A stretch of 64,000 nucleotides of DNA from Roseovarius autotrophicus (GTDB lineage Bacteria > Pseudomonadota > Alphaproteobacteria > Rhodobacterales > Rhodobacteraceae). Of this stretch, positions 1 to 64,000 are shown one piece after another (positions within the stretch are counted from its first letter, which is position 1; the number at the start of each line of letters is the position of its first letter). The position numbers and the translations under genes are program-made. The notes beneath the pieces are model-generated. The model did no database searches, was not told the origin of the DNA, and saw only the letters and a list, made by a program, of their open reading frames with translations. Location: NCBI RefSeq assembly GCF_018069895.1, contig NZ_JAGQDH010000001.1, forward strand, positions 186,001 through 250,000. Reading direction: 5' to 3'.

Positions 1-938
1 CGCAGATCGGTCGTCTCCATCCCGATTTTCGCGCTGTCATAGGGGGTTGTCTGGTAAATCTCCGACACCCAGTTGCCATAGAGCAGATGCGCGTGGCTGC
101 GCCAGCGGTTGAGCGGCCCACGCGCGGGATCGTCGCCCGGGTAGTAGTTGCAGGGCACGTTGATCGGCGTTCCCGCCGCGATATCGCGGTCATATTCCTG
201 CTTGAGCGTGTCGCTGTCATACTCGAAATGGTTGAAGATATAGAGCGCGCGGTGGTCCGTGTCCTCGACAAGACAGGGGCCGACCTCGTCGCTGTCCAGA
301 AGAATGCGCAGGCCCGGCACGGCCTCGATCTCGGCGCGCTTCATCTCGGTCCAGCGGCTGACGGGGATCACGCAATCGTCGGAGAATCCACGCAGATAGG
401 GCGAGGCAGGGGCCATGTTTCGGTGCCGGAAACAGCCGAATGCCTTGGCGGGCAGCATGTGTTTCCTGACGCCGTGGAAGTGGTTGATCATCGCCATCCC
501 GCCCCAGCAGACGCCGAAGGTGGAATGCACATGGCTTTGGGTCCAGTCGAACACGCGGGCCAGCTCGTCCCAATAGGTCACGGCGTCGAAATCGAGATGT
601 TCGATCGGCGCGCCGGTGATAATGAGGCCATCGTATTTGTCGCCCGAGGCCGCAACATCCGAGAACGGGCGGTAAAAGCTCTCCATATGTTCGGCGGCGG
701 TGTTCCTGGCCTGGTGCTCGCTCATGCGGATGAGGTCAAAGTCGATCTGCAACGGCGTGGCACCGATCAGCCGCGCGAACTGGTTCTCGGTCTGGATTTT
801 CTTGGGCATGAGGTTGAGCAGGCCGATGCGGAGCGGGCGGATATCCTGCCGGGCGGCTTGATCCGGGTCCATCACCATCACGCCCTCGCGCCGCAGAACA
901 TCGTAGGCAGGCAGGGTGGCGGGGATCTTGATGGGCAT
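1..938 (-). CDS. metA: Homoserine O-acetyltransferase, MetA type (3' end cut by window edge)
   Basis: This enzyme acylates L-homoserine in the first committed step of methionine synthesis. The first 312 codons are visible and the last few residues lie beyond position 1. The nucleophile sits in FGVCWGG (Cys144), and the His/Glu pair is seen in IFNHFEYD. In the acyl-CoA selectivity loop the protein reads GAPIEHLDF. The Glu (residue 113) corresponds to the Glu that marks acetyl-CoA users, where succinyl-CoA users have Gly. I therefore prefer acetyltransferase over the older succinyltransferase label. ATG start at 938; it lies 16 nt downstream of the P-loop ATPase gene on the same strand, so the two are probably cotranscribed. 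Confidence 0.95.
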
Positions 939-954
939 GGGCGGTCCTCTCGTC

Positions 955-1818
955 TCAGACGGTGCGGCGGTCGATGGCGGTGGCTATGAGGGTCTCGAAA
1001 CGCGCGGCATCGGTGGCCGCGGCCACCTCATCCGCGCTCACCCGCACGCCCCATTTCGCCATCGCCTCATAGCGCGGCTGGCGATGTGAAAGCGCCTGCG
1101 CATAGGTCCAGCGGATGAAGTCATCCGGGTCAACTTCGGCCTCTGACAGATTGTTTTTGCGCAGATATTCATCCCAGACGCGGGTCAGGAAATCAGGCTG
1201 ATAGGCCATCGGCTTGGGCGCGCGGTCAAAGCGGCGGATGAGCTCGGCGGTATGTGCCTGGCTGCCTTCGATATAGACCAGCAGGCAATGCTGCGAAAGC
1301 TCGGTCAGGATCGGGTCGGCGGGGTCGTCGCCATCGACCCATTCGCAGATCGAGCCACCCGTATCGCAGACGAAATGCGGATAGCCATAGAGCCGCTGGC
1401 TGCGCTCGATGAAATAGGCCGTGTCCATCAGCGCGTGGATCTCGGCCTGACGGAACTGCTCCTGCCGGCGACGATATTCTTCCATCGGCATTCCGCCCTT
1501 CGCGGCCGCGCCGGGCTTGCCCAGATAGGTCGAGACCGGGGTGAGATTGTTGAAGGTGATGTTGGAGCCGATATAGATCGAATCCGTCAGGAGCAGGTCG
1601 CGCAGGAAGGGCACCTGCATGGCGTGCGCCTTGGCGTTGTCGACGATCAGTTCGCCCATGTAGCGTGTGCCGATCCGGTAATCGATCGAGTAGTGGAACC
1701 AGCCACCTGAATCGCGCAGCATCTGCGAGACATGGGTCTTGCCCAGCCCCGACATGCCATAGAAAAGCACCCGCTTCTGCGGGGCGGCGCGCCAGTCGCG
1801 GGCGGTCTGATAGATCAT
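955..1818 (-). CDS. P-loop ATPase of unknown role, cotranscribed with metA
   Basis: A 287-residue soluble protein with a clear Walker A motif, GMSGLGKT, at residues 21-28, preceded by a hydrophobic strand (RVLFY). No transmembrane segment or signal peptide is seen. The rest ([32 protein letters not shown]) looks like a nucleotide-kinase-like fold, but I recognise no characterised family. I believe similar ATPases are conserved in Rhodobacterales. The 16-nt gap to metA suggests one transcript, though a role in methionine metabolism is only inference. Confidence 0.8.
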
Positions 1819-1877
1819 CGGCGGCTCCTTGTCTTGCGCGTCTTACCTGCTGTTTTCACGCGGGTTTGGCAAGAGGC

Positions 1878-1911
1878 CAAAGGAAAACCCCGCCCTGTGA
1901 GGGGCGGGGTT
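1878..1911 (-). terminator. Rho-independent terminator of the first fadL-like gene
   Basis: A perfect 10-bp stem (1886-1895 with 1902-1911, sequence AACCCCGCCC) has a 6-nt loop. Read on the minus strand it is followed by TTTTCCTTT. It starts 24 nt after the stop codon of the upstream porin gene. Confidence 0.8.
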
Positions 1912-1934
1912 CGTGTTCGTGTCCCGGTGTGGCT

Positions 1935-3035
1935 TCAGAACTTGAAGCCGATCTTGGTGCCCACGGCGATGGCATCGTTGTTTCTGAACGCGGTCACATT
2001 CGAGTTTGCGTTGCCGAGGTCAATATAGCTGATCCCGGTCGTGATCTTGATCGCGTCATTCTCGTAGATCGCCGCAAGGCCGTAGCGAATGAAGCCGTCC
2101 GTGCCCGCGAGGTTACCGACTTGCGAGCCTTCCTGTTTCTCGTAGCCGATGGTGGCGGCCCCGCTCCAGTTCGCGTTGACGCGGCGGCCGACGCCAAGCT
2201 CGTAGGTCCAGACGTCATCCTTGTTGAAGGCGATCGGCACGTTCACCGGTGCGCCGCTCGCGAAGGAGATGAAGTCAAACGGCTGAACGGTGAACTCGGT
2301 CCATTCACGCCATTTGATCGATCCGAAGACCAGCGTGTTGGCGGCAATGCCCGACTGGAAGTGGAGCGTGATCGCGCGCGGAATTTCCACGTCGAAGCTT
2401 GCCCCGGTGTTGTCCTTGAAGTCGTGCTCGGTCTTGGATTCGTAGGTCAGGGCCAAACGCAGCGCGATATCGGGGATCTCATAGGCCGCGCCGAGCAGGT
2501 ATCCGAACTGATAATCCTTGTCCACGCTCAGCGTGTAGGGCGTTCCCGGACCGGAGCCCAGAGGCGCGGTCACCGGCGAGATCACGGTGATGTCGCCATC
2601 AAGTCCCATGTAACGCAGCCCGCCATAGACGCTGAAGCGGTCGGAGACCTTGTAACGGGCGAGAAGGTTCACGGAGATGGAACCGACATCGGCATCCGAA
2701 CCGGCAAAGAACGAACCGGGCGTTTTGTAATCGACATCGGCCCCCATAGGTTCGTCGATCACAAGACCCAGGGTGAACCGGTCGTTGATGTCGGTCTTGA
2801 TACCGCCCGCAAAGTTGCGATAGCTTTTCAGGATGTTGCCGGTCGGTCCTGTCGGAACACCGGGAAGCGGCGTGCCCGACACGGACGGGTTGACGTTCAC
2901 CACCGAGAATTCCGCATAGTTCTTGCTTTTCTCGAACAGGATCATCGACGGATCGCCGCGCCGTTCGATCCCGCCCGCATCCGCCATCGTGGCCGTCATG
3001 GCGAGCGCTGTGGCAGCCATCATGTAGTCTTTCAT
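1935..3035 (-). CDS. OmpP1/FadL-family outer membrane protein (copy 1)
   Basis: A 366-residue beta-barrel protein of the FadL/TodX/OmpP1 family, which lets long-chain fatty acids and other hydrophobic compounds cross the outer membrane. It has a short signal peptide (residues about 1-20, ending near MADA/GG), many alternating Gly/aromatic strands, and ends in Phe (KIGFKF), as barrel substrates of the BAM machinery do. It is shorter than E. coli FadL and the N-terminal hatch is reduced. The ATG at 3035 is preceded by a strong Shine-Dalgarno (GGAGGGGGA). It stands alone, with its own promoter and terminator. Substrate unknown. Confidence 0.85.
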   Translation of the reverse strand: MKDYMMAATALAMTATMADAGGIERRGDPSMILFEKSKNYAEFSVVNVNPSVSGTPLPGVPTGPTGNILKSYRNFAGGIKTDINDRFTLGLVIDEPMGADVDYKTPGSFFAGSDADVGSISVNLLARYKVSDRFSVYGGLRYMGLDGDITVISPVTAPLGSGPGTPYTLSVDKDYQFGYLLGAAYEIPDIALRLALTYESKTEHDFKDNTGASFDVEIPRAITLHFQSGIAANTLVFGSIKWREWTEFTVQPFDFISFASGAPVNVPIAFNKDDVWTYELGVGRRVNANWSGAATIGYEKQEGSQVGNLAGTDGFIRYGLAAIYENDAIKITTGISYIDLGNANSNVTAFRNNDAIAVGTKIGFKF

Positions 3036-3063
3036 CTGTCCCCCTCCTGAGTGTTATCGGCGC

Positions 3064-3091
3064 ACACTATACCCACACGGGAATCGGTCAA
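3064..3091 (-). promoter_or_regulatory. Candidate sigma-70 promoter for fadL-like copy 1
   Basis: On the minus strand TTGACC (3086-3091) is followed after 16 nt by TAGTGT (3064-3069). An overlapping TATAGT sits at 3066-3071 but with a short 14-nt spacer. It lies about 30 nt upstream of the start codon. The -10 choice is uncertain. Confidence 0.45.
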
Positions 3092-3173
3092 TCTCTGACG
3101 CCGCGTCACAATCTTCAGGCGCCATCAGGGTTGCGAGAGAAACACAGGCTAAACGGGTTTTTTAAAGTCATCA

Positions 3174-4055
3174 TTAACGCCTGGAGCGTGTTTCCGACCA
3201 AAGATTGAGGTAATTTGCCCCGAAAATCACCGCCGCGCCCAGGATCACCCAAAGCTCGATCGCCTCGCCATAGAGCAGGAGCGCGATCACCGCGATCAGA
3301 GGCAGGCGCAGGAAATCCACCGGCACCACAACCGTGGCGGGAGCGAGCGCAAGCGCCGTGGTCAGGCACAGATGCGCCACAAGTCCCGCGAGGCCAATGA
3401 GAACGAGCCAGGGCAGGGCGGCGGCAGAGGGCCAGGCGATATCGCCGTCATAGCCCGCGCAGATGAGGCCAAGTCCGATCTGCATGAGCGTCATCCAGAA
3501 CAGGATCGAGGTAAGGCTTTCGTGACGTGTGAGGCGCTTGGTGGCGAGGATGGAGCCGGCGAAACCGAGGGCGGCGCAGGCGGCGGCAAGCTGGCCGAGG
3601 CTCAGCGTGTCGGGGCTGGGGCGCGTGACCATCAGGATGCCGATGAAGCCCAGAAGCGCGGCCAGCACCCGGACGCGCGTCAGCCGCTCGCCCAGAACCA
3701 GCGGCGAGAGCATCAGAACCCAGAGCGGCGAGGTGAATTCGAGCGCGAAGACCTGCGCCAGCGGAATGAGCGTGATCGCCAGGAACCAAAGGTTCTGGCC
3801 GGTGAAGTGAAACAGGTTGCGGATGGCATGGAGGCCGAGACGGTCCCGGCGCACCTCGCCCAGATGGCCAGTCGCGCGCGCCACGATCACCACGACGACA
3901 AAGCCCACGATGGAGCGGTAGAGCATGATCTCGAACGTGTCATGATCGAGGCTGACCGCCCGCCCCGCCACCGCCATCGAGGAAAACGACGCCACCGCGC
4001 CCAGCATCCAGAGTGCTGCGCGCAACGTCTGCGGCGCGGGAATGGCCGGTGTCAT
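3174..4055 (-). CDS. EamA/DMT-superfamily permease
   Basis: A 293-residue inner-membrane protein with about ten hydrophobic segments in two EamA repeats (for example LWMLGAVASFSSMAVAGRA in the first half and FAGSILATKRLTRH opening the second). This is the drug/metabolite transporter fold, usually an exporter of small metabolites or amino acids. I chose ATG at 4055 because it overlaps the stop of the upstream monooxygenase-fold gene in an ATGA. An in-frame ATG 48 nt further upstream would lie inside that gene. Substrate unknown. Confidence 0.85.
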   Translation of the reverse strand: MTPAIPAPQTLRAALWMLGAVASFSSMAVAGRAVSLDHDTFEIMLYRSIVGFVVVVIVARATGHLGEVRRDRLGLHAIRNLFHFTGQNLWFLAITLIPLAQVFALEFTSPLWVLMLSPLVLGERLTRVRVLAALLGFIGILMVTRPSPDTLSLGQLAAACAALGFAGSILATKRLTRHESLTSILFWMTLMQIGLGLICAGYDGDIAWPSAAALPWLVLIGLAGLVAHLCLTTALALAPATVVVPVDFLRLPLIAVIALLLYGEAIELWVILGAAVIFGANYLNLWSETRSRR

Positions 4056-4314
4056 TCTTCGCTCATGGTGAATGTGCGGGGCATGTGGCCGGTCACGCGC
4101 CACCAGTCGCTGGCGCGGGTGCGGTTCTGGTGGGCGTCGAATGCGGCACGGCCGGCAAAGCTCTCTGTCACGGTGAACACGCCCGGCGCGGTCTCGGTCA
4201 CATCAAACGAGAGGCAGCCCGGCTCGGCGCGGCTCAGACGGATATGCTCGGGCAGGGCGGCGCGGGCGATGTCGATCTCATGGTCTGCGCAGGTCATCCG
4301 CCCGGTCAGGCGGA

Positions 4315-4324
<10 letters not shown>
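4052..4324 (-). CDS. Antibiotic-biosynthesis-monooxygenase (ABM) fold protein
   Basis: A protein of about 90 residues with the ABM/quinol-monooxygenase pattern: an N-terminal strand, [35 protein letters not shown], then a C-terminal [10 protein letters not shown]. Small cofactor-free oxygenases or stress-linked dimers of this fold are common. The start is ambiguous: GTG at 4324 lies inside guaA, and GTG at 4318 gives a 4-nt GTGA overlap with the guaA stop. Either way it is translationally coupled to guaA, and it overlaps the permease gene downstream by 4 nt. Function not deducible. Confidence 0.8.
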
Positions 4325-5883
<1,559 letters not shown>

Positions 5884-5926
5884 GATCGCCCAATAATGCG
5901 CCCCTCGGCCCTGTGCAAGCCTGTGG

Positions 5927-7192
5927 CTACCAGCGATAGCTGAGGCCTGTAACCACCTCGTTCTGGTGCATCCGGATCTTGACGTTCTGGGGCACGCCGG
6001 TCAGCGCCGGGTTCGCGCCTCTGAAACTGTTGGAAACCGCGTGGGTATAGGCGAATGTCGCCTCCCAGCGGTCATTGAGCGCATAGCTGCCGCCAACCGA
6101 GAAATGCCATTGCGGCGTGCCGGGGGCGATGGTGTTGATGACCACCTCGCCGCTGTTGGAGATGAAATCGCTCGAATAACTCACGCCGCCGCGCAGCGTC
6201 AGCCGGTCGGATTTGCGCCAGATCGCGGCCAGCCGCCAGACATCGACATCCTCCCATCCGAAGCCAAGGCCACCGGGCGCGCCAAGCGGGCCATTGGGTG
6301 GTGCGCTCGGGTTGGCGATGGCGTCGATCTCGCCATAGAAAATCCGCTGATATTCGCCGGTAAAGGTCCAGTCGGGCAGGGCGGCGGGGGTGTAGGCCGC
6401 GCCAAGCGTGAGCATGGCGGGAATGTCAAAATCGCCGCCATCGGCGAAAAGGCCGCTGTATTTGTCAAAGCGCGACATCTGGATACGGCTGCGATAGGCC
6501 GCGCCAAGGGTCCAGGCGGCGCTTGCCTCATAGAGCAGCCCGAGATTGACGCCGCCGCCGGTGGACCAGTCATGGCCGCGATTCGTCACCTGACCGGGCG
6601 CAACCGAAAATCCGGGATTGTCGAAGGCCTCCAGCCCCTCGGCCTTGAACCGCTGCACCGCAAGAATGGGCGAGACGCCTGCGCTCAGGCGGTCCGTGAC
6701 CTGATAGGCGAGGTTCACCGAGATGAACGCCTGTTCGAGATTGACACCCAAGGGCGAGGACCCCGCGCCGAAGCCTGCAAAGAAGTTGGTGTCGAACTCG
6801 GTATTCATGCCGCCATTGGCAAAGACAAAGGCCCCGAGGGTTGCGCGCCCGCCAAGCTCGAAATTGACCCCGCCGCAGGGGATCACGAAAATATCGTTAT
6901 CGGACGAGAACTTGCCCGGTGTAAGAGGCCCGCCCGGCGCGATGGTCACGTCACGATCGGGCGAGAAAAAGCTTAGGCAGAGCGCGGCGCTGTTGCCAAG
7001 CTTGACGCCGGTGGCGGGGTTTTGCGCCATGCCCAGAACACCGGTCGATACCGCAACACCCGCGCCCGCCATGCCCTTGGACTGCCCGCCATAGCCATTG
7101 GCGAAATAACCGTTGGTAGCGGCGGCGGGGCCGGCAAGCGTGCCAAGGGCGAGCGCTGCGGCTGCTTGCAGAAGGGTGGAGAAACGTGTCAT
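5927..7192 (-). CDS. OmpP1/FadL-family outer membrane transport protein (copy 2)
   Basis: A 421-residue protein closer in length to canonical FadL. The signal peptide (residues 1-25, cut near AAA/TN) is followed by the family N-terminus [19 protein letters not shown] and AQNPATG, which form the hatch, and then a barrel ending in Trp (GLSYRW). The likely role is uptake of long-chain fatty acids or hydrophobic carbon sources. It is not closely similar to copy 1, about 3 kb away, so this is not a recent duplication. It lies 43 nt upstream of guaA on the same strand. Confidence 0.9.
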
Positions 7193-7462
7193 CGGCTGTT
7201 CCAGGATCGGGCCGCGTCATTGCGCGGCGATATTCACGGATGCGTGTCTTTAAGACAGGGGCGCGGGCGGCTCCATTCTCTTTTTTGCCCTGAAAAGGGA
7301 ACGGCACCGCCATCATGGCCTTTCGGCAACATGTCGTTTTCACACCCCATGCGCCGCAATCCGTCACAGGGCCGGTTTCATGACGCGCTAGAAGCGGTGC
7401 ATGGTCCGCCCGAGCGCGGGCATTCGACGACGCGTGGTCCGGCTCAGACGAAGGGGGCTTTC

Positions 7463-9010
7463 ATGGCAGAGGCAGTAACGCAAGGCAGACGGGCACGGGG
7501 CGGCGGCGGGGCCGCGCGCCGGGCCGAGCGCACCGCCGTGAGTGTCGAGACCGCGCGCTATATCGAACGCAATATCCCCAATTTCGAGGTGCTGACCGAG
7601 GAGGCGCTTGAGATCATCGAGTGGAACGCCGATACGGTGCTGGAAGAGATCGGCGTCAATTTCGTGCAGAACCCCGCCGCGCTTGACCGCTGGCGGCAGG
7701 CGGGGGCCGATGTGCGGGGCGAGCGGGTGCGCATCCCGCGCGGACTTGCCCGCCAGCTTTGCGCCACCGCGCCTTCGACCTTCACGCAACACGCCCGCAA
7801 CCCCGCGCGCAATGTCGAGATCGGCGGGCGCAACCTCGTTCTGGCCCCGGTCTATGGCCCGCCCTTCGTCCATGACATGGAGCATGGCCGCCGCTATGCC
7901 ACCATCGAGGATTTCCGCAATTTCGTGCGTCTCGGCTACATGTCGAAATGGCTGCACCATTCCGGCGGCACGGTCTGCGAGCCCACGGATATTCCGGTCA
8001 ACAAGCGCCATCTCGACATGCTGCTGGCGCATATGACGCTGTCGGACAAGCCGTTCATGGGATCGGTGACAGAGCCGTCGCGCGCGCAGGACAGCGTGGA
8101 GATGGCGTCTATCCTCTTTGGCGCGGAGTTCGTGCAACAGAACACGGTGATGACAAGCCTCATCAACGTCAACTCGCCGATGACCTTCGACGATGTGATG
8201 ATGGGATCATTGGAGGTCTATGCCGCCAACAATCAGGCCAGCATCATATCTCCGTTCATCGTCGGGGGCGCGATGGCGCCTACCACGGTGGCGGGGACGC
8301 TCACGCAGGTTTTGGCCGAGGTGCTGGCGGGGATCGCCTATTCCCAGCTTGTGCGCCCTGGCGCGCCGGTGATTGCGGGGGCCTTCGTGACCTCGATCGA
8401 CATGAACAGCGGCGCGCCCACCTTCGGCACGCCCGAGGCCGCGCATATCACCTATGGCGCGGGGCAACTGGCGCGGCGGCTGGGGCTGCCCTATCGCTCG
8501 GCCGGTGCGTTCACCGGCTCCAAGCTGCCCGATGCGCAGGCCGCCTATGAGACCGCCAACAGCCTCAACATGGGGCTGCTGGCCGGGGTGAATTTCATGC
8601 TGCATTCCTGCGGCTGGCTGGAGGGGGGGCTGGTCTCGTCCTACGAGAAATTCGTCATGGATGCCGATCAGCTTGGCGCGCTGCACCATCTGGCGCTTGG
8701 CGTTCTCATGGACGAGAACGGGCAGGCGATGGACGCGATCCGCGAGGTGGGGCCGGGCGGGCACTTCCTGGGCTGCGCACACACGCAGGCCAATTTCAAG
8801 ACCGCCTTCTGGCGCTCGGACCTGCTCGATTACAAGCCCTACGAGACCTGGTCAGAGGAAGGCGGGCGCGACACGATGGCCCTTGCCAATGCACGGATGA
8901 AGAAGATGCTGGCCGATTACCAACAGCCCTCGCTCGACCCGGCCATCGCGGAGGCGCTTGACGCCTATGTGACGCAGCGCAAGGCCGGGATGCCGGACGC
9001 CTTCGGCTGA
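7463..9010 (+). CDS. MttB-superfamily (trimethylamine methyltransferase-like) protein
   Basis: A 515-residue MttB-family protein. Start chosen at ATG 7463, preceded by AAGGGGG with normal spacing; upstream extensions would run through the intergenic region. Conserved MttB stretches include GPPFVHDMEHGR, HHSGGTVCEPTDIPVNKRH and EVGPGGHFLGCAHTQ. There is no in-frame UAG, so this is a non-pyrrolysine member, a group that includes glycine-betaine and other quaternary-amine demethylases. Those enzymes pass the methyl group to a corrinoid protein; none is encoded nearby. The Arg/Gly-rich N-terminus (RARGGGGAARRAER) precedes the TIM barrel. Substrate not deducible. Confidence 0.88.
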   Translation: MAEAVTQGRRARGGGGAARRAERTAVSVETARYIERNIPNFEVLTEEALEIIEWNADTVLEEIGVNFVQNPAALDRWRQAGADVRGERVRIPRGLARQLCATAPSTFTQHARNPARNVEIGGRNLVLAPVYGPPFVHDMEHGRRYATIEDFRNFVRLGYMSKWLHHSGGTVCEPTDIPVNKRHLDMLLAHMTLSDKPFMGSVTEPSRAQDSVEMASILFGAEFVQQNTVMTSLINVNSPMTFDDVMMGSLEVYAANNQASIISPFIVGGAMAPTTVAGTLTQVLAEVLAGIAYSQLVRPGAPVIAGAFVTSIDMNSGAPTFGTPEAAHITYGAGQLARRLGLPYRSAGAFTGSKLPDAQAAYETANSLNMGLLAGVNFMLHSCGWLEGGLVSSYEKFVMDADQLGALHHLALGVLMDENGQAMDAIREVGPGGHFLGCAHTQANFKTAFWRSDLLDYKPYETWSEEGGRDTMALANARMKKMLADYQQPSLDPAIAEALDAYVTQRKAGMPDAFG

Positions 9011-9300
9011 GGCGCGGGCGGCACGTCGGCCAGAATCTGCGCCTCACCGATCAGGGCAATCAATACCTCCACATGACGCGCGGCACGGTATCCCGTGGCG
9101 CGCGTTCTTCTTGCCTGCTCCTCGGCGGCCTCGAGCGCGATCAACCGCGAGAGGGCGCTCGGGGTCGGTGGCAGGTGCCCCGGACCGAACAGCCGGGGTA
9201 GGGCGCGCTCGCGGACATAGGCTTGCGCGCCGATCCTCGCGGCCCGCACAAGCAGCGGCGGGCGACACAGGCGGCCAAGCTTCATGCGGATATCGTGCAT
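8965..9300 (-). CDS. DUF6477-type protein, divergent partner of the GafA-like gene
   Basis: A 111-residue soluble, Arg-rich protein matching the Rhodobacterales DUF6477 pattern as I recall it: LCRPPLLVRAARIGA near the N-terminus, LIALEAAEEQARRTRATGY, then ARHVEVLIALIGEAQ. The start codon is preceded by GGAGATGAGA. Its 3' end overlaps the convergent MttB-like gene by 46 nt. In R. capsulatus the gene next to gafA (rcc01866) has been linked to gene-transfer-agent control, and I infer this is its equivalent. Biochemical role unknown. Confidence 0.75.
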   Translation of the reverse strand: MHDIRMKLGRLCRPPLLVRAARIGAQAYVRERALPRLFGPGHLPPTPSALSRLIALEAAEEQARRTRATGYRAARHVEVLIALIGEAQILADVPPAPQPKASGIPALRCVT

Positions 9301-9439
9301 GGTCTCATCTCCTCACATGCGGATGCGGGGACGAGCCTTGCACGGGACGGGAGGGCGTTGCGCAGAGCCGGGACACAGCGCACGGTGAGGGTGCAAATTG
9401 TTCATGCTCTGTAAACGAAGGTTGATTTTACGGAAACAG

Positions 9440-9454
9440 TTAACGAACCGGTAA
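9440..9454. promoter_or_regulatory. Near-consensus CtrA site (TTAA-N7-GTAA) upstream of gafA-like gene
   Basis: TTAA, seven bases, then GTAA: one mismatch to the CtrA consensus TTAA-N7-TTAA. It lies in the 251-nt divergent intergenic region, about 100 nt upstream of the GafA-like start. CtrA is a known activator of gafA in R. capsulatus. A single near-match can arise by chance. Confidence 0.4.
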
Positions 9455-9551
9455 GATTTACACGCTTAAGTTGCAGAAACCATGTGGATAACCTGTGGAC
9501 AAATGGACGGCACCCCGTGTGCCGCGACTGGCAGAACTCTGGGGACTTGCA

Positions 9552-10643
9552 ATGCGACAGCAGCTACTAACCAAACCGACCCTCTCCAAGGTGCCGTCCT
9601 GGGTGCCCGAGGCGGCGCGTCATTACCTTGCGCATACCGAAAGCGGGGCCACGATCCGCGATCTCGCGCGGCATTCCGGGCGGCATGCCTCGACCGTGCT
9701 GCGCCAGATCCGTGCCTTCGAGACGCGCCGCGACGATCTGCTTGTGGATGAGGCGCTGCGACGTCTGGGCGGTGTGGTGAGCAAGTCACGGATCACCGGT
9801 TTTTCAGCCACGGAGCACCGAATGACAGGTCACGATATCCGACCCAAGAACAAGATCACGCTCAGCGAGGCGCGGCTGCGCGCCGAGGCACGCCGTGTGC
9901 TGCGACGGCTGTGCGAGCGGGGCGCCGTGCTTGCGGTGGCCTCTGACATGGACAGGGCCGTTGTGGTGCGCGAGACCGGGGTCGGCGCAACCCGCACCGC
10001 GGTGGTCGAGCGTGAGGTGGCCGAGGCGCTGGCCCTCAAGGCGTGGATCGGCTGCGACAATCCGGGGCGCGTCTCGCGCTACCACATCACGACGAAGGGG
10101 CGTGCCGCGCTTGGCGAGTTGCTGGCCGAGGACGAGAACGCCGCAACCGGCTTGCGGGAACCAGCGGTGGTGCTGACCGATGACGGGTTCGGGACGCCCC
10201 CGCCGCGCCTTGCCCCGAGCGACACGCCGCTTGCGGCGCTGGCGCGGCGGCGCGAAAAGGATGGCACGCCGTTTCTCAGCGCCGATCTTGTCCGCGCCGG
10301 CGAACGGCTGCGCGAGGATTTCGAACTGGCGCAGATGGCCCCGCGCACGGCGCAGAACTGGGATCATTTCCTTGCCCATGTGGACGAGGGCAGCGGTACG
10401 CCCGCCGCGCCAGGCTATGGCGCCGAGGCGGCGCGCGCCCGTCTCATCGGCGCGCTGCGCGAACTGGGGCCAGGGCTGAGCGATGTGGCTTTGCGTTGCT
10501 GCTGCTACCTTCAGGGGCTCGAGACGGCCGAGCGCAAGATGGGCTGGTCGGCTCGTTCTGCCAAGATCGTGCTGCGCATCGCGTTGCACCGGCTCAAACG
10601 CCATTACGAACGGCTGGGCGGGCGCGCAGACCTCATCGGCTGA
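9552..10643 (+). CDS. gafA: HTH/DUF6456 regulator, probable GafA (gene-transfer-agent activator)
   Basis: A 363-residue putative DNA-binding regulator. An N-terminal helix-turn-helix (SGATIRDLARHSGRHASTVLRQI, residues about 31-53) is followed by a linker. The C-terminal 75 residues form the DUF6456 domain, which resembles sigma-factor region 4 (ARLIGALRELGPGLSDVAL then WSARSAKIVLRIALHRL). GafA of R. capsulatus (rcc01865) has this architecture and directly activates the GTA promoter with CtrA and the RNA polymerase omega subunit. ATG 9552 was chosen for its GGGGAC site; an in-frame ATG at 9495 would add 19 residues. Two features support the identity: the divergent DUF6477 partner and the upstream CtrA-like site. 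No GTA structural genes are nearby, which fits the scattered GTA control loci. Confidence 0.75.
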   Translation: MRQQLLTKPTLSKVPSWVPEAARHYLAHTESGATIRDLARHSGRHASTVLRQIRAFETRRDDLLVDEALRRLGGVVSKSRITGFSATEHRMTGHDIRPKNKITLSEARLRAEARRVLRRLCERGAVLAVASDMDRAVVVRETGVGATRTAVVEREVAEALALKAWIGCDNPGRVSRYHITTKGRAALGELLAEDENAATGLREPAVVLTDDGFGTPPPRLAPSDTPLAALARRREKDGTPFLSADLVRAGERLREDFELAQMAPRTAQNWDHFLAHVDEGSGTPAAPGYGAEAARARLIGALRELGPGLSDVALRCCCYLQGLETAERKMGWSARSAKIVLRIALHRLKRHYERLGGRADLIG

Positions 10644-10684
10644 TCGCCCTTGCGCGCGGGCCGCGCGCGCCCGATCATGGCGCG

Positions 10685-11644
10685 ATGAACATCACCCTGC
10701 GACAGTTGATCTATTTCCGATCGCTCGCCCGCCATCGAAATTTCGGGCGGGCGGCGGAGGCGCTGCATATCTCGCAGCCTGCGCTTTCGGTCCAGATACG
10801 CGAGTTTGAGGCAACGCTTGGCGCTTCGGTGGTAGAGCGGCGTGCGCGCGACATCGCGCTCACGCCCTTTGGCCGCCGGGTTCTTGCCCATGCCAACCGG
10901 GTGCTGGCGGAAATGCAGGCGCTTGAGGAAACCGCGCGTTGGCGCGGCGGGCTGGCGGGGGAACTCTCGCTCGGGATCATCCCGACCATCGCGCCCTATA
11001 TCCTGCCCGGCGCGCTGGCGCGCCTGCGCTCGCGCGACATCTCGCTTGATGTGCGGGTGCGCGAGGCGCGCACCGAAGATCTGGCGAGCGATCTGCGCGC
11101 GGGCCGCATCGACGTGGCGCTCATGGCGCTGCCCTTGCCCTGCGAGGGGCTGGAGGCGGTGGCGCTGTTCGAGGACCGGTTCCTTCTGGCGGGTAGCGCC
11201 GCGCGGCTTGCAGCGCTTGGCGATTCGCTGGATGCGCTCGATCCCAAGGCCCTTGGCCAAAGCCCGATCCTGCTGCTTGAAGATGGGCATTGCCTGACCG
11301 ATCAGGCGCTGGAGGTTTGCGGGCGCGCCAGGGGACATGCGCAGATCGACACCGGGGCGTCATCGCTCGGCACGCTCTCGCGGCTTGTCGCCGCGGGCTT
11401 TGGCCTTACCCTCATTCCCGAAATGGCGGCGGCGACCGAGGCACGGGCGGCACCGGGGCTGGAGTTGCGCCGCTTTGCCGCGCCTGAGCCCGCACGCCGC
11501 ATCGCGCTGGTGCGTCGCGCGGGAGCGGGGCCTGCGCAATGGTTCGACGATCTGGCCGAGATCCTGCGCGCGGCGGGCGAAGCCGCAACAAAAACGGCCC
11601 GCGACGTCAACGCCGCGAGCCGCCGAACACCGGGACACTCGTGA
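10685..11644 (+). CDS. oxyR: OxyR-type LysR regulator with both redox cysteines
   Basis: A 319-residue LysR-family activator. The N-terminal winged HTH is LTLRQL-like (MNITLRQLIYFRSLARHRNF, then ALHISQPALSVQIREFE). The effector domain contains GHCLTDQALEVC, with Cys203 and Cys212. This matches the Cys-X8-Cys pair of E. coli OxyR (GHCLRDQAMGFC), which forms a disulfide in response to H2O2. I chose ATG 10685 because the in-frame upstream extension lies inside the GafA-like gene. No catalase or peroxidase gene is adjacent. It is 41 nt downstream of the GafA-like gene on the same strand, so read-through is possible. Confidence 0.88.
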   Translation: MNITLRQLIYFRSLARHRNFGRAAEALHISQPALSVQIREFEATLGASVVERRARDIALTPFGRRVLAHANRVLAEMQALEETARWRGGLAGELSLGIIPTIAPYILPGALARLRSRDISLDVRVREARTEDLASDLRAGRIDVALMALPLPCEGLEAVALFEDRFLLAGSAARLAALGDSLDALDPKALGQSPILLLEDGHCLTDQALEVCGRARGHAQIDTGASSLGTLSRLVAAGFGLTLIPEMAAATEARAAPGLELRRFAAPEPARRIALVRRAGAGPAQWFDDLAEILRAAGEAATKTARDVNAASRRTPGHS

Positions 11645-11764
11645 CATCGGTGGCACCGTTTACACAGACGCATACCGGGCATGTGGTAACGCCTTACTGG
11701 CACTCTTCACCGCGGTCCCATATACTTTGAAAAGATTACAAATCCATTCGCGGGGAAATGAAAC

Positions 11765-12709
11765 GTGCGTGATCTCAAACTGCCCGGCGGGCGTCATCCC
11801 GAAAAGGCGCACCGTCCCGATAATGCCCAGCCCAAAAAGCCCGACTGGATCCGCGTCAAGGCCCCGACCTCGAAGGGGTATTTCGAGACCCATCGCATCA
11901 TGCGCGAGCACAAGCTGGTGACGGTCTGCGAGGAGGCGGGCTGTCCCAATGCCGGCGAATGCTGGGGGCAGGGGCACGCCACCATGATGATCATGGGCGA
12001 GATCTGCACGCGCGGCTGCACCTTCTGCAACGTGGCCACCGGCAAGCCGCAGAACCTTGATGCGTTCGAGCCGGGGCGAGTGGCCGATGCGGTGGCCAAG
12101 CTGGGGCTGAAGCATGTGGTGGTGACCAGCGTGGATCGTGACGACCTCGATGATGGCGGGGCCGAGCATTTCGCCCAGACCATCCGCGCCATCCGCCACC
12201 GCGCGCCGGGAACGACCATCGAGATCCTGACCCCCGATTTCCTGCATTGCGGCCCCGAGGCGCTGGAAGTGGTGGTGGCGGCCAAGCCGGACGTGTTCAA
12301 CCACAACCTCGAGACAGTGCCGGGGCTTTACCCCACGGTGCGCCCCGGTGCGCGCTATTTCCACAGTCTGCGCCTGTTGCAACGGGTCAAGGAACTTGAC
12401 CCGACGCTGTTCACCAAATCGGGCATCATGGTCGGGCTGGGAGAGGACCGGCAGGGCGTGCATCAGGTGATGGACGACATGCGCGCGGCGGATGTGGATT
12501 TTCTGACCATCGGTCAGTATCTGCAACCCACCCCCAAGCATCACGCGGTGGCGCGCTTCGTGCATCCGGACGAATTCGCCGCCTATGAGAAAGCGGCCTA
12601 TGGCAAGGGGTTCCTGATGGTATCGGCCACGCCGCTCACGCGGTCGTCCTATCACGCAGGCGAGGATTTCGCGCGGCTGCGGGCGGCGCGGCAGGCGAAG
12701 TTCGCCTGA
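11765..12709 (+). CDS. lipA: Lipoyl synthase
   Basis: A 314-residue radical-SAM enzyme that inserts two sulfurs into protein-bound octanoyl groups to make lipoyl cofactors. The auxiliary cluster cysteines are C55, C60 and C66 ([12 protein letters not shown]). The radical-SAM CxxxCxxC motif is C81, C85 and C88 (CTRGCTFC). The conserved C-terminal RSSYHA supplies the Ser ligand of the auxiliary cluster. The start is GTG at 11765 with GGGGAAA upstream; the ATG at 11758 runs into a stop after four codons. The 120-nt upstream gap has a TATACT (-10-like) but no good -35. Confidence 0.97.
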
Positions 12710-12728
12710 TATTCCCGGGGAAGGGGGC

Positions 12729-13427
12729 CTAGGCGCGGCGGCGGCGCGAGCTGCCGTCCCCGGGCTTGCTTTCGGGCGGATAGACGAGGCCGGCCGAGAT
12801 CACCAGCTTGGCCGCATCCTCGATCGACATGTCGAGTTCGATCACGTCCTCTCGGGGAAAGAACAGCAGAAAGCCGGAGGTGGGATTGGGCGTAGTCGGC
12901 ACGAACACACTCAGAAGTTCGCTGGCGGTCTGCGCCTTGGCGTTGATCTCGCCGCGCGCTTCGGTCGAGATGAAGCCGATGGCCCAGACGTCCTTGCGCG
13001 GATACTGCACCAGACACGCCTTTTCGAAACTGCGCTCGGACTGGGCAAAGACCGTTTCGGCGATCTGTTTCACGCCCGAATAGACCGAGCGCACCACGGG
13101 CATTCGATTCACCAGCGACTCGGCGAAGCCGATCAGCGAGCGCCCGATCAACCCCTTGGCGATCCAGCCCACCACGATCGTGAAGATCAGGAAGATGATG
13201 ACACCGATACCGCGCAGGTTGATGCCGATATATTGCCCGGGCTGGTAATTCGCCGGAATGAGAGGCAAGACCATCCCGTCAACCCAGCCTGCTACCGTCC
13301 AGATCAGCCAGAGCGTGAGGGCGACGGGGGCGATCACCACGATGCCGGTCAGAAAGCTGGAGCGCAGGCCCGCCAGGCGCTTGTGTTTCTTCGGCTCGTG
13401 GGGCAATTCGTCGAAAGGCGTGTTCAT
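12729..13427 (-). CDS. DUF502 family membrane protein
   Basis: A 232-residue inner-membrane protein of the DUF502 family. Two transmembrane segments span about residues 25-50 (FLTGIVVIAPVALTLWLIW) and 72-92 (GIGVIIFLIFTIVVGWIA). A conserved soluble domain follows (NRMPVVRSVYSGVKQI, PTTPNPTSGFLLFFPREDV). The C-terminal tail is basic (SSRRRRA). Function unknown. It faces lipA convergently with a 19-nt gap. Confidence 0.85.
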   Translation of the reverse strand: MNTPFDELPHEPKKHKRLAGLRSSFLTGIVVIAPVALTLWLIWTVAGWVDGMVLPLIPANYQPGQYIGINLRGIGVIIFLIFTIVVGWIAKGLIGRSLIGFAESLVNRMPVVRSVYSGVKQIAETVFAQSERSFEKACLVQYPRKDVWAIGFISTEARGEINAKAQTASELLSVFVPTTPNPTSGFLLFFPREDVIELDMSIEDAAKLVISAGLVYPPESKPGDGSSRRRRA

Positions 13428-13525
13428 CGGAAATCCATCGCTCGGCCACGCTGCTATCTAGGCATCGCGCGTGGGCGCCACAATGGCCGATTTTCAGGCA
13501 GCGACTCTGGGCAGTGACATTGGGG

Positions 13526-13554
13526 TTGCACCTGCGCACTGCCACGGATATACG
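13526..13554 (+). promoter_or_regulatory. Sigma-70 promoter for rpsB-tsf
   Basis: TTGCAC (13526-13531), 17-nt spacer, TATACG (13549-13554). It predicts a leader of about 115 nt before rpsB. The leader may fold (CCGCCGGGGGAGACATCCCCG region), but I recognise no known ribosomal-protein leader motif. Confidence 0.6.
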
Positions 13555-13675
13555 CGCGACACTGTAAATCCGCAGGCATGGGCGGGCCGCCGGGGGAGAC
13601 ATCCCCGACTGTCCACCGGTTGAAGCGATCGCTTCTCTTCCCGTGCCAAGGCGCAAACCGGAAAAGGAAACGACA

Positions 13676-14452
13676 ATGGCTCTTCCCGAGTTCAATCTGC
13701 GTCAGCTTCTGGAAGCTGGCGTTCACTTTGGCCACCAGACGCAGCGCTGGAACCCCCGCATGGGCGAGTTCATCTATGGCGCGCGCAACGGCATCCACAT
13801 CATCGACCTGACGCAGACCGTGCCGATGCTCGATGTGGCACTGAACGTGATCCGTGAGACCGTCGCCAAGGGCGGGCGTGTGCTGTTTGTCGGCACCAAG
13901 CGTCAGGCGGCGCAACCAGTCGCCGAAGCCGCCGAGAAATGCGCGCAGTATTACATGAACCATCGGTGGCTGGGCGGCACGCTCACCAACTGGAAAACCG
14001 TGTCACAATCGATCCAGCGCCTGCGCGAGATCGACGAGGCGCTGGCAAGCGGCGCAGAGGGGCTGACCAAGAAAGAGCGTCTTGGCATCGAACGCGATCA
14101 GTCGAAACTTCAGGCCAGCCTCGGCGGTATCCGCGAGATGGGTGGCGTGCCCGACCTGTTGTTCGTGATCGACGTCAAGAAAGAGGCGCTGGCCATAGCC
14201 GAAGCCAACAAGCTTGGCATCCCGGTCGTGGCCGTGGTCGATACCAACTGCTCGCCCGCGGGTGTGGATTACATCATCCCCGGCAACGATGACGCCGCGC
14301 GCGCCATCGCGCTTTACTGCGATCTCGTGAGCCGCGCCGCCCTCGACGGCATGTCGGCGCAGCTTGGTGCCGCCGGCGTCGATCTTGGCGCGCTGGAAGA
14401 TGCGCCGGTCGAGGAGGTGCTCGCCGAAGTGACCGAGCCGGCCGAAGGCTGA
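13676..14452 (+). CDS. rpsB: 30S ribosomal protein S2
   Basis: The 258-residue S2 protein of the small ribosomal subunit. The family signatures are present: [32 protein letters not shown], and [12 protein letters not shown] followed by [14 protein letters not shown]. Start chosen at ATG 13676 ([10 protein letters not shown]), preceded by GGAAAAGGAAA. The 33-nt upstream extension is not S2-like. tsf follows 73 nt later, the classic rpsB-tsf arrangement. Confidence 0.98.
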
Positions 14453-14525
14453 TCCGTCACGAAACCGTCACGGGGGCAGGGCTATCCCGCCCCCTGAGAC
14501 CCGCAAGACTTTGAGGAGATCCCAG

Positions 14526-15398
14526 ATGGCGATCACTGCTGCAATGGTGAAGGAACTGCGCGAGACCACGGGCGCAGGCATGATGGACGCGAAAAAGGCG
14601 CTGACCGAGACGGACGGCGACATGGAAGCAGCCGTGGACTGGCTGCGCACCAAGGGCCTGGCCAAGGCCGCCAAGAAATCCGGTCGGACCGCCGCCGAGG
14701 GCCTTGTCGCCGTGCGCGTCGAAGGTGGCGTGGGCGTGGCGGTCGAGATCAACTCCGAGACCGATTTCGTCGCCAAGAATGTCGAATTCCAGACGATGGT
14801 GGCCGATGTCGCCAAGGTCGCGACCGGCGTGACCGACCTTGAGGCGCTCAAGGCGGCCGAGGTCGACGGCAAACCGGTCGCGGACCTGATCACCGACAAG
14901 ATCGCCAAGATCGGCGAGAACATGTCCTTGCGCCGCATGGCGCGGGTCGAGGGCAAGGGTGTCGTGTCCTATGTGCACAATGCCGCCGCCGGGGGCATGG
15001 GCAAGATCGGTGTTCTGGTGGCGTTTGACGGCGATGAGGGCTTTGCCCGTCAGGTCGCCATGCACATCGCCGCATCGAACCCCGCCGCCCTCGACGAGGC
15101 CGCGCTCGATCCGGCGCTGGTCGAGAAGGAACGCCAGGTTCAGATCGACATCGCCCGCGAATCGGGCAAGCCCGAGGCGGTGATCGAAAAGATGATCGTG
15201 GGCCGCATGAAGAAGTTCATGGCCGATTCGACCCTGCTTGGGCAGGCTTTCGTGATGAACCCAGACCTGACCGTTGAGGCCGCCGCCAGGGACGCAGGCA
15301 CTGCCATCACCGCCTTCGTGCGTCTTGAAGTGGGCGAGGGTATCGAGAAGAAGCAGGAAGATTTCGCTGCCGAGGTGGCCAAGGTCGCCCAGGGCTGA
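14526..15398 (+). CDS. tsf: Elongation factor Ts
   Basis: The 290-residue guanine-nucleotide exchange factor for EF-Tu. The N-terminal UBA-like domain reads [20 protein letters not shown]. The core contains the EF-Tu contact motif [10 protein letters not shown] (about residues 76-85) and the HIAASNP stretch. Start at ATG 14526 follows GAGGAGA. A strong terminator lies 21 nt after the stop, so rpsB-tsf is a closed two-gene unit. Confidence 0.98.
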
Positions 15399-15419
15399 TC
15401 TTTTCGGAACGTCACACGG

Positions 15420-15447
15420 AAAAGCCCCCGGCGACGGGGGCTTTTTT
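15420..15447 (+). terminator. Rho-independent terminator of rpsB-tsf
   Basis: A perfect 10-bp stem, AAAAGCCCCC with GGGGGCTTTT, has a 6-nt loop and a run of six T's. A second 9-bp GC-rich hairpin (GCGGTGCGC arms, 15467-15493) follows without a T-tract. Confidence 0.92.
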
Positions 15448-15763
15448 GTGCGCGCCCGAGAAAGGCGCGGTGCGCCCACTACGAGCGCACCGCCTGAACC
15501 GGTCGCAAATGGGGATGAAACGACGACGGTCAGTCTAACGCCGGCTGCCCTTCTCGACGAATAGAGAATGACAACCGGCACCCGGCGAACCGGGAGGATA
15601 CACCCCTCGGAAACAATCGAGTTGGGGGCATCCCTGATGTTCCAAGCTTAAAAGCCACCACTCACGGAACATCACAACAATGCGATTTTACGCAGCGTAA
15701 GGAAAGTCAGGATTCCCTTACCGGGCCGCGCCCTGTTGCCCCGGCGTCGGCGGTAGCCGGCTT
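15448..15763. other. Gene-free stretch between tsf and luxR
   Basis: Together with the terminator this is the longest gap in the window (365 nt). It holds a GC-rich hairpin at 15467-15493 and a small CCCGG/CCGGG dyad near 15580. The short open frames here have no convincing start, ribosome site or codon pattern. No tRNA or known small RNA was recognised. Both flanking genes end into it. Confidence 0.5.
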
Positions 15764-16519
15764 TCAGCGATCAACGACAAAAATCTGGTTCTGGAACGCG
15801 GCCTTGAGCACCGCCTGCGCTGTGGTTTCGACTGAAAGCGCATGACGGGCAAGGCGCAGGTGCTTCTCCACCGTGGCGGGTGTGAGCCCCATGAGAATCG
15901 CGATGTCCTGCACCGTCTTGCCATCGCCGACCCAACCCAGAACCTCACGCTGTCGATCGGTCAAGGCGCGTGTTGACGAATCGTAGGGCAGGGAGAGGAT
16001 GCAGCGATGCGCGATGCAATTGAGCGCAAGGATGTCGTTCCCGTGCTCTTGCCAGAGAAAATCGACCTCGGCCTGGCTCATCCCCGGGCGAGCGGTCAGC
16101 GCGATTGCCGCCTTCATGCGCGGATGCAGCGATTTGAAACTGATGGAATAGCCAGCCATGACATTGTGCTTGCGGTTGAACTCGACCACGGCGCGCTCTT
16201 GCGGGGTGAAATCATTCGCGGCGAGGCGCGTCTCCAGAAGCGACCATGAGCAGGCACCGTCATTCTCCAGCGACCAGCGCACCATCGGGGCGTGGAAATA
16301 CAGGCCACCATTAACAAACCCTTCGATATAGGCGGGGGAGTGATTGGTCAGAACGATGAAGTCGTCAGGATTGCCAAGCGATGTCGCGGTGCGGAACTGC
16401 GTGCAGCCATAGATCAGCCGGTCAAACCCGTAGTCGGCCATGCAGCGGGTGTGGATGTCCCACAGCTCTTCCATCGTCGTGGCATCCAGAAGCCGGATGA
16501 CAGCCGCCGTGTCGATCAT
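15764..16519 (-). CDS. LuxR-family regulator with autoinducer-binding-like domain (LuxR solo)
   Basis: A 251-residue regulator. The N-terminal autoinducer-binding-like domain covers about residues 15-170. The C-terminal LuxR HTH (residues about 185-245) contains LTDRQREVL, GDGKTVQDIA and TVEKHLRLA. Aligning on TraR/LuxR ligand residues, Trp57 is Tyr64, Tyr61 is Phe68, Asp70 is Ala77, Pro71 is Pro78 and Trp85 is Trp92. The Asp that binds the AHL amide is therefore missing. No luxI synthase lies in the window, so it is a solo regulator that may sense something other than a standard AHL. Its ATG overlaps the aroQ stop (ATGA). Confidence 0.88.
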   Translation of the reverse strand: MIDTAAVIRLLDATTMEELWDIHTRCMADYGFDRLIYGCTQFRTATSLGNPDDFIVLTNHSPAYIEGFVNGGLYFHAPMVRWSLENDGACSWSLLETRLAANDFTPQERAVVEFNRKHNVMAGYSISFKSLHPRMKAAIALTARPGMSQAEVDFLWQEHGNDILALNCIAHRCILSLPYDSSTRALTDRQREVLGWVGDGKTVQDIAILMGLTPATVEKHLRLARHALSVETTAQAVLKAAFQNQIFVVDR

Positions 16520-16959
16520 TCCGTGCGCTCCAGATGGCCGCGCATCGCATCTATGGCCAGGATATAACCCTGCGCGCCGAACCCGCAGATCACCCCGAGC
16601 GCGACTTTTGCGATAAAGGATCTGTGGCGAAAGCTCTCGCGCGCGTGGACATTCGAGAGGTGCAGTTCGATCGTCGGCACCTCGGCCGAACTGATCGCGT
16701 CCATCAGGGCAACCGAGCTGTGCGTATACGCTCCCGCATTGAGAATGATCCCGCCATGCAGCCCGCGCGCCGCATGGATTGCCTCGATCAGCGCGCCCTC
16801 ATGGTTGCTCTGCTCAAATTCAAGGCTCAGGCCGTGGGTGCTCGCATGGGCACGGCACATTGCCTCGATATCGGCCAGCGTGGTTCGGCCATAGACTTCG
16901 GGCTGGCGTGTGCCAAGCAGGTTCAGATTGGGGCCGTTCAGGATCAGAATGGATGGCAT
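16516..16959 (-). CDS. aroQ: 3-dehydroquinate dehydratase, type II
   Basis: A 147-residue shikimate-pathway enzyme. The type II signatures are present: ILNGPNLNLLG at the N-terminus, the flexible loop Tyr/Arg in EVYGRTT, NAGAYTHSS, and ELHLSNVHARESFRHRS with the catalytic His. Normal length. It is the first gene of an overlapping pair with the LuxR solo, an unusual partner for a housekeeping enzyme. In many Proteobacteria aroQ instead precedes accB. Confidence 0.96.
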   Translation of the reverse strand: MPSILILNGPNLNLLGTRQPEVYGRTTLADIEAMCRAHASTHGLSLEFEQSNHEGALIEAIHAARGLHGGIILNAGAYTHSSVALMDAISSAEVPTIELHLSNVHARESFRHRSFIAKVALGVICGFGAQGYILAIDAMRGHLERTE

Positions 16960-17046
16960 GCGGAACTCTCCCTGTGCATCCGGGATAAACCTCTTGGTCC
17001 ACCTATGTCGAGAGGAAGGAACGATTATTGCGCTGGAACTGCCGAT

Positions 17047-17066
17047 ATTGAACTCAACCGTTCAAT
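17047..17066. promoter_or_regulatory. 20-bp dyad (ATTGAAC-N6-GTTCAAT) downstream of the aroQ-luxR promoter
   Basis: Perfect 7-bp arms, 88-107 nt upstream of aroQ. Relative to the predicted start near 17081 it occupies about +15 to +35, a repressor or autoregulator position. It does not match the canonical lux box. Confidence 0.5.
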
Positions 17067-17087
17067 TGCTTGATTTCATGTTTTTAA

Positions 17088-17115
17088 TTTGTATCTTTTC
17101 CAGCCGTTCCGTCAA
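17088..17115 (-). promoter_or_regulatory. Candidate sigma-70 promoter for aroQ-luxR
   Basis: On the minus strand TTGACG (17110-17115), 16-nt spacer, TACAAA (17088-17093). It lies in an unusually AT-rich 203-nt gap and predicts a leader of about 120 nt. Confidence 0.5.
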
Positions 17116-17125
17116 ATTCTTTTTA

Positions 17126-17141
17126 CATAATACATATTATG
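17126..17141. promoter_or_regulatory. 16-bp dyad (CATAAT-N4-ATTATG) just upstream of the -35 box
   Basis: Perfect 6-bp arms, centred about 50 nt upstream of the predicted transcription start. That is where activators commonly bind. The binding protein is unknown. Confidence 0.45.
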
Positions 17142-17162
17142 CGATTCCTCAAACCATACGCC

Positions 17163-18566
17163 CTAGCGATAGCTCCGGTTTGTCACCACCTGCATCCGTT
17201 GATCCGGACACGTATAATGCGCGCTTATCGGATCGCGGCATGGTGCCTTGATCACCCGCAGCCCGAGCCAGAGCCCTAACACCGAGAAAATGGCCCCGCC
17301 GACCGCCTGTCCGACAAGCACACCCTCTGCCCCCCAGATCATCCCGAAGCCAACCGCAAACGGCCAGGTGCCAAGCGTGTGACGCCCCCAGTTGACCAAC
17401 GTCGAATAACCCGGATGCCCGAGATTGTTGAACGCCGCGTTCGCCACGAAGATAGCGCCGTTGAAGATCATCGCAAGCGCCAGCGGCCCCATGAAAAGAT
17501 AGAGCAAATCCCGCATCTTGCCACTTGCATCGAAGAGATCGGCCACGGGTTCTCGCAGCACGAACAGCAGTGCCGACACACCCAGCACATAGATCGTCAA
17601 AAAGCGCAGCCCCTCATGGAACGTACCCAGAACCCGGTCCATGCGCCCTGCCCCGAAATTCTGGGCAAAGATCGGCCCAAGCGCTCCCGACAGCGCCAGG
17701 ATCACCGCCGAGACAAACGGCACCAGCCGGTTGATCACAGCCATGCCCGCCACCGCGTCCGAGCCGTGGCGCGCCATCTCGCGGGTGATGATCGCCGCAC
17801 CCACGGGTGTCGCCACCGCGCCCAGCATCGCCGGCAGTGCGATGACAAGCGCGTCGCGCAGGTCGCGGCGCAGGCATTTCGCGTCCGGCCAGCAGAACGC
17901 GCGATGTCGGCTTTGCGCCAACCAGAGCGCCAGCACCGCCGTGGCCAGACGTGCCAGCACGGTCGCGATCGCTGCCCCGTCCAGCCCCAGCCCGAGCGCG
18001 AAGATCAGGATCGGATCGGCGATGCCATTGACCGCCGCGCCCAAAAGCGCCGGCACCATGGCGTCGCGTGCGTCGCCATGGGCGCGCAGCACCGCCACCG
18101 CCACCATCGACAGACCCGACAGCGCCGTGGTCGGCAGGATGATCCACAGATAGCGCGCGGCCAGTTCGGCCACCTGCCCCTCGGCCCCGACAAGCCCCAG
18201 AAGAAACTCGATATTCGCAAGCGTTACCAGCGGCACGAGAGCCCCGAAGGCCAACGCCACCACCGTCGTGCTTGCCGCGTGTTCGGCCGCCAGACGCCGG
18301 TTCCGGTTTCCCAGACCTCGCGCCACCAGTGCTCCCGCCGCAATGGACAGGCCGATATTCATCGCGCTGGCAAAGAACATTACCACTCCGGCATAGCCGG
18401 CCGCCGCCGCAAGCTCTGTCTGGCCCAGCATTGAGATGAAAAGCACGTCGATCAGATCGACCGCGAAAATGGCGGCGATACCAAGGCTGGACGTGACCGA
18501 CATGACGGTGACATGCCGGAAGAGATTGCCTTGGGTGAAGCGCGCTGTCGTTTCTGTCAGGGCCAT
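17163..18566 (-). CDS. MATE-family efflux transporter
   Basis: A 467-residue inner-membrane protein with about twelve transmembrane segments in two similar halves. It has MATE-type features, including the N-terminal VTVMSVTSSLGIAAIFAVDLIDVLFIS and GALGPIFAQNFGAGRMDRVLG in the second half. These pumps export cationic drugs or metabolites using Na+ or H+ gradients. ATG at 18566 follows GGAGAGACAC. The C-terminal 35 residues after the last helix are hydrophilic. Transported compound unknown. Confidence 0.93.
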   Translation of the reverse strand: MALTETTARFTQGNLFRHVTVMSVTSSLGIAAIFAVDLIDVLFISMLGQTELAAAAGYAGVVMFFASAMNIGLSIAAGALVARGLGNRNRRLAAEHAASTTVVALAFGALVPLVTLANIEFLLGLVGAEGQVAELAARYLWIILPTTALSGLSMVAVAVLRAHGDARDAMVPALLGAAVNGIADPILIFALGLGLDGAAIATVLARLATAVLALWLAQSRHRAFCWPDAKCLRRDLRDALVIALPAMLGAVATPVGAAIITREMARHGSDAVAGMAVINRLVPFVSAVILALSGALGPIFAQNFGAGRMDRVLGTFHEGLRFLTIYVLGVSALLFVLREPVADLFDASGKMRDLLYLFMGPLALAMIFNGAIFVANAAFNNLGHPGYSTLVNWGRHTLGTWPFAVGFGMIWGAEGVLVGQAVGGAIFSVLGLWLGLRVIKAPCRDPISAHYTCPDQRMQVVTNRSYR

Positions 18567-18652
18567 GTGTCTCTCCGATCAATGCAGAGGCAGATAGGCG
18601 GCGGCTGGGGGGCCGCCAAGACGCTCCGCGACACAGAACCTGTGCGAAAATG

Positions 18653-19927
18653 TCATGATCTCGCGGCGGCAAGGTGGACCACGCGGGCGCCTGCCTCGTA
18701 GAAGACCGATTTCAGCGTCACCAGGGTTTCGCGATGGGTCTCGACCACCGGCACGGGCAGATCCGTCTCGCCATTGGCCAGAAGCGCCTCAGCTGCGGCG
18801 CGGCCAAAGACTGTTCCTGGCCCTATTCCGCGCCCTGAATATCCATATATAGAAAATGCTTGCGGGCCAATCTTGTGAATGCGCGGCAGATGATCGCCGG
18901 TCATCGAGATGCGCCCTGACCAGGCATGTTCGATGGCCGCCTCGCGCAGTCGCGGAAAGAGCTGCGCCAGCTTGCGGCGGGCCCAGTCCTCGTGGATTCG
19001 CCCGCCCCCGCCCATACCGCCAAGCACGATCCGACCAGCCTGATCCCGGCGAAGCGATGTCATGATCAGGCCGGTATCCCAACATCCCTCGCCATTCATG
19101 AGAATATCTCCTGCAAGATTATCCCCAAGAGGCGCGGTTGCGATCTGGAAATACTGCACAACCGGCACCTCTGGCAGAGGGGTCTCGGCCATGGGACGGT
19201 GATAGGCGTTGGTCGCCACCAACAGCCGTCGCGCGCGCAGCTTGCCACTTCCTGTGCGCAGGATCCACTGTCCGCCGACATGCTGGGCTGCGATGACAGG
19301 GCTATGCTCGTGCAACCGTGCCCCTGCCCCGGCGGCGGCGCGCGCCAGGCCCCGCGCATAGGCCAGCGGCTGGATTGTGCCCGCGCGCGGATCGTGTAGC
19401 GCGCCCACAAAACGGTCCGATCCAGTGCGCCGCACGGTCTCGGCGGCATCAAGCAGGCGAACCGGTGCGCCGCGTTCCTTGAGCTGGTAGGCTCGATTTT
19501 GGATATCTTTCATACCCTTGGGCGCGTGTGCAAGATGCAACGTGCCCGCGCGCACCGGCTCGCAGGCGATGGCGTGACGCGCGATAAGATCGAAGACGAG
19601 ATCGGGTGCAGCCCCCAGAATGCTGTTGAGCCGTTCGCCCGCATCGGGGCCAAGCTGCGCATTCACCGTCTCGGGCGGTAGCCAAAGCCCGGCATTCACC
19701 AGCCCGACATTGCGCCCCGAGCCGCCATGGCCCACCGTCTCGGCTTCGAGCAGCGTGACCTGGGCGCCTTGCCCGGCTGCAACCAGAGCGGCGGAAAGAC
19801 CGGTATACCCGCCACCGATTATGGCAAGATCGGCACTGCGATCACCCTGAAAGGCAGGGGCTGAAAACGCCTCTGCCGCGCTCGCGCGCCACAGGTTATT
19901 CGGGTCGAATTCATGAGTATTTGTCAG
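18653..19927 (-). CDS. FAD-dependent amino-acid oxidase-like protein (DAO family), probable CTG start
   Basis: A 424-residue flavoprotein of the DadA/glycine-oxidase (DAO) family that oxidises amines or amino acids. The dinucleotide-binding GGGYTG is at residues 38-43, followed by VTLLEAETVGHGGSGRN. A long C-terminal DAO domain contains SIYGYSGRGIGPGTVFGR. No ATG, GTG or TTG exists in frame before GTG 19735, which would delete the FAD-binding motif. The open frame reaches a CTG at 19927 with AGGAG 8 nt upstream, giving the expected N-terminus (TNTHEFDPNNLWRAS). It starts 23 nt after the gcdH stop, so it is probably in that operon. A lost start codon or sequencing error is the alternative. Confidence 0.82.
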   Translation of the reverse strand: MTNTHEFDPNNLWRASAAEAFSAPAFQGDRSADLAIIGGGYTGLSAALVAAGQGAQVTLLEAETVGHGGSGRNVGLVNAGLWLPPETVNAQLGPDAGERLNSILGAAPDLVFDLIARHAIACEPVRAGTLHLAHAPKGMKDIQNRAYQLKERGAPVRLLDAAETVRRTGSDRFVGALHDPRAGTIQPLAYARGLARAAAGAGARLHEHSPVIAAQHVGGQWILRTGSGKLRARRLLVATNAYHRPMAETPLPEVPVVQYFQIATAPLGDNLAGDILMNGEGCWDTGLIMTSLRRDQAGRIVLGGMGGGGRIHEDWARRKLAQLFPRLREAAIEHAWSGRISMTGDHLPRIHKIGPQAFSIYGYSGRGIGPGTVFGRAAAEALLANGETDLPVPVVETHRETLVTLKSVFYEAGARVVHLAAARS

Positions 19928-19950
19928 GGTTGGCGCTCCTGCTGCCTGGG

Positions 19951-21174
19951 TCAGAAAAAGGCCTGAAGCCCGGTCTGCGCCCGGCCAAGAATGAGCGCAT
20001 GCACATCATGCGTGCCCTCGTAGGTATTGACCGTTTCCAGGTTGACCATATGGCGAATGACCTGAAATTCCTCGGAAATGCCGTTGCCGCCGTGCATGTC
20101 GCGGGCGTGGCGGGCGATGTCCAGCGCCTTGCCACAATTGTTGCGCTTGATCAGGCTGATCATTTCGGGGGCGGCGTTGGCCTCGTCCATCAGGCGGCCG
20201 ACGCGCAGCGCCGCTTGCAGCCCGAGGGTGATTTCGGTCTGCATATTCGCGAGTTTCAGCTGGAAAAGCTGGGTCTGGGCAAGCGGGCGGTTGAACTGTC
20301 TGCGGTCCAGCCCGTATTGCCGCGCCGCGTGCCAGCAGAATTCGGCGGCCCCCATGACCCCCCAGGCAATGCCGTAGCGGGCGCGGTTTAGACATCCAAA
20401 GGGGCCTTTAAGCCCTTGAATATTCGGCAAAAAAGCCGATTCTGGCACCTCGACATTATCCATCACGATCTCGCCGGTGACAGAGGCGCGCAAACTCAGC
20501 TTGCCGCCCACTTTGGGGGCGCTGAGACCCTTCATGCCCTTGTCGAGGATGAAGCCGCGGATCTTGCCATCATGGGCCTCGGATTTCGCCCAGACCACAA
20601 AGACATCGGCAATCGGGCTGTTGGAAATCCACATTTTGGTGCCGGTCAGGCGATAGCCGCTGTCGGTGCGCACGGCGCGGGTTTTCATGCCGGCGGGGTC
20701 GCTGCCGGCGTCCGGCTCTGTCAGACCGAAACAGCCGATGAGAGCGCCACTGGCCAGACCAGGCAGATATTTCTGGCGCTGCTCTTCGGACCCGTAGGCA
20801 TAGATCGGATACATCACCAGCGAGGATTGCACGCTCATCATCGAGCGATAGCCCGAATCGACCCGCTCGATTTCGCGGGCAACGAGGCCGTAAGAGACAT
20901 AGTTGGCGCCAAGCCCGCCGTATTCCTCGGGGATGGTGGTGCCCAAGAGGCCCATCTGGCCCATTTCCCGAAAGATGCCGGGGTCCACCCGTTCCTCGCG
21001 ATAGGCGGCGATGACGCGCGGTTGCAGCACGTCCTGCGCGAAGGTGCGCGCGCTGTCGGTGATCATGCGCTCTTCTTCGGAGAGTTGATCGTTGAGGTGG
21101 AAGGGATCGGCCCAATCGAAAGCGTTCAAATCCGGGGCATCCTTGGCGCGCAGGGTCGGGGTTTTGGCGTTCAT
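19951..21174 (-). CDS. gcdH: Glutaryl-CoA dehydrogenase
   Basis: A 407-residue acyl-CoA dehydrogenase-family flavoenzyme that converts glutaryl-CoA to crotonyl-CoA and CO2 in lysine/tryptophan breakdown. Family features are [34 protein letters not shown] and the catalytic Glu386 in [10 protein letters not shown]. Start chosen at ATG 21174 ([14 protein letters not shown]) with AGGAG 7 nt upstream; a longer frame to 21210 lacks such a site. A LysR gene diverges upstream and the DAO-family oxidase follows. Confidence 0.95.
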
Positions 21175-21277
21175 GGGGGACTCCTGTGTCGTATTTTCCG
21201 GGTTGAGCACAGGTTACACTGGCAAAACGCCGATGAATAACGATAAATTCACATAGACATATGAGCAAACCGCAACA

Positions 21278-22189
21278 ATGACCCTGCCCCGCCGCTTTCT
21301 TCCGTCGATTTCGTCCTTGCGCGCGCTGGAGGCGCTGGACCGTCTGGGCAGCGCCACGGCGGCGGCGGCGGAATTGTCACAGACGCAGAGTGCGGTCAGC
21401 AGGCAATTGAAAACATTGGAGGATCAGCTTGGCGTGGGGTTGATCGTCCGACAAGGGCGCGGCATTCACCTGACCCCGGAGGCGGCGGAATATGCGGATA
21501 AAATCCGGGGCGCGCTGCAACAGATTGCGCAAGCGTCGCTCACGCTGACGGTCAATCCGGCGGGGGGCAGTCTGAGCCTTGCGATTCTGCCGACATTCGG
21601 GATGCGCTGGCTGGTGCCGCGACTGGCCGAGTTTGCGCGGCTCTACCCGGAGGTGACGATCAACCTGTCAACGCGGCTGAAACCGTTTAACTTTGTCGCG
21701 GAACCCTTTGATGCGGCGATACATTTCGGCAAGGCGGATTGGCTGGGAACCGAGGCGCTGCGGCTGCGGACCGAGCGGGTCGTGGCGGTGGCCACGCCCG
21801 AGTTTCTGGCGCGACATGCACCGATTGCGCAGGCGGCGGACCTGTTGCGCCTGCCGCTCTTGCAGATCGAGACGCGGCCCGATGCCTGGCCTGCGTGGTT
21901 CGAGGCGCAGGGCGTGACCGGGGTCAGGGTGAGCGGCACGATCTATGACCAATTTTCAACCATCACGCAGGCCGCATTGCATGGGTTGGGCGTGGCGCTC
22001 TTGCCCGACTACCTGGCCGAGCAGGATCTGGCGACCGGGCGGTTTGGATCAGCATGGGGGGACAAGACGCTGATTTCCGGGGCTTATTATCTGGTCTGGC
22101 CAGTGCAGAACAGCCGCGATCCGGCGCTCTGCAAATTCCGCGACTGGCTGGCGGGACAGGCCGAGGACGAGGATCTCTTGCCGCGCTGA
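21278..22189 (+). CDS. LysR-family regulator divergent from gcdH
   Basis: A 303-residue LysR regulator of the GcvA-like subgroup. The N-terminal HTH is SSLRALEALDRLGSATAAAAELSQTQSAVSRQLK, and the effector-binding domain contains LPTFGMRWLVPRL and GLGVALLPDYLAE. It is divergent from gcdH across a 103-nt AT-rich gap, the standard arrangement for a LysR protein controlling its neighbour. I infer it regulates glutaryl-CoA dehydrogenase (GcdR-like). Its 3' end converges on phoB with 7 nt between stops. Confidence 0.9.
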   Translation: MTLPRRFLPSISSLRALEALDRLGSATAAAAELSQTQSAVSRQLKTLEDQLGVGLIVRQGRGIHLTPEAAEYADKIRGALQQIAQASLTLTVNPAGGSLSLAILPTFGMRWLVPRLAEFARLYPEVTINLSTRLKPFNFVAEPFDAAIHFGKADWLGTEALRLRTERVVAVATPEFLARHAPIAQAADLLRLPLLQIETRPDAWPAWFEAQGVTGVRVSGTIYDQFSTITQAALHGLGVALLPDYLAEQDLATGRFGSAWGDKTLISGAYYLVWPVQNSRDPALCKFRDWLAGQAEDEDLLPR

Positions 22190-22196
22190 AATTGCG

Positions 22197-22886
22197 CTAT
22201 CCCAAGGCATAGCCCGCGCCGCGCACGGTGCGCAGCGGATCGTTTCCGCCATATTGACAGAGCGCCTTGCGCAGCCGCCCGATATGGACATCGACGGTGC
22301 GGGTATCGACATAGATGTCGCGGCCCCAGACGCGATCAAGGAGTTGCTCGCGCGACCAGACGCGGCCCGGTTTTTCCATGAAGGTGGACAGCAGGCGAAA
22401 CTCTGTCGGGCCAAGCTTCAGAGGCTTGTCGGCGCGCGTCACCCGGTGAGTTTCGGCATCGAGCACGATGTCCATGTATTCCAACCGCTCGCCGACGCTC
22501 GCAGGCCGGGTGCGGCGCAGTTGCGCGCGCACGCGCGCCATGAGTTCGACCAGCGAATAGGGTTTGATCACATAGTCATCGGCGCCGGTTTCCAGCCCGC
22601 GCACGCGGTCCACCTCCTCGGAGCGGGCCGAGAGCATGATGATCGGGATGCCGCGCGTCTCGGAGCGGGTCTTGAGCTGGCGGCAGACCTCGATCCCCGA
22701 GACGTTAGGCATCATCCAGTCGAGCACGATGATGTCGGGCGGCATCTCGGCCACCATCATCAGCGCCTCTTCGCCGTTGCAGGCCGTCAGCACGCGGAAC
22801 CCGTCAGCCTCGAGATTGTAGCCGAGAACCTCGCGCTGCGCGGGTTCGTCCTCGACCAGAAGCACAGTGGGTTGGTCGGCGGGCAT
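22197..22886 (-). CDS. phoB: Phosphate response regulator PhoB
   Basis: A 229-residue OmpR-type response regulator. The receiver domain has acidic residues E12/D13, phospho-acceptor Asp56 (IIVLDWMMP) and Lys in VIKPYS. The winged-helix DNA-binding domain ends VDVHIGRLRKAL then TVRGAGYAL. Start chosen at ATG 22886 (MPADQPTVLLVEDE); the longer frame to 23003 runs into phoU. It is the last gene of the pst-pho cluster, whereas in many bacteria phoB sits with phoR. Confidence 0.97.
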   Translation of the reverse strand: MPADQPTVLLVEDEPAQREVLGYNLEADGFRVLTACNGEEALMMVAEMPPDIIVLDWMMPNVSGIEVCRQLKTRSETRGIPIIMLSARSEEVDRVRGLETGADDYVIKPYSLVELMARVRAQLRRTRPASVGERLEYMDIVLDAETHRVTRADKPLKLGPTEFRLLSTFMEKPGRVWSREQLLDRVWGRDIYVDTRTVDVHIGRLRKALCQYGGNDPLRTVRGAGYALG

Positions 22887-22902
22887 GGGTGGAGACTCCT
22901 TT

Positions 22903-23622
22903 TCAGGCCGGGGCAATAGAGGGATCGGACGATGTCTTGTCGCCCTTGGGGCGCGGCTCGTCCGGCATGTGCCCGAGAACCAGGTAGACCACCTGCTCGG
23001 CAATCGACGTGACCAGATCGCCCATCCGTTCGGTATTCTTGGCGATGAAATGCAGGTGCATGCAGGGGGTGATGTTGCGCGGGTCTTCCATCATGAAGGT
23101 AAGGAACTCGCGGAAGATGGCGTTATACATCTGGTCCACGTCCTGATCGCGGTTGATCACCTCATACGCCAGCTCCGCGTCGCGCTGGATATAGGCGTCA
23201 AGCACGTCCTTGAGCATCTCCTCGACCTCGCGCGCCATGCGCCGCAGCGCGGCCGGAGAGCCGTTGACCGGTGCCATTGTCGAAAGCACGGAGGTGCGCT
23301 TGGCGATGTTCTTGGCATAGTCCCCGATGCGCTCAAGGCTTGCAGAAATCTTGATCACGCTCAGCACGAGACGCAGGTCGCTTGCTGTGGGCGAGCGAAG
23401 CGCCAGCACACGGGCGGCCTCGGCGTTGATCTGCTCTTCAAGCGCGTCGATGGCCTTGTCGCGCCCGCGCACTTCATCGGCCAGTTCCTCGTCGCGGCTC
23501 TCGAGCGAGCGCGCGGCATCGGCGATGGCGCGCTCGACCATGCCACCCATCTTCATGATCTGGGCCTGAATGGTCTCGAGGTCGCGATCGAAGGAAGAAA
23601 CGATATGCTGTTGATCGGTCAT
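22903..23622 (-). CDS. phoU: Phosphate signalling protein PhoU
   Basis: A 239-residue cytoplasmic protein of two three-helix PhoU domains. The metal-binding/helix motifs are ARSLESRDEELADEV in the first and EVINRDQDVDQMYN in the second. It damps phosphate signalling by linking the PstSCAB transporter to PhoR. It sits between pstB and phoB with short gaps, in the normal order. Confidence 0.97.
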   Translation of the reverse strand: MTDQQHIVSSFDRDLETIQAQIMKMGGMVERAIADAARSLESRDEELADEVRGRDKAIDALEEQINAEAARVLALRSPTASDLRLVLSVIKISASLERIGDYAKNIAKRTSVLSTMAPVNGSPAALRRMAREVEEMLKDVLDAYIQRDAELAYEVINRDQDVDQMYNAIFREFLTFMMEDPRNITPCMHLHFIAKNTERMGDLVTSIAEQVVYLVLGHMPDEPRPKGDKTSSDPSIAPA

Positions 23623-23636
23623 GTCTGGTCCTTGCC

Positions 23637-24434
<798 letters not shown>

Positions 24435-24458
24435 TTGCGCTGTCCTCTCGGGTCCGGG

Positions 24459-25739
24459 TTACCATTTGCGCTCGAACTTGCTGCGCAGATAGATGGCAAC
24501 GGCGTTCATCGTGATCAGGAAGGTCAGCAGCACCAGGATAGCAGCCGAGGTGCGGCTGACAAACCCGCGTTCGGGGCTGTCGGCCCAGATGAAGATCTGG
24601 GTGGGCAGGGCGGTGGCGCTGTCAAAGGGCGAGGTCGGCGCCGAGGTGATGAAGGCATTCATCCCGATGAGCAGCAGCGGTGCGGTCTCGCCAAGCGCCT
24701 GCGCCAGACCGATGATGGTGCCTGTGAGGATGCCCGGCATGGCCAGAGGCAGCACATGGCCGAACACCACCTGATGCCTGGAGGCCCCGACCCCGAGGGC
24801 TGCCTCGCGGATCGAGGGCGGCACCGCCTTCAAGGCCGCGCGCGTGGCGATGATGATCGTCGGCATGGTCATCAACGCAAGCGTCATGCCGCCGACGATG
24901 GGGGCCGAGCGCGGCATCCCGAACCAGCCGATGAACACCGCAAGCGCAAGCAGGCCAAACACGACCGAGGGCACGGCGGCGAGGTTGTTGATGTTCACCT
25001 CGATAAGGTCGCTCCACCTGTTTTTTGGGGCGAATTCCTCAAGATAGATCGCGGCGCCGATCCCGAGCGGAAAGGAGATGAGGAAACACACAAGCAGCGC
25101 CCAGAACGAACCCACGAGCGCGCCCTTGAGACCCGCAAGTTCGGGAAAGCGCGAGTCGGCGTTTGTGATGAGACCCCAGTTGACCGGCTGGCTGATCTTG
25201 CCGGCCGCGTCGAGCGTGTCGAACCAGTCGATTTCCCGATCACTCACGCGGCGCAGCTGTTCGGGCGTTTCGCGCTTCACAAGACCCTTGGCCAACTGGT
25301 CGAACGGGTCAGAAACGGGGGCGCGGAGCGTCACGGTCTGGCCGATGAGCGACTGATCCGCTGACACCATGTCGCGCAACTGGAATTGTGCGCCGTTGGA
25401 GAAGATGTTTTGCAGGCTGCGCAATTCGGCGCGTCCCTCGACATCGGGGAATTCCTTTTGCAGGCTCGCCAGTAGCACGTCACGAAATCCTCCGCGCGGC
25501 AGTTTCTCGACGGAAATCTCCTCGGGATCGACGAACACCTCAACGGTGATATGGGTCTGGATGAAGGCCTTGTAGCCCGTCGAGACCAGCGAGGCGATGA
25601 GGACGAAGAGCATAAGCGCGGCAAAGCTGATCGCGGCAAGGCCAAGGCCCTGAAGCATCACCTGCCGGCGGTTGCGCCGCCTCATTAGGCTGGAGCCAGA
25701 CCCGGCGAACGGAGCATCCTGTGTGGAAAGATCGGTCAT
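24459..25739 (-). CDS. pstA: Phosphate ABC transporter permease PstA
   Basis: A 426-residue membrane subunit of the phosphate importer. An N-terminal transmembrane segment (residues about 30-60) is followed by a large periplasmic insert of roughly 150 residues (HITVEVFVDPEEISVEKL). The BPD permease core then has about five helices with the coupling motif EAALGVGASRHQVVFGHVLP. The insert makes it longer than E. coli PstA (296 residues); long forms are common in Alphaproteobacteria. It lies 12 nt after pstC. Confidence 0.96.
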   Translation of the reverse strand: MTDLSTQDAPFAGSGSSLMRRRNRRQVMLQGLGLAAISFAALMLFVLIASLVSTGYKAFIQTHITVEVFVDPEEISVEKLPRGGFRDVLLASLQKEFPDVEGRAELRSLQNIFSNGAQFQLRDMVSADQSLIGQTVTLRAPVSDPFDQLAKGLVKRETPEQLRRVSDREIDWFDTLDAAGKISQPVNWGLITNADSRFPELAGLKGALVGSFWALLVCFLISFPLGIGAAIYLEEFAPKNRWSDLIEVNINNLAAVPSVVFGLLALAVFIGWFGMPRSAPIVGGMTLALMTMPTIIIATRAALKAVPPSIREAALGVGASRHQVVFGHVLPLAMPGILTGTIIGLAQALGETAPLLLIGMNAFITSAPTSPFDSATALPTQIFIWADSPERGFVSRTSAAILVLLTFLITMNAVAIYLRSKFERKW

Positions 25740-25751
25740 TGGGCCAAGTCC

Positions 25752-27125
25752 TCAATCATAGGCTTCGCGGTATTTGCGCACGATGCGCAGAGCGAAAATG
25801 TTGATCACCAGCGTCACGATGAACAGCATCATCCCGAGCGCAAAGGCAGCCAGCGTCTTGGGGTTGTCAAAGGAGGTGTCACCAATCAGCAGCGTCACGA
25901 TCTGCACGGTGACGGTGGTCACGCTGTCGAGCGGATTGATCGTCATCTTGGCGATGAGGCCCGCAGCCATGACCACGATCATCGTCTCACCGATGGCGCG
26001 GCTCACGGCCAACAGGATGCCGCCGACGATGCCTGGAATGGCGGCGGGGAAAAGCACGGTCGTCATCATCTCTGCCCGCGTCGCGCCAAGGCCGAGCGCC
26101 CCGTCGCGCAACGACTGCGGCACCGCCGAGAGCGCGTCATCGGCAAAGGACGAGATGAAGGGAATGAGCATGATCCCCATCACGCTGCCCGCCGCAAGCG
26201 CGATATTGGGCGAGACATCGACACCGATGGCGGCGAAGAAACTGCGCATCGCCGGGGCCACGACAAGGATGGCGAAAAAGCCGTAGACCACTGTCGGCAC
26301 ACCGGCGAGGATTTCAAGGAACGGCTTGGCCACGGCGCGCAGACGTTTGGGCGCGAATTCATTGAGATAGATCGCGGACATCAGCCCCACCGGCACCGCG
26401 ACAAAAAGCGCGATGACGGTGATCACCAGCGTGCCCAGCATCACCGGCAGCCAGCCGAACGCACCGGCAGCGGCGACCTGATCCTCGCGCAGCGGGATCT
26501 GCGGCTCCCAGTTGGTGCCGAAGAGGAACTCGGTCACCGGAACCTTGGCAAAGAAGCGGGCCGTTTCGAACAGCAGAGAGGCGATGATCCCGACGGTGAC
26601 GAAGATCGCCACAACGGAACAGAAAATCATCAGCCCGGAAATAATCCGCTCAACGCCATGGCGCGCGCGAAACTCGGCCGCGACCTTGCGGCGGCTCAGC
26701 ACGACGAGCGTGAGCGACAGCGCCAGGACCAGCACCAGAAGCAACTGATCCGCCCGCGCGTTGAGCGCGAGATACCTCTCCGCCGCGTCGAACTTCCATT
26801 GCTCCGGTGTGCCGAACACCGCCCCGCGCGAGATCGACTTGATCTCGGCCAGGATCAATTGCACCTCGCCGGTGCCAAGCCCTGCCAGCCGGTCGGCAAG
26901 CCCGGCCTTGAGGATCGAATCGACTGCCGGCCCCTGAAACACCAACCACAGAAGAATGAGAACAATGACCGGCACAAGCACGGTCAGAAGCGAGTAGAAC
27001 CCGTGAAACCCTTCGAGTGAATGGAGCCGGGTGCCATCGGCACGAATGGCCGAGGCAGCCTGCCGGTTCCACACATAGCCCGCAACGGCCAGCACGAAGA
27101 GACAGAGAAAGGCAGCGGTGGTCAT
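25752..27125 (-). CDS. pstC: Phosphate ABC transporter permease PstC
   Basis: A 457-residue membrane subunit of the phosphate importer. An N-terminal pair of helices and a periplasmic region (about residues 60-140) precede the permease core. The core carries ILAGVPTVVYGFFA and the coupling motif DGALGLGATRAEMMTTVLFP. Longer than E. coli PstC, as expected for the alphaproteobacterial type. A strong stem-loop separates it from pstS upstream. Confidence 0.96.
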   Translation of the reverse strand: MTTAAFLCLFVLAVAGYVWNRQAASAIRADGTRLHSLEGFHGFYSLLTVLVPVIVLILLWLVFQGPAVDSILKAGLADRLAGLGTGEVQLILAEIKSISRGAVFGTPEQWKFDAAERYLALNARADQLLLVLVLALSLTLVVLSRRKVAAEFRARHGVERIISGLMIFCSVVAIFVTVGIIASLLFETARFFAKVPVTEFLFGTNWEPQIPLREDQVAAAGAFGWLPVMLGTLVITVIALFVAVPVGLMSAIYLNEFAPKRLRAVAKPFLEILAGVPTVVYGFFAILVVAPAMRSFFAAIGVDVSPNIALAAGSVMGIMLIPFISSFADDALSAVPQSLRDGALGLGATRAEMMTTVLFPAAIPGIVGGILLAVSRAIGETMIVVMAAGLIAKMTINPLDSVTTVTVQIVTLLIGDTSFDNPKTLAAFALGMMLFIVTLVINIFALRIVRKYREAYD

Positions 27126-27151
27126 GGCTTGGTCTTTCGGGAGGGGTAGGA

Positions 27152-27179
27152 AACCGCCCGGCGCGGGGGCCGGGCGGTT
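27152..27179 (-). promoter_or_regulatory. Intercistronic stem-loop between pstS and pstC
   Basis: A perfect 11-bp stem (AACCGCCCGGC with its complement) and 6-nt loop lie 17 nt after the pstS stop, with only a weak T-run. Such structures in pst operons are thought to stabilise or partly terminate the transcript, so that more PstS than permease is made. Confidence 0.65.
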
Positions 27180-27195
27180 GGGGGTCAGCTTTGCC

Positions 27196-28251
27196 TTACG
27201 ACTGGGGAACCGCCATGGATTCCCCGTTGATCACGGCATCCTGCGTCTTTGCGCGCACATCATCGGGAAGAACGACCATGCCGCGCTCGGACAGATAGCC
27301 GCCCGGCTCCATCGCGTCATCGGACATGTATTCCTCGATGAATTCCTGAAGGTTCGGGATCACGCCGCGATGCGCGTTCTTGACGTAGAAGTAGAGCGGG
27401 CGCGAGATCGGATAGGAGAAATCGCCGATGCTGTCCGAGGACGGCGCAACACCGTTGATGTTCACGGCCTTGAGCACATCCATGTTCTCATAGAGGAACG
27501 AATAGCCAAAGATGCCCATGGCGTTCGGATCGGCATTGAGGCGCTGAACGATCAGGTTGTCATTCTCGCCCGCGTCCACAAAGGGGCCGTCCTGCCGGAT
27601 CAGCGAGCACTTTTCCTTGACGGCGGCCTTGTGCGCGTCCTTGTCAGCCTCCTTGAGGGCCTTCATCGCCGGGCGCGCTTCGCAGCCGGGGTGCATGGCC
27701 AGTTCCACGAATGCGTCGCGCGTGCCCGAGGTCGGCGGCGGGCCATAGGCGAGGATTGCAATGTCGGGCAGGCTGGCGTCGATGTCGGACCATTTCTTGT
27801 TGGGATTGGCAACCCAGCCATCGGCGGTCGGGAGTTCGGCGGCCAGCGCAAGGAAAACCTGCTCCAGCGTCAGATCCCAGTCGTTCGGCGCGGCGCGCGA
27901 AATCGCGATCGACAGGCCGTCATAGCCGATCAGCGCCTCGGTCACATCGGTCACGCCATTCGTGGCGCAAAGCTCCCATTCCGACGGCTTCATCGCGCGC
28001 GACGCGCCGGTGAGGTCGGGATGGCCTTCGCCGATGCCGCCGCAGAAAATCTTCATGCCGCCGCCGGTGCCGGTCGATTCGACGATGGGCGAGGGCGCGC
28101 CGGTGACGTTCGAGAACTGTTCGGCAACAGCCTGCGTATAGGGGAACACGGTGGATGAGCCGACGATGCGGATCTCGTCGCGTGCCTGAGCGGCACCTGC
28201 TGCAAGGGCCGCAAGCGCAGCGGCGGAAACGGTAGTCTTGAGAAAGGTCAT
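27196..28251 (-). CDS. pstS: Periplasmic phosphate-binding protein
   Basis: A 351-residue solute-binding protein that delivers phosphate to PstCAB. The signal peptide (residues 1-23, cleaved near AQA/RDE) is followed by the phosphate-binding IVGSSTVFPYTQ. Further family segments are SRAMKPSEWE and YGPPPTSGTRDAFVE. This alphaproteobacterial PstS is longer than the E. coli type. It is the first gene under the Pho box. Confidence 0.97.
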   Translation of the reverse strand: MTFLKTTVSAAALAALAAGAAQARDEIRIVGSSTVFPYTQAVAEQFSNVTGAPSPIVESTGTGGGMKIFCGGIGEGHPDLTGASRAMKPSEWELCATNGVTDVTEALIGYDGLSIAISRAAPNDWDLTLEQVFLALAAELPTADGWVANPNKKWSDIDASLPDIAILAYGPPPTSGTRDAFVELAMHPGCEARPAMKALKEADKDAHKAAVKEKCSLIRQDGPFVDAGENDNLIVQRLNADPNAMGIFGYSFLYENMDVLKAVNINGVAPSSDSIGDFSYPISRPLYFYVKNAHRGVIPNLQEFIEEYMSDDAMEPGGYLSERGMVVLPDDVRAKTQDAVINGESMAVPQS

Positions 28252-28335
28252 GGAACGCTCCCAGGTTCGGTTCGGTTCAGAGACGTCCGCTCGTGGCGGC
28301 CTGTCTCGCCCCGTGCTAAGCGGTTACGGCGACCC

Positions 28336-28368
28336 TTTTGTTACACTTTGGTAACGGTTTTATGACAG
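28336..28368 (-). promoter_or_regulatory. Pho box: three 11-bp repeat units upstream of pstS
   Basis: On the minus strand, starting at 28368, the three units are CTGTCATAAAA, CCGTTACCAAA and GTGTAACAAAA. PhoB binds pairs of CTGTCAT-like 7-mers spaced by 4 bp; the first unit is a perfect 7-mer. The block lies 85 nt upstream of the pstS start, in the gap behind phoR. Confidence 0.85.
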
Positions 28369-28395
28369 TCCGCGAATTGTCCCGAAAAATCCGGG

Positions 28396-29436
28396 TCACC
28401 CGCTCCAACGGGGCAGAATCACGGTGAATGTGCTGCCCTGCCCCGGCTCTGATGCGATGCGCAACCGCCCGCGATGGCGGTTGACGATATGCTTGACGAT
28501 GGCAAGGCCCAGCCCCGTCCCCCCCATCTCGCGCGAGCGATGCGTGTCCACGCGATAGAAACGTTCGGTCAGGCGGGGAATGTGCAGCGGATCAATGCCG
28601 GGGCCATGATCACGCACGCTGGCGATGATCGCGGGGCTTCTGAGTGTGGCGTCGCGCTCGTGATGATCGAGCGTGATCTCGACACGGTTGGAAGGCCCGC
28701 CATACTTGATCGCATTCTCTACAAGGTTGGTGAAGACCTGTTGCAACTGGTCGGCGTTGCCGGGCACGACAAAGCCCTCGGCCCCCTCGAAATGCAGCAC
28801 GCATCCGCGATCCCGCGCCAGCGGGCGGAGCATTGTCATCACCGTGGCGATCACCCCCGCGAGATCGACCGGTTCGCGCGGGCGAACACGTTCCTCACCC
28901 TCCACCCGACTCAGCGACAGAAGGTCATGCACAAGCCGCTCCATCCGCGCCGCCTCGCGCGCCATGATGCCCAGAAAGCGGTCGATGGCGGCCTGATCGT
29001 GGCGCGCTGGCCCTTGCAGCGTCTCGATGAACCCCATGAGCGCGGTCAGCGGCGTGCGCAACTCGTGGCTCACATTCGCCACGAAATCGCGACGCATCTG
29101 CGCCGCCTGCTCGCGCTCGGTCAGATCCTCGAAGCTGACCAACACCCCGCGCGCCGTCTCGCCGGCATCCACATGCGCCACATGCACCTGGAAGGTGCTG
29201 TCGCGTCCCGCCTCCGATGTCTGGAAAATCCTGCGCCGCGCCTGCCCGTCCTGCGTGGTCTGCTCGATCGCCTCCAGCACATCCGGTTGCCGCAACGCCG
29301 TCAGGAAATGTCGCCCTTCGATACCCTGCCCCAGCATGTCGCGGGCAGCATCATTGACGGCTTGGATGCGTTCGTCCGGGCCGATGAGCAGCGCCGCGAA
29401 CGGCATCCCTGCCAGAACCGAGGCAAAGCCCTTCAT
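28396..29436 (-). CDS. phoR: Phosphate-regulon sensor kinase PhoR (no membrane segment)
   Basis: A 346-residue histidine kinase. A PAS domain covers residues about 5-105. The H-box is FVANVSHELRTPLTALMGF (His124), then FTNLVENAIKYG (N-box), DHGPGI, RFYRVD and GGTGLGLAI complete the HATPase domain. The sequence fits PhoR but begins directly with the PAS domain and has no transmembrane helix, unlike E. coli PhoR. It is cotranscribed with the gamma-carbonic anhydrase and gmk genes upstream (6-nt gap) and separated from pstS by the Pho box. Confidence 0.9.
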   Translation of the reverse strand: MKGFASVLAGMPFAALLIGPDERIQAVNDAARDMLGQGIEGRHFLTALRQPDVLEAIEQTTQDGQARRRIFQTSEAGRDSTFQVHVAHVDAGETARGVLVSFEDLTEREQAAQMRRDFVANVSHELRTPLTALMGFIETLQGPARHDQAAIDRFLGIMAREAARMERLVHDLLSLSRVEGEERVRPREPVDLAGVIATVMTMLRPLARDRGCVLHFEGAEGFVVPGNADQLQQVFTNLVENAIKYGGPSNRVEITLDHHERDATLRSPAIIASVRDHGPGIDPLHIPRLTERFYRVDTHRSREMGGTGLGLAIVKHIVNRHRGRLRIASEPGQGSTFTVILPRWSG

Positions 29437-29442
29437 CGGCGC

Positions 29443-29964
29443 TCAGACCCGGCTCAGCCCGGCGCGAAACCGGCGCATGTTCTCCTGGTAATGCAGCGCC
29501 GTCGCCCGCTGTCGGGCGATCGCGGCCTCGTCGAGGGCGCGCACCACCCGCCCCGGCGCCCCCATGACCAGGCTGCCATCGGGGATCTCCTTGCCCTCGG
29601 TGATGAGCGCCCCTGCGCCAATCAGGCAATCGCGCCCTATCTTCGCGCCATTGAGCACAGTCGCCCCCATGCCGATCAACGCATTCTCGCCGATGGTGCA
29701 GCCGTGCAGCATCACCTTGTGCCCGATGGTGCAGCCCGTCCCGATCATCAGCGGATACCCCATATCGGTATGCATCACCGTGTCTTCCTGCACATTCGTG
29801 CCGGACCCGATATGGATCACCTCGTTGTCACCCCGCAGGGTCGAGCCGAACCAGACCGACACCCCGGCCTCCAGCACCACCTTGCCGATCACATTGGCAT
29901 CGGGCGCGATCCATGTGTCGGGGTCGATCTGCGGCGCGTGTCCGTCGAGCGCATAAATGGTCAT
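29443..29964 (-). CDS. Gamma-carbonic-anhydrase-family protein
   Basis: A 173-residue left-handed beta-helix protein of hexapeptide repeats, of the gamma-CA/YrdA type. The metal-site histidines of the trimer are visible in VMHTDMG and GHKVMLHGC. Many family members are not active carbonic anhydrases, so function is unproven. Its ATG overlaps the gmk stop by 4 nt, and phoR follows after 6 nt. Confidence 0.92.
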
Positions 29965-30602
29965 CGTGTCTCCTCGAATTCGGCATGCAGCGCGCGCACA
30001 TGGTCGGTAAGCCAGGGCTGCTGGGTCCGGCGCAACCGCGTCGCCTCGATGATCGTGCGCAGGCGCGCCTCGGTGGTATCCAGATCCTCGTTGACCAGCA
30101 CGAAATCATAGCCGTCCCAATGGCTTATCTCGTCCCAGCTTTTCTGCATCCGCCGCGCGATCACCTCTGCGCTGTCCTGCCCGCGCTCCTGAAGGCGACG
30201 GTGCAACTCGCGGATCGAAGGGGGCAGCAGGAAGATCGACAAAGTATGCGCGCCAAGCGCCGAGTTGCGAATCTGCTGCGCCCCCTGCCAGTCGATGTCG
30301 AACAACACATCGCGCCCGGCCTCGATCGCCACCTGCACCGCTCCTTTGGGCGAACCATAGAAATTGCCGAAGACATGTGCGTGCTCCAGCATCTCGCCCG
30401 CCGCGACCTCGTGCTTGAACGCCTCCTCGGTCAGAAAATGATAATCCCGTCCGGCCACTTCGCCCGGACGCGGCGCGCGCGTGGTGGCCGAGACCGAAAA
30501 GCTCAAACTCGGATCCCAGTCCAGCAACCGCCGCGATAACGTCGATTTCCCCGCCCCCGAGGGCGAGGACAGGATGATCAGAAGGCCCCGGCGCGTGCTC
30601 AT
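29961..30602 (-). CDS. gmk: Guanylate kinase
   Basis: A 213-residue enzyme phosphorylating GMP to GDP. The P-loop is [10 protein letters not shown] (residues about 12-21). The GMP-binding region contains [21 protein letters not shown], and [14 protein letters not shown] is also typical. Length is normal. It follows yicC by 47 nt, the widely conserved yicC-gmk order. Confidence 0.97.
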
Positions 30603-30649
30603 GCCTGGCCTTTCATCTTGGTGACGATACTCAAGTCCACCCCCTCCGC

Positions 30650-31540
30650 CTATTCCACATTCTGAACCTGTTCGCGCATCTGGTCGATCACCGTCTTGAG
30701 TTCGAGTCCGATCGCCGTCAGCCCCGCGTTCTGCGCCTTGGAACAGAGCGTGTTGGCCTCGCGCATGAATTCCTGGGCAAGGAAATCCAGCTTGCGCCCC
30801 ACCGGCGAGCCCTGCGCCAGCAGGTCGCGCGCCGCCGCCACATGGGCGCGGAGCCGGTCCAGTTCTTCTGTCACATCGAGCCGCACCGCCACGAGCGCCA
30901 GCTCTTGCGCGATCCGTTCGGGGGCGATCTCGGCGGGTTTCTCGATCACCCGCGCCAGCGCCGCGCGATGGCTTTCGGCAATCGCCTCGGCGCGGGCGGC
31001 AAGCATGGTGCCCGCGCCCCCGGTCAACGCCTCGATCCTGTCAATCTGCCCTGCAAGAACCTCGGCCAGAGCCGCGCCCTCGGTTTCGCGCATGGCCGTG
31101 AACTCTGCCAGCAGCGCATCGAAATCGGCGGCAAGCACCTCGGCGAGGTCGGCCTGCGCCGTCACTGCCTCGCCCGGTTCCAGAATGCCACGCAGCCCCA
31201 GAACCTGCGCCGCCGTCGCCGGTGCGAACGTCAGCCCCCGCGCGTCGGCGCGCCGTTCAGTCTCTGCCAGAGCGGCCAGCGCGGCGTCGAGCGCGGCCTC
31301 GTTGAGCACCAGCCCCGCCGCCGCCGCGGCCGATTGAAGCCGCAGGCTTGCCGTCACATTGCCGCGCGCCAGCCGCCTGCCCGCAGCCACGCGCAGCGCC
31401 GCCTCCAACCCCTCGATTCCCTCGGGCAGACGCAACCGCAGATCAAGCCCCTTGCCGTTGACGCCGCGCATCTCCCATGTCCAGGCACAGTCCCCCCGTG
31501 CCCCGGACCGGGTGGCAAAGGCAGTCATGGATCGCAGCAT
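30650..31540 (-). CDS. yicC: YicC-family endoribonuclease-like protein
   Basis: A 296-residue YicC/YloC-family protein. The family N-terminus [13 protein letters not shown] and the C-terminal DUF1732 region ([31 protein letters not shown]) are both present, and it ends EQVQNVE. Members cleave RNA and affect small-RNA turnover in E. coli. It is upstream of gmk on the same strand. Its promoter must lie in the 234-nt gap to the divergent PAS gene, where I could not pick a clear one. Confidence 0.93.
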
Positions 31541-31774
31541 GCGGGCCTCATTTCCGATGATGATGCTGCCCTCTCCTAGCCATTGCCACCCCCGCTGGCA
31601 AGCACTGCCGCTCCCGGTTCGCGGTTAACCAGATACCGCGAATTTTAGATACATGCGAAGCAAATCGTGGCACTCTCAAGACATCGAACAGAGGGGCAAT
31701 CGCTGGCGTGTCGTCGCGGCCCGGGCTCCTGGGATGCCGGAATCGCGGCTTTGACAAGGGTGTGAGGTGCAACG

Positions 31775-32410
31775 ATGTGGGACGAACACAGACAAAGCGA
31801 CGCGGCGCAACACAGCGGCGCGCGCGCTCGCACCGAGGCGCATCTGCGCGCCTTCCGTGCCCATTGGGAGGCATGCCGCAAAGGGCAGGACGTGCCCAAG
31901 CGGACCGATATCGATCCGCGCCGGATCGAGCCGCTCCTGTCCAACGCCTTCATCGCCGAACGCATCGCGCCGGGTGTCGTGCGGCTGCGCATCGCGGGAA
32001 TGCACCTGAGCGACCTGATGGGCATGGAGGTGCGCGGCATGCCGCTGTGCAGCTTCATCGCCCCCGCCGCGCGCAAGTCTTTCGCGCTCCATCTCGTCGA
32101 TCTTTTCGACCGGCCGGCAACCCTGCGCCTCGGGCTTCACAGCGGCGCCGGGCTGGGACGTCCCGCACTCTCGGGGACAATGCTGCTCTTGCCTCTGCGC
32201 AGCGATCTCGGTGACGTGTCGCGCGCGCTTGGCTGCCTCGTGACCCATGGCCATATCGGCCGGCCCGCGCGCCGTTTCACCATCGACAGCGCGCAGGTGC
32301 AGCCGCTTACAGAGCCAACGCATCCTGCGCCCTTCTCGGTGATCGCGGGCACAGGCACCGCGCTGCGTGTTGACCCGAGAGACCGCCCCAATCTGCGGCT
32401 TGTCACCTGA
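31775..32410 (+). CDS. PAS-domain protein (PAS_5-like) of unknown role
   Basis: A 211-residue soluble protein resembling the PAS_5 family of Alphaproteobacteria. It has HLRAFRAHWEACRKGQDVPKRTDIDPR at the start, then RIAGMHLSDLMGMEVRGMPLCSFIAP, and LLPLRSDLGDVSRALGCLV. No output domain is attached. Such stand-alone proteins are often annotated only as PAS domain-containing. It is divergent from yicC and converges on hypE with 4 nt between the stops. Whether it belongs to the hydrogenase island is unclear. Confidence 0.75.
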   Translation: MWDEHRQSDAAQHSGARARTEAHLRAFRAHWEACRKGQDVPKRTDIDPRRIEPLLSNAFIAERIAPGVVRLRIAGMHLSDLMGMEVRGMPLCSFIAPAARKSFALHLVDLFDRPATLRLGLHSGAGLGRPALSGTMLLLPLRSDLGDVSRALGCLVTHGHIGRPARRFTIDSAQVQPLTEPTHPAPFSVIAGTGTALRVDPRDRPNLRLVT

Positions 32411-32414
32411 TCTC

Positions 32415-33437
32415 TCAGCAGATCCGGGGCAGTTGCTCGCCCACGAGCATATCGACGATGCGCGCGCCGCCAAAAAGCGTGCGCATCGTGACCCGCCCCG
32501 CCGGTCCCCCGGTCACCCGTCCGATGGCCACCGCGTCTGCGCCCTCGGGCCGCGCGCGCATGGCAGCAAGCGCTGCCTCGGCCTCGGCTTCGGGCACCAC
32601 CAGAACCAGCGTACCCTCATTGGCGAGGTAAAGCGGGTCGAGCCCGAGGATCTCGCAGACCCCCCGCACCTGCGGGCGCAAGGGCAGCGCCGCCTCGTCG
32701 ATCTCGATGCCGCAGCCCCCCGCCTCGGCCATCTCGTTGAGCACCGAGGCTACTCCGCCCCGCGTCGCGTCGCGCGCCGCCCGTGTGCCGGGGGCCGCCA
32801 CCAGAACGGCGGCCATCAGATGCCCCAGCCCCTGGCAGTCCGATACGATATCAGACGACAGCGCCATGTCGCCGCGCGCCGCCAGGATTGCCGCGCCGTG
32901 ATCGCCCAGCACGCCGTTGACCAGCACCATGTCGCCCGGACAAATATGGGCCGCAGCCAGGTCGCGGCCCGGCGGAATCACCCCTACCCCGGCGGTGGTG
33001 ACAAAGACCTTGTCGGCCATGCCCCGCCCGACGACCTTGGTGTCGCCGGTAACGATCCGCACACCGGCCTCCTGCGCCTCCGCCTGCATCGAGGCCACGA
33101 TCCGCCGCAAAAGCGCCACCTCCACCCCCTCTTCCAGAATGAACGCCGCCGACAGCCAGAGCGGCACCGCGCCACCCACAGCCAGATCGTTGACCGTGCC
33201 ACAGACCGCGATCTTGCCGATATCGCCACCGGGAAACTCCACAGGATCAACCACGAAACTGTCGGTGGTGAACGCGAGCCGGGCGCCCGGCTGCTGAAGC
33301 GCGTCGGTCATCAGCCGGGCCTGATCCTCCATCGCCTCGGGTGCGAAGGCCGCACAGAACACGTCCTCGATCAACTCCCGCATCGCCTTGCCGCCACCGC
33401 CATGGGCCAGCGTGATCCGCGTTTCCCTCAAACTCAT
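32415..33437 (-). CDS. hypE: Hydrogenase maturation protein HypE
   Basis: A 340-residue AIR-synthase-like protein that dehydrates an S-carbamoyl group on its own C-terminal Cys, giving the cyanide ligand of the NiFe centre. The C-terminus PRIC ends in that Cys. The ATP-binding glycine-rich LAHGGGGKAM is at the N-terminus and FTTDSFVVDP follows. Start chosen at ATG 33437 (MSLRETRITLAHGG); the longer frame runs through the intergenic repeat. Last gene of the hup/hyp island in transcription order. Confidence 0.97.
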   Translation of the reverse strand: MSLRETRITLAHGGGGKAMRELIEDVFCAAFAPEAMEDQARLMTDALQQPGARLAFTTDSFVVDPVEFPGGDIGKIAVCGTVNDLAVGGAVPLWLSAAFILEEGVEVALLRRIVASMQAEAQEAGVRIVTGDTKVVGRGMADKVFVTTAGVGVIPPGRDLAAAHICPGDMVLVNGVLGDHGAAILAARGDMALSSDIVSDCQGLGHLMAAVLVAAPGTRAARDATRGGVASVLNEMAEAGGCGIEIDEAALPLRPQVRGVCEILGLDPLYLANEGTLVLVVPEAEAEAALAAMRARPEGADAVAIGRVTGGPAGRVTMRTLFGGARIVDMLVGEQLPRIC

Positions 33438-33451
33438 GCTTTCATCTTTCC

Positions 33452-33505
33452 AAAAATACTCCGGGGGAGTCGCGCCATGGGCGCGACGGGGGCAGCGCCC
33501 CCTAC
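33452..33505. repeat. Intergenic palindromic repeat, copy 1 (hypD-hypE gap)
   Basis: Contains an AATACTCCGGGGGAGT block, a GTCGCGCC/GGCGCGAC dyad and GGGGGCAGCGCCCC. The same three-part block recurs at 47910-47957. It fills nearly the whole hypD-hypE gap and its end overlaps the hypD stop. Confidence 0.75.
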
Positions 33506-34638
33506 CCCGCCTCCGCCCGCGCGCCGCCATACTGGTAATAGGCCGCGCACACCCCCTCGGAGCTGACCATCAGCGCGCCCAGGGGCATCTCGGGCGTGCA
33601 GCCGCGCCCGAACTGCGGGCAGGCCACCGGCTTCATCCGCCCCGTCATCACCGCCCCGCAGGCACAGCCCTCGGGTTCTTCCACATGGCGGCTTTCGGCC
33701 GCGTAACCGATGCCGAATTTCACCTCGGCGTCATAATCCGCATAGGCGGGGCGGATTTGCAGCCCGCTTTCGTCGATCTCACCCAGACCCCGCCACGCAA
33801 AAGAGGGGCGCGGCTCGTAGACATCGGCAATGGCCGCAAGGCTTACCGGATTGCCATGTTCGGGCACGACGCGGGCATACTGGTTTTCAACCTCGGCGCG
33901 CCCTTCGCAGATCTGGCGCAGCACCATCAGCACTGATTGCAACAGGTCGAGCGGCTCGAAACCGGCCACGACGATGGGCTTGCCGTGGTCGCGCGGGATG
34001 AAATCATAAGGGTGAATACCGATTACCATCGAGACATGCCCCGGCCCGACAAAGCCATCAAGGCGCATATGCGGATCATCGAGCAGCACCTTGATCGGCG
34101 GCGGCACGGTGATGTGGTTGCAGAACACGCTGAAATTCCTCAGTCCCTCGGCTGCGGCCTGCTGGATCGAAAGCGCCGTCGAGGGCGTCGTCGTCTCGAA
34201 GCCGAGCCCAAAGAACACCACCTCGCGCCCCGGATTGCGTCGTGCGATTTCCAGCGCGTCGAGCGGCGAATAGACCATGCGGATATCCGCGCCGTCGGCC
34301 TTGGCCTGCATGAGGCTCTTGCGCGTTCCGGGCACGCGCATGGCATCGCCGAAGGTGGTGAAAATGACGCGCGGATCCTCGGCGATCTGCACGCATTCAT
34401 CCACCCGCGCCATCGGCAGCACGCAAACCGGGCAGCCGGGGCCGTGGATGAACTCGATCCCCGGATGGGTCAGCTTGTCCAGTCCGTAGCGAAAGATCGC
34501 ATGGGTATGCCCGCCGCAGATCTCCATGATGCGCACCGGGTTCTCCGGTGTGGCACCCAGCGCCTCGGCACTCTCGGCGATCCGCGCCAGCAGCGCGCGC
34601 GCGGCCTGCGGGTCGCGGAATTCCTGCGTATGTCTCAT
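33502..34638 (-). CDS. hypD: Hydrogenase maturation protein HypD
   Basis: A 378-residue iron-sulfur protein that, with HypC, carries the Fe(CN)2CO unit. Conserved motifs include MEICGGHTHAIFRYG (about residues 38-52) and GPGCPVCVLP. FFGLGFETTTPSTA and the C-terminal cluster region with CACG and RGCTPEMPLGALMVSSEG also fit. Start ATG overlaps the hypC stop by 4 nt. Confidence 0.97.
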   Translation of the reverse strand: MRHTQEFRDPQAARALLARIAESAEALGATPENPVRIMEICGGHTHAIFRYGLDKLTHPGIEFIHGPGCPVCVLPMARVDECVQIAEDPRVIFTTFGDAMRVPGTRKSLMQAKADGADIRMVYSPLDALEIARRNPGREVVFFGLGFETTTPSTALSIQQAAAEGLRNFSVFCNHITVPPPIKVLLDDPHMRLDGFVGPGHVSMVIGIHPYDFIPRDHGKPIVVAGFEPLDLLQSVLMVLRQICEGRAEVENQYARVVPEHGNPVSLAAIADVYEPRPSFAWRGLGEIDESGLQIRPAYADYDAEVKFGIGYAAESRHVEEPEGCACGAVMTGRMKPVACPQFGRGCTPEMPLGALMVSSEGVCAAYYQYGGARAEAG

Positions 34639-34925
34639 GCCCGTCCCTCCAGGGCCGCCGCGCCCTCGGCCATCGCCGCCAGCGTCTCCTGCGCCTCGCC
34701 AAGGCCGCGCAGCGCCTCCAGCGTTTTCGCGGCCTCATCCTCGTCGATCAGCGCCATGGCAAAGCCGACATGGATAAGCGCCCATTGCCCCACCAGATCC
34801 TCGAGCGGGCCGGTGGCGATACAGGCAAGGCTCACCTCGCGGCGCACGCCCGACACCTCTGCCATCCCCATCAGGCGCGCGGGATCGGTCACGGCGATGA
34901 TCTGCCCCGGAATTCCCAGACACAT
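34635..34925 (-). CDS. hypC: Hydrogenase maturation chaperone HypC
   Basis: A 96-residue HypC/HupF-family chaperone. Its N-terminal MCLGIPGQI places the essential Cys at residue 2, which binds HypD and the large-subunit precursor. The C-terminal extension (EETLAAMAEGAAALEGRA) is Ala-rich. It overlaps hypD by 4 nt and follows hupR by 3 nt. HupF, its paralogue, is encoded about 6 kb away. Confidence 0.95.
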   Translation of the reverse strand: MCLGIPGQIIAVTDPARLMGMAEVSGVRREVSLACIATGPLEDLVGQWALIHVGFAMALIDEDEAAKTLEALRGLGEAQETLAAMAEGAAALEGRA

Positions 34926-34928
34926 GGC

Positions 34929-36407
34929 TCAGTCCTCCTCCGATTGCGCGGCCCTGCCGGGTGCGCGGATATCATAGCGGTCGATCTTGGCACGCAGGCC
35001 CACCCGGCTCAGGCCAAGCTCCTCGGCGGCGCGGCTCTTGTTCCATCTCAGCCGCGTGAGCGTTTCGCGCAGGATGCGCGCCTCGATCTCTTCGACCCGG
35101 GTCTTGAGCGGGCCGCGCGCCGTCAGCACCGCGTCGAGCGCCGGATCGCTGCCCGCCCGCCCCGGCACCGCCTGAAGGATATGCCGCGAGATCAACTCCG
35201 GCCCGAGCAGCGCGTCCTGCGAGAATATCAGCATCCGCGTGACCTCGTTCTCCAGTTCGCGCAGGTTGCCGGGCCAGTCATACTGCTCGAGAAAGCGGAT
35301 CGCATCTTCCGAAAGGCCCTGCACCGGCTTGCCATGGGCGCGCGCCGCGTCAAACAGCAGGCTCTGCGCGAGAATACCCAGATCACCCGGGCGCTCCGCC
35401 AGCGGCGGCACGACAAGCGTCGCCCGCGCCAGCGCATAGTAGAGATCCGAGCGAAACCGCCCCGCCGCAACCTCGGCGCGCAGATCGATTCCCGCCCCGG
35501 CGATGAGGCGGATATCGCTGCGGCTCATCTCATGCGCGCCGAGCGGGCGCCAGGCGCCCTCCGTCGCCAGCCGCAAGAGCACAAGCTGCATCCGCGGACT
35601 CAGATCGTGCAAACCGTTGAGAAACAGCGTGCCCCGGTCGGCTTTCTGCACAAGGCCGATGCGGCTCATGGGGCTGCCCGTCACCGCCCCGCGCCGCGCA
35701 CCGAACAGTTCCACCTCAAGGATGTCGTCCGACACGCCGGTCACGTCGATCTCGTGAAAGGGCCGGTCCGCGCGCAAGGAGGCGTAATGCATCGCCCGCG
35801 CAAGCGCCGCCTTGCCCGTGCCCGGCGCGCCGGTTATGAGCACCGGCACGTCGAAACTCGCATATTGCCGCGCCTGTTCGATCACCGCGTTCATCGGCGA
35901 ATTGGGCGCGCGTAGCACCGACTCGAATCCCAGCCCTTCGCGCAGCGCGCGGCGCTGATCTGCAAGTTTCGCCTCCATGCTGCGGGGCAGATGGCGCATT
36001 TCCAGCGACATCTGCGCATGTTCGCGGTTGAGCCGGAACAGTTGGGTCGCGTTCTTGGCGGTCATGAGCAGGTGGTCGGGGTGCCAGGGCTTGGTCAGGA
36101 ACTGGTAGATCCCCGCCCGGTTGATGGCCGCGATCATGTCATTGGTCTCGGTAAAGCCGGTGATGATGATGCGCACAACATCGGGCCAGCGGTCGCGCAC
36201 CTCGGTCAGAAACTCCACCCCAGAGCGCCCCGGCATCCTCTGGTCGCAGAATATCACCTGAACGTAATTCTCCTCCATCAGCCGTGTCGCGGCCTCGGCA
36301 TCGGGCGCGGTCAGGCAGTCGAATTCATCCTCCAGCGCCATGCGCATCGCGTTGAGCGCATGTGCCTCGTCATCGACCAGCAGCAGGGTGGGCAGCGCGC
36401 TTGCCAT
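34929..36407 (-). CDS. hupR: Hydrogenase response regulator HupR (degenerate NtrC-type)
   Basis: A 492-residue NtrC-like regulator: receiver (phospho-acceptor Asp55 in FCDQRMPG, Lys in TKPW), AAA+ domain (residues about 165-400) and a Fis-type HTH ([24 protein letters not shown]). The AAA+ domain is degenerate. Walker A reads GAPGTGKA, with Ala200 in place of Thr/Ser. Walker B reads LFLNGL instead of LFLDE, and the sigma-54 contact loop is GAVTGS instead of GAFTGA. This fits HupR of R. capsulatus, which works with sigma-70 polymerase. It sits between hypB and hypC as in Rhodobacter and should control hupSLC under HupT. Confidence 0.95.
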
Positions 36408-36410
36408 GAC

Positions 36411-37250
36411 CTATTCCGCCGCCGTCCGCGCCGCCTTGCGCGCAAGACTGCCGCGCAGCCAGTCGAGCCAGATATCCATGCCCGCCCCGGTGGCGGCCGA
36501 GACGCGGATCACCTCGATGGCGGGATTGACGCGGCGCAGGTTGCGCTCATAGGCGTCGAGATCGGCATGGCAATATGGGGCCAGATCGACCTTGTTGAGA
36601 AGCGCAAGCCGCGACGCGGTGAACATGTCGGGATACTTCAATGGCTTGTCTTCGCCCTCGGTTACGCTCAGGATCGCCACCTTGCAATCCTCGCCCAGAT
36701 CGAATGCGGCGGGGCATACCAGATTACCCACATTCTCGATGAACAGAAAACCGCCCGGCGCAAGCGTCAGATGGTCCATCGCGTGCCCGACCATATGCCC
36801 GTCTAGATGACAGCCCTTGCCGGTATTGACCTGCACCGCCTGCGCGCCGGTGGCACGGATGCGCTCGGCATCGTTGGAGGTTTGCTGATCGCCCTCGATC
36901 ACCGCCAGCGGATGCGTGCCAAGCGCCTCGATGGTGCGGCACAAAAGCGTCGTCTTGCCCGATCCGGGCGAGGAGACCAGATTGACCGCGAACGCCCCTA
37001 GCACCGCCAGCCGTGCCCGGTTGGCCTCGGCGTGAACACCGTTTTTCGCCAGAATATCGGTCTCGATCTCGATCAGCCGCACCTGTGACATCCCCGGCAC
37101 CTCGGTGCCCGCCGGGCCATGGCCGAAATGCAGACCACCATGGGAATGATCGTGGCCATGGCCATGCGCATGATCGTGGGAATGGCCATGCGCGTCAGAA
37201 CGGGAATGCCCCTGCTCCGCGCCGGTTCCGCAGCCGCAGACAGTGCACAT
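36411..37250 (-). CDS. hypB: Hydrogenase nickel-incorporation GTPase HypB
   Basis: A 279-residue GTPase delivering nickel to the hydrogenase large subunit. The N-terminal high-affinity metal site has Cys2, Cys5 and Cys7 (MCTVCGCG). A His-rich stretch with about a dozen His (residues 15-44) suggests nickel storage. G1 is SSPGSGKTT (93-101), and the NKVDLAPY motif and the metal-site ENVGNLVCP are also present. Its start overlaps the hypA stop by 1 nt. Confidence 0.97.
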
Positions 37251-37591
37251 CAGATCACCTCCATATCCTTGATCCGCATTTCCTCGCCTGCCACGGGCAT
37301 CAGCCTGCCACCGCCGCAGAGCGGGCAGGGATCAAGCCGCGCCATGATCTCCACCTCGCGCGTGCAATCATAGCAGATCGCCCGTCCCGGCAGGTCGATC
37401 ATCTCCAGCCGCGCGTTCTCGGCGGGACTGCCTCGCATGACCACCTCGAAGGCGAATTCCAGCGCCGGTTTCTCGACACAGGCAAAGCGCCCGATCTCGA
37501 CCCGCAGGCAGGTGACCCGCGCGAAAGCATGGGCGCGGGCCTGATCCTCGATCACCCGGCGGATCCCCTCGGCCAGCGACATCTCGTGCAT
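37250..37591 (-). CDS. hypA: Hydrogenase nickel-insertion protein HypA
   Basis: A 113-residue metallochaperone. Start chosen at ATG 37591, so the protein begins MHEMSLAEG and His2, the nickel ligand of HypA, is correctly placed; a GTG one codon earlier is in frame. The zinc site is CYDC plus CPLC. The ATG shares one base with the hupK stop (TGATG), and hypB starts at its own stop codon, so the genes are translationally coupled. Confidence 0.96.
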
Positions 37592-38433
37592 CACGCGCCC
37601 CCCTCGATCGTGACCGGCGCGCAGGGATCGAGCAGGTCCGCCACAAGCCGTGCCTCAGAATGCGCCGTGGCGGGGAGGCTGGCAAGCGACTGCGCCATGA
37701 TCCCCTCGGGGGCAAGCAGGTGGTCGGTCGGCGTCACCCGCGTCAGGCGAATGACACGGCCCCGACGCACCTCGGCCCGCACAGCGTAAAGGCCGCGCGC
37801 GGCGGGCACCAGCGCCGCGCCGGGGCCGATGAGTTGCGGCGCGGGCAGCGCGCCACGCGTCACCGCCGCCAGATCCAGCGCGCGGGCAAAAACACGCCAG
37901 AGCGGCCCGCGCCCGTCCGTCTCCTCGATCCGGCGCATCACGGGGTGCGTCAGATGCCGCGCGGCGGGGCTGTTTTCCTGTGCCGTCGCCGCGAGAGCAG
38001 TGGCCGCCACCACCTCTGGCAAGGGCGCGCAGCAGGCCAGACCGGGCGTGAAACCGTCCCGCACCGCGCGCAGAACCGTGGCAAGCGGGGCTACACCGCT
38101 GATGAAGGCGTCAAACGCCTCGGGCGTCTCGGGCAGGCCCTCCGACCAGAGCGGCAAGGCCAACCGGCCCAGCCCAAGCCGCGCGGGCCAGATCACCCCG
38201 AGTTTCAGCCGGTGATCTCGGGCAATCTCCTCTGACAGCCCGGCCATATCCCCCGCCGGCAGGCCAAGCGCCAGCCGCAGCGCCACCGATTGCGCGACAC
38301 GGCAAAGGTTGAAAAGGCGCGGCAGTATCTCGGCCACCTCCTCGACGGGCCGCCCTTCGACCAGCCGCGCCAGCGGCATGGGCGGCGCGGGGATCGCGCG
38401 AAACCCGGAGGGGATATCCGCCCGGTCCAGCAT
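37591..38433 (-). CDS. hupK: Hydrogenase assembly protein HupK (degenerate large-subunit-like)
   Basis: A 280-residue protein resembling a broken hydrogenase large subunit. [13 protein letters not shown] occupies the place of the RICGxC motif, and the C-terminal [10 protein letters not shown] stands for the DPCxxC motif with its second Cys lost. HupK/HoxV proteins are thought to act as scaffolds for the Fe(CN)2CO unit during maturation under oxygen. It lies between the rubredoxin-HupJ fusion and hypA with 1-4 nt spacing. Confidence 0.9.
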
Positions 38434-38436
38434 CGC

Positions 38437-39204
38437 CTAGCCCATGCCCCCGGTGATCACAGCACGGCGGCTGGGGGCCACGTGCATCCCGGACAGATCG
38501 GGCGGCGGCGCAAGCTCTGCCTCGCGTGTGGTGCGAATATCGGCGGCGCGGTCCGTCCCGGCGCGGTTGGCCGCGTCGAACAGCGCCGCCATAACCGCGC
38601 GCGCCACCTCGACCGCCTGCGCCTGGCTGTGGAACTCGCCCATCGGCGAGAAAAGCGCGCACGCCTTGTAGCCGCCCACCATCTCGCGCACGTTGTGGAT
38701 GAACTCATACTCACCCGAGGCAAAGCCGATCACCTCCTTCGCGCCGGGCACAAGACCGGACCAGTCCTCGCCCTCGCCCGCCAGCAGCACGAGGTTCATG
38801 AACCACGGCGAGACGAGCACGCCCAGCGGCCGCCCCTCATGCAGCCGAAACCCCACCGCCTCGACCTGCAAGAGCTTGTTGACTATCGGTACATCGCGCA
38901 TCTTGGCATGCCAGATTTCGGTGAAATCGGCCACCAGCGCGGCGGTGCGTTCCGCGACCCGCGCCGCCTCCTGCACCGCCTCGGACCCCGGATCGTGATT
39001 GACGAGAAACTGCGCCTTGGGCGCTTCGCAGCCGGGGCAGGACCAGTCATCGGGCAGCGCGGCAAAGGGCGTGCCGGGATCGATCTGCCGTGTCGCATCG
39101 CCCTCGGCGGGATCATAGGGCGTCCAGCAGATCTTGCACTCCATCACCGCCTGCGCGCTGATCCGGTCATTTGCGCCGAGATAGGACCCCTCGAACCCGC
39201 TCAT
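38437..39204 (-). CDS. hupJ: HupI-HupJ fusion: rubredoxin plus HybE-type assembly chaperone
   Basis: A 255-residue fusion. The N-terminal rubredoxin domain (about residues 15-70) has both iron-binding pairs, CKICWTPYDP and CPGCEAP. The rest is a HybE/HupJ chaperone domain (NKLLQVEAVGF, PLGVLVSPWFMNLVLL, YEFIHNVREMVGGYKACALFSPM). In R. capsulatus hupI and hupJ are separate adjacent genes; here the pair is one reading frame. It is thought to protect or aid small-subunit cluster assembly in air. Its ATG overlaps the hupH stop. Confidence 0.9.
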   Translation of the reverse strand: MSGFEGSYLGANDRISAQAVMECKICWTPYDPAEGDATRQIDPGTPFAALPDDWSCPGCEAPKAQFLVNHDPGSEAVQEAARVAERTAALVADFTEIWHAKMRDVPIVNKLLQVEAVGFRLHEGRPLGVLVSPWFMNLVLLAGEGEDWSGLVPGAKEVIGFASGEYEFIHNVREMVGGYKACALFSPMGEFHSQAQAVEVARAVMAALFDAANRAGTDRAADIRTTREAELAPPPDLSGMHVAPSRRAVITGGMG

Positions 39205-40031
39205 TGGATTGCCTCCAGCACCTCGACAAGGCGCGCGGCGCTGTCGCTCAGATCCTCGGGCGCGGCAAGCGCCACCTCGGGCATCGCGGTCACCTCGAGC
39301 GTGTCGAGAATGAGCGCGTCCATCGAGTTGAAGAACCGCACCCGCCAGACATGCGGCAGCGCCGTCGCGGTGATCCGGCAGTTGCCATAGCCGCGCGACA
39401 GGATATCGACCGACCCGGCCCCAAGTGCCTGATCGAGCCAGTCGAGATCGGCCTCCGTATGAGGCAGAAGCGTGAGGTTCACCACATGAACCGGCAGGGT
39501 CGGGGCAAAGCCTTCTGACTTGCCCACAAGCTCTACGAGGATCGGGGGCGCGTTCACCACCTGCGGCGATCTGGGCGTCGCCGCGCCCGTGCCGGGACGG
39601 CGCGTCGCAAAGGCGTGGACGCGCGCGACCTCGGGCACGGGGGCCACCTCGATCACGTCCACGCCCGCGCCCTTCACCGCCCAGACCCCGGCAAAGACGC
39701 TTTCCTGAATGGCAAGCGCGGGGCGGCCCTGCACCTTGATTGCCACCTCTCCCGCGCCGAGCGTCTCGGCCACCAGTGCGCGGTTGGCGGAATCGAGCCG
39801 AGAAAGGTCGATTCGCACCGGCGCAGCACCCTGCCCCACCTCCGCCGCCGCCCCGGCTACGCGCCCGAGCAGGTCAAGCGCGGGGGTCAGGCGGTCGTCC
39901 AACGCGATTTCGGGGATGCGGGGAGAATAGGCGCGCATGTCCTGCGGCAGCGGCAGAAAGGCGGGGCCGCCTTCCTCGGGTTGCGATCCGGGGCCGAACC
40001 CCATGGGCGGGAGGATGAAATCGCTGGTCAT
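39201..40031 (-). CDS. hupH: Hydrogenase expression/assembly protein HupH
   Basis: A 276-residue HupH/HyaF-family protein with the family segments GFGPGSQPEE and a C-terminal HupH domain (LTLLPHTEADLDWLDQALGAGSVDILSRGYGNCRI and VWRVRFFNSMDALILDTLEV). It helps assemble the membrane-bound hydrogenase, probably with HupG on the small subunit. ATG 40031 (MTSDFILPPMGFG) was chosen; a longer frame overlaps hupG without a ribosome site. Confidence 0.93.
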   Translation of the reverse strand: MTSDFILPPMGFGPGSQPEEGGPAFLPLPQDMRAYSPRIPEIALDDRLTPALDLLGRVAGAAAEVGQGAAPVRIDLSRLDSANRALVAETLGAGEVAIKVQGRPALAIQESVFAGVWAVKGAGVDVIEVAPVPEVARVHAFATRRPGTGAATPRSPQVVNAPPILVELVGKSEGFAPTLPVHVVNLTLLPHTEADLDWLDQALGAGSVDILSRGYGNCRITATALPHVWRVRFFNSMDALILDTLEVTAMPEVALAAPEDLSDSAARLVEVLEAIQ

Positions 40032-40041
40032 ATCGCTCCTC

Positions 40042-40419
40042 TCAGGCGGCGTCGGCGCGCGACAGGATCTGTGTGATCCGCGAAAGATACTCGTCCCAGT
40101 CACGCACCTTGGCGATCCCGCCGACAAAGCGGCCCGCGCGGTAAAAGATCACGCCGGGTGTTTTCAGCACACCGGTTGCCGTGCGCAGGCCCGCCTCCAC
40201 CGTATCGCCCACCACGGCGCAATCGAACCGGCCCTGAAAGGCCATCGCCAGCTCTGGCAGGATCACCGCCACATCCGCTGTCTCGAGGTTGCGCACGGCG
40301 TCGCCGGGAACAAAGAGCGCATGTGCGCCGGGCTGGGCGGTAAAGGCGTCGAGCGCCTCCTGACTGTCAAGAAGCGGCCAGCCGAGATCGGTGATGAGGC
40401 GGGTAATGAGCGGATGCAT
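40042..40419 (-). CDS. hupG: Thioredoxin-like hydrogenase assembly protein HupG
   Basis: A 125-residue HyaE/HupG-family protein with a thioredoxin fold but no CxxC motif (HALFVPGDAVRNLETADVAVILPEL, FDCAVVGD, KTPGVIFYRAGRFVGGI). Related HyaE binds the Tat signal of the hydrogenase small subunit, which fits HupS here having a Tat signal. Between hupF and hupH in the standard order. Confidence 0.93.
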   Translation of the reverse strand: MHPLITRLITDLGWPLLDSQEALDAFTAQPGAHALFVPGDAVRNLETADVAVILPELAMAFQGRFDCAVVGDTVEAGLRTATGVLKTPGVIFYRAGRFVGGIAKVRDWDEYLSRITQILSRADAA

Positions 40420-40428
40420 GGGGGTCTC

Positions 40429-40749
40429 CTATCCGGTGGTGCGGCCGGCCGCGGCGGCGGCGCGCAGATGGGGCGGCAGGGCGGGAGGGCACGCCTCGAG
40501 ATCGGCAAAGGCGTCGCCAGCCCCGCCCCCGGCCATGATGGATCTGAGCGCGCGCAGGGCGGCGGCGATCTTGTGCGCCTCTGCCTCTTCCAGTACCTCG
40601 CGCGCCCCGCCAAGATGGGTCAGCACCCATGTGCCGGGGGCAAGCGGGCCGGTCAGGCTCAAGTCGATCAACGCCTCCGCCTCGCCATCCGTGGCGCGCG
40701 CGGCGATCCCCTCGACCGAGAGAACCCGCATGGGAATGCCCACGCACAT
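40429..40749 (-). CDS. hupF: HypC-family chaperone HupF
   Basis: A 106-residue HypC paralogue beginning MCVGIPMRV (Cys2). It is dedicated to the oxygen-tolerant enzyme: in rhizobia HupF stabilises the HupL precursor under oxygen. The C-terminal extension is Ala-rich (LRAAAAAGRTTG). It lies 3 nt after hupD. Confidence 0.93.
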   Translation of the reverse strand: MCVGIPMRVLSVEGIAARATDGEAEALIDLSLTGPLAPGTWVLTHLGGAREVLEEAEAHKIAAALRALRSIMAGGGAGDAFADLEACPPALPPHLRAAAAAGRTTG

Positions 40750-40752
40750 CGT

Positions 40753-41361
40753 TCAGCCCCGCCCCGGCAGAAAACGCGCATCGCCCACCCGGCACGCCGC
40801 CTCTTCGCTCGGGCGGCCCGCCTCATACGCGTCTTGCCGGATGGCGGCATCGGCCAGCAGGCGCTCGTCGCCCTGCCCCGCTCGTGCCTCGATCCCCCAG
40901 CCACGCAGACGCTCAAGCGCCACCGCGATCGCCGGGTCGATCCGGGCGGCCACGACATCGCGCAACCCTCCGCCGTAATCCTCCAGTTCCTCGGGTTGAC
41001 AGCCGATCAGCAGCAGGCGCTCCGGGCAATAGCCCATCAGTTGCGCCGTGGCGATCACGTCCTGAAAGCCTGTCTGATGCAGGCTCATCTTCCGGGCGCC
41101 CATGAAGGCGGGCACGGCGTCATCCTCGACGATCTTGAGCATGCCGGGCGCGAGGCCGTAATCGACCGCATCGAACACGATCAACCGGTCGGCATCTTCG
41201 AGAAACGGCAAAAGATACAAGCCTTGCGTGCCGCCATCGAGAAGCGTCACACAATCGGGGAATGACCAGCGCGCCGCCAGCCGCTCGACGCAGCGCACGC
41301 CAAAGCCCTCATCGGCCCAAAGCACATTGCCAATGCCGAGAATGAGCACCCGTGGCGGCAT
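40753..41361 (-). CDS. hupD: Hydrogenase maturation endopeptidase HupD
   Basis: A 202-residue nickel-dependent protease that removes the C-terminal peptide of HupL after nickel insertion. The metal ligands of the family are visible: Glu in LWADEGFGV (about residue 18), Asp in FDAVDYG, and His in SLHQTGFQD. It is the first gene of the downstream maturation block, 266 nt after hupC, and that gap may hold its own promoter. Confidence 0.95.
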   Translation of the reverse strand: MPPRVLILGIGNVLWADEGFGVRCVERLAARWSFPDCVTLLDGGTQGLYLLPFLEDADRLIVFDAVDYGLAPGMLKIVEDDAVPAFMGARKMSLHQTGFQDVIATAQLMGYCPERLLLIGCQPEELEDYGGGLRDVVAARIDPAIAVALERLRGWGIEARAGQGDERLLADAAIRQDAYEAGRPSEEAACRVGDARFLPGRG

Positions 41362-41581
41362 CCCGCTTCCTCCCCTGTCTCCTCCCGGTCAGAATGGGAC
41401 GGGCCCTGTGCGCAGGCATACGGAAAAAGCTGAATTGCGCGTTGTTGATAAAATCAATTTAAAACAAGTGTTTAATGGAATATTAGGTGACAGTCGGCAG
41501 ACCAATATGGATAGTTTTCGATCATTTTTCATAATTTATGGAAGATAAGTATCCATTTCCCAACCCGATGCCTGAAATACC
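41362..41581. promoter_or_regulatory. AT-rich leader upstream of hupD
   Basis: The gap between the hupC terminator-like stem and hupD is distinctly AT-rich (41430-41560), unlike its surroundings. It contains TTGAT-N3-ATCAA (41445-41457), one base shorter than an FNR box, and several TATA-like blocks. It probably carries a promoter for the accessory genes, but I could not fix the -35/-10 pair. Confidence 0.35.
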
Positions 41582-41608
41582 AACGGGCAGGCGCATGGCC
41601 TGCCCGTT
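41582..41608 (-). terminator. Stem-loop after hupC (probable partial terminator)
   Basis: A perfect 11-bp stem (AACGGGCAGGC with GCCTGCCCGTT) and 5-nt loop lie 20 nt after the hupC stop on the minus strand. The following T-run is weak (ATTTC). It could end hupSLC transcription or protect its 3' end. Confidence 0.65.
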
Positions 41609-41627
41609 CGTCCGCATGGAGACCCGG

Positions 41628-42365
41628 TCAATCGGGGCGGTCGTCCTTGAACGTCCGGTGTCCCGAGATCATCGTCGAGACGATGGATTGGCGGCTCATG
41701 ATATCCTCGCGGATCGCCACATAGATATGAATGATCATGAAGATCACGATCCACCACATCCCGAGATGATGATAGGTGTGCACATAATGCGGGTTGTTGC
41801 CGAACAGCGTGAACACCCAGCCAAACATCGCATAAAGCAGACTGTCCTTGCCCAACCCCTCGGAATAGAGCGCGAGGCCGGTGACGATCATGAACGATAC
41901 CCCCAGCGTGATGAAACAGAACATCGCCAATTGCGCGAGGGGGTTGTGGCCCATGTATTTCTTGGGTTCGCTCTCGAGAAAAAGATACCAGCGGACCTCG
42001 AAGAACACCTCGCGCCACCACCGGCCATTCCAGATCGGCAGGTAGAAAAGTTGCCGCGCATGGTGATTGCCGAAAATCGCCCAGTAGATGCGTCCCAGGA
42101 ATCCCACGGTCAGGATCCAGCCCGCCGCGAAATGGGCGAAGCGGATATACCCAAAGACGAACTGATGCGTGGCCTCGGCAATCTGCATCGAGGGCGGCGG
42201 CGCTCCGATGAAGTAGCCGGTGAGGACGAGCGTCAGGATTGCCAGCGCGTTAATCCAGTGCCAGAGGCGCACGGGTGCCTCGTAGACATAGACACTGGTC
42301 TGACGGCTGACCGTGGCCATATCGGCCTCGTCAGCGTCGTGAAGTCCGGCTTGCGGGGTGCTCAT
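41628..42365 (-). CDS. hupC: Ni/Fe-hydrogenase b-type cytochrome subunit
   Basis: A 245-residue membrane cytochrome b that anchors HupSL on the periplasmic side and passes electrons to quinone. It has about four to five transmembrane helices and heme-ligand-type histidines in RLWHWINALAI, RFAHFAAGWILTVGF and YHHLGMWWIVIFMIIHIYVAIRED. The N-terminal 25 residues are cytoplasmic and polar. Separated from hupL by a small ORF rather than following it directly. Confidence 0.96.
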   Translation of the reverse strand: MSTPQAGLHDADEADMATVSRQTSVYVYEAPVRLWHWINALAILTLVLTGYFIGAPPPSMQIAEATHQFVFGYIRFAHFAAGWILTVGFLGRIYWAIFGNHHARQLFYLPIWNGRWWREVFFEVRWYLFLESEPKKYMGHNPLAQLAMFCFITLGVSFMIVTGLALYSEGLGKDSLLYAMFGWVFTLFGNNPHYVHTYHHLGMWWIVIFMIIHIYVAIREDIMSRQSIVSTMISGHRTFKDDRPD

Positions 42366-42374
42366 GGCACGCCC

Positions 42375-42560
42375 TCAACGGCGGCGGGCGCGCAAAAGCG
42401 CCAGCCCCGCCAGCACCACCGCCAGCAACACCAGCCCCGGCGCGTGGACAGGGGCCATCAGCCAATGCACCGCCCCCTCCTGCGGCAGGGTCATGTCATG
42501 GCCTTCATGCGCAAATGCGCCGCCCGCGCTGGCCAGCCAGATGATCACGGCGTGTTTCAT
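42375..42560 (-). CDS. 61-residue membrane protein inside hupSLC
   Basis: A small protein with a signal-like N-terminus (residues 1-17, possible cut at AFA/HEG). A short His-rich periplasmic segment follows (HEGHD, then VHW and PVH). One transmembrane helix (about 38-57, PGLVLLAVVLAGLALL) leads to a basic tail (RARRR). It starts 12 nt after hupL and stops 9 nt before hupC, so it is clearly in the operon. I do not recognise it. The exposed HEGHD resembles the start of mature HupE/UreJ nickel permeases, but the rest of that family is absent. A metal-binding or assembly role is speculation. Confidence 0.75.
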   Translation of the reverse strand: MKHAVIIWLASAGGAFAHEGHDMTLPQEGAVHWLMAPVHAPGLVLLAVVLAGLALLRARRR

Positions 42561-42572
42561 GGTCTCTCCTCC

Positions 42573-44363
42573 TCAACGAACCTTGACGGTGGTCAGTTCC
42601 GCGCCCTCGGGCGACATGACATGGGTGGAGCAGGCAAGGCAGGGGTCGAAACTGTGCAGCGTGCGCAGGATCTCCACCGGCTCGTCGGGCCGCTCCATGG
42701 GCGTGTTCATCAACGATGCCTCGAACGCCCCGATATTGCCCGCCGTGTCACGGGGGCTGCCGTTCCAGGTCGTGGGCACAACGCATTGATAGTTCTCGAT
42801 GCGCCCATCCTTGACCTTGATCCAGTGCCCAAGCGCACCGCGCGGGGCTTCGGTCATGCCCACGCCCTTGGCCTCCCTGGGCCAGGTCGAAGGATCCCAT
42901 TTGGCAATATTGGCGGTGCTCTCGTCGCCGTTCTTGATGTTCTGCACCAGCTTGTCGAAGAAATACTTCTGCAACCGACCGCAATATTCCGATTCCAGCG
43001 CCCGCGCGGCCGTGCGCCCCAGCGTCGAGAACACAGCGTCAAAAGGCACATCGAGCGCACGCAAAAGGCCATCCACCTGATTGCGGATATCCTCGTGGCC
43101 CTTGGCGTAACCTACGACATAGCGCGCCAGCGGTCCCACCTCCATCGCGTGCCCGCGCCAGCGCGGTGCCTTGATCCAGCTGTATTTGGCGGCTTCGTCG
43201 ATCTGCTTGATGTTGGTCCTGGTGCCCTTGAGATTCGGCCCCAGTTCAAAGCGTGGCTCGGTCACGCCGTCCCAGGGATGCAGCCCCTGCCCCGGCGTGC
43301 CGTATTCATACCAGGAATGATCGACGAATTCCTGCACCTGCTCGGGGTCGCGCACATCGACGTCATGGACCTCGCCCAGGTTGCCGTTGATGATCGCTCC
43401 ACGCGGCAGGTAGAGCTGCCCGGGCGAGAAATCGTTGGGATGCTCGGGAATGTCGCCATAGGCGAGCACCGATTTCGAGGACAGCCCACCGCCATGCAGC
43501 CAGCCTTTGTAGAATCCGCCGATGGCGATCACATCGGGCAGATAGACGTTGCGATTGAACTCGTTGCACAGATCGATGATGGAGCTGACCATGTTCAGCC
43601 GTTCCATGTTGATCGCCCCGACCGCGCCGGTGGAATGCACGTTGATCGGACAGGGCACACCGCCCACGAGCCAGTTGGGATGCGGGTTCTTGCCGCCGAA
43701 GATGGTGTGAACCTTGACGATCTCTTTTTGCAGGTCGAGCGCCTCAAGGTAATGGGTCGTGGCCATCAGATCGGCCTCGGGCGGCAATTTATATGCCGGA
43801 TTGTCCCAGTATCCGTTCTTGAACAGGCCCAGTTGCCCCGATTCCACGAACTTCCTGAGCCGGTTCTGCACATCCCTGAAGTAGCCGGGACTGGAGAGCG
43901 GATGCGACGGGCTCACCGCCTGCTGCAATTCACTGGTGGCCTTGGGATCGGCGCGCAGCGCGTTCACCGGGTTCACCCAGTCGAGCGCGTGCAGGTGATA
44001 GAAATGCACGATGTGATCATGCACCTGAAGATTGAGCTGCATGATGTTGCGGATGGAATTGGCGTTGTCGGGGATGGTGATGCCAAGAGCATCCTCGACC
44101 GCGCGCACGGATGTCAGCGCATGCGTCCCGGTGCATACCCCGCAAATCCGCTCGGTAAAAGCCCAGGCGTCGCGCGGGTCGCGCCCCTTGAGGATAACCT
44201 CCAGCCCCCGCCACATGGTGCCTGTAGAGACCGCGTTGCGGATGACGCCCTCGTCATCGACGTTCACCTCGCAGCGCATGTGCCCCTCGATCCGCGTCAC
44301 CGGGTCCACCACGATGCGGCGGCCGGTGGTGTCGAGGTCATAGCCGTTCGGGGTCATGGTCAT
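42573..44363 (-). CDS. hupL: Uptake [NiFe]-hydrogenase large subunit (group 1d-like)
   Basis: A 596-residue catalytic subunit oxidising H2. The NiFe centre is bound by Cys74 and Cys77 ([10 protein letters not shown]) and by Cys575 and Cys578 in DPCLACSTH. The chain continues 15 residues past His581 ([15 protein letters not shown]), the peptide removed by HupD. Its [12 protein letters not shown] signature is typical of the oxygen-tolerant group 1d. It is exported with HupS by the Tat system, having no signal of its own, and starts 3 nt after hupS. Confidence 0.98.
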
Positions 44364-44366
44364 GGC

Positions 44367-45461
44367 TTACGCCTCCTCTTTGCTGGCTTGGCTTTGGGTC
44401 TTCTTCTGCGCGGCCTTGAGCGCCGAGATGGCGGCATGAACCGCCACGGCCCCCCCCACCACACCGGCGGCGGCCATACCCACCCGGTCGGCATTGGCCT
44501 CGACCCCGAATTGCGTGAGGTCGGTCACCCGGTCATAGAAACTGCCCTGATCCCAGAACCCGTCCTCGGAACAGCCGATACAGCCATGGCCCGACTGAAT
44601 GGGAAAACTCACGCCCTCGTTCCAGCGCACGGTAGAACAGGCATTATAGGTCGTCGGCCCCTTGCACCCCATCTTGTAGAGGCAATAGCCCTTGCGCGCG
44701 TTTTCGTCGTCCCAGGCCTCGACGAATTGCCCCGCATCGAAATGCGGTCGGCGATAGCACTTGTCATGGATCCGCTGACCGTAGAACATCGCCGGCCGCC
44801 CCTGCCGGTCCAGTTCCGGCAAGCGGTCAAAGGTCAGCATGTAGGTGATGACCCCGGTCATCACCTCGGCAATCGGCGGGCAACCCGGCACCTTGATGAT
44901 CGGCTTGTCGGTGATGACCTTGTGCACCGGCGTCGCCCGCGTCGGGTTCGGCTTGGCGGCCTGCACGCAGCCATAGGAGGCGCAGGCCCCCCAGGAAATG
45001 ATCGCCTTGGCGTCCCTGGCGGCATAGCGCAGCTTTTCCACGAAAGGCTTACCGCCCGAGATGCAGAACATCCCGTCCTCGTTGAGCGGCGGATTGCCCT
45101 CGACCGCCAGGATATACTGGCCCTTGTAACGCTCGATCGTGTCGCGCATCGCTTCTTCGGCGGCATGACCGGCGGCTGCCATCAATGTGTCGTCATAATC
45201 GAGACTGATCATCGACAGCACCACATCCTTCGCCAGCGGGTGCGCCGAGCGGATGAAACTCTCCGAACAGCAGGTGCATTCCAGCCCGTGCACCCAGATT
45301 ACCGGCGTGCGCGGCTTGGTCTCCATCGCGTGGGCGATCTTTGGCACGAAGGCCGGGCCAAGGCCTAGCGCCGAGGCGGTCAGCGAACAGTATTTGATGA
45401 AGCTGCGCCGGGTGATTCCCTGCCTGCGCATCACGTCGTAAAAGGTCTCGATCTGGCTCAA
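44367..45461 (-). CDS. hupS: Uptake [NiFe]-hydrogenase small subunit with oxygen-tolerant proximal cluster
   Basis: A 364-residue electron-transfer subunit. The Tat signal has TRRSFIK (twin Arg 18-19), with cleavage near AHA/MET (45-46). Proximal-cluster ligands are Cys62, Cys65, Cys160 and Cys194. The two extra cysteines of the [4Fe-3S] cluster in E. coli Hyd-1 (Cys19, Cys120) are present as Cys64 (ECTCCSES) and Cys165 (CASYGCVQ), at a constant offset of 45. A C-terminal membrane helix (about 327-349) anchors it. First gene of the structural operon. Confidence 0.98.
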
Positions 45462-45666
45462 GGCTGGCCCTCCCCGGCTTGTTCACTCTCCCTCGGGATA
45501 CCGCAGCATGCACCCCGTCCAAATCCATGAGAGCAGCGTGAGCGGTTTCGGGAAACCGAAAAGACCGACCCAGGCAAAAGGTTTTATATATCGTTTTTTC
45601 AAAGCATTACGATGTCACACGGCATCATGTTCCGGCCAGAGCGTAACCAGCCTGCGGCCCCGCCGG
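45462..45666 (-). promoter_or_regulatory. hupS upstream region
   Basis: This 205-nt gap between hypF and hupS should hold the HupR-controlled promoter. It contains a CGGTTT-N4-AAACCG dyad (45543-45558) and an AT-rich run with TATATAA (around 45583-45590, minus strand). I found no TTG-N5-CAA HupR palindrome and no sigma-54 GG/GC pair at the right spacing. The leader after the TATA-like run would be about 120 nt. Confidence 0.4.
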
Positions 45667-47886
45667 TCAGGCGCTTGCCACCCGCGCCGCCGCCACCAGC
45701 GCCTGCCCGAGCGCCAGCCCGCCATCATTGGCGGGTGTCACGCGATGAACCATCACCGGCACATCGCCAAGCGCGGCCCGCGTCATCTGCTGCAAGAGCG
45801 CGTTCTGGAAACACCCGCCCGATAGCGCCACGGCACGCGCCTCCCCCGCCGCGACCGCGGCGCGCGCGGCGCGGGCAAACGCCTCTGCCAGCCCGGCGTG
45901 AAAGCGCCACGCCATGACCTCGGGCGCAGTGCCCCGGCAATGGTCTTCATGCCATGCTTGCCAGAGGGCCGTGTCGTCGAGCGCCCCCGCCACACCGGTG
46001 ATCGGATAGGTTCCGGCGCCTTCGGGGGCGCGCAGCGCCAGCGCCTCGAGCCACATCGCCGCTTCGCCCTCGAATCCTTGCGCACCCGCAAATCCCGTCA
46101 CGGCGGCGAAGGCATCAAAGAGACGCCCGGCAGAGGAGGAGAGCGGCGCATTGACGCCCGCGCGCATCGCCGCGCGCAAGGGCGCGAGCGGGCGCTCCGC
46201 GAGAAGGGCATCCGCCACCGCCCCCATGCCTGCCCGATCCAGCCGTGCCAATGCGTTACGCCAAGGGTCGCGGTTCGCGGCATCCCCCCCCGGCAAGGGT
46301 GTCGGCGACAGCCAGGCGTGTCGCACGAAGTCCCGGTAATCCCCAACCAGAACTTCACCACCCCAGATCGCGCCATCCGCTCCCAACCCCAGACCGTCCA
46401 GCACAATACCCGCCACCGGCCCGCCATCTAGCGGCCAGAGGTTCTCGGCCAGGCAGGACGCCAGGTGCGCGTGATGGTGCTGCACCGCCACGACCGGCAG
46501 CCCGCGCGTCCGGGCATGCTGCGTGGCGCGATAGCCGGGGTGCAGGTCGCAGGCCACCAACGCGGGCCGGTGCTCGAAAAGCCCCGCGTAATCGGCATCC
46601 GCCTGTAAGAACGCTTCCCAGCTCAGCGCCTCATCCAACGCGCCCAGATGATGCCCCAGCAACGCCTGCGCGTTCTTCACAAGGCAGATCGCCGCCTTCA
46701 TCTGTCCGCCATAAGCCACCACCTGTGGCGCATCGCCAAATCCCTCGGGCAGGGGCAGCGTGCCCGGCACCCGCCCCCGCGCGCGCCGCAGGATCATCGG
46801 CGGATGCGCACGCTCGACGCTGTCGTCCAGCCGCCGCGCGATCTCGCGGTCATGCATCAGGAACGCATCGGCGAACCCGCCCAGCTTCTCGCGCGCCTCT
46901 GCGTTGCCGATCACCTGTGGCTCGCCCGAAAGATTGCCGGAGGTCATGACCAGCGGCCCGCCAAAGGCGTCGATCAGCAGGTGATGCAGCGGCGTGTAGG
47001 GCAGCATCCAGCCAAGTGTGGCCTGTCCCGGCGCGACCGCCTCGGGCAGCCCCGCGCCCGCCCGTCGCAAAAGGACGATCGGCGCTGCGGGATCATTGAG
47101 CAAGCGCGCCTCCTCCTCGGACACCGTGCAATGCGCCCGGATCATCGGCAGCCCGCCCATGAGCGCAAAGGGCTTTGCAGGGCGGTGCTTGCGCGCGCGC
47201 AAGAGCGTCACGGCCTCGGCATTCCCCGCATCACAGGCCAGGTGAAATCCGCCCAGGCCCTTGATCGCCAGAACACCACCCGCCCGCAGAACGGCCACCG
47301 CACCGGCCATCGCATCGCCGCCTCCCGGCTCCAGCCAGAGGCGCGGGCCACAATCCGGGCAAGCCACCGGCTGCGCGTGAAACCGGCGGTCGGCGGGGGT
47401 CTCGTATTCGGCGTGGCAGGCGTCACAAAGCGGAAACTCGGCCATCGTCGTGCGCGCCCGGTCATAGGGCAGGCCCCGCAGGATGGTAAAGCGCGGTCCG
47501 CAATGGGTGCAGTTGGTGAAGGCATAGCCCTGCCGCCGTCCCGGTCTGAAAATCTCCTCCACGCAGGCGGCGCAACTCGCGGCATCCGGCGTCACCCGCG
47601 TCTCGGCCCCCGCCGCCCCGCTCGCCGCGATCTCGAACCCCTCGGGCAGGTCGAGCGTCGCCGCCTCGTGCCGCATCTCATCCACCCTCGCCAGCGGCGG
47701 CGCGCGTTGAGGAATGGCCGCCACGAACGCCAACAGCCCTTCGCCTGCGGCCTCGATCAACACCCCCTCGGCATCGTTCAGAACCCGCCCGCGCAACCCC
47801 ATCTCGCGCGCCAGTTGCCAGATGAAGGGGCGAAAGCCCACTCCCTGCACCTGTCCGCGCACGCGGATGCGCCAGCCTTCAATCAT
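45667..47886 (-). CDS. hypF: Carbamoyltransferase HypF
   Basis: A 739-residue enzyme making the carbamoyl-AMP precursor of the cyanide ligands and loading it on HypE. The N-terminal acylphosphatase domain has GVGFRP (Arg19). Two zinc fingers use Cys105/108/126/129 and Cys154/157/176/179. The YrdC-like domain and the Kae1-like C-terminal domain (VQHHHAHLASCLAEN) follow. Start chosen at ATG 47886 (MIEGWRIRVRGQVQG); the longer frame covers the upstream repeat. It lies between hupV and hupS, as in Rhodobacter. Confidence 0.97.
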   Translation of the reverse strand: MIEGWRIRVRGQVQGVGFRPFIWQLAREMGLRGRVLNDAEGVLIEAAGEGLLAFVAAIPQRAPPLARVDEMRHEAATLDLPEGFEIAASGAAGAETRVTPDAASCAACVEEIFRPGRRQGYAFTNCTHCGPRFTILRGLPYDRARTTMAEFPLCDACHAEYETPADRRFHAQPVACPDCGPRLWLEPGGGDAMAGAVAVLRAGGVLAIKGLGGFHLACDAGNAEAVTLLRARKHRPAKPFALMGGLPMIRAHCTVSEEEARLLNDPAAPIVLLRRAGAGLPEAVAPGQATLGWMLPYTPLHHLLIDAFGGPLVMTSGNLSGEPQVIGNAEAREKLGGFADAFLMHDREIARRLDDSVERAHPPMILRRARGRVPGTLPLPEGFGDAPQVVAYGGQMKAAICLVKNAQALLGHHLGALDEALSWEAFLQADADYAGLFEHRPALVACDLHPGYRATQHARTRGLPVVAVQHHHAHLASCLAENLWPLDGGPVAGIVLDGLGLGADGAIWGGEVLVGDYRDFVRHAWLSPTPLPGGDAANRDPWRNALARLDRAGMGAVADALLAERPLAPLRAAMRAGVNAPLSSSAGRLFDAFAAVTGFAGAQGFEGEAAMWLEALALRAPEGAGTYPITGVAGALDDTALWQAWHEDHCRGTAPEVMAWRFHAGLAEAFARAARAAVAAGEARAVALSGGCFQNALLQQMTRAALGDVPVMVHRVTPANDGGLALGQALVAAARVASA

Positions 47887-47909
47887 GGCCCTTCTCTTCT
47901 TCTGGCCCG

Positions 47910-47957
47910 AAATATCCCGGGGGAGTCGCCGGAACGGCGACGGGGGCAGCGCCCCCG
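47910..47957. repeat. Intergenic palindromic repeat, copy 2 (hupV-hypF gap)
   Basis: Same layout as the 33452-33505 copy: ATATCCCGGGGGAGT, a GTCGCC/GGCGAC dyad, then GGGGGCAGCGCCCCC. In both cases it lies 15-25 nt upstream of a hyp start codon on the minus strand. Confidence 0.75.
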
Positions 47958-47982
47958 GACCGCCCTGCCACACGCGCCCTCA

Positions 47983-49416
47983 TCAATGCACCGTGCAGAC
48001 CATGCAGGGATCGAAGCTGCGCACGATATGCTGCACCGCAAGCGGCGTCTCCTCGCCCGCGCGCACCTCTGCCCCCACCAGCGCCGCCTCCAGCGGCCCC
48101 GGCACGCCCTGCACATCGCGCGGACTGAAATTCCAGGTTGTCGGCGCGATGATCTGATACGACACGATGCGCCCGCCCTCGATCCGGCACCAATGGCCAA
48201 GCGCGCCGCGCGCCGCCTCCACCAGCCCCGCACCCGTGCCCTCCTGCGGGGCGGTCCAATCGGCCATGAAGCACGCCTCGGGGATCATCCCGGCCACCAG
48301 CTGCTCCATTATCCCTTGTGTGCGTGCGATCTCCAGCAGCCGCCCGATCACCCGCGCCCGCACCCCGCCCTCGGTCGCCAAGGCACGCGCGAGCGGATGC
48401 CCGTCCACCACCTGCCGTGCCAGTGCGCCGGTCTCGAAGGGAAGCCCGCCCAGGCGTGGCGCCTTGCACCAGCTATAGCCGGGCGCGCGCATCGCCGCAT
48501 CGGGCACGGTCTCGCCCGCCGCGGGATGCGCCGTCCTGCCCAGCATCCAGGCGTGGCTCAGATCCTCGGTGATCGCTGCGGGATCAAGCAGCGCAGGCGC
48601 GCCATTGACCCAGAGACCGGCGGCAAAGGCGTGACCCTCCGGCCCCGGATAGGCCCCGAAGCTAAGGTAGCGTCCCGCGCCCCGCCCCATATCCGCCAGC
48701 CCCGCCGTGGCGGCGATTTCCAGAAACAGCGCCACGTCGCCCGTAGTCCACCGCTCCAGCGCGGTGATGCTGTCAAGCGCCACGAAATCCTCCAGCGGCG
48801 CGCCGAACATCTGCGCCTCCAGATAGGCCCGGAACGCGCGCAGCCCCGCCTGCATCCGCAGCTTGTCGCGCATCGTCGGCGCGCGCGTCACTCCTCCCGG
48901 CTGAATCGCCATGGTATGCGGCCACTTGCCCCCCAGAAGCCCGACGATATGCAAAAGCCGCGCCCGCGCTTCGATCGCCGCATGAAGCCCCGTGCCCGTC
49001 ATCGCGGTAAAGCGCGCAACAGCGCGCGCATGCCAGCCCTGCCCGGCATAGTCGGCCCGCGCGAAATCGGGCATGAAGAAAAGGTTGAAATGGGTCATGT
49101 GGTCGGCCACGTTCTCGACCGCGTGCAACAGCGCGGCAGCCTTCTCGCCCTCGGGCGCAGGCGTGATGCCGCCCGCTGCGGCCAGCGTGCGCGCCGCAGC
49201 CGCCGATTGGCTGATCGAGCAGATGCCGCAGATGCGCGGCGTGATCGTGAGCGCGTCCATCGCGCCCTTGCCGAGAAGCATCCGCTCGAAGCCACGAAAA
49301 AGAGGCGAATTGACACGGGCCGCGCGCACGCGCCCCTCCGCCACGTCAAGCGTGACCTCCAGATCGCCCTCGACCCGGTTGAACGGTCCGACCAGAAGCC
49401 GCGCCCCGCTCATCAT
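47983..49416 (-). CDS. hupV: Sensory [NiFe]-hydrogenase large subunit HupV
   Basis: A 477-residue large subunit of the regulatory hydrogenase (group 2b), which detects H2 rather than harvesting it. The NiFe ligands are in PRICGICSISQSA and at the extreme C-terminus, DPCMVCTVH, where His477 is the last residue. There is therefore no cleavable peptide and no protease is needed, a hallmark of the sensor class. Its start overlaps the hupU stop by 4 nt. Confidence 0.97.
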   Translation of the reverse strand: MMSGARLLVGPFNRVEGDLEVTLDVAEGRVRAARVNSPLFRGFERMLLGKGAMDALTITPRICGICSISQSAAAARTLAAAGGITPAPEGEKAAALLHAVENVADHMTHFNLFFMPDFARADYAGQGWHARAVARFTAMTGTGLHAAIEARARLLHIVGLLGGKWPHTMAIQPGGVTRAPTMRDKLRMQAGLRAFRAYLEAQMFGAPLEDFVALDSITALERWTTGDVALFLEIAATAGLADMGRGAGRYLSFGAYPGPEGHAFAAGLWVNGAPALLDPAAITEDLSHAWMLGRTAHPAAGETVPDAAMRAPGYSWCKAPRLGGLPFETGALARQVVDGHPLARALATEGGVRARVIGRLLEIARTQGIMEQLVAGMIPEACFMADWTAPQEGTGAGLVEAARGALGHWCRIEGGRIVSYQIIAPTTWNFSPRDVQGVPGPLEAALVGAEVRAGEETPLAVQHIVRSFDPCMVCTVH

Positions 49417-50402
49417 TTTGGCCCCTTGACACTTGGCGGCACGACGATGCGGTCAGCGCGCGCGTTGGCGGCAATGCGCGGGGGTGTCGCTGCCTTGGAC
49501 AGGCTTGCCAGCGCCATGAACCACGCCTTTGGCATGTCCGAGGGCAGGCCCAGCGGGATCCCTGCGAATTTGGGGGTCTCGGAGAAACCATGGCCAGGCT
49601 CCTCGAACTCGGGCGCGGTGCAGTTGATGCAGGGATAGCCCGCCCGCGTGCAGGAACTGCCGCCATTCCAGCCGCGAATGTTGCAATCGCCCACGGCCTG
49701 CGTGCCGATGCAGCCCAGATGCTCCATCATGCAGCCCATTTCCGATAGCCGCGTCGCGCTGGCCTTGTATTCGTAGAACTCGTTCTTGGGGCAGGCATGA
49801 TGCACGAGATGGTCGGCGTAAAAGCGCGGGCGGGCATATGGGTCGAGCGCCTCGGCGTGCATCTCGCCCGCCGCGATCATGAGAAGCGTCTCGGTCACCC
49901 AGTCCGGATGGGTGGGGCAGCCCGCCACGTTGATGACCGGCAGGCCCGCGCGCGACCGGAAACCGGCCGCCAACGCACCGCCAGGATGCGCACCGTCATA
50001 TTGCAGCCCGACCGCATCGCTCGGGTTTTCGCCCGCCGAGGTGATGCCGCCGTAGGTGGCACAGGTGCCGACGGCGACCACATGCGCGGCCCTGGGCGCC
50101 AGATCCCGCACCCAGTCGAGCATCGACCGGCCCGTGCCTGACAGCATGTGAAACCGACCTGTTCCGTTCGGACCGCGCAGAACAGAGCCTTCGACACAGA
50201 GAATATCGAGCGGCGCGTGACCCATGCGCAGATCCTCAAGCAGGTGGCGGACAGGTGCGCCACTGGCCTCGCTCAGCGTCGGGTGCCAGAGAAACTCCAG
50301 CCCCGCGCCCTCGAGCAGCGTCAGCACGTCGGGATCCTCCGCACACAGAAGCGACATGGTGCAGCCGCCGCAGCCACCCGATTGCAGCCAGAGGATATTC
50401 AT
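49413..50402 (-). CDS. hupU: Sensory [NiFe]-hydrogenase small subunit HupU
   Basis: A 329-residue small subunit with no Tat signal; it starts directly at MNILWLQSGGCGGCTMSL. HupUV therefore stays in the cytoplasm. Proximal-cluster region reads GGCGGCT and TCATYGGIT. Neither supernumerary Cys of HupS is present, as expected for a sensor whose oxygen tolerance comes from restricted access. Cys-rich distal and medial cluster motifs follow (HHACPKNEFYE, GYPCINC). It overlaps hupT by 4 nt. Confidence 0.97.
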   Translation of the reverse strand: MNILWLQSGGCGGCTMSLLCAEDPDVLTLLEGAGLEFLWHPTLSEASGAPVRHLLEDLRMGHAPLDILCVEGSVLRGPNGTGRFHMLSGTGRSMLDWVRDLAPRAAHVVAVGTCATYGGITSAGENPSDAVGLQYDGAHPGGALAAGFRSRAGLPVINVAGCPTHPDWVTETLLMIAAGEMHAEALDPYARPRFYADHLVHHACPKNEFYEYKASATRLSEMGCMMEHLGCIGTQAVGDCNIRGWNGGSSCTRAGYPCINCTAPEFEEPGHGFSETPKFAGIPLGLPSDMPKAWFMALASLSKAATPPRIAANARADRIVVPPSVKGPK

Positions 50403-51706
50403 ACCCCTACCCCCGGCAGCGTCAGGCGGAAGACCGCGCCCGGCGACGGCGTTTCGACCACTTCCAGCGCGCCGCCATGTTCGGCAACGATCTTGTGCGA
50501 GATGGCAAGGCCAAGACCGGTGCCTTTGCCGACGTCCTTGGTGGTGAAGAACGGATCGAAGATGGCCGCGCGCGTCTCGGGCGGGATGCCGGGGCCGATA
50601 TCGGTGAGCGTGAGCGTGACCGTATCGCCTGCCTGCGCGAAATCAAGCGTGAGCGCGGGCCGCGCCATCCCCTCCATCGCATCGACGGCGTTCTGCACGA
50701 GGTTCATCAGCACCTGCTGGATATGGCCCGGCCGCCCGCGCACCCATGCTTGCGCCGCGCCGGAAAACGCAATTTCAAGCGCAGATTTGCTGCCGCGCTC
50801 GATCCAGTTGACGGCGACGCGCGCCACCTCGACCAGATCGAAATCGTTCATCTCGCCCGCGCCATCCGCCGACAGGCGCCGCAGATCCTCGACAATGTCG
50901 CGCACCCGCTCGGCGCCTTCGCGCGCGCCCTGCACCACATGCGCGAGATTGGCGAGATTGCGATCAAGGCGCAATTCCTCGCGCAGGGAGATCAACTCGG
51001 CGCGGCTCGCCCCGGCCTGCACGCGCTCGAAATAGGTCTCGAACTTTGCCAGGTATTTCTCGAGCGTGTGCGTGTTGGCATAGACAAAGCTGATCGGATT
51101 GTTGAGTTCATGCGCCACCCCGGCCAGCAACCGCCCGAGCGAGGCCATCTTTTCGTTGCGCACAAGCTGCGCCTGCGCCTGTTTCAATTCCTCGTGGCTC
51201 TGCTCAAGCCGCTCATAGGCACGGCGCAATTCCCCCATGGGCCGCCCCGTCAGCACCGCGCCCGTGCATTTGCGCCGGCGGTCAAGCTGTGGCGAGAGCG
51301 AGAATTCCACCGGCTCCGGCCCGCCGGGCGTGACGAGATCGGCCCCGAGCGTGATCGGACGGCGCAACGCCAGCGCCTCGGTCATCGCTTCATCGAGACG
51401 CGCCGCGTCAGGGGCGGCGAGAAAACCGCGCAGGGGGCGGCCCGCCAGTGCCGCAACCTCCTGCCCGAGAGCGGCGCAGAAAGATGCGCTTGCATCGGCA
51501 ATCACACCCCCGCGATCCACCACCACGAGATAGTCGCTTATCGAGACCATGATCGACGACAGGAACCGCCGCAGATCGGTCAACTCGGCATTGCGGCTCT
51601 CGAGCTGCTCCTGATAATCGACCAGTTCCGCATAGGTGCGGTCCATGGCGCGCAGCACATCGCCCCATGCCTGATCACCCAGATCCTGCCTGACATCGCC
51701 CATCAC
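50399..51706 (-). CDS. hupT: Hydrogenase sensor histidine kinase HupT
   Basis: A 435-residue soluble kinase with an N-terminal coiled region and PAS domain (residues about 25-155). A second helix (RAYERLEQSHEELKQAQAQ) leads into the H-box AGVAHELNNPISF (His199). The HATPase domain contains NLVQNAVDAM, DIGPGI and GKGTGLGLAI. In R. capsulatus HupT interacts with HupUV through the PAS region and phosphorylates HupR. Start may be the second Met (51703). First gene of the hup/hyp island. Confidence 0.95.
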   Translation of the reverse strand: MMGDVRQDLGDQAWGDVLRAMDRTYAELVDYQEQLESRNAELTDLRRFLSSIMVSISDYLVVVDRGGVIADASASFCAALGQEVAALAGRPLRGFLAAPDAARLDEAMTEALALRRPITLGADLVTPGGPEPVEFSLSPQLDRRRKCTGAVLTGRPMGELRRAYERLEQSHEELKQAQAQLVRNEKMASLGRLLAGVAHELNNPISFVYANTHTLEKYLAKFETYFERVQAGASRAELISLREELRLDRNLANLAHVVQGAREGAERVRDIVEDLRRLSADGAGEMNDFDLVEVARVAVNWIERGSKSALEIAFSGAAQAWVRGRPGHIQQVLMNLVQNAVDAMEGMARPALTLDFAQAGDTVTLTLTDIGPGIPPETRAAIFDPFFTTKDVGKGTGLGLAISHKIVAEHGGALEVVETPSPGAVFRLTLPGVGV

Positions 51707-51777
51707 CCTGCGCTCTCCTCTCGCCGGATCCGGTATTCAGCCTACGTCCGGGACGCGCGAAAGAAAAGCGCGGCAGA

Positions 51778-52062
51778 TCAGGTGGTTTCGACGATGACGA
51801 GATCGCGCTCGGATGCGCCGCGTGCATGATCGAGCGCCGCCTGATATTCGGGACTGTGATAACAGGCCTCCGCCGCCTCGAGCGAGGGAAAGCGCGCCAC
51901 CACGTTGCGCGCCCGGTCACGCCCCTCAAGCTGCACATAGCGCCCGCCGCGCGCGATGAACGCGCCGCCATGTCTGGCGATCGCTGGCCCGGCAAGCGCG
52001 GCATAGCGGCCATAAGCCTCGGTATCGGTGACGGTCACATGGGCAATCCAGAGGGCGGGCAT
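51778..52062 (-). CDS. DUF1330 protein (tandem copy B)
   Basis: A 94-residue dimeric alpha-beta-barrel-type protein of the DUF1330 family (ALWIAHVTVTDTEAYGRYAALAGPAI, YVQLEGRDRARNVVARFPSLEAAEACYHSPEYQAA). The start at ATG 52062 has AAAGGAG upstream. It lies 20 nt after copy A and has the same length and motif order, so it arose by tandem duplication. Biochemical function unknown. Confidence 0.88.
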   Translation of the reverse strand: MPALWIAHVTVTDTEAYGRYAALAGPAIARHGGAFIARGGRYVQLEGRDRARNVVARFPSLEAAEACYHSPEYQAALDHARGASERDLVIVETT

Positions 52063-52082
52063 GGGATACTCCTTTACCAGGG

Positions 52083-52367
52083 TCAGACGCCATCGACGAT
52101 GACAAGATCGCGGCTGCTCGACGACAGCGCAAGCGGCAGGATGCGGCGATAGGCGTCGGAATTGTAGAACGCAAGCGCATCGTCTCGGTCGGGAAATTCG
52201 ATGATCACATGGCGGTCGGGGCAATTGCCCTCCACCACCATCTGCGCGCCGCCCTTGACCAGGAACCGACCGCCGAATTTTTCGGCGAGCGCCACGGTCT
52301 GCGCGGCATAGGACTGGTAATCCTGCGGATCGGTCACCGTGATCCGACCAATGATATAGGCACTCAT
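52083..52367 (-). CDS. DUF1330 protein (tandem copy A)
   Basis: A 94-residue DUF1330 protein (YIIGRITVTDPQDYQSYAAQTVAL, MVVEGNCPDRHVIIEFPDRDDALAFYNSDAYRRI). Both copies share the TVTD...Y..YA start, the VxEF/VxxFP core, the Y.S..Y element and RDLVIV at the end. It begins 11 nt after alaS, so both copies may be read from the alaS transcript. Confidence 0.88.
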   Translation of the reverse strand: MSAYIIGRITVTDPQDYQSYAAQTVALAEKFGGRFLVKGGAQMVVEGNCPDRHVIIEFPDRDDALAFYNSDAYRRILPLALSSSSRDLVIVDGV

Positions 52368-52378
52368 TCCCCCTCCTT

Positions 52379-55042
52379 TCAGGAAGCGAGCACCGCCTCC
52401 GCTGCCGTGATCGCCGCCTCGGCGCCAGCAATATCGCTGCCCCCACCCTGCGCCATGTCGGGCCGGCCACCGCCGCCCTTGCCACCGAGCGCAGGCACCG
52501 CCGCGCGCACCAGATCGACCGCTGAGACACGCGTCAGCAGATCATCGGTCACGCCCGCCGCCACCGCCACCTTGCCGCCGGTATCGGCAATAAGCAAGAT
52601 CGCTCCGCTGCCAAGCCGCGCCTTGATCTCGTCGATGAGCGGCGGCAGATCGCGCCCCTCCACGCCCGAAAGCACCTGCGCAAGGAACCTCATGCCGCCC
52701 ACTTCGCGCGCCTCGGGGGCCGTTGCCCGCCCTGCACCGCCCGCCATGGCCAGTTCACGGCGCAGTTGCGCCACCTCGTTGGCCAGCGCCCGGCGCTCGT
52801 CCATCAGCGCGCGCACGCGGTCGGGGACATCCTCGGGCCGCGCCTTGAGATCGGCGGCGACCGAACCGAGCCGCGCGGCTTGCCCGCTCAGATACGCGAC
52901 GGCCGCCGCCCCGGTAAGCGCCTCGATCCGTCGCACGCCCGCGCTTGACGCGCTGTCGCCAAGCGCCACGAAGGTGCCGATATCGCCGGTCTGCCCCACA
53001 TGCGTGCCGCCGCAAAGCTCGATCGAATAGGTCGCGCCATTGGCTCCCTTGCCAGAGCCTTCCAGCGTGCCCATCGACACGACCCGCACCTCGTCACCGT
53101 ATTTCTCGCCAAAAAGCGCCTGCGCGCCGATGGCACGGGCATCGTCGGGGGTCATGATCCGCGTGGTGACAGGGCTGTTCTGGCGGATGAATTCGTTTAC
53201 CTCGGCCTCCACCCGGACGAGTTCCTCGTCGCTCAGCGCTTTGGCATGGCTGAAATCAAAGCGCAGCCTGTCGGGCGCGTTGAGCGATCCGCGTTGCGCG
53301 ACGTGATCCCCGAGCGCACGGCGCAGCGCCTCGTGGAGCAGGTGCGTGGCCGAATGGTTGGCGCGGATGGCGCTGCGACGGGCGTGATCGACGGTGAGGC
53401 GCGCGGCCTGCCCGGTCGAAATCTCGCCCTCCTCGATCACGGCAAGATGCGCGAACACGCCCGCGATCTTCTTCGTGTCAGTCACGCGCGCGCGCCCCGT
53501 TGCGGTCACGATCACGCCGGTATCGCCCACCTGACCGCCCGCCTCGGCATAGAACGGCGTCTGATTGACCACAATCTGAACGCGCGCGCCCTCGGGCGCC
53601 CCCTGGATCGCCGCGCCCTCCTGCACCAGCGCCATGATCTGACCTTCGGCACTCTCGGTGTCGTAACCCAGAAATTCCGTTGCACCCTTGCCCTCGGCGA
53701 TGTCGAACCAGATCGCCTGATCGACCGCCTCACCCGTGCCGGCCCAGGCCGCGCGCGCCTTGGCCTTCTGCGCGGCCATGGCGGCATCGAAGCCGTCGGT
53801 ATCGACGCTGCGCCCCTTCTCGCGCAGCGCGTCCTGCGTCAGATCGAGCGGAAAGCCGTAGGTATCATAGAGCCTGAACGCCGACTCGCCGGGCAATGCC
53901 GCCGTCTCGGGCAGCCCGGCCAGTTCCTCGTCGAGAAGGCGCAGCCCGCGTTCGAGCGTCTGGCGAAAGCGCGTTTCCTCAAGCCGCAGCGTCTCTTCGA
54001 TCAACGCCTGCGCGCGTCCAAGTTCCGGAAACGCCTGCCCCATCTGCGCCACGAGCGCAGGCACAAGCCGGTGCATGACCGGATCCTTCGCACCAAGCAT
54101 GTGCGCGTGGCGCATGGCCCGGCGCATGATCCGGCGCAGCACATAACCGCGTCCCTCGTTCGAGGGCATGACACCATCGGCGATCAGGAAGGAGGTCGAG
54201 CGCAGGTGATCCGCGATCACCCGGTGATGCACGCGCCCTGGCCCGTCCGGGTCCTGGCTGGTGACATGCGCACTCGCCTCGATAAGCGCGCGCATGAGGT
54301 CGGTATCGTAATTGTCGTGCTTGCCCTGCAAGAGCGCGCCGATCCGCTCGAGCCCCATGCCCGTGTCGATCGACTGCATGTCGAGCGCGCGCATGGTGCC
54401 GTCCTCGAACCGCTCGTTCTGCATGAAAACGAGGTTCCATATCTCGATGAAGCGGTCACCGTCCTCCTCTGGTGATCCCGGAGGGCCACCCCAGATCTCC
54501 GGCCCATGGTCATAGAAAATCTCGGTGCAGGGGCCGCACGGGCCGGTCGGCCCCATCGACCAGAAATTGTCATCCGTGGCGATGCGGATGATCCGTTCGT
54601 CGGGGAGCCCTGCGTATTTCTTCCAGATTTCCGCGGCCTCGTCATCGGTATGGTAAACGGTGACCAGAAGTTTCGACTTGTCGATGCCGAAATCGCGCGT
54701 CAGCAGATCCCAGGCATAGGGAATGGCCTGTTCCTTGAAATAGTCGCCAAAGCTGAAATTTCCCAACATTTCAAAGAATGTATGGTGGCGCGCGGTATAG
54801 CCGACATTATCAAGATCGTTGTGTTTGCCGCCGGCACGCACGCATTTCTGGCTGGTGGTTGCGCGCACGTAATCGCGGTGCTCGACCCCGGTAAAGCAGT
54901 TCTTGAACTGCACCATGCCGGAATTGGTAAACATCAGCGTCGGGTCATTGCGCGGCACCAGCGGCGAGCTATCGACGACTCGGTGACCGTTGCGCTCGAA
55001 GAAGTTCAGAAAGGTAGAGCGGATTTCATTGAGCGTTGGCAT
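52379..55042 (-). CDS. alaS: Alanyl-tRNA synthetase
   Basis: An 887-residue class II synthetase charging tRNA-Ala. The catalytic domain opens with [37 protein letters not shown]. The editing domain carries the zinc motif [11 protein letters not shown] and [12 protein letters not shown]. The C-terminal DHHA1-type C-Ala domain is [16 protein letters not shown]. Full length. It follows recA by 86 nt, a conserved neighbour pair. Confidence 0.98.
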
Positions 55043-55128
55043 GGATTGGCACTTCCGGCTGGTATGGGCACGCGGTTGAGCCGATTTAGCCCCGCCCGCG
55101 CCCCGTGTCCACCGCAGAACCTGCGCCC

Positions 55129-56199
55129 TCAGGCTTCCATGACATCATCGTCCACGCCGCCGGGAACGCTGAAATCAAGGCCATGCGCCGCCCTGATCCT
55201 GTCCTCGATCTCAAGGGCGGTCTTTGGATTCTCCTTCAGATAGCTCTTGGCGTTCTCGCGTCCTTGACCGATGCGTTCATCTCCATAGCTGAACCAACTG
55301 CCGGACTTCTCCACCACGCCGGCCTTCACGCCCATATCCAGAAGTTCACCTGTCTTGGAAATGCCCTCGCCGTACATGATGTCGAATTCCACCTGCTTGA
55401 AAGGCGGCGCAACCTTGTTCTTGACCACCTTGACGCGGGTGGCGTTGCCTACCACCTCGTCACGATCCTTGATCGCGCCGATCCGGCGGATGTCAAGGCG
55501 CACGGAGCTGTAGAACTTGAGCGCATTGCCACCTGTCGTCGTCTCCGGGCTGCCGAACATCACCCCGATCTTCATGCGGATCTGGTTGATGAAGATCACC
55601 GTGCACTTGGTCCGGCTGATCGAACCGGTGAGCTTGCGCATGGCCTGGCTCATCAGGCGCGCGTGGACGCCCACGCTCGAATCGCCCATCTCTCCCTCAA
55701 GCTCCGACTTCGGAGTCAGCGCGGCGACCGAGTCGATCACGATGAGGCTGACCGCACCGGAGCGCACCAGCGTATCGACGATCTCGAGCGCCTGTTCGCC
55801 GGTGTCGGGCTGCGAGATCAGCAACTCGTCAAGATCGACACCAAGTTTGCGCGCATAGATCGGATCAAGCGCATGTTCGGCATCGACAAAGGCGCAAACC
55901 CCGCCCTTCTTCTGCTCCTCGGCCACGCAATGCAGTGTCAGCGTTGTCTTGCCTGAACTTTCCGGCCCGTAGATCTCGACGATGCGGCCCTTGGGAATGC
56001 CGCCGATGCCAAGCGCGATGTCGAGTCCGATGGAACCGGTCGAGGTGGCTTCGATATCGGCGATCGGATTGTCGCCGCCCATCCTCATGATCGAACCCTT
56101 GCCGAATTGCCGCTCGATCTGCGCCAACGCGCTGTCGAGGGCCTTTTGCTTGTCCGCGCTGCGTTTGTTGTCCATCGAGAGAAGATCCGCCATTGCCAT
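55129..56199 (-). CDS. recA: Recombinase RecA
   Basis: A 356-residue recombinase. Walker A is GPESSGKTT (about residues 75-83), [22 protein letters not shown] carries Walker B and loop L1, and [26 protein letters not shown] holds loop L2. The annotated start [12 protein letters not shown] could be the second Met. A LexA-type box lies 52 nt upstream, so it is SOS-regulated. A GCCGCC-TGA-GGCGGC hairpin (56224-56238) lies in its leader. Confidence 0.98.
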
Positions 56200-56250
56200 G
56201 TGTTCGCTCCGTTATTTCACAGGCCGCCTGAGGCGGCAATGCCAACTCTT

Positions 56251-56265
56251 GTTCCTGCTATGTTC
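56251..56265 (-). promoter_or_regulatory. Alphaproteobacterial LexA (SOS) box of recA
   Basis: GAAC-N7-GAAC on the minus strand, an exact match to the alphaproteobacterial SOS operator. It probably overlaps the -10 of a promoter with TTGTGC about 17 nt further upstream. Confidence 0.88.
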
Positions 56266-56403
56266 CGTTTGCACCATGAGCACAAAAAGAGAACTTTGCA
56301 ACAGGAAAACGACTGGTGACACTCTGGTCTCAAAGACTTAACACAAGGTTACGATTTTTCTGCCGGATGAGTTTTCCGGCCCGCGAACCGAGAGCGTCCC
56401 GCC

Positions 56404-57042
56404 GTGCTGATCTTTGCTCAACAAAAGCTGGTTTTCCTGTCGGTGCCGAAAACGGGCACGACAGCCTACGCGCGCGCGCTTTCCGAACATGCCGCCCTTG
56501 TGATCAATGCGCCGCCCGAGCTCAAGCACGCGCCGGTCTTTCGCTACAACCGCTTTTTCCGGCAGGCCGTAGAACGGTTCGTCGGCCCCGATATCGCGAT
56601 CGTCGCGGTGATGCGAGAGCCGCTGGACTGGCTGGGCAGCTGGTATCGCTACCGCGGGCGCGCGGCGCTGCGCGGGCATCCCAACAGCACCCATGGTCTG
56701 GAGTTCGACGCCTTCGTGCGCGCCTATTGCAGCGCCCATCCGCCTGACTGCGCCCGGGTCGGAAGCCAGGCGAAATTCCTCGAGCCGCAACGCAACGGGA
56801 CGCGGGTGACGCATCTTTTCCGCTATGACGACCAGGCTGGATTGCGCCGGTTTCTGGAGTCGCGTCTCGGTGTCGCGGTGATGCCCGAGGCAGTCAACCA
56901 GTCCCCGGAGCGCCCGCTCGCTCTGGATCCGGAAACGCTCGATCTGCTGCGCCGGCGCCATGCGGCCGACTTCGCGCTCTATGCCGGTATCGGTGATGAC
57001 GGCGCGTATGAGCCGCACCCGGTGGCGCGCGCGCCACGCTGA
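56404..57042 (+). CDS. Sulfotransferase-family-like protein
   Basis: A 212-residue protein with the PAPS-binding strand-loop VFLSVPKTGTTAYARAL (P-loop-like PKTGTT, residues about 14-20). The second PAPS motif follows at VAVMREPLDWLGSWYRYR (about 68-85). These are the hallmarks of the sulfotransferase family. The start is GTG at 56404. It is divergent from recA and converges on cckA with a 24-nt gap. Acceptor unknown; no capsule or nodulation genes surround it. Confidence 0.8.
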   Translation: MLIFAQQKLVFLSVPKTGTTAYARALSEHAALVINAPPELKHAPVFRYNRFFRQAVERFVGPDIAIVAVMREPLDWLGSWYRYRGRAALRGHPNSTHGLEFDAFVRAYCSAHPPDCARVGSQAKFLEPQRNGTRVTHLFRYDDQAGLRRFLESRLGVAVMPEAVNQSPERPLALDPETLDLLRRRHAADFALYAGIGDDGAYEPHPVARAPR

Positions 57043-57066
57043 CGGGAAGCGGGCGCTTGACGCGCC

Positions 57067-59382
57067 TCATGTCACCTTCATCGTCATCATCCTCTGGACC
57101 GTCTCGGCGAGATCGTTGAGGGAAAACGGTTTCGGCAGGAATACTGACTTGTCGATCCGCGCCTGGATGTCGCCGAAGGTCTCTTCCGCATAGCCCGACA
57201 TGAACACAACCCGAACCTCCGGTCTCAGCGCCAGGGCCTTCTGGACCCAGTTCGGCCCGTCCATGCCGGGCATCACGACATCCGTCACGAACACATCGAC
57301 ATGGCAGGCCTGATCGGTCAGGAGCTCGAGTGCCTCTTCGGCCGATCCGGCCTCGAGCACGGTAAAGCCGCGCAGTTGCAACGCGCGGCTGGCGAATGCC
57401 CGGACGGGCAACTCGTCCTCCACCAGGAGTACGACGCCAACGCTGACCGCCGCGGCCAGGGTCAGAGGCTCAGGCACGGGCTCGACCACGCAAGCATGGT
57501 CATGGGCGGGGAAAAGCAGCTGGAACGTGGTGCCTTCGTTCTCGGTGCTGTCGGCAAAGATGAATCCGCCTGTCTGCTTTACGATCCCGTAAGCGGTCGA
57601 CAGCCCGAGCCCGGTTCCCTCCCCCACACGTTTGGTCGTGAAGAACGGCTCGAACACCTTGGCGATCATGTCGGGCGCGATGCCATGGCCGGTATCGCTG
57701 ACCTCGACCGTCACATATCGGCCCGACGCCACGACTGCCCTGTCCCGTTGCAAGGGTGCGTCAAGAACCCGATTACGGGTCACGATCCGTATTTCGCCGC
57801 CGCCCGGCATTGCGTCGCGCGCATTGACCACGAGATTCATGATGACCTGCTCGATCTGGCGCTTGTCGGCGCGAATGGCCCAAAGCCCCGGCTCGTGATC
57901 GAGGGTCAGCGACACCTGTTCTCCGACGAGGCGATTGAGAAGGTGGGTCAGGTCGGCAAGCGTGTCTCGCAGGTCCAGAAGCGTGGGGCACAATGTCTGC
58001 TTGCGCGAGAATGCGAGCAGTTGCCCGACCAGCGAGGCCGCGCGGTTGACGTTCTGGTTGATCTGCATGAGGTCGGAATACTCGGGGTCTCCGGGATCAC
58101 GATGCATCAGCAGCAGGTCACAGTGTCCCGCGATCGCGGTGAGAAGGTTGTTGAAGTCATGCGCGATTCCGCCCGCCAACTGGCCGATCGCCTGCATCTT
58201 CTGGCTCTGCACGAATTGTGCCTGAAGCGACTTGAGTTCGGTCGCGTCGCTCAGCACGGCGATGAGAACGATCTCGCCGGAATCGCGCGCGCGCCCCAGC
58301 GCCACCTGAACAAATGCGTCCCTGTCGTTGCCGCGCAGGCGCAGGAATTCCGGCTTGAGCGATCCGCGCTCGGCGGCGGCGTCGGCGACCCAGTCGGAAA
58401 CCGGGCGCCCGAGACCCTCCAGAAGTTCGGAAAGCAGAACGGGGTCGGGAGATGCATGATCCAGTAGCGCACGCGCCGGCGGATTGGCCCGCAGAACGGT
58501 GCCATCGCGCGCAAGTTTGAGAAGCGGCACGGGCAGGTCATCGAAGAGCGCCCAGCTGTCAGGCATGGTCACGGGATTCCGGGCGCCTGGTAGAAGGTAG
58601 ATCTCGCGCCGCCCGGCGATCCCCGACAGTTCGACAAAAATGCAAGGCACCTGTCCTGCGGCTGTGGATATCTCGCACAGGCTGCCGGATTGCGGCGCTG
58701 TCAGCCCGAGTGCCTCCAGCGAGGGGACACGGGCACCGACAAGTTCACGCGCGGCCGGATTCATGTAGAGAACGGTATTGTTGCGGCCGAGCGTCAGCAT
58801 GGGCAGCGGATGCTGATCCGATGCCTGCGTGGCGCGCGCAGCAGGGACCTCGAAGCGCCAGACGAACTGCCCCTCACCGGCGCGGTGCAGGACGATGCGC
58901 ATGTGGCCGTCGCGAGTGACGATATCCTCGACCGAAGAGCCCACGGCCTCGGCCCGGCTTTCCATCCGGAAGAGCAGGGCGCCCGGATTGGCCAGATGCT
59001 CTTTCAGGAGTGTGGCGAGCGTGCCCTGGCCATTGTTGCCGAACAACCTGCGCGCGGAGTGATTCGCAAAGATGAGGCATCCGCCTGCGACACTCAGCAG
59101 CACGGCACCGGGATCATCCTCGAACAGGCGTATCACATCAGCCCGGACGCTGCGGGCGCGGCGCTGCGCCACGGCCCGACCGATGCGCAGCCAGAGCGCG
59201 CCAAGTAAGATCACCACCGCGGACAGCGCGACCGGTTGCGCAAGCGTGCGATCACCCAGCAGGAGTGCCGTGAGGGCCAGAACGACCGCGGCCACCACCA
59301 GAGCCAGCCCCCGTCGCCCCGACTGCGATCCGCGCGTTTGCCAATCCTGCGCAGGACTCTCCGGGAAAGCCACCTGCCGCAC
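57067..59382 (-). CDS. cckA: Hybrid histidine kinase CckA
   Basis: A 771-residue cell-cycle hybrid kinase. Two N-terminal membrane helices (about 25-43 and 49-68) precede two or three PAS-like regions. The H-box is AGGIAHDFNNLLTAIAGH (His408) and the HATPase domain has NLVVNARDAMPGGG and GEGTGLGLSTAYGI. The C-terminal receiver has Asp701 (FVTDVVMPGMDG) and Lys in FLPKPFS. CckA drives the CckA-ChpT-CtrA phosphorelay, which in Rhodobacterales controls motility and gene-transfer-agent release. chpT and ctrA are not in this window. Confidence 0.94.
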   Translation of the reverse strand: MRQVAFPESPAQDWQTRGSQSGRRGLALVVAAVVLALTALLLGDRTLAQPVALSAVVILLGALWLRIGRAVAQRRARSVRADVIRLFEDDPGAVLLSVAGGCLIFANHSARRLFGNNGQGTLATLLKEHLANPGALLFRMESRAEAVGSSVEDIVTRDGHMRIVLHRAGEGQFVWRFEVPAARATQASDQHPLPMLTLGRNNTVLYMNPAARELVGARVPSLEALGLTAPQSGSLCEISTAAGQVPCIFVELSGIAGRREIYLLPGARNPVTMPDSWALFDDLPVPLLKLARDGTVLRANPPARALLDHASPDPVLLSELLEGLGRPVSDWVADAAAERGSLKPEFLRLRGNDRDAFVQVALGRARDSGEIVLIAVLSDATELKSLQAQFVQSQKMQAIGQLAGGIAHDFNNLLTAIAGHCDLLLMHRDPGDPEYSDLMQINQNVNRAASLVGQLLAFSRKQTLCPTLLDLRDTLADLTHLLNRLVGEQVSLTLDHEPGLWAIRADKRQIEQVIMNLVVNARDAMPGGGEIRIVTRNRVLDAPLQRDRAVVASGRYVTVEVSDTGHGIAPDMIAKVFEPFFTTKRVGEGTGLGLSTAYGIVKQTGGFIFADSTENEGTTFQLLFPAHDHACVVEPVPEPLTLAAAVSVGVVLLVEDELPVRAFASRALQLRGFTVLEAGSAEEALELLTDQACHVDVFVTDVVMPGMDGPNWVQKALALRPEVRVVFMSGYAEETFGDIQARIDKSVFLPKPFSLNDLAETVQRMMTMKVT

Positions 59383-59481
59383 CTTTCATGCCAATGCCTG
59401 TTCATGCGATCCTGCGCACGAAGGCTTAACATCGACTTAACGGCCACCCGAAATTCTCGTCAAGATTGACTATAATAATTT

Positions 59482-60645
59482 TCATTCGCGCCAAAGGTGC
59501 GCCAGAAAGAAGCCGTCACCTTCCGCATCAACCTGCCAGCGACGGCAGGTGCGCCTCGACCATCCCGGAGCGGCACCTGACGCTTTGCCCACAACATCCT
59601 CGTTCTCGAGCCGGAAAACCGAACAGGTCGCGTAGATCAGCACACCCGTTGGTGCGAGCAGTGCCGCAGCGCGACGCAGGATGTCCTTCTGGATGCCCGT
59701 CAGTTCCCGCAGACGATCGGGCGTCAACGCCCATTTTGCCTGCGGCGCACGCCGCCATGTGCCGGAGCCCGAACAGGGCACATCGCACAGCACCGCGTCG
59801 AAGGGCGCGAGCGCGTCAAGTTCGCGCGTGTCGCACAGGCGTATGTGGACGCCCGCACGCGCGGCGCGCGCCGGCAGGTCTGTCATGCGCCGAAGCTCGG
59901 CGTCATGGGCAAACCAATCACAGTCCAGTCGCGCCGCCAGCGCCAGCGTCTTGCCGCCGCCACCGGCGCAATAGTCGAGCACCCGCGCCCCCTCTGGCAG
60001 CGCAATCGCCTCCATCGCGGCCTGACTGCTGGCATCCTGAAGCTCGACCAGCCCCTCTCGGTAAAGCATGGACCGAGATATTTTCCGCACACCTTCAAGA
60101 ACTTGGAGTGCGAAGCTCGCCCCCTCAACGGCGCGCGTCCCGATCCCCTCGCGGCTCAACCGATCCTGCGCTGCCTCGCGCGTGATCCGGCGCGCATTGA
60201 CGCGCAGCGTGACAGGTGCACGGTGGCGCAGGGCCTCGGCGGTGGCGGCTGCCTTGGGCCCGAGAGAGGCCTCGAAATATGGCCAGAGCCAGTCGGGAAG
60301 ATCGCGCGCTTCCGCCTCGCTCGGGGTATGTCCGCCCCCTTTCTCGATATCGGAAAGCGGTGCGGGTCCATGCCCTTGACCTGTAAAAACAATATCTGGA
60401 TCAATGCCTTGAGCGCGCAAGCTGCCAATCATGAGGGCGCGCCCGTCCCCGCCTCCGCCAAGCGCGGAGAAAGAACGCAAACAGCGCAGCGCGCCAAAGA
60501 CATGATCGCGCACCGCCGCGCGATCGCCCGAACCGGCATAGCGCGCAGCACGCGCCCAGTTGGTCAGGGCGCGCTCGGCCGGGGCACCTTCAAGGACCGA
60601 GTCAAGCACGACGATCGCCGCCGCAACACGAGCGCCGGGGGTCAT
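59482..60645 (-). CDS. RsmB/NOP-family rRNA (cytosine-5) methyltransferase
   Basis: A 387-residue SAM-dependent methyltransferase. An N-terminal helical region (NusB-like in true RsmB, reduced here) precedes the Rossmann domain. The domain has motif I LDYCAGGGGKTLALA, motif IV CDVPCSGSGTWRR and the catalytic Cys in IYATCSVFRLEN. This two-cysteine arrangement defines the m5C family. It lies 39 nt after guaB on the same strand. The exact rRNA target, C967 or another site, cannot be told. Confidence 0.9.
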   Translation of the reverse strand: MTPGARVAAAIVVLDSVLEGAPAERALTNWARAARYAGSGDRAAVRDHVFGALRCLRSFSALGGGGDGRALMIGSLRAQGIDPDIVFTGQGHGPAPLSDIEKGGGHTPSEAEARDLPDWLWPYFEASLGPKAAATAEALRHRAPVTLRVNARRITREAAQDRLSREGIGTRAVEGASFALQVLEGVRKISRSMLYREGLVELQDASSQAAMEAIALPEGARVLDYCAGGGGKTLALAARLDCDWFAHDAELRRMTDLPARAARAGVHIRLCDTRELDALAPFDAVLCDVPCSGSGTWRRAPQAKWALTPDRLRELTGIQKDILRRAAALLAPTGVLIYATCSVFRLENEDVVGKASGAAPGWSRRTCRRWQVDAEGDGFFLAHLWRE

Positions 60646-60684
60646 GAAACTACCTTCGTTTCAGCGTTTAAGACCTTTTGAAGC

Positions 60685-62439
<1,755 letters not shown>

Positions 62440-62443
<4 letters not shown>

Positions 62444-62859
62444 GGCCGCTGCCCCAGACAGCGCAGCGCATGGGCCAGATCGCGGCGCAGGTCGTCGAAG
62501 GGGCGCAGGGCGGTCGCATCAGCGCGCCCGATGAGCACATAATCCCATCCCGGCTGCCCCCCATCCGGCAAAAGCTCGCGCGCGATCGCGCGCAGCCGGC
62601 GTTTGGCGCGGTTGCGGGTAACGGCATTACCGACCTTCTTCGAGCAGGTAAAGCCCACCCGGATCAACGGGTTACCGTCACCCCGGTCGCGCCCCTGCAC
62701 CATCATCGTGCCGGTGCCCTGTCGCAGACCGCGCGCGGTGGCAAGGAAATCGGCACGCGCGCGCATCACCTCGATCCGGGGCACGCAAGCAGACACCGCC
62801 GGGGGCGTAATCCCTGCCTTGCAGTCAGGGGCCTCCGGCGGCGTCGAAATCATCAGCAA
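62440..62859 (-). CDS. rnpA: Ribonuclease P protein component
   Basis: A protein of up to 139 residues that assists the RNase P RNA in trimming tRNA 5' ends. The conserved RNR signature region is [19 protein letters not shown], preceded by RVGFTCS. The N-terminus is uncertain: ATG 62859 (MLM) and ATG 62853 (MISTPPEAP) are both possible, and the conserved part begins near [17 protein letters not shown]. It lies 10 nt after rpmH. Confidence 0.94.
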
Positions 62860-62869
62860 AAGCTGGCGC

Positions 62870-63004
62870 TTACGCGCTCAGCACCTTGCGGCCACGGGCG
62901 CGGCGGGCATTGAGAATCTTGCGGCCGCCCTTGGTGGCCATGCGCGCGCGGAACCCGTGACGGTGCTTGCGCACGAGGTTCGAGGGTTGAAAGGTGCGTT
63001 TCAT
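62870..63004 (-). CDS. rpmH: 50S ribosomal protein L34
   Basis: The 44-residue L34 protein, [20 protein letters not shown] at the start and [11 protein letters not shown] at the end, highly basic and full length. ATG at 63004, TAA stop at 62870-62872. First gene of the rpmH-rnpA-yidD set. No dnaA or DnaA-box cluster was seen, so this copy of the classic origin-linked set gives no evidence of an origin here. Confidence 0.98.
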
Positions 63005-63076
63005 CGCTCCGTCTCCGGTCTTGGGCGGGCGGCGGTCGCTGGAATCGCGCCCTGCCCGAATTCATCTGAAGCCCGG

Positions 63077-63105
63077 TCTATAGAGAGGGCGCGCGGCCAA
63101 GTCAA
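63077..63105 (-). promoter_or_regulatory. Sigma-70 promoter of rpmH-rnpA-yidD
   Basis: On the minus strand TTGACT (63100-63105), 17-nt spacer, TATAGA (63077-63082). It gives a leader of about 65 nt to rpmH. It is the best promoter match in the window. Confidence 0.75.
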
Positions 63106-63262
63106 ACCCCCTGCCCGGCCTTTTGCGACAATTTCCGCGCGGCATGGACATGTTACAGGAATGCGCCCCGGCCTCACCCGTGATCACCCCCTCGTGAGGC
63201 CACTGGCAAGCCTGCTCGCGACCGTGCATCTAGGAGCGGTGACAGCCAGAACCGGGGACGCC

Positions 63263-64000
63263 ATGGACCAGAGCACCACACCCACGCCCGCGCCCGCGCG
63301 GCGCAAGACCGGCCTCATGCGGCACCTGCCGCTGGCGGTCATCCTCATCGTCGCGGTGATCGGGGCGGTGACGCTGCGGGACCATATCACCTTCGACACG
63401 CTGCGCGACAACCGCGAGGCGCTGCTGGCGTTTCGCAACGACAATATCATGCTGATGGCACTGGCCTTCATCGCCACATATATCCTGATCGTCGCCTTCT
63501 CGCTGCCGGGTGCGGCGGTGGCCTCGGTCACGGGCGGATTTCTCTTTGGCCTGACACTCGGCACGGCGCTCAACGTGACGGCGGCCTCGCTCGGGGCCAT
63601 CGTGATCTTTCTGGCTGCCCGCTGGGGGCTGGGGCGCACGCTGGCGGCGAAGATCGAGACCACCGACGGCACACTCAAGCGGCTCAAGCAGGGGCTGCAC
63701 GATAACGAAATCAGCGTGCTGTTCCTGATGCGCCTGGTGCCTGCGGTGCCGTTCTTCGTGGCGAACCTGCTGCCCGCTCTGGTGGGGGTGCGATTTGTGA
63801 ATTTTGCCTTCACCACCGTTCTGGGGATCATTCCGGGCGGGATCGTCTATACATGGATCGGCGTGGGTCTGGGCGAGGTGTTCGACCGGGGCGAGAGCCC
63901 CGATCTTTCCCTCCTTTGGGAACCGCAGATCATCGGCCCCATCCTCGGGTTGGCGGCGCTTGCGGCGCTGCCGATGGCGATCAAGTATTTTCGCGGTAAA
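63263..64000 (+). CDS. TVP38/TMEM64-family membrane protein (3' end cut by window edge)
   Basis: The first 246 codons of an inner-membrane protein of the TVP38/TMEM64 (DedA-like, VTT-domain) family. ATG 63263 begins a polar N-terminus (MDQSTTPTPAPARRK). A first helix (LPLAVILIVAVIGAVTL) and the VTT domain follow, with FSLPGAAVASVTGGFLFG, the LMRLVPAVPFFVANLLPALVGV motif and IIPGGIVYTWIGVGLGEVF. Family members are linked to lipid scrambling or membrane homeostasis. The frame is open to the window edge. Confidence 0.9.
   Translation, partial: MDQSTTPTPAPARRKTGLMRHLPLAVILIVAVIGAVTLRDHITFDTLRDNREALLAFRNDNIMLMALAFIATYILIVAFSLPGAAVASVTGGFLFGLTLGTALNVTAASLGAIVIFLAARWGLGRTLAAKIETTDGTLKRLKQGLHDNEISVLFLMRLVPAVPFFVANLLPALVGVRFVNFAFTTVLGIIPGGIVYTWIGVGLGEVFDRGESPDLSLLWEPQIIGPILGLAALAALPMAIKYFRGK

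Follow-up and report, generated by a model that had tools for sequence, protein, structure and literature searches.

The window analysed here, a stretch of 64,000 nucleotides from Roseovarius autotrophicus, contains a locus at which a first-pass annotation had placed a probable activator of gene transfer agents (GTAs), virus-like particles that move host DNA between marine bacteria. Pfam searches confirmed its claim of a DUF6456 gene divergent from a DUF6477-type gene (Table 1): the forward-strand frame at 9495-10643 has a single match, to DUF6456 (PF20057, E 6.8e-58, amino acids 240-372), which is also the only DUF6456 match in a search of the whole genome, and the neighbour matches PF20083. 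On inspection of the sequence, the best-supported start is the ATG at 9552, with GGGGA at 9541-9545, six bases upstream. The frame itself opens at GTG 9495, and GTG 9519 is an alternative candidate start. The protein is 51-60% identical over its full length to 12 GafA-type relatives, with which it shares an HxST motif, and its HTH lies in the same polypeptide as the DUF6456 part; by sequence, 9552-10643 is a gafA orthologue. DUF6456, HTH and divergent gene all match R. capsulatus GafA as known from published descriptions.

Table 1 Coordinates of the gafA locus and of the CckA-like gene in the window
Feature	Position	Strand	Basis or remark
DUF6477 gene (position of rcc01866)	8965..9300	-	PF20083, E 1e-29
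CtrA-type site TTAAC-GAACCG-GTAAG (TTAACGAACCGGTAAG)	9440..9455	+	between gafA and the DUF6477 gene
gafA, full-length product of 363 aa	9552..10643	+	PF20057 match and ribosome-binding site
N-terminal HTH (GafY-like part), residues 20-77	9609..9782	+	AlphaFold, block pLDDT 85-97
Linker, residues ~78-105, disordered from about 81	9783..9866	+	block pLDDT 57, 54 (residues 81-100)
Internal ribosome-binding site ACGGAGC	9810..9816	+	duplex energy -5.8
Internal ATG (residue 91), proposed second start	9822..9824	+	in disordered linker after HTH
Predicted short product, 273 aa, GafZ / GafA-Cx equivalent	9822..10643	+	inferred from start conservation, separate ORFs and PMC9638019
DUF6456 domain	10212..10610	+	Pfam match
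LysR-family regulator, OxyR-like, between gafA and lipA	10686..11644	+	start chosen by eye
lipA, lipoyl synthase	11765..12709	+	PF16881 and Radical_SAM
CckA-like hybrid histidine kinase	57067..59382	-	PAS, HisKA, HATPase and receiver domains
Second near-CtrA site	59426..59441	+	directly upstream of CckA-like gene

In an AlphaFold model of the protein, the HTH (20-77) and linker are followed by a central alpha/beta part (106-199) and a helical C-part (226-359); in the family alignment, mean pairwise identity is 0.14 in the linker and 0.64 and 0.61 in its flanks. The model thus upholds one half of the annotated pairing of an HTH with a sigma-region-4-like part. The other half was not recovered: Foldseek returned insignificant matches only, including an ECF sigma factor (E 0.52) and DnaA (E 1.1), so that the sigma-region-4 likeness of GafA, though in line with the literature, rests on that literature.

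In our sample of the order, whose 292 genomes all belong to one family, DUF6456 is present in 291 and DUF6477 in 288, and the two genes adjoin in 79 of 80 named loci. The DUF6477 gene is equated with rcc01866 by its position; its fold consists of five helices, for which a PDB search gave no significant match. Synteny with lipA, typical of gafA (PMC6363796), is kept, with one LysR gene interposed. A phage origin of gafA was considered and rejected, tblastn having found one weak relative in 50,697 phage records, and viral contigs a single locus; the same phage records yielded no relative of DUF6477.

The near-CtrA site reported between the divergent genes differs by one base from the TTAAC-N6-GTAAC described for the gafA promoter of R. 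capsulatus (PMC6363796). That its last base is not C is unremarkable, since other loci also vary there, and the pattern TTAAN-N6-NTAAN lies upstream of gafA in 29 of 31 loci, one of the two missed (L033) having a CtrA-type site further upstream. The window holds two sites with at most one mismatch, versus 0.23 expected, a number reached in 4 of 100 shuffles. The second precedes the gene annotated as cckA, about 47 kb from gafA, whose domains fit that name.

The genome encodes CtrA (427 bits, cut-off 350), ChpT, the CckA-like kinase and RpoZ, and the CckA-ChpT-CtrA relay is complete. As had been predicted for this host, it also carries an RcGTA-type cluster, comprising portal, protease, capsid, head and tail genes through g15 (g11 assigned by position only), with g3-g15 in order and with GTA_TIM and Rcc01698_C domains. 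Neither of the two observations that would have refuted the first-pass annotation, a lack of full-length likeness to GafA or the absence of a GTA cluster and of CtrA, was made, and its interpretation is supported. The gene for TerL, though intact, has been relocated and lies about 308 kb from the portal-g15 block; all frames examined for TerL and g3-g15 are open. Since three congeners, with terL 79-83% identical to that of this genome, also have terL apart from the portal gene, the split arrangement appears long-lasting. No recognisable copy of the GTA promoter described below was found in the portal-to-g15 block. A CG-rich block upstream of the relocated portal gene was examined as a second GafA-type element and rejected as a regulatory site, because it is a relic of the terL 3' end that also occurs in unsplit congeners. 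Orthology to gafA, the divergent DUF6477 gene, the CtrA site and the GTA network genes are all already known biology.

A conserved internal start in the gafA linker

To this known biology the linker adds what appears to be a new feature, a conserved ribosome-binding site and ATG within the gafA frame. Removal of 8 duplicates from 180 gafA loci left 172 distinct family proteins, of which 139 have Met in one linker column; an in-frame ATG lies within 8 codons of this column in 144 of the 172 genes. The Shine-Dalgarno (SD) duplex energy is -4.5 or lower at 137 of these 144 ATGs, and at 133 of the 139 lying exactly in the column, as compared with background rates of 32.9% (in-frame ATGs elsewhere, n = 1151), 32.5% (out-of-frame ATGs, n = 1222) and 33.8% (random sites, n = 860). 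By a second criterion (any 4-mer of AAGGAGG beginning at -17..-7), the SD is present at 138 of 144 internal ATGs and at 40 of 55 starts in the N-terminal column, versus 119 of the 1151 in-frame ATGs elsewhere. When the seven codons upstream of the internal ATG were recoded synonymously, the observed mean was reached in 0 of 300 trials (z -8.8). Furthermore, of 49 genes whose peptide lacks K[DE] (the broken gene L087 among them), 43 keep the SD, and its persistence there indicates that the constraint acts on the DNA.

In this respect the internal column resembles the N-terminal start column (SD in 51 of 55). It differs from the five other columns that hold 75 or more Met, which gave 74/149, 18/90, 3/130, 63/117 and 41/75; five smaller Met columns gave 8/25, 15/63, 8/31, 13/36 and 2/31, and a further one near the N-terminus 26/35. 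With the set thinned to below 75% identity, the ATG is found in 85 of 96 genes and the SD in 82 of those 85. In Roseovarius nubinhibens (L108), AAGGAG and an ATG stand at this place. The counts over the 172 genes include three broken genes (L087, L153, L195) that were left out of the tree; L087 is a misplaced match, while L153, L195 and L061, which has GTG, were counted as lacking the ATG.

The position of this start can be related to published constructs. The modal distance from the HAST serine (S43 in R. capsulatus) to the internal Met is 44 residues (51 of 142), and 44 residues past S43 is residue 87, where GafA-Cx(87-382) begins (PMC9638019). In 15 of 19 loci outside the family, the C-part ORF is preceded by an HTH ORF of its own, found with a profile built from relatives, the C-part starts having been picked by eye. 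The internal ATG is absent from 28 of the 172 genes, including 14 of the 16 members of a Ruegeria clade; since three genomes of a group within that clade (L281, L297, L314) retain the leader terminator described below, the short form would not be needed everywhere. A gene interrupted by a stop shortly ahead of the internal start (L033, genome G002) was considered as a functional split and set aside: the GTA cluster of that genome is a broken remnant, and the break therefore lends no support.

A promoter and leader terminator ahead of terL

A hairpin followed by a T-run was found in the leader of 56 of 70 terL loci, whereas each of five shuffles gave only 1-3 of 70 and control windows 4 of 70; the remaining 14 terL loci lack it by the criteria used here. 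The hairpin covaries, with compensatory changes in 6 of 9 consensus pairs, in an alignment of 45 hairpins out of 48 located with a looser pattern among the 70 loci (L303, L324 and L332 are omitted, and the L322 row is misaligned). Ahead of it, the pattern TTGACn-N16-18-TAnnnn occurs at 45 of 70 terL loci versus 2 of 350 control windows. This strict pattern is absent from 25 loci, and because the first qualifying T-run per locus was used, the count of 45 may be too low. The spacer is 17 bases in 44 of the 45, and within these 44 rows, from which the row with an 18-base spacer was excluded, C4, G5, C8 and G9 are present at 93-100%. The sole 18-base spacer (L333) may be due to chance.

In order, the promoter region consists of TTGACT, a conserved CG-rich element in the spacer and a -10 resembling TATAgg; the first bases of the transcript, also conserved, follow, and after them comes the intrinsic terminator. 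Such a conserved promoter element and leader terminator ahead of terL appear to be new. The layout is that of a phage late promoter under antitermination, with conservation pointing to the spacer element as the putative protein site.

A two-product model of GafA action

GafA, the main switch of the archetypal GTA, does alone what takes two proteins in Caulobacter. Tran and Le (2024) suggested that GafA might antiterminate, the place not being shown (PMC11150451); the leader terminator and promoter element would supply that place, and the internal start a free GafZ-like protein. It is likely, in our judgement, that gafA, with two products, is the dedicated activator of the RcGTA-type GTA of this host, and that GafA antiterminates at the leader terminator. 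In this model, gafA would be switched on through the CtrA site. One product would be full-length GafA, with its DnaA-like HTH, linker, and RNA-polymerase-binding and DUF6456 part; the other would begin at the RBS-ATG inside the linker, lack the HTH and be the counterpart of GafZ and GafA-Cx. Promoters would be selected by the HTH of the full-length form, and at the spacer element the GafZ-like part would join polymerase and take it past the leader terminator, while the free short form would serve as an extra supply of antiterminator and drive gafA autoregulation. Both the short form in cells and GafA antitermination in this host are predictions. In R. capsulatus, GafA-Cx alone activates the gafA promoter and cannot replace full-length GafA (PMC9638019). 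If the model is true, the autoregulatory activity of GafA-Cx, cut at residue 87, is explained, as by alignment the predicted natural short form begins there. That gafA is, across the Rhodobacteraceae-type family, a fused GafY-GafZ still making free GafZ, and that the archetypal GTA is antiterminated like a phage late operon, we think slightly favoured.

It is unlikely, in our estimate, that GafA is instead one protein acting at initiation through the omega subunit of RNA polymerase, the internal RBS-ATG being an unused fusion relic or a protein motif. Published GafA work describes one polypeptide in the portions available to us (PMC6363796, PMC9638019), and gafA is still kept where the internal start is missing (28 of 172 genes, about half from one clade). 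An unused relic, however, should have decayed in a linker of 0.14 pairwise identity, and both a relic and a protein motif sit badly with an SD that outlasts amino-acid change (43/49) and with the recoding result (0/300). We give a little more weight, though still no great deal, to the idea that GafA only recruits polymerase, with the leader hairpin being an ordinary attenuator, a stabiliser of the mRNA 5' end or the terminator of another transcript. Hairpins near 5' ends can stabilise mRNA; in addition, 14 of 70 loci are without this one, and the word terminator is absent from the main text of PMC6363796 and PMC6854486. The hairpin nevertheless lies downstream of a conserved promoter, ends in a T-run, covaries and is accompanied by conserved first transcribed bases, and the homologous GafZ antiterminates (PMC11150451).

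There is a small chance that the GTA of this host is a dead remnant and that gafA is retained for another role. The split of about 308 kb between terL and portal-g15 would fit this reading, as would the retention of DUF6456 in 11 of 11 genomes with a terL::g15 deletion remnant (in G074, the sole one of these searched for a portal gene, none was found). Open TerL and g3-g15 frames, and the sharing of the split by three congeners with terL 79-83% identical, argue against it. Elsewhere in the sample, 11 of 12 genomes without a GTA_TIM match retain gafA. No conclusion on a pairing of gafA loss with GTA loss is drawn from this, as G001, G010 and G091 have no GTA_TIM match yet encode full-length TerL, so that a missing GTA_TIM match does not mean a missing cluster.

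Comparison with known systems

The locus shares with R. capsulatus GafA (rcc01865) and rcc01866 the DUF6456 C-part, the N-terminal HTH, the divergent small neighbour, the CtrA site and nearby lipA. The R. capsulatus GafA papers, compared by description rather than by sequence, describe in the portions available to us no internal start or leader terminator. In Caulobacter crescentus, GafY corresponds to the HTH part and GafZ to the C-part of GafA; there they are two genes, whereas here one fused gene has an internal start at the junction, and the Caulobacter terminator follows the first gene, whereas the one described here is in the leader, ahead of that gene. In Caulobacter, GafZ acts as an antiterminator with a putative site between -35 and -10, and since GafA binds omega while such binding was not observed for GafZ (PMC11150451), the mechanisms may differ. 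In late-gene antitermination of the lambda Q and AlpA type there is likewise a protein site inside the promoter and a terminator soon after the start; we claim no relation in sequence or fold, and none is reported for GafZ (PMC11150451). The predicted arrangement of gafA, one reading frame with two products unlike at the N-terminus, resembles that of genes with in-frame internal starts such as cheA and infB; in gafA, unlike in either, the internal start sits at the junction of two parts encoded elsewhere by separate genes.

The gafA locus and the DUF6477 neighbour

The protein that the first-pass annotation took for a probable GafA, the activator of a gene transfer agent (GTA), carries DUF6456 as proposed, and a domain match confirmed its divergent neighbour as a DUF6477 gene, with the near-CtrA site lying between the two. 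Genome searches also recovered CtrA, ChpT and a CckA-like kinase; RpoZ is encoded as well. The genome (3.68 Mb in 83 contigs, the window being C11:186001-250000 of contig C11) holds gafA as its single DUF6456 gene, and the nearest named relatives of this gene are from Roseovarius. In a sample of the order comprising 292 genomes, our own included and all from one family, DUF6456 was found in 291, DUF6477 in 288 and GTA_TIM in 280, and an opposite-strand DUF6477 ORF adjoins gafA in 79 of 80 named gafA loci. The presence of gafA here is in itself an ordinary finding, since homologues of this gene have been described as widespread across the order (PMC9638019).

Residue 55 of GafA, which by our own count pairs with R. 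capsulatus R51, is alanine here and in locus L011 and differs in some relatives; changing R51 to alanine impairs R. capsulatus GafA (PMC9638019). Broken gafA genes occur at L087, L153 (genome G264) and L195 (genome G163), and G163 also has neither a DUF6477 nor a GTA_TIM match. A second near-CtrA site lies directly 5' of the CckA-like gene. The DUF6477 protein was modelled as a confident five-helix fold (pLDDT 88), for which a PDB comparison gave no significant match; its top viral match was a protein of Roseobacter phage RDJL Phi 2 (probability 1.00, E 0.093), a relative of RDJL Phi 1, in which an rcc01866 homologue has been reported (PMC6363796).

Coordinates of features in the window, on contig C11 and in related genomes
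Feature	Position	Strand	Detail
DUF6477 gene	window 8965-9300		
gafA	window 9552-10643	+	
gafA residue 55	window 9714-9716		alanine
Candidate internal start	ATG at window 9822	+	preceded by ACGGAGC; predicted short product 273 aa
Second near-CtrA site	window 59426-59441		
Portal-g15 block	C11:139208-151521		
terL	C11:459710-461107	minus	TerL 74% identical to in-cluster TerL of congener G037
terL::g15 remnants	L282-L292		genomes G002 G007 G009 G027 G074 G078 G079 G082 G102 G110 G111

A candidate internal start in the gafA linker

In an alignment of 13 GafA proteins, one near-invariant methionine, preceded by AAGGA-like DNA, stood out amid an otherwise variable linker. When the set was enlarged to 180 gafA loci encoding 172 distinct proteins (our own, 30 from the order sample, 80 named and 69 more), this column was methionine in 139 of the 172; the highest of the other columns shown (334-416) reached 79/172, a lysine six columns earlier that is part of the Shine-Dalgarno (SD) codons, and conservation rose again from column 417 (aspartate in 95/172). 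The strongest single comparison was of the SD itself, a 4-mer of AAGGAGG, which preceded 138 of 144 internal ATGs versus 119 of 1151 other in-frame ATGs. Since relatedness inflates P values, we also counted thinned sets: below 75% identity the ATG was present in 85 of 96, with an SD at 82 of those 85, and below 65% identity in 35 of 39, with an SD at 32 of those 35. In Roseovarius pacificus (L061), GTG rather than ATG follows AAGGAGGTGAT.

On a gafA tree of 169 rows the ATG is absent from 26, which needs 11 changes versus 24.7 when shuffled, and 14 of these 26 fall within one Ruegeria clade of 16 (L066, L071, L072, L075 and others) that retains gafA. As the GTA leader terminator is present in all three loci of this group that were examined, full-length GafA can, by this pattern of conservation, serve alone there, which makes the clade a naturally occurring contrast for judging what the predicted short form does.

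A search of the openly available literature found neither GTAs and internal translation initiation, nor gafA, GTAs and isoforms, in combination; neither PMC6363796 nor PMC9638019 uses 'internal' or 'isoform' in its main text, and 'terminator' is likewise missing from that of PMC6363796 and of PMC6854486. GTA and antitermination terms co-occur in at least PMC11150451, top-ranked in a broader search on that theme, PMC13236601 and PMC8224337.

A split GTA cluster and terL::g15 remnants

The capsid/terminase cluster expected from the first-pass annotation was found in two parts. One part, on C11 about 44 kb from gafA, runs in order from portal through protease, capsid and the head and tail genes to g15 (g11 being assigned from position only), and the gene ahead of portal is a DAHP synthase, not terL, which lies about 308 kb from this block. 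Just upstream of the relocated terL, in the terS position, is a conserved small coding stretch, and its operon retains the GTA promoter and leader terminator; ahead of the portal block only the old terL-portal intergenic DNA is left, and no recognisable GTA promoter was found at this half. Congeners G493, G497 and G500 likewise have terL without an adjoining portal, and in G492 the two matches are 9.6 kb apart. A conserved TTTACTTTCCTTAAACCTTTGACGGTCTGATGCC-like block, common to split and unsplit clusters, lies 3' of terL or a terL relic and 5' of portal in 19 loci (L229-L247) and is a possible internal promoter. Contigs C19 and C23 (L005-L008) carry two related prophage-like regions, with proteins 71-98% mutually identical, in which GTA g12-g15-type tail genes sit next to other genes; neither has DUF6456.

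Eleven genomes out of 149 have terL joined at codon ~184 to g15 at ~674-688, with about 11 kb of the cluster missing as judged by the G037 layout. The joint is identical in 10 of the 11 (TerL Walker-B ..W.DE to g15.GC.A..KG) and out of frame in G102. In g1, g3 and g22, three genera where intact congeners were compared, the TerL piece most resembles that of its own genus (85-94%), so this deletion seems to have arisen repeatedly. The remnant may be a recurrent chimera maintained by selection, or may be a deletion allele small enough to be spread by GTA particles; nine of the 11 have an open frame of 831-893 aa, and pN/pS is 0.09-0.22 in one genus.

Leader terminator, two-gene loci and comparison with known systems

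Among 70 terL loci (30 and 40 from two retrievals), 56 have a strong hairpin and T-run at -420 to -200 from terL, compared with 2, 1, 3, 3 and 1 in five shuffles and 4 in a control window. RNAalifold on 45 aligned hairpins gave nine pairs, six changed on both sides, one being C-G in 19 and G-C in 12. A promoter lies 5' of the hairpin in 45 of 70, with a TTGACT-like element, a 17-base spacer containing CG..CGgTC and a TATAgg-like -10, and a TTGTGaCATGCTaGAAGAAGTGGGCAA-like stretch follows between the -10 and the stem.

A class-wide sample, the window's own family included, gave DUF6456 matches in 36 of 192 genomes (35 above cut-off). At 15 of 19 loci from other families the HTH has an ORF of its own, located 5' of the C-part ORF (E up to 0.0013), the HTH search giving no match at the other four. 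With C-part ORF starts chosen by us (that of L209 lying later in the protein), 13 of these 15 have an ATG with an SD energy below -4.5 at the ORF head, and L205 and L208 have only weak SD energies there. From these sequences we infer that gafA of the window's family is a putative fusion that retains the second gene's start.

It is published that CtrA drives gafA, that GafA binds the GTA promoter, that the GafA C-part dimerises, that GafA-Cx is enough for autoregulation and that GafZ antiterminates. The sequences at gafA and the GTA promoter, and their conservation, are observed directly; from them, the internal start would be used for translation, its short product would serve as a free antiterminator and autoregulator, and GafA would pass the leader terminator. 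In Caulobacter, according to PMC11150451, the stretch separating -35 from -10 contains a putative GafZ element, and GafZ is detected together with polymerase along the cluster and moves past terminators; the authors of that paper suggest that GafA might have antitermination activity. The layout of GTA promoter and leader terminator fits this GafZ antitermination, and the separate HTH and C-part ORFs of other families agree with the two-gene operons reported in PMC9638019 and with GafY/GafZ as described in PMC9632790.
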